A DNA stretch of 57,904 nt from Planctomycetota bacterium (GTDB lineage Bacteria; Planctomycetota; UBA8742; JACQVU01; JANLHZ01): assembly GCA_024653775.1 (NCBI GenBank), contig JANLHZ010000289.1, forward strand, positions 1 to 57,904. The letters run 5' to 3'. The notes under the pieces are model-generated. The model saw nothing but the letters and a program-made list of their open reading frames with translations. It was not told the origin of the DNA and made no database searches. Positions 1 through 57,904 of the stretch are shown in pieces (position 1 is the stretch's first letter; each line of letters opens with the position of its first letter). Made by a program: the position numbers and the translations under genes.

Positions 1-75
1 CAAAAAGTAAACAATCTGCGTAGCAGATCGAGGACCGAATTTTCTTTGACCCGCTAACGCGGCTCAATCCAATTT

Positions 76-98
76 GCGAAAGAAATCGTACGTCATCT
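76..98. repeat. 23-bp inverted repeat, left copy
   Basis: This is the exact reverse complement of 1388-1410, with no mismatch over 23 bp; the match stops at both edges. Read on the minus strand it encodes MTYDFFR inside a short open frame (YNFDSLGNRTTVSKE before it, RKLD and a stop after it). The right copy encodes the same MTYDFFR at the start of the Rpn-family gene. The two copies enclose an AT-rich 1.3-kb segment. Confidence 0.9.
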
Positions 99-135
99 CC
101 TTACTGACGGTGGTGCGGTTGCCGAGGCTGTCGAA

Positions 136-163
136 ATTATACAACAATTTGCAAGTAATTCAA
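136..163 (-). promoter_or_regulatory. Candidate sigma70 promoter (TTGAAT, 16 bp, TATAAT)
   Basis: On the minus strand a TTGAAT -35 box (158-163) is followed after 16 bp by a perfect TATAAT -10 box (136-141). As the DNA now lies it reads leftwards over the short MTYDFFR frame and out of the window. If the segment between the 23-bp repeats were inverted it would point into the Rpn-family gene. The role is inferred from box match and spacing only. Confidence 0.4.
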
Positions 164-247
164 CAAATAAAGAAGTACACGTCCCCAATCCTTGATACTG
201 CGTTTTTCACAAAAATCAGAGTTAAAAGATGCAGCATCCCAAATACT

Positions 248-904
248 CTATCTTTTTTCTTTCCAAAACTCTTTTGGAAAGAGAACTTGATCGGGTGTGA
301 TCCCCATCTCTCTTAGATGTGCTACATTCATTCGTCTATAGCCATCCTTCCTAAAACCGTCAATAGTCTTTTTTCTCAAATGCGCTCCCACTCTATGCTG
401 CGGAATGACCTTGCAATTTCGAAAAATAATGTCCAGTCTTCCACCGCCTCCAACATCAGAAGCCAACGTCGCCCTGTGATGGATAAGCTCTTTTTTGCCG
501 TGATCCAGTTGATCCTTCAACCTTGATCGAATTGCCACCCCGCTCTGGTAGTCGTTAAACCATCCTTTACTTTGCTTTAGCGAAAAATAACGCACATCCT
601 CGAACCTGCATGAAAATAAGAAGGCCCTCTCAATGTCCTCCCGATTTTTTGAACTGGGATCGATAGACAATTCGTGAGAAAAGTAATTTATTCCATGAAC
701 ATTTTCAAAATTCGCTACTACTGCATTACGTTCGATATTAAAAGTGATTCTGCTATCATTAAATACGTCCCATAATAGGAAATAGTCCAAGTAATCGTAG
801 TAAGCCTTGCTGTTATTAACCTCCAAATACGACATTACCTCGCCATAGTCGACGGGTCTTCCATGTACAAGGTCTTCGTAGCGACTGTAAATCATAGTCG
901 TCAT
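248..904 (-). CDS. Unknown protein coupled to the exosortase-like gene
   Basis: A 218-residue protein that I do not recognise. It has no signal peptide, membrane segment or cysteine cluster, so it is probably soluble. It is rich in aromatic and charged residues, with a basic C-terminal third ending in FPKEFWKEKR. The start codon overlaps the stop of the exosortase-like gene by four bases (ATGA), so the two are probably co-translated; a second ATG lies three codons in. Base composition is clearly AT-richer than the genes from 2350 onward, which suggests acquisition together with its neighbour. It could be a partner or substrate-handling protein of the sortase-like enzyme, but nothing in the sequence proves this. 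Confidence 0.6.
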   Translation of the reverse strand: MTTMIYSRYEDLVHGRPVDYGEVMSYLEVNNSKAYYDYLDYFLLWDVFNDSRITFNIERNAVVANFENVHGINYFSHELSIDPSSKNREDIERAFLFSCRFEDVRYFSLKQSKGWFNDYQSGVAIRSRLKDQLDHGKKELIHHRATLASDVGGGGRLDIIFRNCKVIPQHRVGAHLRKKTIDGFRKDGYRRMNVAHLREMGITPDQVLFPKEFWKEKR

Positions 905-1497
905 GTTTTACTCACCTCCCTTACCAGCATTTTCCATTGCCACACCAATACCGTTACTACAATAGTCCAGTGTATAATGACATCTGGAATGTCATGGCTG
1001 ATAAAGAAATCTCCTGTCCTAGCGAACGCACTAAGGCAAAGTATCAATCTTAGAAAGTTTATAAAGCAGAGAGTAAGCCAAAATAAAACAATGCGCAGTA
1101 TTGCCTTTGAAACTGAATACGACGGAAGAATCGTGAAGTAGCCAAGCGCTAAAAAGAGATTAATATAAGTGCAGTCTTTCGTTATTAATACCGCATCACC
1201 GCCTATTATAATCAAGTTTCCATCTCTCGCTAAGTCGCTCCATTGGAAATTTAAAGCATATGAGATTGTCATGGACCAGATATTCCTGTAGTATTCGAAC
1301 TGGACAAGATCAGAATAGTATAATATGAGTATTACCGCGGTTATGCTGCATTTTCTAAAGAAGATGCCTAAAGCGTTTTTGTGATACAGATGACGTACGA
1401 TTTCTTTCGCGCTTTCAGCCCTCCGGAACTGGCTGATGGAATCGAGTGGAATACGCTGGAACTCGCGCGTAGCGACAGCGTCGACGAGAAACTGCAT
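901..1497 (-). CDS. Exosortase/archaeosortase-like membrane protein, 5' end uncertain
   Basis: A hydrophobic protein with about five membrane segments. It carries the spaced Cys-Arg-His set of the exosortase family: C109 in TKDCTYINLF, R150 in FINFLRLI and H176 in DVIIHWTIV, each at or next to a membrane helix. Exosortases are membrane cysteine transpeptidases that sort proteins bearing C-terminal signals such as PEP-CTERM. About 150 residues of convincing protein is short, comparable to the small exosortase subfamilies. The first 39 residues are antisense to the Rpn-family gene and contain the inverted-repeat copy. There is no ATG between the repeat and the first helix, so the true N terminus may have been lost in a rearrangement. 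No PEP-CTERM-type target was seen in the window. Confidence 0.55.
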   Translation of the reverse strand: MQFLVDAVATREFQRIPLDSISQFRRAESAKEIVRHLYHKNALGIFFRKCSITAVILILYYSDLVQFEYYRNIWSMTISYALNFQWSDLARDGNLIIIGGDAVLITKDCTYINLFLALGYFTILPSYSVSKAILRIVLFWLTLCFINFLRLILCLSAFARTGDFFISHDIPDVIIHWTIVVTVLVWQWKMLVREVSKT

Positions 1498-2325
1498 GAA
1501 CGTCGGAGCGACCTAAGGTTCAGCGTTATGAGTTCGGAACGCGAAGTAGAAATCGTGCTCATCTGCGAACACAAAAGTTACCACGATGACGAAATCGGTT
1601 TTGAGATGATCGAGTACACAAAGGCAACGTGGAAGGATCAGAAAGCCGCGGGAAAAGAACGCACGGAAGTCATCTTCTTCGTTCTGTACCATGGGGAAAA
1701 GCGGTGGACTCTTGGAGACGATCTCCTCGATATGGTCGGAGTCCGCAAAAAGAAGTTCCCAGGTTACTCGCTGAACGGAAGGTGCGTTCCAATCGACGTG
1801 CCTAGGCTTGACGAAAAAGATATCCGCGGTTCGGCTGACGTGCAGGCGTTCCTCCATCTCTTGCGCGGAAGAATATCCCGAAGTAACATGAAAGGCGTTG
1901 AGAAAGCCGTGGAGCTGTGGAAGGAAGTGAAGCACAAGATGGTTGTTCAGGCGGGGATATCGTACATAAGCGCCGCGTCGGACCTGACAAAAGAAGACGT
2001 AATCGAAGTTATGGAGAGAAAAGCGATGAAAAACGGCAAAAAACTTGTGATGACTCCGTGGGAAAAGGAGGCCGTGGAGAACTACTCGAAAGGTCTCGAT
2101 GAAGGATTTACTCGAGGGATCGAACAAGGGATCGAACAAGGAAAAATGGAAGGTCTTTTCGAGGGAATCGAAGACACGCTCGAAATCAAATTCGGCGAGG
2201 CTGGATTGAAGTGTATGAAAAGCGTGCGGAGGCTGAGGGATTTAAATAAGGTCGAGAAGGTTCGGATATTCATCAAGAAAGCGAAAGACATAAAAGAAGT
2301 CAAAACTTTCGTTTCGAAAATCTGA
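1381..2325 (+). CDS. Rpn-family (PD-(D/E)xK, transposase_31-like) protein, N terminus truncated
   Basis: A recombination-promoting nuclease/YhgA-like protein of 314 residues. The family features visible are FFRAFSPPEL, a run matching the usual RxDLxF motif (ERRSDLRFSV), an EHKS nuclease-core segment (IVLICEHKSYHD), VIFFVLYHGEKRW, and a C-terminal GIEQGIEQGK stretch followed by a basic helical tail. Relatives normally have about 15-20 residues (an LFK-type segment) before the DFxRxxxPPEL motif. Here the ORF begins at a GTG only a few codons upstream, and no ribosome-binding site is visible. The 23-bp inverted repeat covers exactly this N-terminal edge, and the copy at 76-98 reads into a plausible longer N terminus. 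The gene may be silent or translated poorly in the present arrangement. Confidence 0.7.
   Translation: MIQMTYDFFRAFSPPELADGIEWNTLELARSDSVDEKLHERRSDLRFSVMSSEREVEIVLICEHKSYHDDEIGFEMIEYTKATWKDQKAAGKERTEVIFFVLYHGEKRWTLGDDLLDMVGVRKKKFPGYSLNGRCVPIDVPRLDEKDIRGSADVQAFLHLLRGRISRSNMKGVEKAVELWKEVKHKMVVQAGISYISAASDLTKEDVIEVMERKAMKNGKKLVMTPWEKEAVENYSKGLDEGFTRGIEQGIEQGKMEGLFEGIEDTLEIKFGEAGLKCMKSVRRLRDLNKVEKVRIFIKKAKDIKEVKTFVSKI
1388..1410. repeat. 23-bp inverted repeat, right copy
   Basis: Partner of 76-98. It spans the first codons of the Rpn-family gene and, on the other strand, the doubtful N-terminal codons of the exosortase-like ORF. It therefore marks the point where two 5'-incomplete genes meet head to head. 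Confidence 0.9.
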
Positions 2326-2349
2326 GTGGAATTCGTTCACGGATCCGGA

Positions 2350-3306
2350 ATGAAGAAGAACTTTGCAATCACTGGAGTCGCGGGATACATCGCGCCGCGG
2401 CATCTGAAGGCGATCAAGGACACGGGGAACGACCTCGTCTGCGCGCTCGATCCCCATGATTCCGTCGGCGTCATCGACTCGCATTTCCCGGACGCGTCGT
2501 ATTTCCGCGAGTTCGAGCGCTTCGATCGCTACGTCTCGAAGCTCGCTTACGAGAAGGCGGGAATGCAGATCGATTACGTCACGATATGTTCGCCGAATTA
2601 CCTCCACGATTCGCACATTCGTTTTGCGCTGCGGGTCGGAGCTCACGCGATATGCGAGAAGCCACTGGTGCTGAACCCATGGAACTGCGAATCGCTCATC
2701 GACGACGAAAAGCGCTTCGACCGACGGATTTACACGGTCTTGCAACTTCGCGTTCATCCGAGAGTGATCGAACTGCGCGAAAAAATCCTCGCGGCGCCGA
2801 AAGACAAAAAGTGGGACGTCGAACTCACGTACATCACGCCGCGGGGGAAGTGGTATCATTTTTCGTGGAAGGGAAACGCGTCCGAGTCCGGCGGGCTCGC
2901 GACGAACATCGGAATCCACTTTTTCGACCTCCTCGTCTGGCTCTTCGGTCCGGTGAAAAGCAGCGAGCTACATCACGCAGATGACGTTCGCTGCTCGGGC
3001 GTGCTCGAGCTGGAGCGTGCGCGCTGCCCGTGGTTCCTTTCGATAAGCAGGGACGATCTCGAAACGCTGAAGAAACAGGACGGCGCGACTCTCCGCTGCC
3101 TCACGATCGAAGACGAGACCATCGACTTCAGCACGGGATTCGCGGACCTGCACACGAAAGTGTACGAGGATGTCCTTTCAGGAAAAGGATATGGCGTGAA
3201 GGACGCGCAGCCTTCGATCCAGATCGTTCACGACCTGCGCCACCTAACTCCCGGAGGACTTTGCAGCGAATCGCATCCAGCGGCAAAGACGATTTTGCGG
3301 GGCTGA
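2350..3306 (+). CDS. wlbA: Gfo/Idh/MocA-type UDP-N-acetylglucosaminuronate 3-dehydrogenase (WlbA/WbpB-like)
   Basis: A cytoplasmic NAD-dependent oxidoreductase of 318 residues, the usual size. In the WlbA/WbpB family the enzyme oxidises the 3-position of UDP-GlcNAc uronic acid, an early step toward 2,3-diamino uronic acids of surface polysaccharide. It shows the N-terminal Rossmann signature FAITGVAGYIAPRH, the family run LDPHDSVG, the CEKP motif at 102-105, and the substrate-domain motif GIHFFDLLVW near 188. The ATG at 2350 is chosen because FAITGV should lie at the extreme N terminus; the upstream GTG at 2326 adds eight unconserved residues. The transaminase, acetyltransferase and epimerase of the pathway are not nearby, so the gene is isolated here. 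It is the first gene of the GC-rich part of the window. Confidence 0.88.
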   Translation: MKKNFAITGVAGYIAPRHLKAIKDTGNDLVCALDPHDSVGVIDSHFPDASYFREFERFDRYVSKLAYEKAGMQIDYVTICSPNYLHDSHIRFALRVGAHAICEKPLVLNPWNCESLIDDEKRFDRRIYTVLQLRVHPRVIELREKILAAPKDKKWDVELTYITPRGKWYHFSWKGNASESGGLATNIGIHFFDLLVWLFGPVKSSELHHADDVRCSGVLELERARCPWFLSISRDDLETLKKQDGATLRCLTIEDETIDFSTGFADLHTKVYEDVLSGKGYGVKDAQPSIQIVHDLRHLTPGGLCSESHPAAKTILRG

Positions 3307-3725
3307 AAGTCGTTCTCTACCGGGCCATTAAAACTTTACGCTTCGTTTTCTTTTAGGCGCTATTCACCGCAATCCAGTGCCAATTTTAGCACCTAACGTA
3401 TTTATTTCAGAAGATACGATCGGTGTCATTATACGGTAAAGCAAATTCGTGCGCTCGGATGGTAAAATCGTTCACCATCTTAAACGCCGGTACAGGCTGG
3501 ACAGAGTGGATTCCGGGCCGCAGAATAACGACATAACAAACAAGCAAAAGTCCTTTGATTTCAGGGCGAAACGGCTCATGGAGACGTTATCGACATAGAT
3601 AAATCGCATCACAATCAGGAATTCCAGATAAATCAACTCCAACTGAGAAAGGAGACGCCGAGCAAAGGGTCAACACCGGGAAATAAGTAATTTTCATTTT
3701 TCGATAAATTGAAAGGTTTTCAAAA
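3307..3725 (+). other. Long AT-rich leader before the giant repeat gene
   Basis: About 420 bp with no convincing ORF. It is much AT-richer than the genes on either side. It probably holds the promoter of the 2204-residue gene (a TTATAC-like box occurs near 3429) and a long 5' untranslated region. A GAAAGG segment ten bases before the ATG at 3726 is the likely ribosome-binding site. I could not match it to a riboswitch class by eye. Confidence 0.4.
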
Positions 3726-6700
3726 ATGGCAGACGAAACGAAAAACAGAAAAGACGAATCTCAGCAGGGTAAAAAGAAACTGAAGCCGAAGCTCGACAGG
3801 CTCGAGGAGCGCGTAGCTCCCGGAATGATGGGCGGAATGGTCGCGGACGGAAGCATGATGGACGCGGACGCAACTATGGACGCGGACGACACCGGCGGGA
3901 CCGGCGACGCGGTAGACACCAGCGCGGACAGCTTCGACAACACCGATCCGCTCGGCGGAGGCGATACAACGGGAGGCACAGACTTCTCCGACGACCCCGC
4001 TGGCGGAGACCAGTTCGGAAGCGATCTCGACTCCGGAGGCGACGCGGCGTCAACGTCATTCGACGAAGCAGGACCGGCGGAAACCGTCGGCGAGCCGGGT
4101 CCGGGAACTTATGACAACGGCGACGGCTCCACCACCACCATCGGAGACGACGGCACCGCGACGACGACCTACGAAAGCGAAACCGGGTCGTTTACAAGTA
4201 CGACTTCTCCGGATGGCACGATTTCCGAGAGCTGGCAGGGAACGGACGGCGCGTCGGGTTCGTCCACGTTCAACACGGACGGCTCGGGCGCCACGTCGTT
4301 CGCGAGTGCGGACGGCGGAACCAGCAGCTCCACGTGGGACGCGGACGGCAACGGATCGTCCAGCTATTCGAATGCGGACGGTTCGTCCGGAACCTCGAAC
4401 TGGACCGCGGACGGCAGCTACGAATCATCGTTCGCCGACGCGGATGGCGGCACCAACGAGTATAATTCGGACGCGGACGGCAACGTCAATAATACCTACA
4501 CTGACGAAGCCGGCGCGACCAACGTCACGAATGCCGCGGACGACGGCGGGATGACGAACACCTTCACGGACGCGGACGGCGCTTCCACCTCGCACACGAT
4601 GGACGCTGACGGCAATCAGACGATGGAATACCAGGGCGCGGACGGAAGCACCTATGCCACGCAGATCGACGGGGACGGAAACGCGATCCAGGGCCAGGTG
4701 GACGCAGACGGGAACGTCACGGAATTCCCGGATAGCACCGACGTGCAGAACTTCGATGACGGCACCGTCAGCGAGACGTGGGAGAATCCGGACGGAAGTT
4801 CGGGATATTCCGACACCTATGACGACGGAAGTTTTCACAGCCATTATGACAATCCGGACGGTTCGTCGCTGGACGAATTCCAGTCTGACGATGGAAGCTC
4901 TGGCACGTCGGTCGTGAATCCGGACGGCTCTTACCACGAACACTTCGACGACGGCACGGGAGACACCACGGATTCGTGGGTCAACGGAGATGGTTCCGGA
5001 GGCGAATCCGCAACGTATACAGACGCGGAAGGAGGCGAGATAGGCGGACACGACGAGACCTGGAACTCCGACGGCTCCTACTCGACGAGCGACTGGAGCG
5101 ACGACGGATCGACGTATAGCGAAACCGTCAACGCGGACGGAAGTACCGCTGCCTGGGGAACCGACGCAGAAGGAGGCAGCTTCAGCGAAGGCCTGAACCC
5201 GGACGGCTCGTCCTACAGTTCATCGTTCGAAGCGGACGGAAGCGGCTCGTCGGAATGGACGAACGCTGATGGCTCCCAGGGTTCCCAGTGGTACGACGCC
5301 GAAGGAAACGGCGGGATCAGTCAGACGGACGCGGACGGCAACTCCTGGGGAGAGTCTACCTCTCCGGACGGGACCAGCACCTGGAGCTGCAACACCGACG
5401 GAAGCTACCACAGCGAGTGGAACGGAGCCGACGGAAGCGTCAGCCAGTACGGGATGGACGCGGACGGCAACACCTACTCGAGCTGGTCGGACGCGGACGG
5501 AAACTCCGGCTCGTACACCCAGAACGCCGACGGCGGCTCCCACAGCGAATATTATGGCGCCGAGGGAACCTCCGGAAGTTACGACGTCGCGCCCGACGGA
5601 ACCACGACCGACGTCACGAATAACCCGGACGGATCGAGCGCGGCGAATACCGTTCATCCGGACGGCACGTCGTCCTCGACGTGGACGAACGCCGACGGCG
5701 GGACGTCGACCAACGTTTCGAACGCGGACGGCTCCAGCACGTCCACGTGGACGAACGCGGACGGTTCGGGCGGCACGACCAGCGTCAACCCCGACGGCAC
5801 AGTACACACCGAAACAGTCGATGCGAACGGAAACACCGTCGACAGCTTCGATTCGAACGACGGAAGCCACGGCGCCACCACGACGCATCCGGACGGCACC
5901 GTCGAGAACCAGTGGAGCAGCGCCGACGGCTCTGGCGGTTCGAGCGCGACGTATTCGGACGGTTCTTCCGTGACGACCACCTGGGGTCCAGACGGGACGT
6001 TTAGCGAGAGCACGTTCGAGGCCGACGGTTCGAGCCACACCGAGAACGTCAATCCCGACGGCTCGTACCACAGCTATGATTACAGCGCGGACACCGGAGC
6101 GAGCGCGGATTCCTGGGTGAATTCCGACGGCTCGTCCGGGGACACGACGAGTCATCCGGACGGCTCCGTGGAAAGCTCCTGGGTGAATCCGGACGGCTCC
6201 GGAGGCACGAGTTTCACCGACGCGGAAGGAAACTCCGGAAACTCCTGGTCCAACGCGGACGGCTCCGGAGGGAACAGCTACTCCACCGCGGACGGATGGT
6301 CCTCGAACGAGTGCTGGGATTCCGAGGGATCGTATTCGTACAGCTCGGAAGGTCCGGGTGGAGAAGTCTACAGCGGCTTCAATGACGCGGACGGAGGTTC
6401 CGGAGGAAACTGGACCGACGGCCAGGGCAATTCCGGACAGATGAGCACCGACGCGGACGGAAACTCCTACTCGAGCTGGAACCAGGCAGACGGAAGCTAC
6501 GGGTCGAGCGCGTACAACGCGGACGGCTCGTACAACACCGTCTATCAGGACGCAGACGGGAACTACAGCGAGTCGGGCGGCGCTCCGGACGGTTCGAACT
6601 GGTCGAGCAGCGTTAGCGCAGACGGAAGCTCGGCGTATTCCAGCACCGACGCCTACGGCAACACCTATAGCGCGAATTATGGCGCCGACGGCTCCGGCAG

Positions 6701-9700
6701 CGGTTTCAGCCAGAGCGCCGACGGATCGAGTTCCTCGTGGAGCTATGGCGCCGACGGCCACAGCACGAACGACTGGACGAACGCTGACGGCACTTCCGGC
6801 CATTCCGAGTCGAATCCGGACGGAAGCGGAAGCGTCGGCGAGACCTACCCCGACGGTTCGACCCACGTGCAGACGTGGAACGCGGACGGCTCGGGTTCCG
6901 AGACTTCTATCGGCACGGACGGTTCGTCCAGCACGACCACTTGGAACACGGATGGAAACGTCGATCAGCACTTCGACAACGCGAACGGCGATCACGTCAC
7001 CGAAACCACCCACCTGGACGGCACCGTCGAAACCGGATGGAACAATCCGGACGGCTCCGCGGGCGGCAGCGCCACGTACGAAGGCGGCGCCACCGAGACC
7101 TGGAGCGAGTCTCCCGACGGCACGATGAACGAAGCCTGGAGCGATCCGGACGGAAGCTCCGGTAGCGAAGTCGTCAATCCCGACGGCTCATTCAACAATC
7201 ACTACGAGGGCGCGGACGGCTCCGTAAACGACACCTGGAGCAGCGCCGACGGATCGAGCGGTTCGAGTTGGTCGGACGCGGACGGAAACTCCGGCGGATC
7301 CTGGGATTCCGCGGAAGGTTCAGGCGGGACGTACTATCAGAGCGCCGACGGCTCGGGAGGAAACGACTGGTATAGTTCAGACGGTTCCAGCGGTTCGAGC
7401 CACTACAATGCCGACGGTTCGAACTGGGGTTACAACTCCGGCGCGGACGGAAGCCACAACGAGTGGAACTCCGACGCGGAAGGGAACTACAACAGTTCAT
7501 ACTCGGATGCCGCGGGCAACTACGGATCGAGTTGGGGCAGCGCAGACGGCTCCTGGGGCAGCGACTCGGGGGACGCAGCGGGCAACACCTACGGCGAGTA
7601 TCAGAGCGCGGACGGGTCCAGCGGATCGTGGAGCTACGGCGCCGACGGGTCCAGCCAGAGCGTTTACAATGGCGCGGACGGCTCCTATGGAGAGTACCAC
7701 TCCTCGCCGGACGGCTCCGGCGGAGGCGCGTGGTCGAACCCCGACGGCTCCAGCGGCCATAACGAGTATGGCGCAGACGGCTCCGGCTCCGGAGGCTATC
7801 AGAACGCCGACGGTTCGGGAGGCAACTACAGCCAGTCCCCGGACGGCGCAAGTCACTACGAGCAATGGGGCAGCGACGGAAGCTATAGCTCGAACAGCTA
7901 CGATTCCGAAGGCTCCTCATCGAACTACTATTCCAATCCGGATGGAAGCTTCGGGAACAACGTCACGAACGCCGACGGCTCCGGACATTACGAGTACGGA
8001 AACCCGGACGGCTCCGGCGGATGGACCGACGTCGGGAACGACGGCGGTTCGTACAGCCACACCCACGACACTGCGGGCAACGTGACGGATTCCTGGAACA
8101 ACGCCGACGGGTCGAACGGAACGAGCACGTCGAATGCCGACGGAGGGACCAGCAGCACCTGGAACAATCCCGACGGAAGCGCGGGAAGCTCTGTGCAGAA
8201 TCCCGACGGATCGGGGGAGTTCCACCAGACGAATCCCGACGGCTCGCACTCGGACAACGTTTATAATGCCGACGGCTCCGGTAACGCCAGCAACACGTAT
8301 CCCGACGGTTCCACAAGCGCGCAAAGCTGGGACGGTCAGGGCGGAATGAACGAGACGTACACGAACGCCGACGGCTCGTGGAGCGCGCACTCCGCGGACG
8401 GGCAGGGCAACGTAAGCGACTCGTACAGCAGTCCGGACGGAAGCTACGGTTCTTCGAACTATAACGCCGACGGATCGGGAAGCTACAGCCAGACGAACGC
8501 GGACGGGTCGGGCGGATATAGTTCGTGGGACGACGCCGGCAACGGCTACAACTCCTGGACTAACGCCGACGGTTCGACGTATGCTTCGGGCACGTCCGCC
8601 GACGGTTCGTCCTGGAGCAACTGGACCGGTTCGGACGGTAGCGCCGGAGGAAACTACTCCGACGCGGAAGGTAACTACAACAACTGGTCGCAGGCCGCGG
8701 ACGGCTCGTCCTACGGAGAGTTCCAGAGCGCGGACGGATCGTCCGGTTCGTACAGCGCTAACGCGGACGGAAGCTACCACAACGTCTACAATGGCGCCGA
8801 TGGCTCGTATAGCGAGTCCGGAAGCGACGATTACGGGCAGTGGAGCAACGACGTTCGTCCGGACGGGTCCAGCTACTCGAACTGGTCCGGAGCCGACGGA
8901 AGTCACTCGGAAAGCTGGACCGATGCGCAAGGTAACAGCGGGTCGAGCTATTCCGGCGAGTGGGGTTCCGGATCGAGTTACTCGAACGCGGACGGTTCGG
9001 GGGGCGGCTCCTACCAGAGTGCCGACGGCACCTATAGCTCGTACAGCTATAACGCCGACGGCTCGGGCAACTGGAGCGACACGGGTGCAGGTGGCGTCGC
9101 GACCTCCGGCTACTATGGCGCGGACGGCTCCTACGGCTCGACCACGGTCAATCCCGACGGCTCGACCTACAGCGAGTGGTCGGACGCGGAAGGCAACTGG
9201 AATTCGTCCTGGACGAATCCGGATCAGGTCAGCGCGGGCGATCCCGTGCAGAACCCGGACGGAGGAACCACGGTTACGCAGACGAATCCGGACGGTTCGA
9301 CTGTCGGCACCACGACGAACCCGGACGGCAGCGTGAATAACACTGTCACGAATCCGGACGGTTCCATCGCGAACACGAACGTCGACGCCGACGGAAACGT
9401 TCACCACGAAGCCAATCTTAACGGCGAAGAAGGTCCGAACGAGGGCGCAGCGGTCGACGTGAACGCCGACGGCTCGCACGCCGAGAGCACCACCAACGAG
9501 TGGGGAGACACAACCTCGACTACGACCGACGCCGACGGAAACGTCAGCACGACTACTACCTACGACGACGGCTCGACTTCCACGTACACTCAGGGCGCCG
9601 ACGGTTCGAGCAGCGGAAGTTACACCGGATCGGACGGAAGTACGAACCAGTGGACGAATAACGCCGACGGCTCGGGAAGTTCGACCGACAGCGGTCCGTG

Positions 9701-10340
9701 GGGTTCAAGCTCGAGCACCTGGAACGCCGACGGCTCGGGCGAGGGAAGCTACCAGAATGCCGACGGGTCCTCGGGATCGTGGACCTCGAACGCGGACGGA
9801 AGCTACACCCAGACTACGTTTGGCGCCGACGGTAGCGTCAGCACGTACACCTCGAACGCGGACGGCACCTGGGAAAGCTCGGCGACCGACCCGGCGAACA
9901 CCGGAGCGAGCGTCGATTCCGAAGGCAATTACACCGAGACTCCGCCGCCCGCGGATCCGGGCGACGTCCCGCCGCCTCATCCGGAAGGGTACGTCAACGA
10001 GGTCATTTCGCCGCTCTTCGAGGGCGCGGAGACCGGCGCGAATGGCGAACCCGCGTGGGGTCTCGACTACAGCGCCGACAATCCGGGCGCGAGCACCTGG
10101 ACGCTCCCGATCGGCGCGGATCAGGTCAATCTCGAGGACGGATCGTTCACGATCCCCGCGAGCATGTGCGGAGACGCGGGCGACTGGCTGCCTCCGGAGA
10201 TCACCGACAACGGCGACGGCACCTACACCGTCAACTCCTGGCCGATCTCGAATATGGAAGTCAACGCCAACGGTACGGTTACGCTCACCGTCGATATCGG
10301 ACCGATGCCGGGCGAGGCTCCCCCGCCACCGGCTCCGTAA
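3726..10340 (+). CDS. Giant 11-residue-repeat protein (2204 aa), Asp/Gly/Ser-rich
   Basis: The first 35 residues are basic (KKKLKPKLDRLEERVAPG). After that I see no lysine and only one arginine (in DVRPDGSS) in almost 2170 residues, so the protein is extremely acidic. From about residue 130 to 2050 it consists of an 11-residue unit of the form [A/P]-[D/E]-G-[S/N/T]-x4-[W/Y/F/V]-x-x, repeated some 170-175 times. The loops (NADGS, DADGN, NPDGS) look like calcium-binding Asp/Asn-Gly turns with an aromatic at a fixed place, as in a beta-solenoid, but no named repeat family was recognised. The last 150 residues are non-repetitive and end in a proline run. No classical signal peptide is present. 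LEER[VI]APG-like N termini occur on large surface proteins of planctomycete-like bacteria, so an export role for that segment is an inference. Only three cysteines are present. Confidence 0.85.
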   Translation: MADETKNRKDESQQGKKKLKPKLDRLEERVAPGMMGGMVADGSMMDADATMDADDTGGTGDAVDTSADSFDNTDPLGGGDTTGGTDFSDDPAGGDQFGSDLDSGGDAASTSFDEAGPAETVGEPGPGTYDNGDGSTTTIGDDGTATTTYESETGSFTSTTSPDGTISESWQGTDGASGSSTFNTDGSGATSFASADGGTSSSTWDADGNGSSSYSNADGSSGTSNWTADGSYESSFADADGGTNEYNSDADGNVNNTYTDEAGATNVTNAADDGGMTNTFTDADGASTSHTMDADGNQTMEYQGADGSTYATQIDGDGNAIQGQVDADGNVTEFPDSTDVQNFDDGTVSETWENPDGSSGYSDTYDDGSFHSHYDNPDGSSLDEFQSDDGSSGTSVVNPDGSYHEHFDDGTGDTTDSWVNGDGSGGESATYTDAEGGEIGGHDETWNSDGSYSTSDWSDDGSTYSETVNADGSTAAWGTDAEGGSFSEGLNPDGSSYSSSFEADGSGSSEWTNADGSQGSQWYDAEGNGGISQTDADGNSWGESTSPDGTSTWSCNTDGSYHSEWNGADGSVSQYGMDADGNTYSSWSDADGNSGSYTQNADGGSHSEYYGAEGTSGSYDVAPDGTTTDVTNNPDGSSAANTVHPDGTSSSTWTNADGGTSTNVSNADGSSTSTWTNADGSGGTTSVNPDGTVHTETVDANGNTVDSFDSNDGSHGATTTHPDGTVENQWSSADGSGGSSATYSDGSSVTTTWGPDGTFSESTFEADGSSHTENVNPDGSYHSYDYSADTGASADSWVNSDGSSGDTTSHPDGSVESSWVNPDGSGGTSFTDAEGNSGNSWSNADGSGGNSYSTADGWSSNECWDSEGSYSYSSEGPGGEVYSGFNDADGGSGGNWTDGQGNSGQMSTDADGNSYSSWNQADGSYGSSAYNADGSYNTVYQDADGNYSESGGAPDGSNWSSSVSADGSSAYSSTDAYGNTYSANYGADGSGSGFSQSADGSSSSWSYGADGHSTNDWTNADGTSGHSESNPDGSGSVGETYPDGSTHVQTWNADGSGSETSIGTDGSSSTTTWNTDGNVDQHFDNANGDHVTETTHLDGTVETGWNNPDGSAGGSATYEGGATETWSESPDGTMNEAWSDPDGSSGSEVVNPDGSFNNHYEGADGSVNDTWSSADGSSGSSWSDADGNSGGSWDSAEGSGGTYYQSADGSGGNDWYSSDGSSGSSHYNADGSNWGYNSGADGSHNEWNSDAEGNYNSSYSDAAGNYGSSWGSADGSWGSDSGDAAGNTYGEYQSADGSSGSWSYGADGSSQSVYNGADGSYGEYHSSPDGSGGGAWSNPDGSSGHNEYGADGSGSGGYQNADGSGGNYSQSPDGASHYEQWGSDGSYSSNSYDSEGSSSNYYSNPDGSFGNNVTNADGSGHYEYGNPDGSGGWTDVGNDGGSYSHTHDTAGNVTDSWNNADGSNGTSTSNADGGTSSTWNNPDGSAGSSVQNPDGSGEFHQTNPDGSHSDNVYNADGSGNASNTYPDGSTSAQSWDGQGGMNETYTNADGSWSAHSADGQGNVSDSYSSPDGSYGSSNYNADGSGSYSQTNADGSGGYSSWDDAGNGYNSWTNADGSTYASGTSADGSSWSNWTGSDGSAGGNYSDAEGNYNNWSQAADGSSYGEFQSADGSSGSYSANADGSYHNVYNGADGSYSESGSDDYGQWSNDVRPDGSSYSNWSGADGSHSESWTDAQGNSGSSYSGEWGSGSSYSNADGSGGGSYQSADGTYSSYSYNADGSGNWSDTGAGGVATSGYYGADGSYGSTTVNPDGSTYSEWSDAEGNWNSSWTNPDQVSAGDPVQNPDGGTTVTQTNPDGSTVGTTTNPDGSVNNTVTNPDGSIANTNVDADGNVHHEANLNGEEGPNEGAAVDVNADGSHAESTTNEWGDTTSTTTDADGNVSTTTTYDDGSTSTYTQGADGSSSGSYTGSDGSTNQWTNNADGSGSSTDSGPWGSSSSTWNADGSGEGSYQNADGSSGSWTSNADGSYTQTTFGADGSVSTYTSNADGTWESSATDPANTGASVDSEGNYTETPPPADPGDVPPPHPEGYVNEVISPLFEGAETGANGEPAWGLDYSADNPGASTWTLPIGADQVNLEDGSFTIPASMCGDAGDWLPPEITDNGDGTYTVNSWPISNMEVNANGTVTLTVDIGPMPGEAPPPPAP
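4110..9875 (+). repeat. 33-bp tandem coding repeat (11 codons) array
   Basis: The DNA repeats with a 33-bp period around a GCGGACGG or CCGGACGG core that encodes ADG or PDG. Units are diverged between the cores, so this is an old array shaped by selection on protein, with few identical neighbours. Because the array contains few A/T-rich codons, long stop-free frames occur on the opposite strand; these are composition artefacts. Confidence 0.85.
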
Positions 10341-10366
10341 TCTTGATTTTGACACGACACCTTAGT

Positions 10367-10394
10367 AAGGGCGGGTTCATACCCGCCCTTTTTT
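10367..10394 (+). terminator. Rho-independent terminator of the giant repeat gene
   Basis: A perfect GGGCGGG/CCCGCCC stem (10369-10375 with 10382-10388), six-base loop, preceded by AA and followed by six T. It sits 27 bp after the stop codon. The minus-strand CARF-RelE gene ends immediately beyond it, so the hairpin separates two convergent units. Confidence 0.9.
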
Positions 10395-10395
10395 C

Positions 10396-11553
10396 TTATA
10401 GGTGTTCGCCTAATTTCTCTATTATGAACACCGAACGGTCACTTTCGTCAAAGCGTCCAAAAAGCCTTTTAGCGTCTCCGTCCGCCCAGGCGTCCATCTC
10501 GTACGTGCAACCATTGACAGGTTTTCCTTTCAATTGCTTGAAGTCTAATCTTTTGGGGCAATTTCTGCGATCGCTTTCCAGATAGACCATCAAGTCGTCA
10601 ATCCGCTCGTTGATCATCGCTTTTCGCAAATCGGGTATGCTATTTACCGACGCTTCGAATCCATTCCCATACCTTACCTTTTTGCACGGGGAAGGCCAAA
10701 CCTGGCGTTGATAGATTTTCGATTTAGCCTTCTCCCAGACGATCGATCCCCATGCGGTTAGAATAAAGTGGCCCTCAAATTCCTGTACGAGAGTCTCCGG
10801 TAATGTCACAGCAGATTCTGGTTGAAGTTCTTTGCTCAATCTTCTGAAGGCCGCAAGATTGTTCTCGATAATTTGGCGCGCTTCCTTGTCGATGTCGATT
10901 GGGAGCTTCGGCAGGGAGAGCAATTCGTCCGAGGTCTCGAATATGTAAACCGTTTCATCCGCATAGAACATCGCGAGCGTCTGCAGGAATCCCTGTATCG
11001 ACTTGAAGCCCCCAGTCAGGTTGAAAATTATTCGGTAGCCGCTTTCTTTATAACCCGGAAGCGCTTCGGAGCACCATTTTACAATATTGGAAAGGGATTC
11101 CTGAAAAGTCTCAATGTTGGAAGTGCGAAGTCCAGAAAACGACAGCGCATCCGAATTGCACTTGAATTCCCGCGTGATCCACGGTTTCAAAATCCGTGAA
11201 AGCTCTTTTCCGAACCATGTATCCGTATGGATAAGTTGAATGAAGTTTTGTCCATCCTGGCTCTCCCACCTACTCCTTCTTTTCAGCGCTATGAGAGATC
11301 GAAATTCAGCGGAGTCTTTTTTTAATTGATCGAGATTATTTAGAAGTGTCCTATCGTTCAGAATTCGTTCAACCTCTTTGATGTGTTTAGTGATGGCGTC
11401 GATGTCATTTTCATTAATATCACTTGGTCTTTCGACATCGTCGAACGATTTCATGTTGGAACACTTATTTATCTTTGGCAACAAGCCATCAACCGCTCTA
11501 GCCGCATTCGTGAGAAGGCTCGTTCCAATAGGTGTCAATATAAAGTTGGGCAT
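10396..11553 (-). CDS. CARF-RelE fusion, CRISPR ancillary mRNA-interferase effector (Cami1-like)
   Basis: A 385-residue protein with three parts. Residues 1-225 form a CARF domain of the APE2256 type: FILTPIGTSLLTN at the N terminus, LIHTDTWFG near 107, and the ligand-loop motif FNLTGGFKS at 177-185, followed by YADETVYIFE. Residues 230-290 look like a winged helix (LPETLVQEFEGHFILTAWGS). Residues 295-385 match a RelE toxin fold (LDFKQLKGKP, YEMDAWADGDAKRL, VFIIEKLGEH). CARF domains bind cyclic oligoadenylate made by Cas10. The characterised CARF-RelE protein Cami1 cleaves mRNA in ribosomes when activated, so the same role is likely here. It is the last gene of the csm operon, separated from csm4 by a 141-bp inserted element. 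An AGAAGGA segment upstream supports the start. Confidence 0.8.
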   Translation of the reverse strand: MPNFILTPIGTSLLTNAARAVDGLLPKINKCSNMKSFDDVERPSDINENDIDAITKHIKEVERILNDRTLLNNLDQLKKDSAEFRSLIALKRRSRWESQDGQNFIQLIHTDTWFGKELSRILKPWITREFKCNSDALSFSGLRTSNIETFQESLSNIVKWCSEALPGYKESGYRIIFNLTGGFKSIQGFLQTLAMFYADETVYIFETSDELLSLPKLPIDIDKEARQIIENNLAAFRRLSKELQPESAVTLPETLVQEFEGHFILTAWGSIVWEKAKSKIYQRQVWPSPCKKVRYGNGFEASVNSIPDLRKAMINERIDDLMVYLESDRRNCPKRLDFKQLKGKPVNGCTYEMDAWADGDAKRLFGRFDESDRSVFIIEKLGEHL

Positions 11554-11576
11554 TATGGGAAGTTCCTTCTAAATTT

Positions 11577-11717
11577 GTAACTGTTCACGGGGTTAAATGC
11601 GTTCGTAGTGACGCCGTAAGGCGTTTCTCGAATACCGCGAACTGAAAACATAAGCTCTTACAAGCTACTACGAACGGAAACAGCCTATGCGCACCAAAAC
11701 ACCCCGTGAACAGTTAC
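11577..11717. mobile_element. 141-bp MITE with 17-bp terminal inverted repeats and 8-bp target duplication
   Basis: The ends are a perfect 17-bp inverted repeat beginning GTAACTGTTCACGGGGT (11577-11593 and 11701-11717). Each end is flanked by the same octamer CTAAATTT (11569-11576 and 11718-11725). The right octamer contains the csm4 stop codon, so insertion duplicated the end of csm4. GTAA-type ends with 8-bp duplications are typical of IS66-family transposition, so an IS66 relative elsewhere in the genome could have moved it (inference). It encodes nothing. Its interior contains a core that recurs at 34215-34294. Confidence 0.85.
11598..11675 (-). repeat. Dispersed core repeat, copy 1 (inside the MITE)
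   Basis: Read on the minus strand it runs from GTTCGTAGT to ACGGCGTCACTACGAACGC, with an imperfect inverted repeat at its ends. The copy at 34215-34294 aligns along the whole length, with the last 20 bases nearly identical. Here the core lies inside IS66-like ends; the other copy has no such ends. Confidence 0.7.
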
Positions 11718-12635
11718 CTAAATTTTACACAAAACAGGATACGCAAACCCGAACTGCACCGCTTCCGGCTTCCCCGGCGCAACGTTTCTGACTATCCGAC
11801 CGTAATACGCCGCTGGCGGTTTCGACAACCGAAACGCGCTTCCTGACTCTAACATTATGAGCGGTTTTTTGAATACGTTGCCGCTGATGTTTTCGCCCAG
11901 CTTTCCGTATTTCACCCGGTATTTCCATTTTCCGTCGGTCGGATCGCTTTTCGAGGGAACGAATGACGAAATCGAGACGAATCCGTTCGCGCCATTAACA
12001 GGGATGAATTTGTGCTCCTGAAGAATAGTATCGCGTTCACGCATGATTTCAAACTGTCCTAGTCCCACGCTCTTGTCGCAGCCGTAGCCGGTTTTAGAGA
12101 GTTCGACGAACAGTTCTTCCACACGGCCGACCGAGTCGTCGCGCGCTCGAACATAGACTTCGATCTCCGAATTCTTGGAGCGCGGATAGGTTCCCGATGT
12201 CTCATAGAGTCCCCCCATCCCTTCACCGAACGTCGTCCCGGTTTCCCGGTTTATCGCGGCATGAAGAACCCGGTGCGTCATCCACGGTTCTGATATAACC
12301 GCGTACCGACTATGCGATGGCTCCGCGCGAATTTTGTCGAAGTCCCCCGCGGCTACCATCGTCTGCTTCTTTCGCAGTTTAGCCATCGCGCCATCGTCTT
12401 CATCAGGCTGAACGGACCACGAAAGCGGTTTCGGAAGCAATCCGCGCGGAAACCCGTCGGAAACTATGAATGGTGGATTCCCGCTCGCGAAGCTTTCGAT
12501 GAAGTTCACCATTGTATCCGGATAAAAATTCGCATGAATGAACGCGAGCGATCCCATGATCGTATCCGACTGCCAAGGCGTACCCGCAGGCGACTTAATT
12601 TTAAGACATAACTTGTAATCTTTGTACGCTGTCAT
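11718..12635 (-). CDS. csm4: Type III-A CRISPR RAMP protein Csm4
   Basis: A 305-residue Cas5-type RAMP protein. In type III-A complexes it caps the 5' handle of the crRNA and contacts Cas10. Recognisable family features are YKLCLKIKSPAGTPWQSDTIMGSLAF at the N terminus (positions 7-32), GNPPFIVSDGFPRGLLPKPL near 52-71, a MTHRV...FGEGMGGLYE segment in the middle, and a glycine-rich GYGCDKSVGLGQFE loop. The start overlaps the csm3 stop by four bases (ATGA), with an AAGG ribosome site just upstream. The stop codon lies within the duplicated octamer created by the adjacent MITE. No csm5 follows, although that is its normal position. Confidence 0.92.
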   Translation of the reverse strand: MTAYKDYKLCLKIKSPAGTPWQSDTIMGSLAFIHANFYPDTMVNFIESFASGNPPFIVSDGFPRGLLPKPLSWSVQPDEDDGAMAKLRKKQTMVAAGDFDKIRAEPSHSRYAVISEPWMTHRVLHAAINRETGTTFGEGMGGLYETSGTYPRSKNSEIEVYVRARDDSVGRVEELFVELSKTGYGCDKSVGLGQFEIMRERDTILQEHKFIPVNGANGFVSISSFVPSKSDPTDGKWKYRVKYGKLGENISGNVFKKPLIMLESGSAFRLSKPPAAYYGRIVRNVAPGKPEAVQFGFAYPVLCKI

Positions 12636-13366
12636 TTTACCTTACTTGCGTTCGCGCGTTCACTCAGATACAAAGCCATGGATTTGTGCTCTTTATCCTC
12701 GCCAAGCCAATCCCCTTGAAATACTTTTATTTGCCCCAGTCCACGGGAAACGCCTCCGCCTATGCCATCTTTTTCGATAATCCCGTAAGTCTCCGCAAGT
12801 TTGCCATAATACTCTGCCTTTTTAGGGATGTCTGTATCGAACCACCTGATAGTGAATCTGACCGTCAGTATTATTCCTTCGGGGATCAGTTCCTGTGAAT
12901 TCAGCGATCCTTTTTGTGCGCTTCCTTTTGATCTATCAATGGCAGTTTGAGCCTTTAAATACGAATGTCCAGGAAGTTTACCCAATGAGTCCTCCGAATC
13001 TTTCACAAGGTAACTATCTCGGAAAATCAATCGCGTGGGCTTTGTATTTCCACCCACAGTGCCACATCCAAAAAGAGTGCATACAAAACAATCGTCCTTG
13101 CCGCAGGGACACGGTTTTCCGTAATGCTTTCCATTTTTTCCGTCCTTATCTTGGTCTTTATTATATTTGTCATACTTCTGCTCAAGTATACATCTGAGCT
13201 TGCCTTTCCAGGATGAACCGGGAATATAGGGCACGTTCGTAATTGGATGCCGGATTATCGGGTTATCGGTCTCTCCAATGCCTGCGTTATCCTTCGAACC
13301 GCCAATTCGAAGTCCTGACATCGTTCGAACGTAACCCGTAATTTCTTCATGTTCGACTAGTTTCAT
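12632..13366 (-). CDS. csm3: Type III-A CRISPR RAMP protein Csm3 (Cas7 backbone, target-RNA nuclease)
   Basis: A 244-residue Cas7-family protein that polymerises along the crRNA and cuts target RNA every six nucleotides. The catalytic Asp is retained as D34 in IGETDNPIIRHP, aligned with D33 of the Streptococcus thermophilus protein. The fold motifs YIPGSSWKGKLR at 47-58 and GGGVSRGLGQIKVF near the C terminus are intact. A cysteine cluster (C86, C88, C93, C96, C101) precedes the conserved LFG, as in many bacterial Csm3 proteins, and probably binds zinc. It is the only Cas7-type gene in the locus, so if the complex works, Csm3 must also fill the 3' capping role normally taken by Csm5. Confidence 0.94.
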   Translation of the reverse strand: MKLVEHEEITGYVRTMSGLRIGGSKDNAGIGETDNPIIRHPITNVPYIPGSSWKGKLRCILEQKYDKYNKDQDKDGKNGKHYGKPCPCGKDDCFVCTLFGCGTVGGNTKPTRLIFRDSYLVKDSEDSLGKLPGHSYLKAQTAIDRSKGSAQKGSLNSQELIPEGIILTVRFTIRWFDTDIPKKAEYYGKLAETYGIIEKDGIGGGVSRGLGQIKVFQGDWLGEDKEHKSMALYLSERANASKVK

Positions 13367-13378
13367 TATTTGCCTCCA

Positions 13379-13765
13379 TCATTTGGTTTTCAATCTCGCA
13401 ACTATGCTAGTTATGAACTCCACGAACCCATGAAATTCTTCTTTGTTCTTCTCCGCGATCGAGACATGCGCCCGCGCGAAGTCACGGAATCCGGTATTCA
13501 ATTTGATAACGTCTCTATTGACGTTGTAATCGACCTGTCTCATAAACTTGTAGAGGGTTTCCCTTGCCTCTCCAAAGCAAGCCCCAGGCTGTTTCAACTT
13601 GTTATCCGCGGATTTGAGCATGTAGAAAAGAGTCCTGAGCGAATTGCTCGTCAAGTTATTGTTCTCAAAATGAATTGCCGCTTTTTCCGCTTTTTCGATG
13701 AATATCTCGCGCTTCAGAAATTCGCCTTCGGTAAACGAATCATTGACATAAAAATCTTCAGGCAT
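13379..13765 (-). CDS. csm2: Csm2-like small subunit of the type III complex
   Basis: A 128-residue all-helical protein of normal Csm2 size. The C-terminal half holds the family pattern: LRTLFYMLKSADNKL, a central KFMRQVDYNVNR helix, and the closing FHGFVEFITSIVARLKTK (18 residues). Csm2 forms the inner filament of the Csm complex and supports binding of target RNA. It lies 10 bp after a second Csm2-like gene and 12 bp before csm3, so all belong to one operon. The ending matches that of the neighbour (GFIEFVTSILVCMKTK), which shows the two are paralogues. Confidence 0.82.
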   Translation of the reverse strand: MPEDFYVNDSFTEGEFLKREIFIEKAEKAAIHFENNNLTSNSLRTLFYMLKSADNKLKQPGACFGEARETLYKFMRQVDYNVNRDVIKLNTGFRDFARAHVSIAEKNKEEFHGFVEFITSIVARLKTK

Positions 13766-13775
13766 AACAGTCTCC

Positions 13776-14444
13776 CTATTTCGTTTTCATACAGACCAGG
13801 ATGCTGGTTACGAACTCGATAAATCCGAGGAATTCATCCTTACTTGACGTCGCGGCCGCGCTGTGTTTCTCGAACAGGGAATAAAGTATCCTCGGGCATA
13901 CCGGATTTCCGGTATCCGAATACCTATTCGAGTTCGACTTGATCTTGTTTTCAAGATTCACGTAGAATGATCGAAAGTCGAATTCGCTGTCAGTCCGCGC
14001 CAGCTTCTCGGCGCGCTTAAGTTCCATGAACACTCGTCTTATCGAAGTCTGCGAAAGCCCCGCATCCCCGAATAACCTCGCTATCCTATCGGGCACATCC
14101 ACGAAGACTTTTTCCGATAAATGTTTCCTGCCGCATGCGTCCGGTTTCCCGAAAAAAGTGGTGCGCGTAAGGTCCGCGCCCAGACTTTCCGTGATCGGTC
14201 TCCTGCTGTCGCGATAACCCCCGCCGCGTCCTCCGCCCGACCGGTTATCGCGGAAATTGCCACGGGCGCGGCTATCGCGTCTCGCCGTCATGTTCTGGGA
14301 TTCCCTTGGAATCGTCTCCACCGCCTGTTTTTGAATATTTCCCATATTTTTTGCGCGGTACTCGTTATTGCACTTCGGCGAGCAGCAGAGATGCCCCGAC
14401 TTCGCGGGAGTGAACTCCTTTCCGCAGACAGCGCAGGCAGTCAT
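13776..14444 (-). CDS. Zinc-ribbon / RG-rich linker / Csm2-domain fusion
   Basis: A 222-residue protein with three parts. Residues 1-30 form a CxxC...CxxxC zinc ribbon (C4, C7, C21, C25, with an extra C20) of the form CxxCGKxFxP. Residues 50-85 are a disordered Arg/Gly-rich linker (RRDSRARGNFRDN, GGGRGGGYRDSRR) of the kind that binds RNA. Residues 115-222 are a Csm2-like helical domain ending GFIEFVTSILVCMKTK. The start overlaps the cas10 stop by four bases, so it is tightly coupled to cas10. It could be a specialised small subunit at one end of the filament, or could help substitute for the absent Csm5; both are inferences. I know of no described Csm2 with this architecture. Confidence 0.75.
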   Translation of the reverse strand: MTACAVCGKEFTPAKSGHLCCSPKCNNEYRAKNMGNIQKQAVETIPRESQNMTARRDSRARGNFRDNRSGGGRGGGYRDSRRPITESLGADLTRTTFFGKPDACGRKHLSEKVFVDVPDRIARLFGDAGLSQTSIRRVFMELKRAEKLARTDSEFDFRSFYVNLENKIKSNSNRYSDTGNPVCPRILYSLFEKHSAAATSSKDEFLGFIEFVTSILVCMKTK

Positions 14445-16960
14445 TCCCCGCCTCCGTTTCTTGCGCGGTTGATCGCGTACGATGCAACAAAATGAAGGAG
14501 CGACATATTCGGAAATTCCAAGCGATTTTCGTCTTCGGACCTCACCGAAATCAGCCCCCTAACGAAGTCGCGGGCGTTTTTTTCGCTATCCGACAATTCT
14601 TCTTCCTTGCGAGGCTCGTAATTACGTTTGATGTCGTAACTCACCAGCGGAACGAATCGAAAGTACAGATTGTCGCCAGTCCTCATGTAGTCGCGATACA
14701 TTTCCGAGTAACCGAGAAGTCTGCGAATCTGACCAGAGCCAACTACTTCGTCTTCGTTCCACTTAGCAAGTTGCTTCGCTAATCCAAGCGCCTCCAGGTA
14801 GTCTTTCCACTGAAGGCAGGTTTCGAACACCGTCAGACGATCCTTCTTCGGCCGCCCGATGTCCACAGCCTCGTCTTCGCCATGTCTTTTTTTGCCGATT
14901 TTATCCTTTTCTCCGAACGGCTCGGTACGATCCGATAGAGTGTGTTTCGCAAATTCGAGTTTCTCATCCGCGTCGTCAACCGCCTGCCTGACCGGAGTAT
15001 GCGAATGAACGAGCGATATACCGGCAGACAGCGTGAAAGATGGATTGTTACAAGTGTACTCTCTAAAGTCTTCCCTTATTTTGCCTGCAAGATTCAGCAT
15101 GGTTTCCCAAGGTCCGAGGCATAGAACGTCGTCCCCGCCGGAATAGATCATGTACACGCTTGCGAATTCCTCGCTCCGGCAAAGATGATCTATCCATCCA
15201 GTGAAAAACAAGTCGATATAACGGGATAGAGTCGATACCCGCGAAACAGATTTCTGTACGTGAGACAAAATATCGTCTTTGTCGTCGTTTTCTCCCGCGA
15301 GACCATCTCTAAATATCTTACCAAGGTTATCGACATCCATTTTCAAGTATGCAAGCGCTCCGCGTCCAGCGCCGCTTTTAGCGATATCCTCAAACGTCAT
15401 TACGCCACTGTCAACCGACTTCGGCACGTGGTTTCCCATCATGCGACCGTAAAGCGGTAGATGGCCGATGCTTCCTTCGTAACGAAGATCGTAAATCAAA
15501 TGCGCGTCGGAATTTTGGGGAAGCGTCTTCAAGGCTTCGATCCGTCCGAATGGGAAGAGGTCGCTTTTTCCGTCGCTAAAAGCAATGTAATTCGCGCCTG
15601 CCAGATTCCTTCCAAACTCTCGCAAATAATTGCAGACGTTGCATAAATAATAGCTTTCATCTCCGTCGCGGCATTCGCTTCCCGCCTTTCTCCCGCAGGA
15701 CTGGCAGAGATTTTCCTGGTGAATCTCCGATAGCGGCTCGATGACGAATTCGGTTTCAAGCCAGCCTTCCCCATTTTGCAGAAGTCCGCGCAGCGGCATC
15801 TTTTTCTCTTCGTCGAGCAGTTCGCCGAGCGTTTCCCGCGACGCGCTGAATTTTTTGAACTCGTCCACGCCGAGGCTGACGGAAGCGAAACAAATCGAAA
15901 CCTCGCAGTCGGTTACGCGTTTCGACCAGTCGTCCACGCTTGATCTGACGTCGCTCAGAACATTCTCCGACTCAGCGGTGTTCGGAAGCAGCAATGTAAA
16001 GTTCCCACCGGCGTTCAGAATCCGGTTTGTAAGCGGCAGGTTCAGCCTTCTTAGAATTTCAGTTGAAACCTGCTCGGACACTAGCTGCACGAACGAGGAT
16101 CTTGCGCGCAGGCTTTTCGCCACGCCTCCCGCGCCATGTTTTACGTTCATTATAAACTTCTGAATGCCGCCAAAGTCCCCGCCAACGACAAGAAAAGGCT
16201 TTCCGCCTTTCCCGTCATACAGGAAAAGCGCTCCAGCGAGCGCGGCGGTTGTTTTCGAGTGGTCGTAAAGAGAAATCTCTGGAACGCTGTTCGTATCCGC
16301 GGGGATGCACCAGCAGTACTTCTCCATAAGGGAAAGAACGCGGTTTATGAATCCCCACGAATCCCGGACTTCGATCGACTCGAACTCCCGCAGAAATCCT
16401 TCCCAGAGCGATGCGTACTCGGTGGTAAGAAGTTCGCCGCGCGGGGTTTCAAGCCTATCTGAATCGTCCCTTAGCGGGAACGCATTTTCCGCAGTTAAAG
16501 GCTTTAGGGGATATACCCATATACCTTCGGTTTTTTTTCCCTCCAGCGAAACATCCACCGGAGAAAGTCGCACCTTCAAATACTTGCGATAATTGGACGA
16601 TTTTTCGTCTCCCTGACCTTCGAGATGAGGAAGCCTCTCCGCTCCCGAGGAAAGACAGTCCGCCCTGGTTATCAGTTTGTGCCCATCGACCATCGGCAGG
16701 TGGTGGTGCGCGGCAAGCTCTGTAACGGAATCGATTCGAAGTCCATCCGGGCAGTTCTTGCGGAGAACCTTGTCGCAGAATTGATATGTGAATATGGCGT
16801 GAAGATGCGAAAAGTAGCCCCTGTTCGGACAAAGATTTTCGATCTGATCTTTCGATTCCAGCTCGCTGTATTTACCCCCGGCGGCCCGCTGATAGAACTT
16901 ACCGATGTCGTGGAGAAGCCCCGCGAGAACGACTTCGTGGACTGCGTGTTGATCTTTCAT
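14441..16960 (-). CDS. cas10: Cas10/Csm1, HD nuclease and cyclic-oligoadenylate synthetase
   Basis: An 839-residue type III signature protein. The N-terminal HD domain is intact (GLLHDIGKF at 14-22, with downstream His residues HAIFTYQF and HHLPMVDGHK), so single-stranded DNase activity is expected. A zinc site follows (CQSCGRKAG...YYLCNVC). The second palm domain carries the cyclase motif SGGDD with GGDD at 608-611, so cyclic oligoadenylate synthesis is expected when target RNA is bound. Domain D forms the C-terminal 150 residues. It is the first gene of the operon cas10-zn-csm2-csm2-csm3-csm4-CARF-RelE. No strong ribosome site precedes the ATG. Confidence 0.95.
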   Translation of the reverse strand: MKDQHAVHEVVLAGLLHDIGKFYQRAAGGKYSELESKDQIENLCPNRGYFSHLHAIFTYQFCDKVLRKNCPDGLRIDSVTELAAHHHLPMVDGHKLITRADCLSSGAERLPHLEGQGDEKSSNYRKYLKVRLSPVDVSLEGKKTEGIWVYPLKPLTAENAFPLRDDSDRLETPRGELLTTEYASLWEGFLREFESIEVRDSWGFINRVLSLMEKYCWCIPADTNSVPEISLYDHSKTTAALAGALFLYDGKGGKPFLVVGGDFGGIQKFIMNVKHGAGGVAKSLRARSSFVQLVSEQVSTEILRRLNLPLTNRILNAGGNFTLLLPNTAESENVLSDVRSSVDDWSKRVTDCEVSICFASVSLGVDEFKKFSASRETLGELLDEEKKMPLRGLLQNGEGWLETEFVIEPLSEIHQENLCQSCGRKAGSECRDGDESYYLCNVCNYLREFGRNLAGANYIAFSDGKSDLFPFGRIEALKTLPQNSDAHLIYDLRYEGSIGHLPLYGRMMGNHVPKSVDSGVMTFEDIAKSGAGRGALAYLKMDVDNLGKIFRDGLAGENDDKDDILSHVQKSVSRVSTLSRYIDLFFTGWIDHLCRSEEFASVYMIYSGGDDVLCLGPWETMLNLAGKIREDFREYTCNNPSFTLSAGISLVHSHTPVRQAVDDADEKLEFAKHTLSDRTEPFGEKDKIGKKRHGEDEAVDIGRPKKDRLTVFETCLQWKDYLEALGLAKQLAKWNEDEVVGSGQIRRLLGYSEMYRDYMRTGDNLYFRFVPLVSYDIKRNYEPRKEEELSDSEKNARDFVRGLISVRSEDENRLEFPNMSLLHFVASYAINRARNGGGE

Positions 16961-17165
16961 TTTCAGCGTTTCTATTCGACGAATACTACGTTGTTTTGAC
17001 TTGTTCTAAAAGATTTTTTAACTTTTTTGGTAAATGTTCGGTGAGCCACATTCCCTGAATTACAAAACCGGCGTCCTCGCAGAGCTTCAGCGCGGAGACG
17101 CGGAGAGCGCGGAGACTCGCAGAGAATTTTTGGAGTGCGCACAAATTCGTGGCCTGTACATCCTA
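16961..17165. other. Upstream region of cas10
   Basis: About 200 bp without an ORF. It should contain the promoter of the cas10 operon, in the A/T-rich part near 16990-17035. It also holds an imperfect tandem of GCGGAGA-type units near 17090-17120, a simple dispersed motif. No clear -10/-35 pair could be assigned. Confidence 0.3.
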
Positions 17166-17347
17166 AGGACGCGCGTCAAAATAAGTTGAGGTTTTCACAT
17201 CTCATCTTCACGCCATCTTCGCTTCGCGCTCGGTCGCCAAATCCTCAACGGAACTATAGCTACGCTTCCGGTTTGGCTTCCTCGCGCAAAGCGAACCTGA
17301 CACAAACCTGAGCGCGAAATCCCTAAACTTATTTTGACGCACGTCCT
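17166..17347. mobile_element. 182-bp MITE-like element with 22-bp terminal inverted repeats
   Basis: The left end (17166-17187, AGGACGCGCGTCAAAATAAG...) and the right end (17326-17347) are inverted copies matching at 21 of 22 positions. The interior has no ORF. Short CCTAA tracts flank both sides, but a clean target duplication could not be fixed. It lies between cas10 and the leader-distal end of the array. Confidence 0.6.
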
Positions 17348-17416
17348 AACCGTGATTCGCTGGTGGATAGTAGCGCGGCCGTTCCGCCCGCAATACGGTA
17401 GCGAATAGCTTCGCGC

Positions 17417-17487
17417 CCTTGCGTCTTTGCGCGAAATATTTTTCGTAACCGGAGATTATGGGATCGTTTCGCGCAAAGACGCCAAGG
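17417..17487. repeat. 20-bp inverted repeat, possible large hairpin
   Basis: 17417-17436 (CCTTGCGTCTTTGCGCGAAA) pairs with 17467-17487, with a single one-base bulge and a 30-base loop. It resembles the CGCAAAGACGC-type motifs scattered in many genomes. It could terminate or process the array transcript, which is read from the right, but it has no T run. Confidence 0.55.
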
Positions 17488-17596
17488 TGCAGAGCCGCCA
17501 GGGAATTAAATTCAAGATGGCGAACCGATCCTGCGGAGATGGCCGGAAACGTGAATTATCGAACCAACACTTTTTTTGTTGTGGTGAAAAACGGTT

Positions 17597-18532
17597 GTTT
17601 CAATCCCTTGTTCATCAGGGAAGCGCTTTGAGAAAAGGAGCAACCATGATAGCACACACAGGCCACCACGTTTTCAATCCCTTGTTCATCAGGGAAGCGC
17701 TTTGAGAAAATGGAGAACATCGTTCAAACACCCACCGTCTACAGATTTCAATCCCTTGTTCATCAGGGAAGCGCTTTGAGCGTTTTCGGTTCTACGACAT
17801 CCTAGCAGGAATAGAAAAATTTCAATCCCTTGTTCATCAGGGAAGCGCTTTGAGGTTGATCTCCCTCGATTACAAGCCACAGTTCTCCAAGATTTCAATC
17901 CCTTGTTCATCAGGGAAGCGCTTTGAGAAGGCGACTCTTGAAGAGGATGGTTCCCTGAAGAACTATTTCAATCCCTTGTTCATCAGGGAAGCGCTTTGAG
18001 TTCACAGTGAAGGGCAAGAGGCCCTTCACTGCGAGGCTGCGGTAGTGTACTACCGCATCTTTCAATCCCTTGTTCATCAGGGAAGCGCTTTGAGGGTGCT
18101 TTCAGAGGTACCATTCGTCCCCATCGGGGAGTTTCAATCCCTTGTTCATCAGGGAAGCGCTTTGAGCGATCACGGAAGAAATCACTGGGACGGATAACGG
18201 CACTGTTTCAATCCCTTGTTCATCAGGGAAGCGCTTTGAGTAAAGTCGGCGTTACTCGGGCCTCGAAAAGAAATCGTTTCAATCCCTTGTTCATCAGGGA
18301 AGCGCTTTGAGGCCGCCGCCGTGAGAAGAAATTTAACTCACGGATAGAGGTTTCAATCCCTTGTTCATCAGGGAAGCGCTTTGAGGTTTAGGTTTTTTAT
18401 TACAGCCCGGCGACACCGGGCAGGTTTCAATCCCTTGTTCATCAGGGAAGCGCTTTGAGTAGATAATTTTCTTGACGTGATTCCAACAGCGTGCTAGTTT
18501 CAATCCCTTGTTCATCAGGGAAGCGCTTTGAG
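17597..18532 (-). CRISPR. CRISPR array, 13 repeats and 12 spacers, type III
   Basis: The 36-bp repeat on the plus strand begins GTTTCAATCCC and ends GCGCTTTGAG. Its 35-bp core is invariant in all 13 copies. Read on the minus strand it ends in ATTGAAAC, the usual 8-nt crRNA handle, so transcription is most likely leftward, from a leader at 18533-18767 on the cas6 side. Repeats start (35-bp core) at 17598, 17672, 17746, 17820, 17893, 17966, 18060, 18132, 18206, 18277, 18351, 18425 and 18498. Spacers are 36-39 bp except the sixth (18001-18059), which is 59 bp and contains two perfect hairpins. The outermost repeat base is G in copies 1 and 8-13 but T, A, A, A, A, C in copies 2-7. Confidence 0.98.
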
Positions 18533-18767
18533 TGCAGTGTCACAAGTCCCCGTCCGCCTACCGTTTATAACGCGGTTTGCGAGCGGGTCTAAAAATCTCC
18601 CCAAAACTAGTGTTGATAACTCCAGAAAAAACTCCATTTTGCTCCGTAACTCCTTGGTGTGCGGGGATATCGAGCGGGTCCGGGGGTTTTTGCCACCCTG
18701 AGCCGCTCGAAGGTTACGGTTCGTTATGTTTCCAATGATCGACAAGACGACTGTCATCGTAAACCGT
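18533..18767 (-). promoter_or_regulatory. Probable CRISPR leader and array promoter
   Basis: The 235 bp between the cas6 stop and the first identical repeats is the expected leader position for leftward transcription. On the minus strand a TTTAGA (18588-18593) and TTATAA (18565-18570) pair with 17-bp spacing is a plausible promoter about 30 bp from the first repeat. No ORF here is convincing. Confidence 0.5.
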
Positions 18768-19664
18768 TCAATAGATTGTGACAAGGGGCTCGTTTATAAA
18801 AAAACGCACTCTTCCAAGACCGAAGGAAGTGTGACGACCGACATGCATGACTTCAGCGATGCGAAGCATGTTCGAAAACATTTGTATCGGACCGCGAAAC
18901 GTCGCGTTGCCGGTAAGTCCCTCAAGGAGCATCACGCGTCCCTGTCTTCTTGAAAATCTTCCTCTTGACGCGGATTTCAATTCGTTTCCGACGCATTCGA
19001 CTTTTTCAGCGAGGGACAGAATCGCGTCCCTGTCCAGTTCAAGTTTGTTACCAATGTGGAAGTATGAAATCAATTCGAGACGACGAAGGATGGAGGAGAC
19101 AAGCAGTTTGAAGTCGATGGTTTTAGCCACTTTTCCGTCCGACTTAATCGACAGCGGAGAAACTGTTTGCAGCCTGACGGTATCGACCCTATCTCCTTCG
19201 TCCGACGTAAGCGACGCTGGAATTTCCAGCGTGTGGGAACCCTCGCCGCGGACTTCCTCGATCTCGAATTTCGACCTGAATTTGCCGATGCCGGATTCGC
19301 CAAGTTTTTCGAGCGCCGCCCGGAAGAAAGGAAAGTACGCCACAGCCTTGCCAAAGAGGATAAGATCGACTGAAGATTGGTCCGAGTCGACCGCGCGATC
19401 CTCGAATACGAAAGGATGTGGAGCTTTTTCGTAAAGACGCATCACGTCGGAGTCCGTGGGAACCGGAGTCTCGAAAAGATAAGGATACGCGCAACTATAT
19501 TTCAGTTGGCAATCCATGCAATGAACGGGCATTGTGCAAACGAGTTCTCGTAGCGTCTTGCCGAAGCCGCCGCGAAGCGCGTTCGAGAACCAAAAAGTCT
19601 CCTTTCCTGAATCCGACAGTCGTATATTGAAGGTGAATCTTTTGTAGACGAAGGCGCTAAACAT
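18768..19664 (-). CDS. cas6: CRISPR endoribonuclease Cas6
   Basis: A 298-residue RAMP endonuclease that cuts the array transcript within each repeat to give crRNAs with an 8-nt 5' handle. The C-terminal signature is clear: HVGRHTSFGLGRVRFF, the glycine-rich loop of Cas6. Earlier segments also fit (RGGFGKTLRELVC, a CxxCxxxxxC cluster CMDCQLKYSC, and YLFETPVP). The ATG at 19664 is chosen because MFSAFVYKRFTFNIRL gives the normal beta strand at the N terminus; the longer frame from 19820 adds unconserved Arg-rich residues. It sits upstream of the leader, apart from the effector operon, and probably has its own promoter. Confidence 0.9.
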   Translation of the reverse strand: MFSAFVYKRFTFNIRLSDSGKETFWFSNALRGGFGKTLRELVCTMPVHCMDCQLKYSCAYPYLFETPVPTDSDVMRLYEKAPHPFVFEDRAVDSDQSSVDLILFGKAVAYFPFFRAALEKLGESGIGKFRSKFEIEEVRGEGSHTLEIPASLTSDEGDRVDTVRLQTVSPLSIKSDGKVAKTIDFKLLVSSILRRLELISYFHIGNKLELDRDAILSLAEKVECVGNELKSASRGRFSRRQGRVMLLEGLTGNATFRGPIQMFSNMLRIAEVMHVGRHTSFGLGRVRFFINEPLVTIY

Positions 19665-19866
19665 GAAATGACAATTATATATGTAGAAAGAACGGTGGCA
19701 AAACGGTATTCGATGAATTATGGATCGCGCAAGGACATGTTTTGCGGGACGACAGAGGCCTCTGTACCATCGCCCGCGGGAACACGCCAAGCGCGCCCTG
19801 ACGCCGAGCGCTGGCGTCACGAATCCTAATCACGAATCGGTTGCCGCAAAATAGAGAAAGGTTCGC

Positions 19867-20700
19867 ATGTCATCGATCGAAGGCGATTCGACTGGGAAAG
19901 GGTTTACGATAGACCTTGCCGTCATCGTCGTGACGTTCGTCTTTTTTCTCGCCGTCGTACTGGCGATTCGCGGCGGGTGGCTGTGGGACGACGCCAGCAC
20001 ACCCGAGTCCGAAGCAAAGCCAAGGATCGTGGTGTTCTGCGCAGCGAGCGTCGAGCCTGCGATGTACGAAATCCTCCTCGGCTACGAGAAGGCGCACGAG
20101 GTCGAGATTGCTGTGAGCGCCGCGTCGTCGGGCACCCTCGCGCGGCAGATCGAATCCGGCGCGAGGTGCGAAATTTTCATTTCAGCGAACTCGGAATGGA
20201 TGGACTTCGTAGCCGAGAAGAATCTGATCGACGTTTCGAGTCGCGTCGACCTTCTGCGGAATTCTCTCGTCCTCGTCCGGAACGCGGATTTCGATTTCAG
20301 TCTGGATTTCGAGACATCCGCGGAGGCGCTCCGGAGTTATGACGACCATCTCGCGATCGGCGATCCCGCGGGCGTGCCCGCCGGAAAGTACGCAAAGGAA
20401 GCGCTGACGAATCTCGGACTATGGTCCGCGCTCGAGCCGAGGTTCGTTTTCGCCGCGGACGTTCGCTCGGCTCTGATGTACGTCGAGCGCGGCGAAGCTC
20501 CGCTCGGGATCGTTTACCAAAGCGACGCTTTGGCGTCGAAGCATGTGCGCGTCGTGGACGAGTTCCCGGCTTCGAGTCATTCGCGGATCGTCTATCCCGC
20601 TGCGTTGATGAAGGAGCATTCGGACGAAGCGGAATCGTTTTTCGAGTATCTTTCGTCCAGCGAGGCAAAGGATGCGTTCGCGAAATTCGGATTCGAGTAG
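19867..20700 (+). CDS. modA: ModA-like molybdate/oxyanion-binding protein with N-terminal membrane anchor
   Basis: A 277-residue periplasmic-binding-protein fold. Family motifs are VVFCAASVEPAMYEI (the ligand-loop AASV), SAASSGTLARQIESGA, IFISANSEWMDF, the AIGDPAGVPAGKYAKEAL segment and GIVYQSDAL. ModA delivers molybdate to the ModBC ABC transporter. Here a transmembrane helix (residues 15-35) replaces the usual cleavable signal or lipobox, with no cysteine at its end, so the protein is probably membrane-tethered and faces the periplasm. No modB or modC lies nearby; the partners must be elsewhere if it serves transport. It converges on the glycosyltransferase gene. The preceding 200 bp contain a small TGACGCC/GGCGTCA hairpin. 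Confidence 0.85.
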   Translation: MSSIEGDSTGKGFTIDLAVIVVTFVFFLAVVLAIRGGWLWDDASTPESEAKPRIVVFCAASVEPAMYEILLGYEKAHEVEIAVSAASSGTLARQIESGARCEIFISANSEWMDFVAEKNLIDVSSRVDLLRNSLVLVRNADFDFSLDFETSAEALRSYDDHLAIGDPAGVPAGKYAKEALTNLGLWSALEPRFVFAADVRSALMYVERGEAPLGIVYQSDALASKHVRVVDEFPASSHSRIVYPAALMKEHSDEAESFFEYLSSSEAKDAFAKFGFE

Positions 20701-20776
20701 CGACTGGCCACACACCACAACCTACCGACAACAATGACACATTCTGCGTTCTGACTACTGACTACTATTTCTACAT

Positions 20777-21985
20777 TCAACTCACCCTCTGGGTCATCCG
20801 CTCGTACAGACGCGTCGTCATGTCCACCATCTTCTCTATCGAGAAGTGGCTGACGACGCGCTCACGGCCTTTCGCGCCCATGGATCGAAAGTGGTCGTCC
20901 GACTTCATCACGTTTCGAATCGCGTCCGCAATCTGCGCGGGACTCCGCGAATCGACGAGGTAACCCGTCACGCGGTCGTCGATCAGTTCCGGAATTCCGC
21001 CAACGCGGGAGCCGATGACGGGGAGTCCGCAGGCCATGGCTTCCGCGATGACCATCCCGTAGCTTTCGTAGAGCGAAGGCGCGACAGCAAGGTCCGACGC
21101 GCCAAGAAGGTCCGCGACGTCCGTTCGAAGCAGCAGGAACTTCACGCGCCCTTCGATGCCAAGCTCCTTCGCGGCTAGCTGAAGCTGCTCGCGCAGATAG
21201 CCGTCGCCGACGACAAGGAGCGTGAATTCGATTCCCGACGCGCTGAGCTGCTTCATCGCTTCGAAAAGATCGCGGTGGCCCTTTTCGCCTGCAAGACGTC
21301 CTACGATGATTATGACGAACTCGTTCTCCGGAATCGAAAGACTCGCGCGAACTTCCGAGCGTCTCTCGCGCGTCATCGGCGAAAACTTCCGGCAATCGAC
21401 GCCGTTCGGGATAACAGTGTACTTCGATCTTGGCGCGAGTCTCAGCGCGACCTGCTCTTCGAGATCGAGTCTGTTCAAAGCCACGACCTTGTGGGAGAGA
21501 TGCTCCGCAAGCCGCCTCAGCACGTAGAACGCGGATCGTTTCGCAAAACTCTGGTCGCTTACTTCGTCGATCTGAGCGTCCTTGCCGAAGATGTGCCCAT
21601 GCGGCGTGTAAACGATAGTCCGGACTTTCTCGATACTCCCGGCAACGCTCCCGATCAGCCCGGCTTTGCTCGTGTGGGTGTGAATAATGTCGGGACTAAA
21701 GTCACGGATCAGCTTTCGGAGTTCAGCAACCGCGCGAAGGTCCTTTAGCGGATGCGGCGAGCGGACGAGGTTCTCGATAGTGACGAGCTTTATTCCGAGG
21801 TCTTTCGCAATGCCTTCGAGGCTGCCCTCGCTGCCGGTTTCCGGGCCGAACGCGAGGACGGGTTCGAATCTTGATCGATCGATACGTCTAAGGGTTTCGA
21901 CAATCAACTGTTGCGCACCGCCCAGGATGAGTCTGGTAACGAGTACAAGAATTTTAACCTTTTTTGTGGTCGTGGGCGTGGTCAA
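20777..21985 (-). CDS. Family 4 glycosyltransferase
   Basis: A 402-residue GT-B enzyme that transfers a sugar from a nucleotide sugar, probably in surface polysaccharide or glycolipid assembly. The N-terminal acceptor domain has LVTRLILGGAQQLIVETLR and the HTHTSKAGLIG segment typical of GT4. The donor domain has VIPNGVDCRKF, VGRLAGEKGH, LLVVGDG and the EX7E motif in SLYESYGMVIAEAMACGLPV. It is a single gene between convergent and divergent neighbours. The specific sugar cannot be read from the sequence. Confidence 0.88.
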   Translation of the reverse strand: MTTPTTTKKVKILVLVTRLILGGAQQLIVETLRRIDRSRFEPVLAFGPETGSEGSLEGIAKDLGIKLVTIENLVRSPHPLKDLRAVAELRKLIRDFSPDIIHTHTSKAGLIGSVAGSIEKVRTIVYTPHGHIFGKDAQIDEVSDQSFAKRSAFYVLRRLAEHLSHKVVALNRLDLEEQVALRLAPRSKYTVIPNGVDCRKFSPMTRERRSEVRASLSIPENEFVIIIVGRLAGEKGHRDLFEAMKQLSASGIEFTLLVVGDGYLREQLQLAAKELGIEGRVKFLLLRTDVADLLGASDLAVAPSLYESYGMVIAEAMACGLPVIGSRVGGIPELIDDRVTGYLVDSRSPAQIADAIRNVMKSDDHFRSMGAKGRERVVSHFSIEKMVDMTTRLYERMTQRVS

Positions 21986-22220
21986 AGGTTACAATGTGAA
22001 TAATATGTTTCTGAACGGGTTTGTGTTCGGCATTGTTTGTTAAGTCTTTCACACTAATAGAAAAACGATATTTATTCAATGGTCGTGTCCTATCTGGTAT
22101 TATCTAGTTGTTAGGACCGTACACCAGTCTGCCGGCTGGCTTAGACTTTCTACTCGAAAGTCATTTAGAGAGACTTCAGAAACAGAATTCAATACATCCG
22201 TCAAACCTCGAGAGGTGACC
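21986..22220. promoter_or_regulatory. Divergent promoter region
   Basis: A 235-bp A/T-rich gap between the divergent GT4 gene and the large lipoprotein gene. It must carry promoters for both. A short GACTTT/AAAGTC hairpin lies near 22146-22164. A GAGGTGA segment right before 22221 is the ribosome site that fixes the start of the rightward gene. Confidence 0.4.
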
Positions 22221-25200
22221 ATGTCGATGCGCGAAAAGCTTTACGTAATCCTTTTTGGAATCATCCTTCTCACCGCGGTTTCATGCGGAGGCTCGAGAAG
22301 CGATGGAGGCAGTTCCGGCGGTGTCGGCGCTTCCGGTTCGACCACCACCAGTTCCACGCCTAGCGGACCGACGTACAATCTTATATGGTCGGGAAGCATC
22401 GTCGATACGACTCCGGGGGGAGCGAGCCTCGTCCAGGACGGCAAGCTGCTTCGTGGTTATAAACAGGCCTCGTCCCTGACCGGAAGACCGCTCACCGATC
22501 TGAGCGGCAATCCGCTTCCTGACGCGGGGCCTGCGGACGGCAATTTCGTGATCGTGTTCCTTTCCGCGAGCGACGAAACGGAGCTTGGCAGGATCGGATC
22601 TACCAGCGGAGAATTCAGCGGAAACTTCGACGTGCCAGTTTCGAGGGCTGAAGGTTCCATCATTGTCAGCGTGCGCGGCCCGTCGGGTCTCGCGGCGGAC
22701 GAAATCGCGCAGATAACCCTTCCACCCGCAAGGAGCGAGGAATCGATGCAGCGCGAGGTCGAAATGTACATCGACATTCCGGATGAGACGCAGGCAAGCG
22801 GACTAAGGCGGAACGGGGTTCAAGTGTCAGAGATTCATGCACTTGACCTTTGGCATCCTATAATACTCTCAATCAATTCGCCTGTTAATGAGAATGATGA
22901 CGATTCAGGCTTTGGCTTTTCCCCCATTCTAACTTTCGATAACACCTTCGGAGACACCGATTCATCGGCTACATTCCTGGGCGGAGTCACCTTATTCGAT
23001 AACGATGGCGACGGAAGGTATGGCGGTCAGGACGACGATCAGACCGACATCGATGAGAATGCGTTCAAGGACGTCGTTCTTGGAGACCTTGTCGGGGATT
23101 TCAGCCTTGCAGTGTATCCCGCGGAGATAACTCGTCCGGGAATGCCCATCGCTGTTGAGATGATCGTATCTCCGAAGGGAGGCACCCCGCCGATCGGAGT
23201 CAATATCAATCTGATATCGAGTACGCCGCTTTTCGGCGAGGAAGCGACAACGACGGTGACGGCATCTTCTCCGAACGCGCTTATGGACGATCAGGGCAGA
23301 CTTGGACTCATTGTCGTATACACCGCGCCGACGGACGAGGTGGACTCGGTTACCATTCGCGCGCAGATCGCTCTGACGGAAGGCTACCTCACGAGGGAGG
23401 TCGTCGTTCCCGTGACGCTTCCGAAACTTCCGAAGATTTCTAGCGTAGCGACGATTTCCGGCGGACTCCGCGCCGCGGTCGGAACCGAAGTCGTCGTTCG
23501 CGGCGAGAATTTCGGAACTGATAGCGAGGCCATCAAGGTTACAGTTGGAGGCGCGGTTGCTGAAATCAGCGATCTGGAAGACGCCCAGCTTACTTTAGTC
23601 ATTCCCGAAGATGCGGTTACGGGTCCGGTGCTCATCGACGTCGCAGGGCAGAGCGCCGCGACGGCGAGCGCGCTGACTATCGTTCCGGACATCGAGGCGA
23701 CCACGCCGGAAGCGAACGCGGTCGAAGTCAACAGATTCGCGCCTATAGCGATAAGACTCAAGAGCGCGAGCGACGCGGTGACAACCGCCGACATTTCCCT
23801 TGTGCAGGATGGAAACGCCATAGCGGGAGAATTCCAGTTCTCCGAGGACGGCTCGACTATAGTTTTCACGCCGGACGAAGCGCTTGCGGAACTTACGATC
23901 TATTCGCTTCGTCTGCCGCTGTGGAATCGCGCGGTCGCGTTCCTTACAGGGACCGACCCGGACGTAACGCCTCCGACGATCGTTTCGTACACGCCTGAAA
24001 ACGGCTCCGAAATCCAGTACGACGACGTCCGCGTCGAAATACTATTCAGCGAAAGACTCTCCCAGGCGGCGATCACTTCGAACGTGGTTTCGATTTCCGG
24101 TCCCGGCGGCACGATTCTCGGAACCACGACTTACACGGAAGTTCCGGACGAAGCGAATCCGACCGATGCGAACCTCGCTCGCGGGAAGCTGATTTTCCGC
24201 GCTCTCGAAACGACAACGTCCGACGGATTTACCTATCAGGGTCTTCTCCCGGGAGGAAACTATACGCTGTTCCTCAGTTCGGACATTCGCGACACCAGCG
24301 ACAATACTCTCTCTGACGGAAACGGTTACTCGTTTACCGCGTCAGGCGGAATTTCGCTCATCAGCCCCGCGATCGGACTTCCAGAGACCATCGTCCACGC
24401 GTTTGGCGGACCGTATCCGGACAGCGCCTCGGAAATCAGCGTCACGACCGGCGGAATTCCCGCGGAAGTTCTCGAACTCGACGGCAACCTCCTTCTCTTC
24501 AAGGTCGCCGCGACCGCCACGACGGGCGATGTCGTCATCACGACTCCGACGGACACGCTTACCGGCGCGACTTTCACCGTCACCGACAAATTCAGCCTTT
24601 CCGGGACGGTGAACGTCACCGGTCAGCCCTACGAAATCACGATCAATCGCAAGACAGACTCCGGCTACGCGATTCTGCAGGACGAGTCGAAGCTCGCCAG
24701 GGTGCCGCTGACGGGCGCTTTCGCGATCGACAAGAGCGTGGTTGTTCCCGGAATGCCAACCGACGTCGTTGTGGACGAATCCACCAACCGCGTCTTCGTC
24801 TGCGATTTCGGCCCGGAGAAGGAGGCTGGTTCGAAGATATTCATACTCGACGGAACCACCCTCGAAGTTACCGGCACGCTTACCGCGGGCAGAAGACCCG
24901 TGCGCATGGCGTACTCGGAAAGCCTCCAGCGGCTTTACGTGTCGAACTTCGCCGACGACACCGTTTCGGTTTTCGATACAGAGGACATGGTCCCGCTTAA
25001 GTCGATCCCAACCGGCTTCGGCCCGAACGGCATCGCGATTTCGCAGGACGGAAGTATCGGGGTCATCTGCAACTACTTCGACGACACCGTGACGATTTTC
25101 GATCCGGACGGAATGCAGAGCCGGCAAAAGATTCTCGTCGGCGATGGTCCCGTCCGTGCGTCGATCAGCCCCGACGGAACCGAAGCCGCGATCACGCACT

Positions 25201-27152
25201 TCAAGGACGGCAAAGTCAAGTTGTATCGTCTTCCGAGCGGAAGACTTCTCGGTGAATTCGACGCGGGCGCAGGCGCTCTCAGCATCGAATATCATCCAGA
25301 CGGAAATCTCCTCGCGGTTACAATGCAGGAAAGCGGCCTGCTCCGGTTCTTTAAGCGCAACGAGAACGGCATCGGATTCACCGCGTTCGGTCAGCCGCTA
25401 CCGCTCGGCGATGGGATGACGGGACTCAGCTTCACGCCGGACTCGTCCCGCGTGTTCGTCGGCGCGAAGGACGACTTCACGCTGATGCAGATCTTCCTCG
25501 AAAAGCCCGCTCCCGCGCTAACCGGGCTTTCCAGGTCCGCCATAGACCCGGGCAGCGTGCTCACTATTACAGGTAAGAACTTCGCGCTGAATCCCGCCGA
25601 CAACGTAGTGAAACTTGGAACCACGGTTCTTTCGATCGACACGTCGTCGAGCAATCGTAATACGCTCGTCGTCACGATTCCCGAAGGCGCCGCGAATGGA
25701 CTTGTCAGCGTCGAAAGGGACGGCGTTCCTTCCGGCGGTCTTCCACTGACGATAACCCCCGTGACCCCGACGCTAGACTACGTCGTTCCGAGATCGGGAA
25801 GCGCAAGCGTTCCGATTCGCCCGATTTTTGAAATTCGGTTCAACGAATCGATGTCGTTTTCCTCGATTAACCTTGGCGGGTTCTCGCTCGAAAAAGTTTC
25901 GCTTTCCGAGGACGAAGAAAGCACGTTCCGCACCGCGGTCGATTTCCAGATAACTCGCGTGGGGGCGAACAGGCAGCGGGTATGGATCTCGCCGCTAAGC
26001 GATCTCGATTACGGAACCAACTATATATTCACGATCGGGACTTCGCTGGTCGATCTCGATAACCACGCGTTCGACGGAAACCTGGCTATCGAGGGCGCGC
26101 AGTCGACCGAGGTTTTTCTTACCACGGAAAACGCGCCGCCGCCGCCGGCAAACGTGCAGGCGCCAACGTTCGCGAATCCGCCCAAGCCGGGCGACGATTT
26201 CGTCCTCACCGGCACAGGATTCGACAGTAACACCAAGGTGTACATCAACGGTAAGCTAGCGAACGTCATACTCGAAGGCGACAATAGCCTCCGCGTGTTC
26301 ATCCCGACCGACATAACCACAGGTAACGCAAACCTTCTCATTTTCATGAGCGGCGGCGTGGTCGAGTTCCGGAATTCGTTCACCATAGTGCCAAGGTTTG
26401 GACTGGAGATCATTTCCGCGTTCCCGAGTACAATCCCGCTTTCCATCGGAGGCGAGCTTAGCATCTTCGGCGTAGGGTACGTTTCCGGCACCGTCGTCAA
26501 AATCGGCGGAACCGCGGTCAGCAGCGTCACGATCGTCAGCGAAAATCAGATGATCGTCGCGGTTCCGACGGGAACTACCGCGGGTCCGCTCAGCATCACC
26601 GTCGAGGCGAACGGACTGACGAAGTCTGATAACACTCTCGTCAGATACGTCGCGCCTCCCGCGATTTCGTCGGTATCGCCCACACAGGCTCCGAGCGGCG
26701 GAGGCGTGGTCGTCACTCTGACCGGTAGCGGATTCCTTCAGGGCTGCGAGTTCATCGTCGGCCAGAATGCGGTCGATACAGGGGATTTCATCCCGGTCGC
26801 GATTCTCCCGCGCTTTGGAACCCGCACCGAAACGAGCGTCGCAGGCACGCTCCCATCTCTCCCGATCGGCGTTTATTCGATTCGCGTTCGCAACACCGAC
26901 ACCCAGCAGGCAACCAAAACCGCAACCCTCGTCGTCGTTCAGGGCGAGGCTGGTAAGCCGTTGTCTCTGTTCACGTTTACCGCGTCCGGAGTCGAAAGAC
27001 AGACAAGCACGAACTTCATCAACCTTTCGGTGGTGGGAGTTCCGAACGTTACTGGTTCCAGCAGCCGCTACGGGCAGCGTTCAGTCATCGCGGATCATAA
27101 CCTTGGCTCGACTACGTCCACTGCAGTCGGGGCGACCATCACAGGGCAATAG
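22221..27152 (+). CDS. Large lipoprotein with IPT/TIG domains and a YVTN-type beta-propeller
   Basis: A 1643-residue exported protein. The N terminus MSMREKLYVILFGIILLTAVSCGG is a lipoprotein signal with the acceptor Cys after AVS (shown here in 20-residue blocks: hydrophobic core, then SCGG). It contains IPT/TIG modules (PKISSVATISGG... near 395-490, and four more after residue 1100 with ALTGLSRSAIDPGSVLTITG-type openings). Big_5-like modules (TPPTIVSYTPENGSEIQYDD) mark two further places. About 300 central residues form a propeller of LYVSNFADDTVSVFD and GIAISQDG units. Such proteins are cell-surface adhesins or scaffolds. The ATG at 22221 is chosen for its GAGG site; a GTG lies two codons upstream. 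A strong terminator follows. Confidence 0.8.
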   Translation: MSMREKLYVILFGIILLTAVSCGGSRSDGGSSGGVGASGSTTTSSTPSGPTYNLIWSGSIVDTTPGGASLVQDGKLLRGYKQASSLTGRPLTDLSGNPLPDAGPADGNFVIVFLSASDETELGRIGSTSGEFSGNFDVPVSRAEGSIIVSVRGPSGLAADEIAQITLPPARSEESMQREVEMYIDIPDETQASGLRRNGVQVSEIHALDLWHPIILSINSPVNENDDDSGFGFSPILTFDNTFGDTDSSATFLGGVTLFDNDGDGRYGGQDDDQTDIDENAFKDVVLGDLVGDFSLAVYPAEITRPGMPIAVEMIVSPKGGTPPIGVNINLISSTPLFGEEATTTVTASSPNALMDDQGRLGLIVVYTAPTDEVDSVTIRAQIALTEGYLTREVVVPVTLPKLPKISSVATISGGLRAAVGTEVVVRGENFGTDSEAIKVTVGGAVAEISDLEDAQLTLVIPEDAVTGPVLIDVAGQSAATASALTIVPDIEATTPEANAVEVNRFAPIAIRLKSASDAVTTADISLVQDGNAIAGEFQFSEDGSTIVFTPDEALAELTIYSLRLPLWNRAVAFLTGTDPDVTPPTIVSYTPENGSEIQYDDVRVEILFSERLSQAAITSNVVSISGPGGTILGTTTYTEVPDEANPTDANLARGKLIFRALETTTSDGFTYQGLLPGGNYTLFLSSDIRDTSDNTLSDGNGYSFTASGGISLISPAIGLPETIVHAFGGPYPDSASEISVTTGGIPAEVLELDGNLLLFKVAATATTGDVVITTPTDTLTGATFTVTDKFSLSGTVNVTGQPYEITINRKTDSGYAILQDESKLARVPLTGAFAIDKSVVVPGMPTDVVVDESTNRVFVCDFGPEKEAGSKIFILDGTTLEVTGTLTAGRRPVRMAYSESLQRLYVSNFADDTVSVFDTEDMVPLKSIPTGFGPNGIAISQDGSIGVICNYFDDTVTIFDPDGMQSRQKILVGDGPVRASISPDGTEAAITHFKDGKVKLYRLPSGRLLGEFDAGAGALSIEYHPDGNLLAVTMQESGLLRFFKRNENGIGFTAFGQPLPLGDGMTGLSFTPDSSRVFVGAKDDFTLMQIFLEKPAPALTGLSRSAIDPGSVLTITGKNFALNPADNVVKLGTTVLSIDTSSSNRNTLVVTIPEGAANGLVSVERDGVPSGGLPLTITPVTPTLDYVVPRSGSASVPIRPIFEIRFNESMSFSSINLGGFSLEKVSLSEDEESTFRTAVDFQITRVGANRQRVWISPLSDLDYGTNYIFTIGTSLVDLDNHAFDGNLAIEGAQSTEVFLTTENAPPPPANVQAPTFANPPKPGDDFVLTGTGFDSNTKVYINGKLANVILEGDNSLRVFIPTDITTGNANLLIFMSGGVVEFRNSFTIVPRFGLEIISAFPSTIPLSIGGELSIFGVGYVSGTVVKIGGTAVSSVTIVSENQMIVAVPTGTTAGPLSITVEANGLTKSDNTLVRYVAPPAISSVSPTQAPSGGGVVVTLTGSGFLQGCEFIVGQNAVDTGDFIPVAILPRFGTRTETSVAGTLPSLPIGVYSIRVRNTDTQQATKTATLVVVQGEAGKPLSLFTFTASGVERQTSTNFINLSVVGVPNVTGSSSRYGQRSVIADHNLGSTTSTAVGATITGQ

Positions 27153-27167
27153 CCTCGCGGAAACTTG

Positions 27168-27207
27168 AAATCGGGCGCGAATTATCGTTGCGCCCGATTT
27201 GTTTTTT
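27168..27207 (+). terminator. Rho-independent terminator after the large lipoprotein
   Basis: An 11-bp perfect stem AAATCGGGCGC/GCGCCCGATTT (27168-27178 and 27190-27200) with an 11-base loop, followed by GTTTTTT. It starts 16 bp after the stop codon. Confidence 0.88.
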
Positions 27208-27349
27208 GGGTCCGCTCTAACGCTCGCTTCCGCGGGTGGTCGATTGCAGCTATAATGAGGCACATTCAAATACGAAATCGGGGCTGATCGGCGTGTATCC
27301 GGAAGAAAACGGTCTGCGAAATCGGCGGATAGTTCAACCTCGCGCAGTA

Positions 27350-27380
27350 ATGTTCGGGTTAGGGCATGTTCGGGTTAGGG
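27350..27380 (+). repeat. Direct repeat before the helicase gene
   Basis: The 15-mer ATGTTCGGGTTAGGG occurs twice (27350-27364, 27366-27380) with a one-base spacer. The second copy ends six bases before the helicase ATG, and its AGGGG end serves as the ribosome site. Confidence 0.8.
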
Positions 27381-27385
27381 GCGAA

Positions 27386-29434
27386 ATGCGATTCTTGTCG
27401 GGACTAAACGCAAACCAGCTCGAAGCTGTCCGGACTCACGCAGGTTCGATCCTGATTCTTGCCGGCGCGGGAACCGGTAAGACGCGGACCATCGTAAGCA
27501 GAATCGCTGCGCTCATCGCTGCGGGGAACAGCCCCGAGAACATTCTCGCGGTGACTTTCACAAACAAAGCCGCGAAGGAGATGAAGGAGCGCGTCAGGCA
27601 TATTCTTGGCGAGCGCGATCGTTCGCTCGCGCGGGAACTGACGGTGTGTACGTTCCACAAACTTTCGCTGACGATGCTGCGCGAGGACGCCGAACGGCTC
27701 GGCTACACCCGCGACTTCACGATCTACGACGTGGGCGATCAGCGGAGCGTGCTTCGCAAAGTGACGAAGGAAGTCAGACTTCCGGGCGAAACGCTCGATC
27801 CGGAGAAAATCCAGGGCAGGATCAGCTTTGTCAAAAACCGCGGCCTTTCGCCGGAGGGAATGATCGCGGAGGCGGAAGACGACTTCGATTTCGCGGTCGC
27901 GCAGTGCTACAAACGTTACCAGGCGTATCTGCGCAGCTATAACGCGATGGACTTCGACGACCTTCTGCTGCTTTCGCTCGACCTTGTTGCTAAGCACCCG
28001 GACCTGAAAACCAAGTACCAGATGCGGTACAAACACGTGCTCGTCGATGAATACCAGGACTCGAACAAGCTTCAGTTCGAATTCATCCGCGAACTGTATC
28101 CAGCGGATGCCGGGAAGGAAAGGAGTCTCTGCGTGGTCGGCGACGACGACCAGAGCATATATGGGTTTCGCGGCGCGGTGAGCAAGAACATCCTCGATTT
28201 CGAGAAGCATTTCCGCGGAACGAAAATCATCGTGCTAGATCAGAACTACCGCAGCACGAATCACATTCTCAGAATCGCGAACGCGTCGATTTCCGGTAAT
28301 ATCGCGCGCAAGGAAAAGAAGCTCTGGAGCGGCCTCGGCGAGGGCGAGCTTCCCGAGGTCTGGGTTTTCGAAGACGAGGTTCACGAGGCGCAGAGCATCG
28401 TCGAGCACATTCTCGCGGAGAAGGCCTGCACGGGCAGACAGCTCGGCGACTTCGCGATTCTGCTCCGTACGAACCACCAGACGCGGCCGTTCGAGGAGAA
28501 GCTTCGGTTCGAGAAGGTTCCGTTCGTCCTGATCGGCGGAACCAAGTTCTACGATCGACGCGAAGTGCGGGACGTTGTCGCGTACCTGAAGCTCATCGTC
28601 AATCGGAAAAGCGATCAGAGTTTTCTGCGCGTAGTGAACACGCCTCATCGTGGTATTGGGAAGGTCGCGATCGAAAAGCTTACCCGCTCCGCCGCGAGGA
28701 ACAAGAAGTGTCTGATGGATCAGATCGCGGACCTTGGCGCGGTGGAAGGCATCACAAGCGCTGCGCGAAAGTCGCTCGAAGGTTTCCGCGGGATGATGCA
28801 GTCGTTCGCGGAGAAGTTCAGCTCCGCTTCCGTGTCCGAGTGTACGCGAGAACTTCTCGAAGCGATCGACTACCGCTCGCATGTCGCGGACGAATGCAGG
28901 ACTCCGGAGGAGGCGAGCAAAAAGAACCTTGTCGTGGATGAAATCGTCGAGTCGATGCAGAGTTTCGAGAAGCAGCCTGGCTCGCGCAAGTCGCTCAGAG
29001 ACTATCTCGAGGACGCGTCGCTGCTCGAGGACTTCGACGACGGTGCGAAGGACCTGCGGAGCGACCACGTCACGATCATCACTCTGCACAGCGCGAAGGG
29101 GCTTGAGTTTCCCGTGGTGTACATGGCGGGGCTTGAAGAGGACATTTTTCCGCACAAGAGGAGTCTCGGCGAGTGCGAGGATAGCGAGGACGAGGAACGA
29201 AGGCTGTTCTATGTCGGGCTTACCCGCGCGCGCGAGTCGCTGAAACTCACCCTCGCAAGAAAGCGCGCCAGATACGGTCGCGAGTCGCTCAGGACACCTT
29301 CGAGGTTCATAACGGAGCTTCCGGAGCAACTGTACTCGAAGACCTTCGGCATGCGCGATTCGAACCCCGCGGACGATCGGCAGCAGCAGATGTACTCGAA
29401 GCTCCTCGAAGACATAAAGGCAAAGCGCAGGTGA
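27386..29434 (+). CDS. UvrD/Rep-family superfamily 1A DNA helicase
   Basis: A 682-residue 3'-5' DNA helicase of the Rep/PcrA/UvrD group, used in repair and in restart of stalled forks. All motifs are present in order: Q motif LNANQLEAV, Walker A AGAGTGKT near 29-36, TFTNKAAKEM, VDEYQDSNKLQ (Walker B), GDDDQSIYGFRGA, the YRST motif DQNYRSTNHI, TLHSAKGLEFPVVY, and FYVGLTRARESL. The SAKGLEFPVVYMAGLEEDIFP wording is closer to Rep than to UvrD. The start at 27386 is chosen for its AGGGG site and because LNANQ should be close to the N terminus; the frame runs open 150 bases further upstream through repeat DNA. The following radical SAM ORF overlaps its stop only if the far-upstream start is used. 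Confidence 0.92.
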   Translation: MRFLSGLNANQLEAVRTHAGSILILAGAGTGKTRTIVSRIAALIAAGNSPENILAVTFTNKAAKEMKERVRHILGERDRSLARELTVCTFHKLSLTMLREDAERLGYTRDFTIYDVGDQRSVLRKVTKEVRLPGETLDPEKIQGRISFVKNRGLSPEGMIAEAEDDFDFAVAQCYKRYQAYLRSYNAMDFDDLLLLSLDLVAKHPDLKTKYQMRYKHVLVDEYQDSNKLQFEFIRELYPADAGKERSLCVVGDDDQSIYGFRGAVSKNILDFEKHFRGTKIIVLDQNYRSTNHILRIANASISGNIARKEKKLWSGLGEGELPEVWVFEDEVHEAQSIVEHILAEKACTGRQLGDFAILLRTNHQTRPFEEKLRFEKVPFVLIGGTKFYDRREVRDVVAYLKLIVNRKSDQSFLRVVNTPHRGIGKVAIEKLTRSAARNKKCLMDQIADLGAVEGITSAARKSLEGFRGMMQSFAEKFSSASVSECTRELLEAIDYRSHVADECRTPEEASKKNLVVDEIVESMQSFEKQPGSRKSLRDYLEDASLLEDFDDGAKDLRSDHVTIITLHSAKGLEFPVVYMAGLEEDIFPHKRSLGECEDSEDEERRLFYVGLTRARESLKLTLARKRARYGRESLRTPSRFITELPEQLYSKTFGMRDSNPADDRQQQMYSKLLEDIKAKRR

Positions 29435-29484
29435 ACGGGGATTCGATCCTTCCAATTTTGCGCCGGATCTGGTATCATGTTTTC

Positions 29485-30678
29485 ATGCCGTCCAACCATC
29501 ACGAAATCGAGCATTTGGCCGCAGCGCTCCGCACCCGACTTTCGGGCGTGCGGGAAAAGCTTCATCGCTTTGGATCGGAAAAGTCGGAAGCGGAAACCCG
29601 TGAGCGAGAGTTATTGACGACGGATTTCTACGTCCAGCCAAAGTCGAAAGTCGAAAATCGAAAATCGAAAATTCGGATGCCGGGCTTCTGCGTGATCCTG
29701 CCCACGGAAAGCTGCATGCTGAAATGCAGGATGTGCTACAACTGGAAGCTCGTCGACGATCCGAATGAGGTTACTCTCAGCGAATGGATTCGGTTCGTGG
29801 ACGATCTCGCGGAGCTTGTGGACGAACCGATCGAGATCAACATCGGCGGCGGCGAGCCTTTGCAGCGGCTATGGGTCATCGATCTCGCAAAGCACGCGAT
29901 CGAGAAGGGCTTCACGATCAGCATCGTGACGAACGGCGTGCCGCTGACGGAGGACGTCGTGAAGCGCATAGGCGACGCGGGCATCCAGAAAATCGCGCTC
30001 AGCCTCGACGGCCTTACCGCGGAGACTCACGACAAAATCCGCGGCGTGAACGGCAGCCACCGCATAATAATGAACGCGATCAAAAAGCTGTCGATGTGGT
30101 CGCCTCAGTCGGAAATTACGATTCAGACGATTCTTATGAGGCCGAATCTGCACGAGATTCCGGGGCTGATAGATTTCGTGAACGAGCGGGACGACGTCAA
30201 GGCGCTGTTCACGATGGCGCTGATGCAGCCGCACCACGAGCCGCACGACGAGCTGTGGTTCGAGCGCGAAAAGAATCGCGACATCTGGCCTCAGCCGGAG
30301 GATATGCCGCTGGTGGACCGGGCGATCGAGGCGCTGATTTCGAACGCCGGTGACGGCAAGGTCGGAAATCCGGTGAGCCAGCTCGATGCGTTCCGGGGGT
30401 TTTTCCATAAGCCTTATCAGTTCATCAAGAACGACGGCTGCACCATAGGCGACTACGGCCTGCACGTCAATTCGAAGGGCGAGGTCTTCATCTGCATGAA
30501 CCTTCATTCCGCGGGCAACATCAAATCGGGCAGCATCAAGGACATCTGGTTCGCGGACAGCGCGATGGACCTCCGCGGCATCATTCCGGTGTGCGACAAG
30601 AACTGCGAATTCCTCGTCAACTGCTATTACGAGGAAGAATCGTCGCGGGCGTTCGTGAATGGTCAAGTCGAAAACTAA
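29485..30678 (+). CDS. Radical SAM protein with SPASM-type C terminus
   Basis: A 397-residue iron-sulfur enzyme that cleaves S-adenosylmethionine to start radical chemistry, likely on a peptide or protein. The radical SAM cluster motif is CMLKCRMC, followed by NIGGGEPL and SLDGLTAETHD. The C-terminal part holds a SPASM-like set of cysteines (DGCTIGDYG, GEVFICMNL, VCDKNCEFLVNCYYEE) that would bind auxiliary clusters. The substrate is unknown; no small precursor peptide is obvious nearby. The start at 29485 is uncertain. A four-unit heptamer tract (29641-29668) lies between this start and the catalytic core, and an in-frame ATG at 29677 directly after it could give a shorter protein. Its stop overlaps the stop of the convergent HEPN-like gene. 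Confidence 0.85.
   Translation: MPSNHHEIEHLAAALRTRLSGVREKLHRFGSEKSEAETRERELLTTDFYVQPKSKVENRKSKIRMPGFCVILPTESCMLKCRMCYNWKLVDDPNEVTLSEWIRFVDDLAELVDEPIEINIGGGEPLQRLWVIDLAKHAIEKGFTISIVTNGVPLTEDVVKRIGDAGIQKIALSLDGLTAETHDKIRGVNGSHRIIMNAIKKLSMWSPQSEITIQTILMRPNLHEIPGLIDFVNERDDVKALFTMALMQPHHEPHDELWFEREKNRDIWPQPEDMPLVDRAIEALISNAGDGKVGNPVSQLDAFRGFFHKPYQFIKNDGCTIGDYGLHVNSKGEVFICMNLHSAGNIKSGSIKDIWFADSAMDLRGIIPVCDKNCEFLVNCYYEEESSRAFVNGQVEN
29641..29668 (+). repeat. Heptanucleotide tandem repeat in the radical SAM gene
   Basis: Four 7-bp units, AAGTCGA twice then AAATCGA twice, with a partial fifth. Seven is not a multiple of three, so gain or loss of one unit would shift the frame upstream of the catalytic core. 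Confidence 0.85.
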
Positions 30679-31022
30679 AGCAGATCGATCAGAAGTTCAA
30701 ACCACTGATTGCTTTTCGCCACCGCTTCGAAGGCGTATTTGCTTTTTGGCATGTCGAAGTAGCGGGCGCTGAGCGAAAGCTGATACAGGCGCGAATACAA
30801 CTTGAAAATCTCAGGGAAATTCGTCGCGATGAAGTCGTTTCTTTCTCTGTGCTCCCTGAACGAGATTCGCTTCTTTTTATAAATGAATGCGCTGACGAGA
30901 TGAAGCGCGCGATAGAAAACCGTTGTCACGTACCAGTCGGGAAATTCGTTCTTGTCAATGGTTCCGAGAAAACGTCCGTTAGACTCGGCTTTCGCGAGGT
31001 GTATCTGATAAATCGCAGCCAT
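30675..31022 (-). CDS. HEPN-like small protein
   Basis: A 115-residue helical protein with the look of a HEPN domain. It has DWYVTTVFYRALHLVSAFI in the first helix pair, a REHRERN segment that fits the RxxxxH/Rx4H region, and a closing LSLSARYF helix typical of small HEPN proteins. HEPN proteins include RNases of toxin-antitoxin, abortive infection and CRISPR systems, as well as inactive relatives. It follows the 129-residue unknown protein by six bases on the same strand, so the two form a bicistron. Its stop codon overlaps that of the radical SAM gene. Nuclease activity is not certain because the canonical catalytic spacing cannot be confirmed by eye. Confidence 0.6.
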   Translation of the reverse strand: MAAIYQIHLAKAESNGRFLGTIDKNEFPDWYVTTVFYRALHLVSAFIYKKKRISFREHRERNDFIATNFPEIFKLYSRLYQLSLSARYFDMPKSKYAFEAVAKSNQWFELLIDLL

Positions 31023-31028
31023 TTCCGG

Positions 31029-31418
31029 TTATGAAATCCTGGGGGGATAGATCTGGTTGCCTGCGTTACGTTCGCAGGGTGGAATCGAGTTTTCAGCCAC
31101 GTCTTCCGGAACGTGCATCGCCTGGATGAATGCTCCGGGGATTTGCTTTTTAAATTCGAGAGTGAGGTTCGCGCATTCGGCGCTGAATTCGAATCTTGGG
31201 GAACTGCCTTTGGTGAAAACGAAAATGAACGAGGAGTCGTCAAGTTCGCCTACGTGACAACTCTTGATGACCTTTTTGTGCTTTTCGCACCACTCGAAAA
31301 AAATCGACGTGAAGCTCTCGATAAACCCGCTAAGATCGTCCGACCAGTGTTCGATGAGTTTTTCAGCAAGCCGTACGCCGCCGATGAATTGCGTGGAAGT
31401 GTCTTTCCGGGATGGCAT
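31029..31418 (-). CDS. Unknown protein, first gene of the HEPN pair
   Basis: A 129-residue protein that I do not recognise. It has an alternating helix/strand pattern in residues 20-100 (LAEKLIEHWSDDLSGFIESF, then SSFIFVFTK and RFEFSAEC) and a proline/cysteine tail. No signal peptide or membrane segment is present. It is translated just before the HEPN-like gene with a six-base gap. By position it could be the antitoxin or sensor partner, but its sequence gives no direct support. Confidence 0.5.
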   Translation of the reverse strand: MPSRKDTSTQFIGGVRLAEKLIEHWSDDLSGFIESFTSIFFEWCEKHKKVIKSCHVGELDDSSFIFVFTKGSSPRFEFSAECANLTLEFKKQIPGAFIQAMHVPEDVAENSIPPCERNAGNQIYPPRIS

Positions 31419-31486
31419 AACGATTAATTATACGACGGGTCCGGATTCGCTGAAATCAAAATTCTTAGATCGATTCGAAATACCGA

Positions 31487-34141
31487 TCATCCGTTCCTGC
31501 GAAGCCATACGCGGATGCGCTCGATGGTTTCGCGGTTGCGCGCGCGGATTTGCGGAGTCGTCGCGAGCGAGTAGAACACGCCGAAGTCCTGGGACGCGAT
31601 TTTCGAAATCGCTTCCGCCGCGGCGCTGCGGCACGCGCCGTCCGCGCGATCGTTTTCGAGAATGCTGAACAGTAGTTTCGCGGTCGCGACGTCGCCTTTC
31701 ACGCCGAGGGTGCGGATTGCCTCCAGACAGACGACGTTCGATTCCTCGATTTCGAGAAGCTCTTCAAGCTCGGGCCGGATGTGCTCGCTTTCCGCGTGCG
31801 CGAGTCCCCGGCATCCCGCGGCGCGGTCGCGGCTCGGACGGTGGCTGTCTAAAAGGTCGATCATCCGATCGTAAAGACTTCTGCCGCGGTTTTTCGAAAT
31901 CCAGTCCCGCCACCACGCGCGCACCTCGTCGTGGCGCTCCGTTCCCGGCGCGGCCACGTCGTGATCCAGCGGATACCTGACGAAGGTCAGTTCCTCGAGT
32001 TTCGAAAGCGCCGCGAAGCGCACCGTGCTCGCCTCGTCAGCGACTAGTTCCGCGATCTTCGCTACGAAATCGAATACGACTTCGCCCTCGTATCCGATCT
32101 CTGAAGGATCGACCGAAGAAATGGCTTCGAGTTTCGCGCGGGTCGTATTCGACGGAGCGAGCGCGAGCAGATTTCGTTCGTATGCGGTGAGTCCCTGCGC
32201 GTCTGCCCACCACGAGCGGAACCGCGCGACGCTCGCAATTCTCGCTTCGAGTGCGCGATCTTCGCTCAGGTCGGTATCGATAGCGCGGTAATCGAAATCC
32301 ATCTTCGTTATCGTCCGAAGCGCGCCTATCGCGGCTGTGCGTACCGTCGAAAGCTCGTCCTCGAGCGCGTCGATCAGCCGCGGAACGAGAAGATCGTAGT
32401 CGAGCGACAAAGCGCGTTTCTCGTCCTCGTGAATCCGCGCTACGCGGCCCAGGGTGAAAATGCGCGTCTTCCAGTCCTCGGTCGCGAGCGAATGCAGCGC
32501 CCAGTCCGTAAGAGTGTGTGGAGCCTCCTGCTGAACGCGCCACCAATCCTGAAAACTCGCGGCCTTCGAGGCGCGATCCGCGGGCGAAGCACCGGCGTCA
32601 TATCCGAACGTGTGAAACGTAAGACTCCGAAGCGCTTCGATCGCGCTTTCGCGGACTACTGACCACTCGCTTTCAAGCCCAGGGAAAATGTGCGGGACCG
32701 CGTCGCGATCGCCCAGGACCGCGAGCGCGTCGTAGAGCCGCGAGATCACGGAGTCGTCGGTTTCGTCCGCGAGGCGAGCGATAAGAAACGGCGCGTCCTC
32801 CGCTGACCCGAACTTTTCGATCAGCCGAGTCGCGATCCTCCTGATTTCCGGAGTCTCGTCGTGCAGCAGGCACCGCACGAAAATCGAAGTCCGCTCGAAC
32901 CTGATTTCGCCAACGTGCGCAAGCGCCTGCACCCGACGCGGCGTAGGCTGCTTCTGATCACGCGCGAGCTTCACGAGGTCCGCGAACGTTTCCCTGAGTT
33001 CGCCATCAAGCTCCTCCAGAGCCTCCCGCTCCGCCTCCGGATCGATGTAGCGGGAGAAGTCGACGCCGCCCTTCCCGCTTTCGAAATTCGATTTAGAAAC
33101 TATCGTAGGCGCCTGGGACCGCGGACGTCCTCGTCCGCAAAAGCCGTCGAACGTCTCGTTTGACGGCTCCGAATTATCGATGTCGCTTGCCCACGATAGT
33201 TTCTTAAGATTCCAGTCCTGCTCTGCGCGCAATTCTCCGGCTGCGAAGGACGACGACGCGAAAACTGTCGTCACAGCGAGCGCAATGGCAAATCCCACGC
33301 GCACGGCCTCGCGGATCTTGTTCCGGAGCGCTTTGTGGATTCGCTGCGCGATCGGCCCCGGCTTTCCGTCCGCGATGTGCTCGCTTCCGATCGACGTGAC
33401 GGGAACGATCTCGAATTCTGCGCTCGTCAGGAAGACCTCCTCCGCGCCGAGGATCGTTACGCGCGGGACTTTTTTTTCCTCGAAGGGAATCTCCAGCACT
33501 TCCGCGATCTGTGCGACTTCGCCGCGGATCGTCCCCGCAACGATCGGCTCCGTCAGCGGCGGCGTGATGAGCGTTCCGCCATCGACGCAGAAAACGTTCG
33601 TGCGCGCGCCTTCGAGGACGCAATCCTGCGCGTCGGTCACGATTGTCTCGAACGCCGCCGCGTCGCTCGCCTCGCGGATCAGGAGCTTCGCGCGGAACCT
33701 CGAAAGCGTCTGATGCCTTCCGAGCATCGCGTCAGCCGCGCCGCGGTATCCGGAGATTATGACGCGCTCGCCCGTGCCGGACGATTCAGCGCGCGGAACC
33801 TCGAACTGAGGCGCGATGACGAGCGAAGTTTCTATCGCGGGCATCGCGATTTCATCTCGTCCCGACATTCGGACGAATATGAGGTTCAGGCCGAAGACAC
33901 TCCGCTGGAGGCGGACAAGCGTTTCGCGCACCCTCGCGCGAACGACCTCGTACAGAGGCGGAGCGGGCAGCGAAAGTTCGAGCGCGCTCCTCGCCATCCG
34001 TTCGACGTGCCTTTCGAGCAGATGCGGCACGCCTTCGTACACGCGGACGAACTCGTAAAGACCGTCGCCGAAAATCCCGTCGAATCCGCAGGTCCCGGCA
34101 TTCTCGACCAGTTTGCCATCGATATTCGCGACTGCTTTCAC
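31487..34141 (-). CDS. In-frame fusion ORF: class IV aminotransferase followed by an exported HEAT-repeat protein
   Basis: One open frame of 884 residues with two unrelated halves. Residues 1-275 are a class IV PLP aminotransferase (branched-chain or D-amino-acid type): GDGLYEFVRVYEG, the lysine region SRFRAKLLIREA, LEGARTNVFCVD with the EGxxxN motif, and LTSAEFEIVPVTSI. Residues 280-302 are a typical signal peptide (VGFAIALAVTTVFASSSFAAG). The rest is a chain of HEAT-like helical repeats with WWADAQ/WWRDW linkers. A GTG at 33298 with GAGG eight bases upstream could start the second half independently, so this may be two overlapping genes without a stop between them. Residues 313-348 are encoded by a 108-bp MITE. 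Confidence 0.7.
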   Translation of the reverse strand: MKAVANIDGKLVENAGTCGFDGIFGDGLYEFVRVYEGVPHLLERHVERMARSALELSLPAPPLYEVVRARVRETLVRLQRSVFGLNLIFVRMSGRDEIAMPAIETSLVIAPQFEVPRAESSGTGERVIISGYRGAADAMLGRHQTLSRFRAKLLIREASDAAAFETIVTDAQDCVLEGARTNVFCVDGGTLITPPLTEPIVAGTIRGEVAQIAEVLEIPFEEKKVPRVTILGAEEVFLTSAEFEIVPVTSIGSEHIADGKPGPIAQRIHKALRNKIREAVRVGFAIALAVTTVFASSSFAAGELRAEQDWNLKKLSWASDIDNSEPSNETFDGFCGRGRPRSQAPTIVSKSNFESGKGGVDFSRYIDPEAEREALEELDGELRETFADLVKLARDQKQPTPRRVQALAHVGEIRFERTSIFVRCLLHDETPEIRRIATRLIEKFGSAEDAPFLIARLADETDDSVISRLYDALAVLGDRDAVPHIFPGLESEWSVVRESAIEALRSLTFHTFGYDAGASPADRASKAASFQDWWRVQQEAPHTLTDWALHSLATEDWKTRIFTLGRVARIHEDEKRALSLDYDLLVPRLIDALEDELSTVRTAAIGALRTITKMDFDYRAIDTDLSEDRALEARIASVARFRSWWADAQGLTAYERNLLALAPSNTTRAKLEAISSVDPSEIGYEGEVVFDFVAKIAELVADEASTVRFAALSKLEELTFVRYPLDHDVAAPGTERHDEVRAWWRDWISKNRGRSLYDRMIDLLDSHRPSRDRAAGCRGLAHAESEHIRPELEELLEIEESNVVCLEAIRTLGVKGDVATAKLLFSILENDRADGACRSAAAEAISKIASQDFGVFYSLATTPQIRARNRETIERIRVWLRRNG
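33096..33203. mobile_element. 108-bp MITE of the GAAACTATCGT family inside the fusion ORF
   Basis: Terminal inverted repeats GAAACTATCGT (33096-33106) and ACGATAGTTTC (33193-33203) match over 11 bp. The element is exactly 36 codons long and open in the frame of the host ORF, so it adds a 36-residue insert just after the predicted signal peptide. Its centre (GGAGCC.TC..ACGAGAC, GGCTTTTGCGG) is shared with 37474-37584, and its outer half with 50481-50532. Confidence 0.8.
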
Positions 34142-34214
34142 CTTCGCCCTCCGCGAATTATCGTAACCGCGGGAAGGCGCGAATTCACGGAAATACGAAT
34201 CAGAACGTGAGGCA

Positions 34215-34294
34215 GTTCGTAGTGTGCTCGTAAGAGCACACTATTTCGGCTCGCAAGAATAGGAAAACCCATTACGGCGTCACTACAAACGCAT
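34215..34294 (+). repeat. Dispersed core repeat, copy 2
   Basis: Begins GTTCGTAGTGTGCTCGTAAG and ends GGCGTCACTACAAACGC. It aligns over its full length with the minus strand of 11675-11598, including a hairpin (GTGCTC/GAGCAC here). It has no IS66-like ends. It lies between the aminotransferase ORF and the receiver-domain gene. Confidence 0.7.
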
Positions 34295-34337
34295 TCACGG
34301 TCAAGATGACCGTGCCACTTCGGAAATCGAAAATCGA

Positions 34338-34727
34338 TCAAAGTCCCTTGAGTCCGGCAATGGTGCGCAACTTCTCGCGGATGATTTCCTTGTTCACGGG
34401 CTTAGTGATCAGCCAGTCCGCGCCGAGTTCGCGCGCTTCCTCGACCATCTTCTTGTTCACGCCCTCCGCCATCACGATCACTGAGGTGTTCCTTCCGCTT
34501 TTTTCGATAACGCGCTTCAGCACCTTCAGCGCCGGGTCCTCGCGACCGCTTTTGATGCTCCAGTCAAGCAGCACGCACGCAGGCTCAAGTTCCTTGAACG
34601 TATTGATCCCGTCATCGAGCGTCTTGGCAAGTACTACGTTGCACCCGAACTGCCGCAAATCCTCTCGAATGGACCTTTGCGTATCCAAGTCCTTATCTAT
34701 GACTAGTACCGAGACGTATCGCGCCAT
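34338..34727 (-). CDS. Single-domain response regulator (receiver domain)
   Basis: A 129-residue CheY-like receiver domain with no output domain. The acidic pocket is VLVIDKD, the phospho-acceptor Asp is in CVLLDWSIKSG, the switch Thr/Ser position is occupied within SVIVMAEGVN, and the invariant lysine is in LITKPVN. Such proteins relay phosphate or bind partner proteins. The start at 34727 (MARYVSVLVID) is preferred because the beta strand begins there; an ATG five codons upstream is also possible. No histidine kinase is adjacent. The 150 bp upstream are A/T-rich and should contain its promoter. Confidence 0.85.
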   Translation of the reverse strand: MARYVSVLVIDKDLDTQRSIREDLRQFGCNVVLAKTLDDGINTFKELEPACVLLDWSIKSGREDPALKVLKRVIEKSGRNTSVIVMAEGVNKKMVEEARELGADWLITKPVNKEIIREKLRTIAGLKGL

Positions 34728-34894
34728 CGCCTTCAGCCTCATTAATGCCCCAATACAATTTTAGGGACAGCCACTGCTTTTTAGTAATATTTCTTCTATA
34801 CCTCACTCAATTCACAATATTACTAAAGAGTAGCGACTGCCCCCCGCTTCAGAATATGGCCCAGAGTCTCTTATAGAACTTATTGCAGCCGCTG

Positions 34895-35887
34895 TCATTT
34901 GCCATGAAGTTTTTTACTGAGTCTTTCCAATTCCTTTTTTTCGGCGCCGGAAAGGGAATCCATACCGTTCACCGCCACTTTGTCGAGCAGATCGTTTATC
35001 CGCATTTTTATACGCTCGTTTTCCCGGATTTCTTGCAGTTGTTTTCTGTTTTCCCTCTTTTCCAGCAGTTTCGCGAAGAAACCGGGTTTCTCAGGTCGGT
35101 CGTCCGGTTGTTTTGTCCCGGTCTTCCATGAGTCCCCGGACCACGCGTAGTTGCCGTATGGGGATTCGCTCTCGTCTCTGAGCGCGCCGTGGCGGAGAAG
35201 CTGTCTTTCGTATAGGCAGTACATAATAGCCGCCACTCCGATCAGGAAGAGCATCGTGTTCGCAAGGTGACCAGCCATCAGCGCGAGGAAAATCATCGTG
35301 ATTCCGAGCACGATCCCGACGTAGATCGCGATTTCCGTAGCGCGCCGGAACCCGAGTTTGAACCAGAGCAGAGCGCGAAACATCTGCCCTCCATCTAGCG
35401 GCATCATCGGCGTAAGGTTGAAAACGAGCAAAACGAGGTTCAGTTCCCATAGTATTTGAAGCCACCAGTATTCCCCAAGCGGATTCTGAACGCCCCATAG
35501 CGGATTCGTGATCGAAACTTCAAGTGAAATCATCGCCGCCAGTAACACCGGAATAAGCGCGACGTTGACCGCTGGACCGCCCGCCGCGACGACGAGCCTG
35601 TTCTTGGCGGTGTTCGAAGTCCACGCGAACGCAAGTCCGCCGAGCGGCCAGAGCATTATCCGATCGGCGTAGCCCCCGACTTTCCGCGCGGCGAAGCAGT
35701 GCCCGAGTTCGTGGAGAATGATGATCCCGAAGAGGATTCCGATATGCGTAAAAATGAACGCCCAAGGCCAGCCGTTCGAGCGCATATTGATGATCTGAAG
35801 TATCTCCCACACGATTAGCAGAACGTGAATCTCGAACTGGATTCCGAACATTCTAAAAATCGGGATTGACCAGCGGAATTTCGTCAT
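34895..35887 (-). CDS. Site-2 protease family zinc metallopeptidase (M50)
   Basis: A 330-residue polytopic membrane protease. The zinc motif HELGH (in IILHELGHCFAARKVGG) and the second ligand motif NLTPMMPLDGGQM are both intact and lie in hydrophobic segments, with four to six membrane helices over residues 10-230. The C-terminal 100 residues are charged and cytoplasmic. M50 proteases cut membrane-bound substrates, often anti-sigma factors or signal peptides; no such substrate is adjacent. The short N terminus before the first helix and the absence of a PDZ domain put it in the compact M50 group. Confidence 0.9.
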   Translation of the reverse strand: MTKFRWSIPIFRMFGIQFEIHVLLIVWEILQIINMRSNGWPWAFIFTHIGILFGIIILHELGHCFAARKVGGYADRIMLWPLGGLAFAWTSNTAKNRLVVAAGGPAVNVALIPVLLAAMISLEVSITNPLWGVQNPLGEYWWLQILWELNLVLLVFNLTPMMPLDGGQMFRALLWFKLGFRRATEIAIYVGIVLGITMIFLALMAGHLANTMLFLIGVAAIMYCLYERQLLRHGALRDESESPYGNYAWSGDSWKTGTKQPDDRPEKPGFFAKLLEKRENRKQLQEIRENERIKMRINDLLDKVAVNGMDSLSGAEKKELERLSKKLHGK

Positions 35888-35943
35888 AGGCAGCGGGTGA
35901 AACTCGATTCCTCGAAATTGTTGTCCGTCTTGTACAGTACGAC

Positions 35944-36102
35944 CTAGCGATTAAATTCAATCGCTTCACTCAGCGTGGCCTTCAGTGTTTCGATTAACTC
36001 CTCGCGTGTCCTTTCCTGGCAATTTACGCCGGGGACTTCTTCGATCCATCCGATCCACCAGCCATCGTCCCATTTTAGAATCGCTGTAAACTCGCCTGTC
36101 AT
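35944..36102 (-). CDS. HicB-like antitoxin-family small protein (52 aa)
   Basis: A short gene with a perfect GGAGG site eight bases before its ATG. The 52-residue product reads MTGEFTAILKWDDGWWIGWI at the N terminus, then EEVPGVNCQERTREELIETL, and ends SEAIEFNR. This is the HicB partial-RNase-H fold: a strand, a tryptophan turn, the VPG...Q motif and a closing helix. Full HicB antitoxins add a DNA-binding tail, which is absent here. No HicA toxin gene lies on either side, so it is solitary. It may be a free-standing HicB-fold protein with another role. Confidence 0.8.
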   Translation of the reverse strand: MTGEFTAILKWDDGWWIGWIEEVPGVNCQERTREELIETLKATLSEAIEFNR

Positions 36103-36225
36103 TTCCGTTCCTCCATGGCCACGCTCAGCAAACGAAGATCGTAGAATAATACAATATCATCCGAAATAATCTGTGTAAAATCAGCTCCACCTGTGGTTAA
36201 ATCTCGCGAGCATATCCGGTGCACT

Positions 36226-37473
36226 ATGAAAGCGTCGAAAAGATCGAATGACATTGTCGCAAGCCCTATTCGCGGGCTGACGAAAAACGCCGACGCGGCT
36301 ATCGCGAGGGGACTTACGGTGTACAAACTGAACATCGGCCAGCCCGATCTTCAGGCTCCGAAGGAAAAGCTCGACGCGCTGAAGGACGTCGATCCGAAGC
36401 ATCTCGCGTACAGCCCTACCCGCGGATTTCCGTTCTTCATCGACGCGGTTTACGACTACTACCGCCATCACGACCTCCCGGTCGAAAAAAACGAGATATT
36501 CGGCACCACCGGCGGCAGCGAAGGAATTCTGTTCGCGGTGATGCTCGCGGTCGATCCGGGAGATGAAATTCTGCTGCCGGAGCCGTTCTATTCGAACTAC
36601 CTCGGGTTCACGGGGATGGCAGGGGCGAAGGTAATTCCGATCACTACTAAAATCGAGGAGAAGTACCACCTGCCCCCGCGGGAGAAAATAGAGACGCTGA
36701 TTACTTCGAGGACCAAGGCGATTCTGTTCACCGATCCGGGCAATCCGACCGGGACGATCTACACAGAGGCGGAGGTCGAAATGCTGGTCGATATTGCGAT
36801 AAAGCACGATCTCTGGCTCATCGCGGACGAGGCGTACCGCGAGTTCTGCTACGACGGCCATCGGCACACGAGCGCGCTCGAATTCGAAAAAGGGTGGGAC
36901 CGGACGATCGTTATCGACAGTTTTTCGAAACGGTTTTCCCTCTGCGGCGCGCGGATCGGGGCGCTGATTTCGAAAAACCCGAAGGTGCGAGACATATTCG
37001 ACAAGATGGCGGTAAACAGGCTTTCGCCGCCGTCTCTGGGGCAGATCGTCGCGGCTCGGGCCATCGGCTCGCTGGACGACTATTTCGCGGGGATTCAGCG
37101 GGAGTATAAACAGCGCCGCGACCTCGCGACGCGGATTTTCGAATCCATCCCGGGCGCTCTGGCGTCGAAACCTGACGGCGCGTTTTTCTTTATGCTGCGC
37201 CTCCCGGTTGCGGACAGCTACGATTTCTCGCGCTGGCTGCTCGACGAGTTCAGCATCGAGGGCGCAACAACCTCGCTGACTCCCGCCAAAGGTTTTTACG
37301 AAACGCCAGGCCTAGGACTCGACGAAGTGCGCATCGCGTACGTCCTTCCCGTGAGGGAGCTTGAACTCGCGCTGACGATCGTGAAGGAGGGCGTCAGGGA
37401 ATACAAGTGGGCGAAAAGGGAAGTCCAGATCGATCCTTGCGTGACTCAGCGGCGGATTAGAACGCGCAAATGA
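36226..37473 (+). CDS. Class I/II PLP-dependent aminotransferase (aspartate aminotransferase-like)
   Basis: A 415-residue cytoplasmic transaminase. The PLP lysine is in IDSFSKRFSLCGARIG, the cofactor-binding region has FTDPGNPTG and ADEAYREF, and the substrate arginine region is DEVRIAYV near the C terminus. It starts with the family run SPIRGLTKNADAAIARGLTVYKLNIGQPD (split across residues 14-42). The overall pattern fits the aspartate/tyrosine/aromatic aminotransferase Igamma group; the amino acid used cannot be read. The ATG at 36226 is chosen because the conserved N-terminal helix starts just after it. A GAAACTATCG element lies directly downstream. Confidence 0.9.
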   Translation: MKASKRSNDIVASPIRGLTKNADAAIARGLTVYKLNIGQPDLQAPKEKLDALKDVDPKHLAYSPTRGFPFFIDAVYDYYRHHDLPVEKNEIFGTTGGSEGILFAVMLAVDPGDEILLPEPFYSNYLGFTGMAGAKVIPITTKIEEKYHLPPREKIETLITSRTKAILFTDPGNPTGTIYTEAEVEMLVDIAIKHDLWLIADEAYREFCYDGHRHTSALEFEKGWDRTIVIDSFSKRFSLCGARIGALISKNPKVRDIFDKMAVNRLSPPSLGQIVAARAIGSLDDYFAGIQREYKQRRDLATRIFESIPGALASKPDGAFFFMLRLPVADSYDFSRWLLDEFSIEGATTSLTPAKGFYETPGLGLDEVRIAYVLPVRELELALTIVKEGVREYKWAKREVQIDPCVTQRRIRTRK

Positions 37474-37584
37474 TAAGAAACTATCGTGGGATCTGTGAGT
37501 GTAGGCGTCCCGTCTGCGCAAAAGCCTTCGGATGTCTCGTCCGAAGGCTCCGAAAAGACGAAAACCTCATCTTAAGATAGTTTC
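37474..37584. mobile_element. GAAACTATCGT-family MITE, intergenic copy
   Basis: Begins AAGAAACTATCGTGGG and ends GATAGTTTCC. In inverted orientation the centre aligns with the copy at 33096-33203 (GGAGCC.TC..ACGAGAC and GGCTTTTGCG). It sits one base after the aminotransferase stop codon. The right terminal repeat is shorter than the left (CTTAAGATAGTTTC), so this copy is slightly degraded. Confidence 0.75.
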
Positions 37585-37757
37585 CTGATACCTATGATCG
37601 CTGGTCCTGTTCGCAACGGCAAAGCGCAGATTTTTACTTAATTAATAAAATAGTACGTAATAGCAGAATAAATAAGCTATTATGATCGAAATTCGGTGTG
37701 AATTTCGATCACGTCGGTCTGATTACTAAAATTCTATTTTTTGAAAGTTTACGCACT

Positions 37758-38111
37758 ATGGATGCAAGAGAGAAAATTGAACAAATTCAATCGACACTCG
37801 ATGGTCTTCGACTTTCTAACGCTTACTACAATGTTGCGCATCTACTTGGGGTTACACCGTCAACCGTCTCCAGATGGGCGTCAAACAGCCACACTCCACA
37901 TAAAAGCCACACTATTAGAATCGACTTACTTCTAAACCTCGTAACAAAAGCCGCTGCGGGGGATCGAAGCGCGCTATTCACCCTCAGCGAACTTGCCTAC
38001 GAAAACTCCCATAGTTGGCTTAAACTTGGCTACGAGGGGTATCTCATAGCTTCCCAGCACGAATGGGCGCTACGCTTTCCCGGGAAACCGGGACAATCAC
38101 AGAATCAGTAA
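37758..38111 (+). CDS. Small helix-turn-helix protein
   Basis: A 117-residue protein with a central helix-turn-helix: YYNVAHLLGVTPSTVSRWAS, where GVTPSTVSRW is the turn and recognition helix. The rest is helical, and no second domain is recognised. It is probably a DNA-binding regulator, possibly phage-derived. The region from 37600 to 38000 is AT-rich compared with its neighbours. The ATG at 37758 is chosen; a GTG-initiated longer form from 37698 adds residues with no clear fold. It precedes the Hsp70 gene by 116 bp on the same strand, and whether it regulates that gene is unknown. Confidence 0.65.
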   Translation: MDAREKIEQIQSTLDGLRLSNAYYNVAHLLGVTPSTVSRWASNSHTPHKSHTIRIDLLLNLVTKAAAGDRSALFTLSELAYENSHSWLKLGYEGYLIASQHEWALRFPGKPGQSQNQ

Positions 38112-38227
38112 GTGCCGGAACGAGTCCTCAAACGTCAGATCGCTATAAAAGTTTTTCCGCGCGGGTTGAATTACAATCCCCGCTCGGATTACAAAAGCGT
38201 GCCTGTAAGAAGAATTATGGGGACAAA

Positions 38228-40075
38228 ATGGCAAAGAAGAAACTGAAGGAAGCCGCAGCGGAAGCGGCGGAGCAGGAAGAGAATCCGGATGCAGAGTATT
38301 CCAGGTACGTCATCGGGATCGACCTCGGCACGACCAACTGCGCGGTCTCGTACATCGACACTCACGAGGACGAGGACTCCCGCGAGACAAAGATACTCGA
38401 GATTCCGCAGATAGTCGATCAGGGCAGGGCCCTATCGCTTAAGACGATGCCTTCGTTCATGTACATTCCGGGGAAATCCGACGTGGGCGAGGGCTGGGCG
38501 AATCTTCCGTGGGACGACACTCGAAACTACGCGGTCGGATTCTTCGCCCGCCAGCGCGGAAGCGAGCGGCCAGGATGCCTCGTCGCAAGCGCGAAGAGCT
38601 GGCTTTGCAATCACGCGGTCGATCGCAAGGGCGAAATCCTCCCCTGGCAGTCGCAGGAAGAGATTACGAAAGTTTCGCCGCTGGTCGCAGCGACCCGTTA
38701 TCTTCAGCACCTCGCGGAGGCCTGGGATTATCAGATGGCGCAGGAAGACGAAAGTCTCGCGATCGCGAACCAGGAAGTCTGCCTCACGATTCCAGCGAGC
38801 TTCGACGCGGTTGCGCGGGAACTCACCGCGCAGGCGGCCGCGCAGGCGGGGCTAGGCGAAGTCACACTGCTCGAAGAACCACAGTCCGCGTTCTACTCGT
38901 TCCTCAGCGAGGAAGGCGAAAAGTGGCGCAGCGCGTGCAGCGTCGGCGATCGAATCCTCGTATGCGACGTCGGCGGCGGCACAACGGATTTCAGCCTCAT
39001 CGAGGTCAAGGACGAGGACGGCGATCTCGTTCTCGAACGCGTCGCGGTCGGTTCGCACCTCCTGATGGGCGGCGACAACATGGACCTCATGCTCGCGCAC
39101 CGCGTTTCCGCGCGACTTAAGGATGAGGGCACCCAGCTCGACCGATGGCAGTTCCAGGCGCTTACGTATTCGTGCAGCCGGGCGAAGGAGGTCCTCCTCG
39201 AAGATGTTTCGAAGAAGGAGGAGGAGATCACCATCCTTGGCCGCGGGGCGTCGATCTTCGGCGGAATCGTCACGACCGCGTTGACAAGGGACGACGTCGG
39301 CGAAGTCCTGATCGAGGGCTTCTTCCCGAAAGTGGGAAAGGACGAGTTCCCGGTGAAGAAGCCGCGGGCGGGTCTCGCGACGCTCGGGCTCGAATACGCT
39401 AGCGATCCTGCTGTTTCAAGGCATCTCGCGCAGTTCCTCGGACGAAACGAAGGCGCGCGGCCTACCGCGATACTTTTCAACGGCGGCGTGATGAAAGCGA
39501 AGCCTTTCCGGGATCGAATCGTCGAGATCGTCAGAAGCTGGGGCGATGACGTGCGGACGCTCGAAAGCGTCGATCTCGATCTCGCGGTTTCCCGCGGCGC
39601 GGCGTATTTCAGGTTCGCGACCCGCGGCAAGGGAGTCCGCATCCGCGCGGGCGTCGCGAGGACGTACTACATCGGAATCGAGTCCACGCTGCCCGCGGTG
39701 CCGGGATTCGAGCCGCCGCTGCAGGCGCTTTGCATCGTTCCATTCGGGACGGAGGAAGGCAGCACCATCGAGCTTCCACAGCAAAGCTTCGGACTCTGCG
39801 TCGGCGAGCAGGCGGTGTTCCGCTTTCTGTCGTCGAATGAGCGCAAGGACGATTCCGCTGGCACGCTTCACGATGAGGCGCCGCAGGACCTCGAAGAACT
39901 CGAACCGCTGGAAACCGCGATGTCGTGGAAGGGTCATGAAGGCGAGATCGTTCCCGTAACGCTCGAAGCGCACGTCACGAACGTCGGCACGCTCGAAATC
40001 TTCTGCGTCGCGAAGAACGCGGACCAGCGGTGGAAGCTCGAGTTCAACGTCCGCACCGGCGCAGAAGAAGAATAG
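38228..40075 (+). CDS. Divergent Hsp70-family protein
   Basis: A 615-residue Hsp70-type ATPase. The nucleotide-binding domain is clear: phosphate-1 motif VIGIDLGTTNCAVSYID near 27-43, phosphate-2 ILVCDVGGGTTDFSL, and the adenosine-side FNGGVMKAKPF. After the ATPase the substrate-binding part is short and does not match DnaK, and the EEVD or lid region is missing, so this is one of the non-canonical Hsp70 relatives. An extended acidic loop (HEDEDSRET) follows the first motif. The ATG at 38228 has a GGGG site six bases upstream; the longer frame from 38063 overlaps the HTH gene and is rejected. No dnaJ or grpE lies nearby. Confidence 0.88.
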   Translation: MAKKKLKEAAAEAAEQEENPDAEYSRYVIGIDLGTTNCAVSYIDTHEDEDSRETKILEIPQIVDQGRALSLKTMPSFMYIPGKSDVGEGWANLPWDDTRNYAVGFFARQRGSERPGCLVASAKSWLCNHAVDRKGEILPWQSQEEITKVSPLVAATRYLQHLAEAWDYQMAQEDESLAIANQEVCLTIPASFDAVARELTAQAAAQAGLGEVTLLEEPQSAFYSFLSEEGEKWRSACSVGDRILVCDVGGGTTDFSLIEVKDEDGDLVLERVAVGSHLLMGGDNMDLMLAHRVSARLKDEGTQLDRWQFQALTYSCSRAKEVLLEDVSKKEEEITILGRGASIFGGIVTTALTRDDVGEVLIEGFFPKVGKDEFPVKKPRAGLATLGLEYASDPAVSRHLAQFLGRNEGARPTAILFNGGVMKAKPFRDRIVEIVRSWGDDVRTLESVDLDLAVSRGAAYFRFATRGKGVRIRAGVARTYYIGIESTLPAVPGFEPPLQALCIVPFGTEEGSTIELPQQSFGLCVGEQAVFRFLSSNERKDDSAGTLHDEAPQDLEELEPLETAMSWKGHEGEIVPVTLEAHVTNVGTLEIFCVAKNADQRWKLEFNVRTGAEEE

Positions 40076-40118
40076 GACGTCCTCGCACAACTTTAGCGCG
40101 GAGTTGTTACGGACGGAT

Positions 40119-40838
40119 TCAGCTAAACAGCCAGATGAACGGAATCGCCGCGGCGCTGACGAGTCCGAGGAAGACCATGAAGCACGAGGCCTTCGCGTTC
40201 GCGGGGACCCGGTTCTTAAGGTTCGTCAGCGCGCTGAGACCGCTTTCCGGGCTTTCGAGCCGCGAGATCGACGACTTGATGAACGACTCGAAATGCGGGT
40301 ATTTGATTTTGAGCTGGTTCAGCGTGTCGATGGCGCGAATCTGCTTCGACTTGCCGAGATCGCAGATAAGATACGCGACCCACTGTTCCTTGATTCCACC
40401 GACTTCGAGGACGGACAGCGTCTTGTGGAACGCCGATTCGTTCCCGCCGAGCAGCCAGAGGTCGCGGAGCATCGGAATCGCGGTGTCCTGGGAGTTCTGG
40501 AGAAAGTTCTGCACGAACTTCGTCGTCACCGGCTCGTTCTCTAGCAGCGCGGCGAACGCGGCGGAACACACCTTCGGCTCGCGATCGGTTAGCATCGACG
40601 CAATGATCGGCCAGCCGTAGGGATCGCGGATTTCGCCGAAGATTTTGATCGACTGGATGCGCTCGCCGGTTTCCTTGGACTTCGCCTTTTCCTCCGCCTC
40701 GATGAACTTGTGCTGGAACATCATGTTGGGGACCGATATCGGGTCCTGACAGCGCGGACACTCGACTATCTTGCCTGCGAACTCGTCCTTGATTCTAAGG
40801 GCTTTTTCACACTGAGGGCATGTAACTGGGATGGGCAT
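40119..40838 (-). CDS. Zinc-ribbon / HEAT-like protein with C-terminal membrane anchor
   Basis: A 239-residue protein. Residues 1-35 form a double CxxC zinc ribbon (TCPQCEKAL and VECPRCQDPI) of the kind found at the front of many planctomycete-type proteins. Residues 55-210 are helical HEAT-like repeats, with IFGEIRDPYGWPIIASML as a clear unit. The last 22 residues form one membrane helix (MVFLGLVSAAAIPFIWLF), so it is a tail-anchored protein facing the cytoplasm. The function is not known. It converges with the Hsp70 gene across a 43-bp gap. Confidence 0.75.
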   Translation of the reverse strand: MPIPVTCPQCEKALRIKDEFAGKIVECPRCQDPISVPNMMFQHKFIEAEEKAKSKETGERIQSIKIFGEIRDPYGWPIIASMLTDREPKVCSAAFAALLENEPVTTKFVQNFLQNSQDTAIPMLRDLWLLGGNESAFHKTLSVLEVGGIKEQWVAYLICDLGKSKQIRAIDTLNQLKIKYPHFESFIKSSISRLESPESGLSALTNLKNRVPANAKASCFMVFLGLVSAAAIPFIWLFS

Positions 40839-41003
40839 GATTCACCTTCGTTGGCGGTAGGATTTCTGGCGGGAAATATGGAAGAGACTCAGCGGGGAGT
40901 CCACGGCTATAATCGTCGCGCGGTGAAGATTCCTTGAGGGGATTTTCAAATTGTTCGGGGTTACTTGATGAACCCCCCAATCGACGGGTGATACAATTGT
41001 ATT

Positions 41004-42230
41004 ATGTTAACGGATATCGTTATAAAGAACTTTCGATGCATTAAGGGTTCCCACGTCGATTTATTGGGAAGCAACTTCAACGTCTTAGTGGGACCCAACG
41101 GCAGCGGGAAAAGTTCTTTCTTGGATGCACTAGAATTCGTCAGGGATTGTGTGCTGGGTGATCTTCAAACTGCAATCGGAAAGAGGTCATCTGATTTCAG
41201 GGATCTGACCTTTATGCGCGAAGGGGACGTTATCATGATTGTCTGCGAGTTCCAGCTCGTTCAATGTGCTTTCCAAAAAGTCCTCTATTCGATCTCAATA
41301 TGTTTCGACAACACCGAAGGAATAGTGGTTTCGGATGAGTTCCTTGTAGCGCCAGAACTTCGCTCAGGGGGTAAGACGCTACGATCACCGCTAAAATTTA
41401 AAGATCATGGGATTTTTGTTGGCCACACTAAACACGACAACAACTACGAGGTCGCCTATTATTCTGAAATGGACATTCAGCATAGAACAATAATTCACAG
41501 ATCAGATCGTCGAAGAACAGCGTTGTCGCTCGTTCCTCCGGATCGAGAGAATTATCCAACGGCAAATCTTGTTCGCGATTTCATAGTTGATGGAGTGAAA
41601 TATATACAACTCAACAGCAGAGCAATGAAAGATCCCTGCCCAGCACTTAGCCCGACTTCTCTTAATTTAGACGGTTCGAACCTGGCGAAAGTCATCGGAC
41701 ATTTTATCGGAAAAAACGGAGGTCCGAAATCGAAGGGTCGCGCCACAAAACCGGAGGCGTTCAAGAATTGGATAGGTCACTTAAAATTCGCTCTTCCTGG
41801 GCTTTCAGATATTTATCACAGAAAAAGGATAGACGATAACGCGGAATACATAGTTCTGAAATACGATAACGGACTTGAATGTCCGAGTTGGCTATTAAGC
41901 GACGGGACTTTGCGGATTCTCGCGCTTACGCTGCTTGCATACCTTCCGCCGAAGCCGGGGATATATCTGGTCGAGGAGCCGGAGGACGGGGTTCATCCGA
42001 GAGGTCTCGATGTCGTCCTCGATTCTCTTTCGTCGGTTCCGGGTTCGCAGGTGATGGTTACAACGCATTCTCCGATGGTTATCGAATACGCCGGAAAAGA
42101 CGCGCTGCTATGTTTTGATTACGACAAAGATGGAACCCACATTCGTCGCGCGGAAGATCACCCGGTTCTGAAAGACTGGGACGGGATTCCCGACCTCGGG
42201 ACTATCTATGCATCCGGAATACTAGGATGA
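41004..42230 (+). CDS. SMC/OLD-type AAA ATPase of a two-gene defence-like module
   Basis: A 408-residue ABC-type ATPase of the RecF/OLD class. It shows IKNFRCIKGSHVDLLGSNF (typical N-terminal strand), Walker A GPNGSGKSS near 31-39, the signature region WLLSDGTLRIL, Walker B GIYLVEEPEDGVHP and the H-loop VMVTTHSPMV. The central part is a variable insertion rather than long coiled coils. The stop overlaps the start of the next gene by four bases (ATGA). ATPases of this type paired with small TOPRIM-like or nuclease proteins make up systems such as PARIS and RloAB, so an antiphage role is likely by context. The AT-rich composition fits acquisition. Confidence 0.8.
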   Translation: MLTDIVIKNFRCIKGSHVDLLGSNFNVLVGPNGSGKSSFLDALEFVRDCVLGDLQTAIGKRSSDFRDLTFMREGDVIMIVCEFQLVQCAFQKVLYSISICFDNTEGIVVSDEFLVAPELRSGGKTLRSPLKFKDHGIFVGHTKHDNNYEVAYYSEMDIQHRTIIHRSDRRRTALSLVPPDRENYPTANLVRDFIVDGVKYIQLNSRAMKDPCPALSPTSLNLDGSNLAKVIGHFIGKNGGPKSKGRATKPEAFKNWIGHLKFALPGLSDIYHRKRIDDNAEYIVLKYDNGLECPSWLLSDGTLRILALTLLAYLPPKPGIYLVEEPEDGVHPRGLDVVLDSLSSVPGSQVMVTTHSPMVIEYAGKDALLCFDYDKDGTHIRRAEDHPVLKDWDGIPDLGTIYASGILG

Positions 42231-42865
42231 AAGACCTATTCGTACTCGCAGCGGATGCGGACGCGAAGGCGTTTCTAAATTCGATTCTCGCAAAACCGAA
42301 GGCGTTGAAAATCCGTTCGATCTGCTACTACGTAGACAGGCACCCGGGACGCGATCCCGGAATGATAAAGAGCGGGCCGGAACTCGCAAGGTTGCGGAAG
42401 GGCGAATATCGCAAAGCGATCCTGATCTGGGATTACCACGGTAGCGGACACGATACAAAAAAGAAAAAGCTGACCCCTTTGAAGTCCAGCGAGGAAATGC
42501 AGTTGCGCTTCAATAGAGTTAGCTGGAAAGATAATTCAAGCGCTATTGTTATCGTTCCCGAGTTCGAGGAATGGCTTTGGCATACACAGAACGAAGTCGC
42601 GATGCATTTCAATATTCAACAGGCTGACCTTGACAGCTATATAAGCGAATACGCTGAAGATAAAAAGATAACCATCGAGGCCGCGAAGGAGTATCGCCCG
42701 AAAGAACTTTTCGATTTCGTGCGTGGGGAGAAGCTGAAACTTCCCAAATCACCCGTCATTTTCGCCGGAATCGGAAAAAAAGCGAGCATACCGAAACTGA
42801 TGAAAAGTTCGAGTTTCGCAACGCTCGTGTCAACTCTTCGCGCCTGGTTTCCGCCGGCGAAGTGA
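42227..42865 (+). CDS. Small partner of the ATPase (DUF4276/TOPRIM-like, MAD4-like)
   Basis: A 212-residue protein translated from an ATGA overlap with the ATPase gene. It has an opening strand with acidic residues (LFVLAADADAKAFL), a YYVDRHPGRDPGM segment, a second acidic strand AILIWDYHGSG and a third acidic site VIVPEFEEWLWH. This layout is TOPRIM-like and resembles proteins found beside such ATPases, including one annotated in methylation-associated defence systems (MAD4); that likeness is from memory and unverified. It is probably the effector or nuclease of the pair. It ends just before the convergent gcvPA gene. Confidence 0.65.
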   Translation: MKDLFVLAADADAKAFLNSILAKPKALKIRSICYYVDRHPGRDPGMIKSGPELARLRKGEYRKAILIWDYHGSGHDTKKKKLTPLKSSEEMQLRFNRVSWKDNSSAIVIVPEFEEWLWHTQNEVAMHFNIQQADLDSYISEYAEDKKITIEAAKEYRPKELFDFVRGEKLKLPKSPVIFAGIGKKASIPKLMKSSSFATLVSTLRAWFPPAK

Positions 42866-42867
42866 AT

Positions 42868-44247
42868 CTACAGTTCCTTCGCCGCGGTAACGTACGCGTC
42901 GAGGTCGGCGCGGGTGTTGACCTCGGTGACTGCGATCAGGAGCGCGTCGCTCAGCTCCGGATACCACGATCCAAGCTCGAAGCCGGGGTCGATGTCCTTC
43001 GCGCGGAGCTTCCGGACGACCTCCGCCAGCGGCTTTTTCGACCTGAGCGCGAATTCGTTGAAGAAAGGCGCGGATTCCATCACCCCTTCCCTCTCCCGTG
43101 GGGAGAGGGGGAAAACCAGCTCGAAATTTCCGGTTTTGACGAGTTCGTCCGCGAGGAAATGCGCGCGCCTTGCGCAGATTTCGCTCGCTCTCGCAAATCC
43201 GGATTTTCCAACCATCGCGAGATGAATCGCGCACCTTAGCGCGAAAAGTCCCTGGTTCGTGCAGATGTTCGACGTCGCCTTTTCTCTGCGGATGTGCTGT
43301 TCCCTGGTCTGGAACACGAGCACGTAGCCACGTTTGCCGTCCGTGTCGGCGGTTTCGCCTACGATGCGGCCTGGCATCTTGCGGACGTAATCCTTCCTCG
43401 CCGCGACAAATCCGAAGTGCGGACCGCCCAGCGCCATTGGGCTTCCGAGCGGGCTTCCGTCGCCTACGACGACGTCCGCGCCGAAGTTCGCGGGCGCTTC
43501 GAGCACGCCGAGGCTGATCGGATTCACGCAGAACACCGTCAGCGCGCCGTACTTGTGCGCGAGTTCGCATATCGCGCGGCCGTCTTCGATGACGCCGAGC
43601 GCGTTCGGACTCTGGATCGCGACCACGCTGACGTCCTGCTTCGCGAGTTCCTTCTCGAGCTGCGCAAGGTCGGTGACGCCGCCGTTCATCGCGACGGTTT
43701 CGACGCAGAGATGATCCAGATGCTGGGTGTTCGTGCGGAGAACCTGCCTATACTGCGGGTGCACGGACTCGCTGACGAGCACGCGGCTTCTTTTCGCGTT
43801 GACACTCGTCGCAACGAAAACTCCTTCCGTGAGCGCGGTACTGCCGTCATAGACGGACGCGTTCGCGAGGTCGCATCCGGTGATTTCGCAGATCATCGAC
43901 TGATACTCGAAAAACGCCTGGAGTATTCCCTGGCTGAACTCCGGCTGGTACGGCGTGTACGCGGTCAGAAACTCGCCGCGGAGGACGAGGTGGTCGATCA
44001 CGCGCGGTATGAAATGCTGGTAGATTCCCGCGCCTCGAAAGTTTCGCCCGCCGAAGGTTCTGTTTTCGTCCGCTATGCGCGAAAGCTCCTCGATGAGTTT
44101 GCTCTCGATGAGCTTGTCCGGAATGCCGAGTTCGCCCCGGAACTTCAGCGAATCGTCGATGTGCGAGAAAAGGTCGCTTACCGAAGAAAGCCCAAGTTCC
44201 GCGAGCATCTCGAGCACGTCGGTTTCTGAATGTTGAATGTATGTCAT
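42868..44247 (-). CDS. gcvPA: Glycine dehydrogenase (decarboxylating) subunit 1
   Basis: A 459-residue PLP enzyme subunit of the glycine cleavage system (P-protein alpha half of the two-subunit form). It opens with MTYIQHSETDVLEMLAELG and carries FRGAGIYQHFIPRVIDHLV, TAYTPYQPEFSQGILQAFFE and CDLANASVYDGSTALTEG, all diagnostic for GcvPA (each within 20 residues per block). The ATG at 44247 is chosen for its GGGG site; the GTG four codons upstream is rejected. The catalytic-lysine subunit gcvPB and the H and T proteins are normally adjacent but are not in the window. The enzyme splits glycine to CO2, ammonia and a methylene group for folate. Confidence 0.93.
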   Translation of the reverse strand: MTYIQHSETDVLEMLAELGLSSVSDLFSHIDDSLKFRGELGIPDKLIESKLIEELSRIADENRTFGGRNFRGAGIYQHFIPRVIDHLVLRGEFLTAYTPYQPEFSQGILQAFFEYQSMICEITGCDLANASVYDGSTALTEGVFVATSVNAKRSRVLVSESVHPQYRQVLRTNTQHLDHLCVETVAMNGGVTDLAQLEKELAKQDVSVVAIQSPNALGVIEDGRAICELAHKYGALTVFCVNPISLGVLEAPANFGADVVVGDGSPLGSPMALGGPHFGFVAARKDYVRKMPGRIVGETADTDGKRGYVLVFQTREQHIRREKATSNICTNQGLFALRCAIHLAMVGKSGFARASEICARRAHFLADELVKTGNFELVFPLSPREREGVMESAPFFNEFALRSKKPLAEVVRKLRAKDIDPGFELGSWYPELSDALLIAVTEVNTRADLDAYVTAAKEL

Positions 44248-44364
44248 TTGTATCCCCACTAAGCCATAACTGCCACGCCTGCTATCGCCTCCAAATTACA
44301 GGTAGGACGCGATTGTAACCCTTCGCTTAGTACGGGTTAAATCGTGACGCGATATTTTCCAGGT

Positions 44365-44907
44365 TCAGCCGCCGGTGGGCACGGAAGCCGACGCTTGCCG
44401 CTGGCGAAGTGTCCCTGCGATGTCCGTGAGCTGCTGAAGGCTTCCATCGGGCATGAATCCGTCCGCCTCCTTTTTCAGACTCTCGACAGTATCGATCGCG
44501 CTCTGAAGTTCCTCCGCGGTCTGCTCTGCGGACGTGAACTTGTTCTTTATGTCCTCCGCGGCGCCCAGATACGCCGAGATGAGGGAATCCCTTCTCTCTG
44601 TGATCGTGGGAAGGTCCGGATTTCCGCCCAGCATCGTGACGTACGCCTTGCGCTGATCGTCGAGAGCCTGAATCACCGCGGGATTGCTCACGACTTCCGA
44701 CGTAATCTTCACTGGGATGTCGCTGATCTTCTTGAAGTAATCGTAAACGCCGATTTCCTTGGCTTTGTCCTGCGCGCTTTCCATCTCCACTACGACCTTA
44801 TCGCTCGTCTGCCAGAACCAGTTTTTCTGCTCGTCGGTCAAAGCGAACTGATAGATCGCAAGCAGGCCGACCAGAATCACAACGATCAAAAGAATTTTCT
44901 TCATCAT
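44365..44907 (-). CDS. Membrane-anchored coiled-coil protein of unknown function
   Basis: A 180-residue protein. Residues 1-22 form one membrane helix (KKILLIVVILVGLLAIYQF), probably an uncleaved signal anchor. The rest is acidic and helical (EEIQSAIDTV-type and DIKNKFTSAEQTAEELQSA segments) and looks like a short periplasmic coiled coil. The start at 44907 is set by GAGGTG six bases upstream; the frame opens a few codons earlier. It lies 117 bp upstream of gcvPA on the same strand but is not clearly part of that unit. No family was recognised. Confidence 0.65.
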   Translation of the reverse strand: MMKKILLIVVILVGLLAIYQFALTDEQKNWFWQTSDKVVVEMESAQDKAKEIGVYDYFKKISDIPVKITSEVVSNPAVIQALDDQRKAYVTMLGGNPDLPTITERRDSLISAYLGAAEDIKNKFTSAEQTAEELQSAIDTVESLKKEADGFMPDGSLQQLTDIAGTLRQRQASASVPTGG

Positions 44908-44999
44908 TTCGCACCTCAACGTTTACGTTTTCTGAACCTTGGCTAAATGGTATTACGGACCGCTGCTTCGATACAACGACCAAATTAGGATTTAGGATC

Positions 45000-45030
45000 G
45001 AGGGTCGAGGGTCGAGGACCTGGGATCGAG
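45000..45030 (+). repeat. GGTCGAG-type heptamer tandem
   Basis: Imperfect 7-bp units (GATCGAG, GGTCGAG, GGTCGAG) followed by diverged copies. The tract is intergenic, between the coiled-coil gene and the small membrane protein gene. It is the same class of simple heptamer repeat as the tract in the radical SAM gene. Confidence 0.6.
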
Positions 45031-45113
45031 GAAACAGGAATTAGTGTTGCCCCGACGCCGAGGAGCGCGCACCATGTTTTCAAGCGGGGATCCTCCCGCG
45101 GAGGAACACAAAA

Positions 45114-45509
45114 ATGCACTTCTACTTCGACGGCTCGCACTTCGCCAACGCGCTGATTTTCGTTTTTATTCTCATCGGCGTGTCGCTTCATGCCCAAAGA
45201 CTTGCGCACGTTCGCATAATGATCACCTGCGCGATCGCCGACCTCGCGCTGTTGCTTTACGTCGAGCTGCGCGACCAGGCTGTGGAAGACTTGTTCGAGA
45301 AGATGGCCGTCATTCCTTGGATTCTATGGATACATGTGGCGGTTTCCGCGACGCTCCTGTTCCTCTGGCCGGCCTGCATCGTCAGCGGCTCTAAAATTTA
45401 TCGCGGCAAAGTAACGGACACCGGAACTCACAAAAAGCTCGCGATGACGTTCCTCGTTTTCAGGTTCCTGACTCTCGCGACGAGCACGCTTATCAAGCAC
45501 GCGGTCTGA
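45114..45509 (+). CDS. Small four-helix membrane protein (DUF420-like)
   Basis: A 131-residue membrane protein with about four helices (ALIFVFILIGVSL, IMITCAIADLALLLYV, WILWIHVAVSATLLFLW and FLVFRFLTLATSTL). Histidines at the helix edges (LHAQRLAHVR, IHVAVS, GTHKK and a final IKHAV) recall DUF420/cytochrome-oxidase accessory proteins that may bind haem or metal, but the likeness is general. A GGAGG site lies ten bases before the ATG. It stands alone between minus-strand genes. Confidence 0.6.
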   Translation: MHFYFDGSHFANALIFVFILIGVSLHAQRLAHVRIMITCAIADLALLLYVELRDQAVEDLFEKMAVIPWILWIHVAVSATLLFLWPACIVSGSKIYRGKVTDTGTHKKLAMTFLVFRFLTLATSTLIKHAV

Positions 45510-45519
45510 CGGTTCAAGG

Positions 45520-45834
45520 CTACCCCACGGCGTTCTGCTTCGTCACCGACGGCGCGGCGAAGAGCTTATCGAACTCTTCCCGGGCGCGGGCTGCGGTGTC
45601 CTTCTTGTTCAGATTCCGGCCTACCGCGAATTCGAACCACGAGCAGTCGTTCGCTTTTTCACGATCCGAAACCCATTCCGATCCCGCGAGGTTGCACTGG
45701 TTGTACTCGAGAGGATTATGATGCTTGCAGTTTTTGCAGGCGTGCAGGTATTCGCCGCAGACTCCACATTTAGCTTTCGCGAACGGTTGTCCCTGTTTTT
45801 CCCACGGCGAACCACATCTATGACACTGCTTCAT
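45520..45834 (-). CDS. Cysteine-rich zinc-ribbon protein
   Basis: A 104-residue protein with three CxxC-type pairs: QCHRCGSPW, KCGVCGEYLHACKNCKHH and a later NQCNL and NDCSWFEF. At least one structural zinc is expected. Proteins with the wording HACKNC.H..P...NQC....EWV.DREKAN.C..F are common and uncharacterised in planctomycete-like genomes. The C-terminal third is charged and probably disordered. It converges on the small membrane protein gene. Confidence 0.75.
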   Translation of the reverse strand: MKQCHRCGSPWEKQGQPFAKAKCGVCGEYLHACKNCKHHNPLEYNQCNLAGSEWVSDREKANDCSWFEFAVGRNLNKKDTAARAREEFDKLFAAPSVTKQNAVG

Positions 45835-46120
45835 ATCTGCCTCCGTTCAATAGCGAGAACAGTCTAACTTCGCCTGGGAAAGTCGTAAATGATCTTTTTA
45901 GTAAAACTGTAAAATGTGTATACGAATATCAAAGTTGCACACTTTTGGCGTTTAAGGCCTCTGAACAAAATAAAGTATCGATTTATGCGGGATTCGTTTT
46001 GCGCGAGAGAGTCAAACCGCAGTCGTAGCCATAGTTCCGATGAGGATTTGACGATTGAGCGCGGAATGAATCCCGTGTGAAGATGCGATGCAGAAACGGT
46101 AGTTTATTTTGTTCCGAGGC

Positions 46121-47803
46121 CTAAATCTTGCGGGCGCCGTTTTCAAGCAGCCACCGATCGAGTTCCCAGGTCGATTCGAGGCTGCTGACGCCGAAAACAT
46201 GCGCGCCCATGTTTTCGATCGAATCGCGCCATCTTTCGCCGGCGCCTGCGCTCCAGCCGCCGTCCGAGACGACGCAGATTCTCGCGCGATCGTCCACGCG
46301 GAGCACGCTCGGAAGCTTGCCCCAGAGTTCCTTCACGCGGTGGGTCACGTCTTCGTACGCAGTCACAAGCTTGACGAGCAACGTCGCTCCGGAGTCCGAC
46401 TCCACCGCGAAATGAAAAAGCGCCTTCCCGGATGCTGAGTTCCCGGGAAGGCTCCTCGAAATCGTCGTGTCCGCAAGAACGCCTCGCGAAGTACCGGAAA
46501 TGCCGCAATGAAGATAACCCTCCCGCGAGAGTTTTTCGCCGACGAGGAGCGCGAGCGGATTGCTCGCGGGGTGTTTGTACCAGCTTTCGAAATCGTGCGC
46601 GAGCACCCTCGAACCGTGTGATTCGGGCTGCGCGTTAGATTCGAGCAGCGAAAGCAGCTCCGTCGCGAGCGCAAGCGCCTGCGCGTCCGTGAACTTCATA
46701 CCGCTGACGAAATTCGGCGGATAGAAAAGGTGCCTGCCTTCCTTCGCGCGATGCCTGGCGTCGAGCTTCGAAATCACTTCGTTCGGCGCGAACCCGGAAG
46801 CGACGATCCCGCTCCGAAGCCCGCCTTCCGACTCGCGGTCGAACGCTATGAGGCTTTTCGCGGGATTCTTCGAACGGGCGACTTTCGAAAGCCGCGCGCG
46901 GAACCTCTCCCGGTCGAATTCCGTCCCGGCTTCGCCACCCGATAGAAAATCCCGCACGCGGCGAAATCCCGCCGGCGCGCGGGACTCCGCAGCCTCGCGA
47001 ATCGCTTCGAGATCGAAGGGGGTGAATGTTTCCCGGAACCGGATCAGCGCGGACGACGCGCGATACTCCGCAAGCAGATCGTTCTCGAAAATCACCGGCT
47101 TCTGCCTTTCCGGAATCCATTTCGCTCCCGCGAGGCGCGACAGCGACGGAAACCGTTCGCGGAAATCGCCTTCATCGAAACGCAGCCGCGATCCGAGGAG
47201 CTTTCGAAGCTCGTCCACGGGAATGAGGAGCAGCGACCGCGCCACCCGGTAGAAGTCGGTCGGCGCTTTCTTCGCAGGAGGTTTCCGCGCGCGCACCGTC
47301 TCTCTCGTCCGGAGTTCCGATGATCGTGGGAGCGTCTCCGTCACGGCGCGTTCGAACTCGGAAAGCTCCGCTTCGCCCGGCGAAAATGGATCGAAAAACC
47401 GAAGCGTTCTGTCCGCGACGAGATCCCACCCTTCGGCCATGAACTTTTTCCAGCCCTGCCGCGATCCGAGAAGAATCGCGATCGCGGCCGCTTCCGGGAT
47501 CGCGCGTCGGAGGAATTCGATTTCCCCCGCGGTCTCCCAGAACTTGCTGTCGGAACTGCGGACGACTTCGCTGCTCGTTACGAAAATGAATCTCTCGGTT
47601 CCGTCCGCCGACTTCGCGAGAAAGTCGGGCACGAAGGGAAGTTCCTCCCTTCTCGGCTGCCATTCGAATCGAAAGCCGGGATTTCGATCTCGGACGCTTT
47701 CGAGCATGCCGAGCACGACAAGCTCGAACCCGCGCCCTCGCCTTACGGAATCGCGAAAGGGTGAAGCTTCGTCACCTCGATTATCTTCCGCCGAACGGGG
47801 CAC
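46121..47803 (-). CDS. Unknown protein, possible restriction-endonuclease-like
   Basis: A 560-residue protein rich in Arg, Glu and Ala. The N-terminal 110 residues have a nuclease-like outline: GFELVVLGML, FVPDFLAKSADG (a PD-type strand) and RFIFVTSSEVVRSSDSKFW. The C-terminal end has ICVVSDGGWSAGAGERWRD, a wording seen in some restriction endonucleases. The catalytic ExK is not obvious, so the assignment is weak. No methyltransferase gene is nearby. The GTG start overlaps the end of the upstream lipoprotein gene by 23 bases; the true start could be a few codons inside. Confidence 0.5.
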   Translation of the reverse strand: MPRSAEDNRGDEASPFRDSVRRGRGFELVVLGMLESVRDRNPGFRFEWQPRREELPFVPDFLAKSADGTERFIFVTSSEVVRSSDSKFWETAGEIEFLRRAIPEAAAIAILLGSRQGWKKFMAEGWDLVADRTLRFFDPFSPGEAELSEFERAVTETLPRSSELRTRETVRARKPPAKKAPTDFYRVARSLLLIPVDELRKLLGSRLRFDEGDFRERFPSLSRLAGAKWIPERQKPVIFENDLLAEYRASSALIRFRETFTPFDLEAIREAAESRAPAGFRRVRDFLSGGEAGTEFDRERFRARLSKVARSKNPAKSLIAFDRESEGGLRSGIVASGFAPNEVISKLDARHRAKEGRHLFYPPNFVSGMKFTDAQALALATELLSLLESNAQPESHGSRVLAHDFESWYKHPASNPLALLVGEKLSREGYLHCGISGTSRGVLADTTISRSLPGNSASGKALFHFAVESDSGATLLVKLVTAYEDVTHRVKELWGKLPSVLRVDDRARICVVSDGGWSAGAGERWRDSIENMGAHVFGVSSLESTWELDRWLLENGARKI

Positions 47804-49973
47804 CGGTGTCCGTCAGAGTTGTCGAAATGTCGAGCGTGACCATTCTAAAGAGATCGTTCGCGGGCGCGGGAAGAAAGGTAATCGTGTAGAACACGGCCTG
47901 TCCGGATTCCGCGTCGCCGCCTTCGATGAGGCTCACGACGTGCTTTCCGTACGGGAAACCATAGACTTCTCCCTCGCCGTTACTGCCTTTGACCTGGAAG
48001 CCCGAATCGAATCCGTCGAACTTGATCGCGAAGATCGAGCGGGAGCCGTTTTTGATTCTGAGCAGACCCTGCTGAGTCTTGTCGACGCCGGCGAAGAAGT
48101 TGGCGCTCGCCGGTTCCTTGGTGTACGTCACGGTCGAAAAGTTCGGAATGTACGCGGTGCGCTCCTGCACCCTGCGGATCAAATTCTTGGTGTAAGCGTC
48201 GTCGGCCTTCGCCGCGGACAGACACTCAGCGACGTACTGCTCGAGCGCGAGGGACGAGAACACGGGCACAACCCGAAGCCCGCGGTTATTCTCGGCGTGC
48301 TCTATCAGAAGCGACTGATTGCCGACGGTGGGATCGACGAGCTTTGCGAAGAACTCGCGATTCAGGTACTTCGGCAGTTTCGATCTGGAAGCGTTGACGT
48401 GGTCATAGAGCGCGCCAAACTGCGCCACGTTCGCCTTCGCCCACTTCTCGAGCGGGTCGTTCGAACTCGGATCCATGGCCGCAACCGCGCTTTCGATGCC
48501 GCGCACCTCGTTTTGAACCGCGTCCATCCTCGTGAACATTTCCTGCCACTCGGCGTTGACGCTGCTTGCGAGGTCGCGTTTGACGCTCTCGTCGTCCGCC
48601 GGAGTTGTCTCGATCCAGACGAGATCGTTCATCGGAGCGGTGATCGCGGGGACGAGTCTCCACTCGGTTCCCGACCCGCTTGACATGAAATCGAGCGGCT
48701 GCCTTCCCGGATCGACCTGCCATTCGAACTGCGAACGCAGATTCGCTCTCGGTCCCGTGAATTTGGGGATGCTCACGCGGGTTTCGAAAAGCGCCTTCGT
48801 TTCATCGGACCAGCTTTCGAACTCGAATCGATCGACGTACTGCACGAATTTTTCCGTGTGGTGCGTGAAGGTGAGCATTCTGAATTCCGGGTTCGACGTT
48901 AGCTTCGTGTCGAAAAGGTCGTTCAGATCGCCGTTTTCGGTCCCGTCCTGGGTTCTGCCAGGCCCGGACCTGACGGCCCATGGGTACGTGTATTCGCAGG
49001 ACAGTTCGAGAATTTCAGAGCAGCTTCTCTGCATCGCTTCGACGATAATGGCTTTTCCGTCGCTGCGGTTCGCGAACGGATATTTGACCTTCAGGTTCGT
49101 CTCGAGACCCGCGAGAAGTCCGGGAAGATCGCCGAAGGAGCTAAGTCCGAGCACGGGAACGCAGTCGAGCGCGGTGCAGTAGAGGTTCGTGAACGCGTTC
49201 TTCAGAGACTCTGTTTCGAGCGTCGACGCGTACAGAACGTTCTGATGGTTCAGAAGCTGTGGCTTGTGTTTCCACGTCACGTCGAAGAGATTGTCCTGAT
49301 AGTGGTAGATCGACACGAATATGATTTTCTGCATCTCCGCCGGAATCGGCTTGCCCCGCAGGTAAAGCGTCATGCAGCGCAGAACGATAGGCTGCACTTC
49401 GATTCTGAACTTGCCGAACTTGTCGAGAAGGATCGCGATGCCGTTTTTGGCGAATGTTTCGATGAAGCTCTTCAGTTCGGCGTAGCTCTTCTCTTTGATC
49501 GCATCCGCGGCTTCGAGGTAGTCACGAACCTGCTGGGTGACTTTGGACAGCGTCTCGCGTTTCCGGGCGAGTGGGAAGTCGTCGAAACCCGCGGGCACGA
49601 CGAGCCCCGCCGCGGCGTACTGTTTCGCGATGTCCTTTGCAGCCGCTTCCGTAAGCAGCGACATGCTGAGCAGCAGTTCCGCCGAATCCTGTTCCCGGCT
49701 CTGGAGCTTGCCGATGATTCCGTTCAGTTCGTCCGGGGTGAGATTTCTGGTGCAAAAGTTGCGCGTCTTGATGTACTCGTCGTCGGTGTAGTTCGAGACG
49801 AAGTTGATGACCTGCACCGCGGTGGAGAGGGCTTCGAGCTGCCTCGCGGGATCGTCCGACTTCAAAACGTCGAAGATGTTGTCCGTGTCGATCCGAAGCC
49901 CAGCGTCGCCGCAGGAAACGAAGATCGAAAGGCAGACGAGAAGAGAGGCGAACAGTGTCAAACTCTTTTTCAT
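47781..49973 (-). CDS. Large lipoprotein of unknown function
   Basis: A 730-residue exported protein. The N terminus MKKSLTLFASLLVCLSIFVS plus CG is a lipoprotein signal, with the acceptor Cys at position 21. The mature part is mostly helical in the first 400 residues and contains a WIETTPADD segment and a C-terminal beta-rich region (GLLRIKNGSRSIFAIKFDGF, YGFPYGKHVVSLIEGG). No domain family was recognised. It is followed with overlap by the possible nuclease gene, so the two are probably transcribed together even though their roles seem unrelated. Confidence 0.65.
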   Translation of the reverse strand: MKKSLTLFASLLVCLSIFVSCGDAGLRIDTDNIFDVLKSDDPARQLEALSTAVQVINFVSNYTDDEYIKTRNFCTRNLTPDELNGIIGKLQSREQDSAELLLSMSLLTEAAAKDIAKQYAAAGLVVPAGFDDFPLARKRETLSKVTQQVRDYLEAADAIKEKSYAELKSFIETFAKNGIAILLDKFGKFRIEVQPIVLRCMTLYLRGKPIPAEMQKIIFVSIYHYQDNLFDVTWKHKPQLLNHQNVLYASTLETESLKNAFTNLYCTALDCVPVLGLSSFGDLPGLLAGLETNLKVKYPFANRSDGKAIIVEAMQRSCSEILELSCEYTYPWAVRSGPGRTQDGTENGDLNDLFDTKLTSNPEFRMLTFTHHTEKFVQYVDRFEFESWSDETKALFETRVSIPKFTGPRANLRSQFEWQVDPGRQPLDFMSSGSGTEWRLVPAITAPMNDLVWIETTPADDESVKRDLASSVNAEWQEMFTRMDAVQNEVRGIESAVAAMDPSSNDPLEKWAKANVAQFGALYDHVNASRSKLPKYLNREFFAKLVDPTVGNQSLLIEHAENNRGLRVVPVFSSLALEQYVAECLSAAKADDAYTKNLIRRVQERTAYIPNFSTVTYTKEPASANFFAGVDKTQQGLLRIKNGSRSIFAIKFDGFDSGFQVKGSNGEGEVYGFPYGKHVVSLIEGGDAESGQAVFYTITFLPAPANDLFRMVTLDISTTLTDTGAPFGGR

Positions 49974-50541
49974 ATCGGAACCCGGTGAAATCTGTAAAAG
50001 TCGCGCGAGTAGGGGCGTGCGTCGACGAATCCTCAGGACTTTGGGGGCTGCATGTTTCTGGGGAAAAGAATAATAATTGAATCCGTGGGCGAGGTCAAGG
50101 GCAAGGATTCATGGATTCGGGAGATGAAAGACATTCGATATAGCAAACGTTCGGTGAACCACGCCTATCAATTACGTCCCCTGCGTCCACTTTGGCCGGA
50201 GAATTCGCATCTCCGCGCTGGCGTCCACCCGGAACCGCGGAGAAGTTCAAAGACATGCACCGGCATCACTGAATCGGCACAACTATGTATGTATGAGCAC
50301 CCGGGTCTTTTACAGACCTCATAATAATACTTATAAACTTATAACAAAGCTTTAAAGAAGAATAAATCATATTAAAACATTACGACTAAGGCTTAGTTGA
50401 AATCAACACTTAAGAACGATAACGTCAAAAACGTTTTTGTTCAGAAAAGTTTTTGACTGATCACGGCGGTGCCAGCGTCACTTTTGCGGATCGAGGACGT
50501 CCGCGGTCCCAGGTGCCTACGATAGTTTCTAAGGACGGGTC
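49974..50541. other. 568-bp gap with AT-rich palindromic stretch and partial MITE
   Basis: No convincing ORF. The right half is AT-rich. Near 50427-50458 a 9-bp perfect inverted pair (GTCAAAAAC and GTTTTTGAC) surrounds another AAAACGTTTTT palindrome. 50481-50532 is a partial GAAACTATCGT-family element. The left part should hold the promoter of the minus-strand lipoprotein gene. Confidence 0.5.
50481..50532 (+). mobile_element. Truncated GAAACTATCGT-family element
   Basis: CTTTTGCGGATCGAGGACGT... to CGATAGTTTC matches the outer half of the copy at 33096-33203 (read in the opposite sense) with only a few differences. The other half, including the second terminal repeat, is missing. It lies just beyond the 3' end of the receiver/membrane gene. 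Confidence 0.75.
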
Positions 50542-52002
50542 CTAATTCCGAATTTTATCGAGCGCAAGCTCGTAGGACGGGTCGTCTACCAGCGCGAGTT
50601 TGAATTCCCGCGCCGCGGCTCCATCGAAGCCCTTCGATTCGCACCAGAGGCCGAGTTCGTAATGTCTTTCCGGATTCCACCGTCCGACGCCGATCAAAGC
50701 GGCGCGGTTCCAATATTCCGCGTAAGGCGCAGGTCTGACCGGAGAAACCATTGTCACGTCCCGCGCGGCGTGTACTTCCTCGAGACCATCGCGAATCACC
50801 TTCGCGCTGCCTCCCTGCGCGAAATAAAGAAACCCGGTTTGAATCTCACCTTTCACGCTTATTCGCCCGTACTGTTCGAGCTCCTGCCGCGGGAACCACT
50901 TTCCCTCGTAGAAACGATCGCCCGACTTCGACTTTGCAATTTCCTCGCTGTAAAAGCTCGCGAGGATTCCAAGAACGAAATGATCGTCGATTCTGACCAG
51001 GGAATTAGTTTCGCCGTAGCTGTGGTTTCGCGCGCGCACCTGCATCTGGATTTCGCCCAGAGTCGTTCCGCCTACGCTGACTTCGCCGCGGGAGGCCTGG
51101 CCGAGTCTTTCCGTCGCCTCTGACTGTGAATTCGCGCTGCGCTGACGGATCAGTCTGGCAAGCTCGTCGCGAGGAAGCCACCTCCCTGTTACGTCGTCGA
51201 ACTCGTAACCGAGGCTGCGATAGAATTCGCTGCTTCGCTCCGCCTGCGACCACGCGCTCCGTCCGTTCGATCTTTCGAGGTCCTCGCGATAAACGATCGG
51301 GATCTCCTGATCGCCTATGCGGGCGACGCGGTTCTCGCGATCGACTTCGAACTTCGGGCTGCTGAGAAAATCGTACGCGAACACCGCAACGACAACCACC
51401 GCCGCGAGTTTCGCAAGTGCGGCGATGCGTTTCCCCGGAGGGACTTTCGCCTCGCTCTTCCGCGGCTCCTTCGGCTTAACGCGGACGTCTCCAATCACGC
51501 GCTTTATCGTTTTGACCAGCTCGGGCAGCGCCGCGGGCTTCGGGATGAACCCGTCGATTCCCGCGCGTTCCATCGCGGTCAGTCTTTCCGGATTCGACGT
51601 CGCGCTCACTCCGATGACTTTTATGTGCTTCGTGTCCGGATTCTGGCGAAGTCTTCGGAGGACGATGTCGCCGTCGATGTCGGGAAGGTTTATGTCGAGC
51701 AGGATGCAGTCCGGATCGAATTCCTTCGTCGCGAAGCCCGCGTCGTACCCCGTGGACGCGGTGAACGTGCGGTATCCTTCCCGCGAGAGTCCAATCTTGA
51801 ACGTCCGGACGATCAGCGAGTCGTCGTCGACGATCAGAATCTTGTTGTTCTCGAACGCTTCCGGATCGAGCTTCTTCGGACCTTCCGGCTTTTCCGGATT
51901 CTGTTCGACTTGATTCATTTTGCTTTTATCGGCGCTGTTTTCGGATCCAGGCGTTGGACTCTCTGGATTCGACCACGCGGATGAGGAATCGCTACCATGC
52001 AT
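50542..52002 (-). CDS. Receiver-domain protein with a membrane helix and C-terminal helical region
   Basis: A 486-residue protein with an unusual order. A disordered, charged N terminus is followed by a CheY-like receiver domain (KILIVDDDSLIVRTF, CILLDINLPDIDG with the phospho-Asp, GVSATSNPE and IPKPAALPEL with the lysine). After a basic linker comes one membrane helix (IAALAKLAAVVVVAVFAYDF). The remaining 280 residues contain repeated WLPRDEL/WFPRQEL-type segments and a TPR-like end (YELGLWCESKGFDGAAAREF). A receiver before a membrane anchor would be cytoplasmic, with the C-terminal part periplasmic. The start at 52002 is set by an AGGGCGACGGC ribosome region; the frame opens 27 codons earlier. 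Confidence 0.75.
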   Translation of the reverse strand: MHGSDSSSAWSNPESPTPGSENSADKSKMNQVEQNPEKPEGPKKLDPEAFENNKILIVDDDSLIVRTFKIGLSREGYRTFTASTGYDAGFATKEFDPDCILLDINLPDIDGDIVLRRLRQNPDTKHIKVIGVSATSNPERLTAMERAGIDGFIPKPAALPELVKTIKRVIGDVRVKPKEPRKSEAKVPPGKRIAALAKLAAVVVVAVFAYDFLSSPKFEVDRENRVARIGDQEIPIVYREDLERSNGRSAWSQAERSSEFYRSLGYEFDDVTGRWLPRDELARLIRQRSANSQSEATERLGQASRGEVSVGGTTLGEIQMQVRARNHSYGETNSLVRIDDHFVLGILASFYSEEIAKSKSGDRFYEGKWFPRQELEQYGRISVKGEIQTGFLYFAQGGSAKVIRDGLEEVHAARDVTMVSPVRPAPYAEYWNRAALIGVGRWNPERHYELGLWCESKGFDGAAAREFKLALVDDPSYELALDKIRN

Positions 52003-52134
52003 TGCCGTCGCCCTTTCGTTTTTCGATAGAAAAATTATATCGCGTTTCCGAGGTGAAAACCAGCGAAGGATTCGATCTGACATTTCAGCCGCGCGCGTCG
52101 CTGAAACCGGAATCGACGCGCATCAGACGCATCG

Positions 52135-53223
52135 ATGTCAGTCAGCGTGGCGGGGCGGGTCAAAAAAAATAATCTGCGCAATCTGTGCGATCGGCGGATA
52201 GATTCTATCCTTGTGGTTTCGAATCGGATTACGGATAAGGACGCGGTGCAGGATAAACGCTACAAGATCGCCGTCATCGTCCCGACGCTCAATCGGCCGG
52301 AGACTCTTTCGAACACCGTCGCTATGCTGATGAAGCAGACGAATCAGATTTTTCAGTTGATTATCGTCGACCAGACCGACCAGACGCATCCGAAGGTCGA
52401 AGAGTGGAAGGACTTCTTCGGCGATCGGCTTTTATATCTGCGCATCAGAAAAAAGCAGCTTCCGCACGCAAGAAACGTCTCGGCGCGGAGGTCGAACGCC
52501 GAGATACTTCTGTTTCTGGACGACGACATCGAGCTGGACCCAGGGGTGGTCGACGCGCATCTCGCGAGGTACGTGGACGACACCGTCGCCGCGGTCGCGG
52601 GGAGAGTCTACGGCGCGTACGACGTCGACGACCGTGGAATTCTTGGGCTGGCGGGGCTTGTCATCGGAAAGAGTTACAGGTTCTATCCGAGGATGGTGCG
52701 CAACTTCCATCTCGAAACCCCCGCAGAAAATATCGAGCACTTCCCCGGAGGACACTTCTCGATCCGCTGGTTCTGGTACGAGGCTCTGGGCGGCTTCGAC
52801 GAATTCTTCCGAGGTAATGCTAGCATAGGCGAGGAAAGCGAGTTCTGCCACCGACTAAGGGGCGCGATTTCGAAAACCGGGAAACGGATCGTGTTCGAAC
52901 CCCGTGCAAGCATCCGCCACCTCCAGGTTGCGGAAGGCGGCTGTCGTCATCCCGACTGGCCTTCGTGGGTGCGCTGGCAGTGCCACAACACCACGCTGAT
53001 GTTCCTCCGGCATTACAGGTGGCGCTGGCTGCTCGTGTTCCTGACGCTGAAACTCGCGTGGCTATCGATTTTCTCGCTGAAACGACTTTCGCCGCTGTGC
53101 TACCTTGCAGGCTTCACGGGCATTTTCCACGGCATTTTCAAATTCCTCGCAAGCGGACACATAACTTTGAACGAGGCGGACCGGACTGAAGTTCTGTATA
53201 GCAGCCGTGACGAGGTGAAATAG
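52135..53223 (+). CDS. Family 2 glycosyltransferase
   Basis: A GT-A enzyme of up to 362 residues. Motifs are [14 protein letters not shown] near 44-57, [20 protein letters not shown] (the DxD metal site) and [19 protein letters not shown] (acceptor-side ED). Two hydrophobic segments near the C terminus ([18 protein letters not shown] and [16 protein letters not shown]) suggest membrane association. The first 30 residues are encoded by a dispersed AATCTGCGCAATCTGTGCG-type intergenic motif and have no ribosome site, so the true start may be a GTG at 52213 or 52246. It probably acts in surface glycan assembly together with the other glycosyltransferase in the window, though the genes are far apart. 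Confidence 0.85.
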
Positions 53224-53804
53224 CTTTCCGACTCTTTATTAAAAAGCGCACGAGTTCAAAGATAACCCTCGCCGCGTCCTTACCGCAGACACCGTCGCCA
53301 TCGCGCTGACGAAAAAGTACATCGCGACGATAGGGTAGACCTCGGAGTACATTTTCATCGCTGACTCGCCGACCGCCCAGTCGAGGAAGGTCGGCGCTCC
53401 CGATTGCAAGCAGCTTTGCGCGTATCTCGGGAACCATCCCGATAAACTCCGCGTCTCTGGAATCGATGTCCCGCAACATCGCTTCCTTGACCGTTCTGCT
53501 CGGAGACAGCGGCCCAGGAGTGAAAAGAATTTTGTCTGGAGAATTCATGTGAGAGCCGGAACCATAATCCATGTATATGAATTTCGGATTAAAAGACCGC
53601 TAAGAATAAACTTCGACTGTTCAACAAGAAGCGGAGGGAATACAGCCACGGGATCATCTCCTTGTGATACAATTTTTATTAGGCGGAGGAACGTCCTGCA
53701 TAGTGTCCACATCAAGCGTTGCGATCATTTCCTTATCTTCATGACAAGAAACCATAGGAAGCAAATGATGCGTCGAGCAGACAGCAAAATGGGGGGAGGC
53801 TGCT
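53224..53804. other. 581-bp gap holding gene remnants
   Basis: No intact gene. The minus strand contains a 5' fragment of a phnW-like gene (53399-53548) joined to a shifted frame that encodes the hydrophobic tail of another protein (about 53239-53400). The right part (53580-53800) should contain the promoter of the FN3 lipoprotein gene, whose GGGAGG site lies seven bases before its ATG. Confidence 0.5.
53399..53548 (-). pseudogene. 5' remnant of a PhnW-like aminotransferase gene
   Basis: About 50 residues ([20 protein letters not shown], then [19 protein letters not shown] and [11 protein letters not shown]) match the start of 2-aminoethylphosphonate:pyruvate or alanine:glyoxylate aminotransferases, where LFTPGPL and the SRD segment are conserved. 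Homology stops abruptly. The following sequence reads in another frame as [20 protein letters not shown] and a membrane-like tail ending in a stop. This looks like a deletion junction between two genes and cannot encode an active enzyme. Confidence 0.65.
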
Positions 53805-56720
53805 ATGCGGAGCTATCTTATAAAAAAGGAATGTATTTCCACTGAGGCGGCCGGGTTACTTTCCCTGACGCTTTTCATCTGGATCTTCTTTTTAACCGAT
53901 TGCGGAGGCGGTTCCGGCGGTGTTCAGATTCCGACCGCGCCGTCACTAGGGAATCCGACGCTTATCGTGGGAGCCGCGGTGGACGGCACCGTGACGCTTG
54001 TTTTCGCGGACGTCCCCGGCGCGGCGAATTACGAGCTGATCTACGGCGACGTGATCGACCCGGATAATCCTTCCACCGTCCTGTCCGTTCGGAGTCCCGT
54101 CGTTCTGCGGGACCTAACGAACGAATCCACCTACTTTTTTACACTTTTGGCTAAATCCCCCACAGGCGGCGCGACACAATCGAACACCGTGAACGCAAGT
54201 CCGTTCGAGTCGGTCACGCCGCCTCAAATTCCAGTGTTCAGCTCAGCGGAACCGGGCGGCGGCAGCGTCCGGCTTACGTGGAGCTTCCTATCCGACGCGA
54301 CGGGTTACATCGTCTACTATAAGGATTCCGCGGACGTTGCACCGGGAAACGCAACCGTTATCCCATATGCGAGCAGTCCGCAAGTGGTAACGGGACTTTC
54401 GGACGGAGTAGATTACTACTTCGTTCTCACGGCGTATAACGCGTCGGGGGAATCGCAGCCGTCGCCGCTTTTGAGCGTCAGGCCCGCGGTGAGCGCAACG
54501 CCTCCGCAGCCGCCGAATCTGCGAGTCGTTTCGAGCGGAGACGGCTTCGTGACGCTTGCGTGGGATGAGGTCTTCGACTCGTCGAGCTACAACGTCTATT
54601 ATCGCGCGGGTCCGTCGGTCACGATAGATAGCGGCGAGCTTGCGAGCTTTCTTTCAAGCCCCGCGATTATAGATGGCCTCGTTAACGGAGCGACCTACGC
54701 CTTCGTCGCGACCGCAGTGAACAGCGCGGGCGAGTCGGAGCCGTCGGCGATCGCTTACGGTACGCCTATAGGGCTTGGCGACGACGTCGTTCTCGACGTG
54801 ACGGCTACGGCGCCAATCAGTTCCACCGGCGGCCAGACCCCTAACATTTCTCTCTCAGGCGTTGTCGATATCAGCCACGGAGGCACGGGCGCGTCAAGCG
54901 CGACGGACGCGAGGATGCTGCTAGGCCTAGGCGGTCTCGCGACGAGAAACAGCATCGACGAGTCCCTCTGGTACGGCGCGCCGCTTTCGATCGCTAGCGG
55001 AGGAACCGGAGCGAGCACAGCGTCAAGCGTGCGCGACAACCTCGGTCTTGGTGATCTGTCTACTCTTGACTACGTCGGCGATCAGCTCTGGTCGGGTCCT
55101 GCGCTGTCCCTGGCTCACGGAGGCACGGGAGCCACCACCGCCGCGGGAGGACGCGTCAACCTCGGACTCGGCGACCTCTCGATTCTCGACGCTATCGGAG
55201 ATCCGTACTGGGAGGGCGCGCCGCTGTCGATTTTGCACGGAGGGACCGGCGCGATCGACGGGGCTGGCGCGCTCGCGAGCCTCGGCGCCGCTGCGAGAGG
55301 CGTCAATTCCGACATCACGAGCCTCCGAGGGCTAAACTCGAGGGACGCGATCGTCATCGGTCCCTACGGCGACGAAATCGAAGAGACAGGCGAACTTCGG
55401 TTTAATGAGCTGGAGATGAACGGCGGGAACTTCGCGGGACTTCGCGCGCCGGATTCCATCGCGGAGGACTTCGTCCTGACCCTGCCTCCGGCAGACGGCG
55501 CGGCGAATGAGGTTCTTGCCACCGACGGCGCGGGCAACCTCATCTGGACGAGTCCGGCCCATGGCGAGGTACTTACAGTCACTGCAGGGGGTGTGCTATC
55601 GTCGAGCGGAGGAGCTTCACCCGAGATTACGCTCACAGGAGTCGTCGGCCTCGGAAACGGCGGTACGGGAGCAGCCACGGCCGCCGAAGCCCGCGCGAAC
55701 CTCGGACTCGGATCGATTGCGCTGCAGGATTCGGACTACGTCCTGATCACCGGAGGCAGCATCGCCGGGACTTCCACGAGCGACTTCACGATAAACTCGG
55801 AGTCGAACTCAGGAACGATTTCGGCAAGCTCGCTGACGGAAGCGCGAGCGTACCTGCTTCCGGACGCCGGCGGCACATTCGCGCTGACGACGGACCTGCA
55901 CGCGCAGAACACCGACGTCGGCACAACGTCAGGTTCGTGGACATTGAACTCCGGAGGATCGTTCGCGACTATCGACACGAGTTCGATCACCTCCGGGCAC
56001 GCGTACCTGCTTCCGGACGCAGGCGGCACATTCGCGCTGACGACGGACCTGCACGCGCAGAACACCGACACGGGAACTGCGTCGCAGACCTGGATCGTCG
56101 GCGCCGGCGGGTTTACCGCGACCCTCGACTCCGGATCGCTGACGGAGGACCGATGGTTCACCTTCCCTGACGCTAGCGGAACGATCGTTACAGACGGAAT
56201 TAACGACAGCATCACCTCGATCACTGGACTTCGCGAGCAGATCGCAATCGCAGTCAATCCATACGGCGAGGACGCGGGCGAAACAGGCGAGTTGCAACTC
56301 CTCGAACTCGATGCAAACGGCGGCGAATTCGTCGGTTTCAAGGCGCCGGACTCCATCGACTCGAGTCTGATTTTCACGCTGCCTTCAGCCGACGGACTCG
56401 CGACCCAGGTCCTGACGACGGACGGCGCGGGAAACCTCGGCTGGTCCACTCCAGGGGGATATACTTTCTATTATGATGAAGGGAAAACTTATCGAGGATG
56501 GCACGCAACGCTAACGGATGAGGATTCGCTTACGCCAATGTATTTTTCCTTTCCGGCAAGGGTTCGCTCCCGTAATGGAACACTGGTGGCGTCCCAAGGG
56601 AACTTCCCCGACCTTCTTCTCCCTGTTCGCGATACTGTCGGCACTCCCGGCGGTGGAGAATTGAGTCACACTCAATACAGGGATGTCCTTCGATCGATAC
56701 ACGGATTACCGGGGGAGTGA
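53805..56720 (+). CDS. FN3-domain lipoprotein-like protein with phage tail-fibre-like GGTGA repeats
   Basis: A 971-residue exported protein. A hydrophobic helix (residues 17-33) ends in DCGGGSGG, which resembles a lipobox but has Asp at -1, so lipidation is uncertain. Three fibronectin type III domains follow (about 45-130, 135-225 and 230-325; e.g. VTLAWDEVFDSSSYNVYYRA). Residues 350-620 carry five GGTGA[TS]xA...R.NLGLG units, the wording of trimeric phage tail-fibre shafts. The rest repeats LTTDLHAQNTD and YGEDAGETGELQLLELDANG-type segments and ends in a unique beta-rich tip (YTFYYDEGKTYRGWHATLT). It could form a trimeric surface fibre. The GGGAGG site fixes the start. Confidence 0.78.
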   Translation: MRSYLIKKECISTEAAGLLSLTLFIWIFFLTDCGGGSGGVQIPTAPSLGNPTLIVGAAVDGTVTLVFADVPGAANYELIYGDVIDPDNPSTVLSVRSPVVLRDLTNESTYFFTLLAKSPTGGATQSNTVNASPFESVTPPQIPVFSSAEPGGGSVRLTWSFLSDATGYIVYYKDSADVAPGNATVIPYASSPQVVTGLSDGVDYYFVLTAYNASGESQPSPLLSVRPAVSATPPQPPNLRVVSSGDGFVTLAWDEVFDSSSYNVYYRAGPSVTIDSGELASFLSSPAIIDGLVNGATYAFVATAVNSAGESEPSAIAYGTPIGLGDDVVLDVTATAPISSTGGQTPNISLSGVVDISHGGTGASSATDARMLLGLGGLATRNSIDESLWYGAPLSIASGGTGASTASSVRDNLGLGDLSTLDYVGDQLWSGPALSLAHGGTGATTAAGGRVNLGLGDLSILDAIGDPYWEGAPLSILHGGTGAIDGAGALASLGAAARGVNSDITSLRGLNSRDAIVIGPYGDEIEETGELRFNELEMNGGNFAGLRAPDSIAEDFVLTLPPADGAANEVLATDGAGNLIWTSPAHGEVLTVTAGGVLSSSGGASPEITLTGVVGLGNGGTGAATAAEARANLGLGSIALQDSDYVLITGGSIAGTSTSDFTINSESNSGTISASSLTEARAYLLPDAGGTFALTTDLHAQNTDVGTTSGSWTLNSGGSFATIDTSSITSGHAYLLPDAGGTFALTTDLHAQNTDTGTASQTWIVGAGGFTATLDSGSLTEDRWFTFPDASGTIVTDGINDSITSITGLREQIAIAVNPYGEDAGETGELQLLELDANGGEFVGFKAPDSIDSSLIFTLPSADGLATQVLTTDGAGNLGWSTPGGYTFYYDEGKTYRGWHATLTDEDSLTPMYFSFPARVRSRNGTLVASQGNFPDLLLPVRDTVGTPGGGELSHTQYRDVLRSIHGLPGE

Positions 56721-56727
56721 TGTTACT

Positions 56728-57633
56728 GTGACAAGATTAGATTATATTTGTTTTACGCTTGCACTAAGCACTGTGTTAAACGGGTGTCATTCACCCGATC
56801 CATACTACTATGATCGTGTCAAGCAGATTCGTGACGAGCCTCTGATCGAAAGCAACGATCACGGACAGGAATACAACGATGAGGAATATGGACCTATCCC
56901 ACCGATTCTAAAAAGATACTCTTTGAGAATGGAAATTGAGCGCGTCGAACACGATATGCCTGAAGAAGCTGAGCGATACTGGAATCTTATAAGGGACTTT
57001 CAGTCCTCCGATCAAGATATAAGGCAAGCTGCCTGGAGAAAGATCGTAGATGAGGACCAATCGGTGGTTCCGATTCTGATAGAATCGCTTGTTGATGCGT
57101 ACTGGATTGATACGTGGAGCTTGGATATATCAAGATACACATCCCTGACGACCACTACTATTGAAGAACACCTTCGCAACCCCGAGCATAGAGAATACAC
57201 GGAGGGACTGCTCTGGGAGCGCTGCCTAAGGGGAAAGCTGTCGGATGCAATGCTTAGCAACATACTCTTCGGAAAGTCAACATTGTTTCTTCCAACAATC
57301 AATGACAATTCTCAGCGGGAAATGCAGATATTTCAGAGGAATATGTCAACATATTATCGATCGCGATTATCCGAAGTTTGTTTCGTGATTTTACATCACC
57401 CGCTATACAACACCCGCCGAAATCACTTTGGTATCCTTAGCCTGCTGCTCCATTTTTCGACAGAAGAGGAAGAAGTTGAGATACGCGATGAAATGGAAGC
57501 TAACGATGTTCCGCGCGACTTCGATCCAACTTCCGAGGAACTTGATCCGTGCTTTCATCCTTTAGTCTCTCCACCCACTTGGTATATCGAGGAACATCCA
57601 AACTGGAAACAGGAAATTTATGGGGAAGAGTAG
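56728..57633 (+). CDS. Small lipoprotein of unknown function
   Basis: A 301-residue protein starting at GTG 56728. The first 20 residues (VTRLDYICFTLALSTVLNGC, with the GTG read as Met) are a lipoprotein signal with a good lipobox LNGC. The frame opens 45 bases upstream inside the FN3 gene, but the later GTG gives the signal peptide, and a GGGGGAG tract lies before it. The mature part is acidic, helical and possibly HEAT-like (DIRQAAWRKIVDEDQSVVPI). AT-rich composition sets it apart from the FN3 gene. The two are probably co-transcribed, with a gap of seven bases. Confidence 0.65.
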   Translation: MTRLDYICFTLALSTVLNGCHSPDPYYYDRVKQIRDEPLIESNDHGQEYNDEEYGPIPPILKRYSLRMEIERVEHDMPEEAERYWNLIRDFQSSDQDIRQAAWRKIVDEDQSVVPILIESLVDAYWIDTWSLDISRYTSLTTTTIEEHLRNPEHREYTEGLLWERCLRGKLSDAMLSNILFGKSTLFLPTINDNSQREMQIFQRNMSTYYRSRLSEVCFVILHHPLYNTRRNHFGILSLLLHFSTEEEEVEIRDEMEANDVPRDFDPTSEELDPCFHPLVSPPTWYIEEHPNWKQEIYGEE

Positions 57634-57826
57634 TTCCATATTCTATAATATTAAGTATATCGCAGTCTTGGCATTCGCGGGAATTGTGATTGCTTTGATA
57701 TATGCAGTTCAGGATGATGCCGAATCGACATCTGAAGACACAGCACTTGAGAATAGAGAATCCGTCGCTTCCGAACGTCAAGAATCAGTAGCATTATCGA
57801 GGCTGAACCCGCGTTATTCACGATAG
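57620..57826 (+). CDS. Small single-helix membrane protein
   Basis: A 68-residue product whose ATG lies within the last codons of the preceding lipoprotein gene (14-bp overlap). It has one membrane helix (IKYIAVLAFAGIVIALIYAV) and an acidic, probably periplasmic tail. A GAAATTTATGGGGAAG context gives only a weak ribosome site, so translation may depend on the upstream gene. No family was recognised. Confidence 0.5.
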   Translation: MGKSSSIFYNIKYIAVLAFAGIVIALIYAVQDDAESTSEDTALENRESVASERQESVALSRLNPRYSR

Positions 57827-57904
57827 GCAGAAATAAAAATACCCAAGGCGCGAACTTTGCAACGGAGGAGGTGTCTACGCCCCTTTCCGGAATTGCAAGG
57901 AGAA

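Follow-up and report, generated by a model that had tools for sequence, protein, structure and literature searches.

A divergent second Csm2 with a predicted N-terminal zinc finger in a type III-A CRISPR locus of a Planctomycetota bacterium

Introduction

In L. lactis and S. thermophilus, cleavage of target RNA by the type III-A complex is reported to need an arginine in helix 2 of the small subunit Csm2 (SeCsm2 R49, LlCsm2 R48, StCsm2 R41; PMC10289348, PMC8964682). In the solved structures of type III-A complexes, helix 3 contributes a tyrosine and an arginine that hold phosphates of the target (PMC10289348, PMC8964682). Complexes free of target hold Csm2 loosely (PMC8964682). Among the core subunits of type III complexes, Csm2 is understood least; it touches the target RNA and is easily lost in the target-free state, and there is debate over how it affects activation. 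A literature search for Csm2 with a zinc ribbon, zinc or a cold-shock domain found no description of such a protein.

The locus described here lies in a stretch of 57,904 nucleotides (contig JANLHZ010000289.1 of assembly GCA_024653775.1; hereafter the window) from a Planctomycetota bacterium. Its type III-A operon has two adjacent csm2 genes, one plain and the other, hereafter the long csm2, encoding a predicted zinc finger and an Arg/Gly-rich arm in front of a Csm2 domain. That one locus has both a plain Csm2 and a finger-bearing one, and that relatives have a cold-shock domain in place of the finger, offers a direct route to the effect of an extra nucleic-acid grip on target binding and signalling.

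Gene organisation of the locus

The window contained cas10/csm1, csm2, csm3 and csm4 together with a CRISPR array, the gene set of a type III-A system. All genes were located on the minus strand in the order cas6, CRISPR array, cas10, finger-csm2, csm2, csm3, csm4 and a gene for a CARF-RelE effector. The cas6 gene (18768-19664; PADLOC Cas6, 4.7e-76) is likely to start at an internal ATG of an open reading frame listed from 19820, and is followed by the array (17583-18534), in which 13 repeats were found at a spacing of mostly 71-74 (one of 94). The sequence of cas10/csm1 (14441-16960; TIGR02578, 1e-167) included an HD motif and GGDD. Downstream of the two csm2 genes were csm3 (cas7; 12632-13366; TIGR02582, 5.6e-38), csm4 (cas5; 11718-12635; TIGR01903, 2.9e-23; PADLOC Csm4, 6e-60) and the gene of a CARF7-RelE-type effector (10396-11553; PADLOC CARF7--CARF_RelE, 3.2e-101). 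No csm5 was found in the cas operon of the window, either in the list of open reading frames or by profile searches.

The long csm2 (13776-14444, minus strand) encodes a polypeptide of 222 amino acids. Its start codon overlaps the stop codon of cas10 in the sequence ATGA, and a GGAGG ribosome site lies directly 5' of the ATG; coordinates, strand and frame were confirmed, as was the coupling to cas10 noted in the initial annotation. Because the ribosome site and the ATGA coupling are both at the first ATG, the finger falls inside the translated frame, and a start codon 3' of the finger was considered and judged unlikely.

Two further features were noted around the operon. Between csm4 and the CARF gene, just past the csm4 stop codon, was a MITE-like element of 141 bp (11577-11717) with perfect 17-bp inverted ends, GTAACTGTTCACGGGGT, flanked on either side (11569-11576 and 11718-11725) by a copy of the 8-bp direct repeat AAATTTAG; about 40 copies were scored genome-wide among 224 candidates. 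In its ends and the length of the duplication, the element resembles those of IS66 type. Adjoining the CRISPR locus, positions 3726-10340 encode a 2204-aa protein that begins with LEERVAP and consists mostly of short [AP]DGS-type repeats.

The Csm2 domain of the long Csm2

The plain csm2 (13379-13765, minus strand, 128 aa) was recognised by the Pfam Csm2 model (9.1e-10), whereas the long Csm2 scored below the cut-off (E=0.098) and was not matched by the PADLOC Csm2 models. The relationship of the two was nevertheless evident from direct comparison: the C-terminal 114 residues of the long Csm2 were 30% identical to the adjacent plain Csm2 (BLASTP E=4e-10 for the pair), and both proteins share the C-terminal ending F-x-G-F-[IV]-E-F-[IV]-T-S-I. 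Together with their sister placing in phylogenetic trees, this bore out the paralogy proposed in the initial annotation.

In an AlphaFold2 model of the long Csm2, built from six sequences, most of the Csm2 helices had a mean pLDDT of ~70-87. Foldseek searches with this model returned Csm2 chains as all of the best 16 PDB matches (E-values weak, 0.1-0.8; probability 0.77-1.00), and the model of the plain Csm2 likewise matched Csm2 chains. The prediction for the protein alone, which was to decide whether its C-terminal part folds as Csm2, thus came out in favour of that fold. By alignment, a profile match to solved Csm2 and the predicted fold, the C-terminal domain (aa 96-222; 13779-14159, minus strand) is a divergent Csm2.

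R136 of the long Csm2 corresponds to the cleavage-site arginine (SeCsm2 R49, LlCsm2 R48, StCsm2 R41) and was the single residue invariant across the 13 Csm2 domains of alignment A6. The helix-3 arginine was also kept (R174; SeCsm2 R91), and the target-contact tyrosine (SeCsm2 Y87) was replaced by serine (S170). The plain Csm2 retained all three residues (R44, Y80 and R84). With R136 and R174 in place, the long Csm2 would therefore seem suited to a place in the complex and to a part in cleavage.

The N-terminal finger and the Arg/Gly-rich arm

Cysteine and histidine residues were concentrated in the first 25 residues of the long Csm2 (C4, C7, H18, C20, C21 and C25), with just three more cysteines in the remaining 197. 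The likely ligands are C4, C7, C21 and C25, with C20 and H18 as alternatives, and from these four cysteines the finger (aa 1-34; 14343-14444, minus strand) is predicted to bind metal. The AlphaFold2 model had two short strands in this region followed by a helix (residues 23-43) starting at the second cysteine pair, with pLDDT values of 58-70. A CxxC followed by a second cysteine pair at a helix start is the pattern of a treble clef, here seen in a low-confidence model, and the Pfam leads, both below the cut-off, were NinG (E=1.7e-4) and DUF2116, a 'probable treble clef' (E=0.006). The module therefore looks more like a treble clef than a classical zinc ribbon; of the zinc ribbon in the initial annotation, the four-cysteine finger stood, and treble-clef-like is the better description of its type. 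Searches for a donor of the finger in 60 related genomes gave weak matches only, at small zinc-binding proteins (best outside match 0.005).

The finger is followed by a disordered arm and tether (aa 47-95; 14160-14306, minus strand), as judged by composition and pLDDT, which was below 50 for residues 36-87. In residues 47-86, arginine occurred 11 times, glycine 7 times and lysine not at all, with a net charge of +6, in agreement with the RG-rich linker described earlier.

Csm2 proteins with finger, cold-shock domain or basic tail

A comparison set of ~34 Csm2 proteins was assembled from a phylum-wide search with the Pfam Csm2 model (392 genomes, 29 of them matched) and from scanning the collection with the clade's Csm4, which yielded four loci, all titled Planctomycetota. 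The closest relative found was in Planctomycetota bacterium MAG B1Sed10_114 (G029), where locus L044 has the order cas6, cas10, csm2, csm3 and csm4. Its sole Csm2 (L044:2846-3373) starts with C-x2-C-x13-C-x2-C, continues with a Gly-rich linker and ends in a Csm2 domain, with GGAGG before the ATG; the finger gave a Pfam lead to zf_Tbcl_2, again a 'probable treble clef' (0.026, below the cut-off). The domain order had at first been thought undescribed, but here it is found in the only Csm2 of another genome. The Csm2 domain of G029 (Pfam, 1.6e-9) was 41% identical to the plain csm2 product of the window and 24% to the long Csm2. The two fingers aligned over C-x2-C-G-K-x-F-x-P with x13 to the second cysteine pair, and only 39 of 20000 cysteine-preserving shuffles scored as high, indicating likeness beyond the cysteines. 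A search for other zinc-finger Csm2 proteins, suggested earlier, thus produced one case: across the 392 genomes of the phylum, profile A3 recovered further clade members and no second finger-Csm2 beyond that of G029. No finger-Csm2 was found in plasmids or in viral contigs.

Profile A3 also identified a Csm2 missed by the Pfam Csm2 model (L070, G262:C377), which belongs to the same clade as the window proteins and has a cold-shock domain at its N-terminus (Pfam E=1.4e-13). Cold-shock domains were also present in two Csm2 proteins of another clade (L017, G335:C250, 1.6e-6; L018, G256:C195, 8.6e-4; Pfam). The Csm2 proteins of G225 and G335 that belong to the window clade carry basic tails at the N-terminal end instead of a finger. 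A rough tally put N-terminal extensions of at least 20 residues, mostly of disorder-type composition, on 25 of 34 Csm2 homologues.

Some of these loci were unusual in other respects. The loci L040:2215-5378 (G335:C287) and L038 (G225:C870) had a cas10-csm2 pair with no csm3 or csm4 seen; the cas10 of L040 has AGDG in place of the expected GGDD, and a protein-kinase-like gene comes after the pair. In two csm5-less relatives (L046:9992-11338 and L047:3187-4575), Csm4 is extended at its C-terminal end, which finishes in a basic tail.

Phylogeny of the Csm2 domains

In trees of the Csm2 domain, both window proteins and that of G029 grouped together with support of 99/97 (93/93 with G262 added), and the two window copies were sisters at 94/84 (88/70 with G262 added). 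Since the branch of the long Csm2 is very long (2.18 in the first tree, against 0.59 for its plain sister, and 1.65 in the tree with G262), the sister placing has moderate weight. The long Csm2 is a fast-evolving second copy, and the length of its branch could mean relaxed constraint. Monophyly of the two finger-Csm2 proteins was compatible with the data (p-AU 0.27), and a single origin of the three cold-shock Csm2 proteins was rejected (p-AU 7.6e-5), so that these fusions appear to have arisen at least twice.

The simplest and likeliest history is one gain of a finger in an ancestral Csm2, one duplication, and loss of the finger from the short copy. The long Csm2 would accordingly descend from a finger-bearing Csm2 of the kind still present as the sole Csm2 in G029; after duplication, the short copy would have lost the finger and kept the standard target-contact residues, and the long copy would have kept the finger and the cleavage-site arginine and evolved fast. 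Alternatively, the duplication may be older and G029 may have lost its plain copy. The two-copy arrangement is known from one genome only.

Proposed role of the long Csm2 and alternatives

On balance, we lean towards the long Csm2 being a diverged second small subunit of the window's type III-A complex that has an extra grip on nucleic acid. The nucleic acid held by the finger and its Arg/Gly tether would most likely be the target transcript or single-stranded DNA close by. Since complexes without target have a loose hold on Csm2 (PMC8964682), such a tether could keep it on the target RNA, and the long Csm2 would be expected to fill a single position, or a small number of positions, in the row of Csm2 subunits, where it would help the complex to hold its target. 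Since relatives have a cold-shock domain where the long Csm2 has its finger, nucleic acid is the most likely ligand of finger and arm, and the occurrence of such fusions within the same clade, and repeatedly, favours an extra nucleic-acid contact. A nucleic-acid contact of the small subunit's own, as put forward in the initial annotation, is therefore the best reading, with cold-shock domains or basic tails found at the same end of Csm2 in the clade. Against it stand the replacement of the tyrosine by S170, the very long branch, the low-confidence model of the finger and the weak Foldseek E-values.

Proteins, too, can be ligands of basic arms and of zinc fingers, those of treble-clef type included, and instead of binding nucleic acid, finger and arm might recruit a protein, such as the CARF-RelE effector or a nuclease of the host. 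A precedent is the disordered region of S. epidermidis Csm5, which recruits PNPase (PMC9762709), and the window operon is without csm5; however, the module found at the same position in relatives has a nucleic-acid-binding fold, and we regard recruitment as unlikely. Arg/Gly-rich arms are, moreover, typical of RNA contact, which also speaks against a protein ligand. The absence of csm5 from the window operon, and from beside csm4 in G029, could instead mean that the long Csm2 replaces Csm5 by sitting at the far end of the complex, halting growth of the Csm3/Csm2 rows and contacting the target end or recruiting trimming nucleases. A Csm5-like capping role of this kind had been suggested earlier and did not hold up. 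The csm5-less loci L045-L047 have one plain, fingerless Csm2, a locus with a cold-shock Csm2 (L043) does have csm5, and the same genome encodes csm5 on another contig (C142). Because G029 has only one Csm2, every copy there bears a finger, which also counts against this reading. Profile searches found no match to a RAMP domain in the long Csm2. As csm5 status across the related loci tracks neither the finger nor a second Csm2, replacement of Csm5 was rejected as improbable.

The long Csm2 might also be a redundant duplicate in decay, its finger inherited from the ancestor and its Csm2 domain drifting without a role. Its branch is several times that of its sister (2.18 versus 0.59 in the first tree), the tyrosine is lost and the Pfam score is below the cut-off, yet the frame is open, the cysteine ligands are intact, R136 and R174 are conserved, and the GF[IV]EF[IV]TSI ending, the ribosome site and the coupling to cas10 have all been kept, so that we give decay little credence. 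The weak NinG lead could hint that the protein works apart from the complex, perhaps as a regulator whose NinG-like finger binds the CRISPR RNA or the DNA of the operon; a retained Csm2 fold and cleavage-site arginine make sense only inside the complex, however, and the same architecture is the only Csm2 in G029, making this very improbable.

The csm5 on C142 belongs to a scattered second type III-A set. On this contig (L056:5886-9270, G000:C142) were csm4, csm5 and a csm3 whose product has a long extension at its C-terminus, and on another (L037:4973-8033, G000:C47) a Csm2 with an Arg/Asp/Pro-rich tail, its gene preceded by one for a 790-aa protein that belongs to no known family. A csm2-csm3 pair related to this set was observed in G002 (L041). 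One Cas10 palm domain was found in the whole genome, so this second set may lack a Cas10, and its Csm5 could possibly act in trans on the window complex.

Taking the extra-grip reading of the long Csm2 further, a type III complex might contain two kinds of small subunit, with the finger-bearing paralogue in one position of the Csm2 row anchoring it to the transcript or transcription bubble, and Csm2 of Planctomycetota might be a socket repeatedly fitted with nucleic-acid-binding modules of unrelated kinds, be it a zinc finger, a cold-shock domain or a basic tail; we offer this wider picture tentatively, as rather less probable than not. Csm2 does seem to have been given an extra nucleic-acid grip repeatedly, and the swap of binding modules within one clade is a more telling find than the domain order of the finger-Csm2. 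The locus also indicates that small-subunit genes beside an annotated csm2 can escape standard profiles.

Comparison with known systems

The long Csm2 resembles Csm2 of the Cas11 group (PF03750 / TIGR01870) in its modelled helical fold, its cleavage-site arginine, its position between cas10 and csm3 and its coupling to cas10. It differs in the finger and Arg/Gly arm placed in front, in scoring below the Pfam cut-off, in having Ser for the Tyr of the AYxxGR motif, and in being a second copy beside a normal Csm2. The finger-Csm2 of B1Sed10_114 shares with it the finger, a Gly-rich linker, the Csm2 domain, the place after cas10 and an operon without visible csm5, but is the only Csm2 there and has a normal Csm2 domain that is nearer to the plain csm2 of the window. 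The cold-shock Csm2 proteins (G262:C377, G335:C250 and G256:C195) likewise have a small single-domain module and a linker before Csm2, although the module is a cold-shock domain of separate origin instead of a finger, and G256 keeps csm5. Finally, the window operon has Cas10, Csm2, Csm3, Csm4, Cas6 and a CARF effector in common with the type III-A systems of S. epidermidis, L. lactis and S. thermophilus, whereas those systems have csm5 and one fingerless Csm2.
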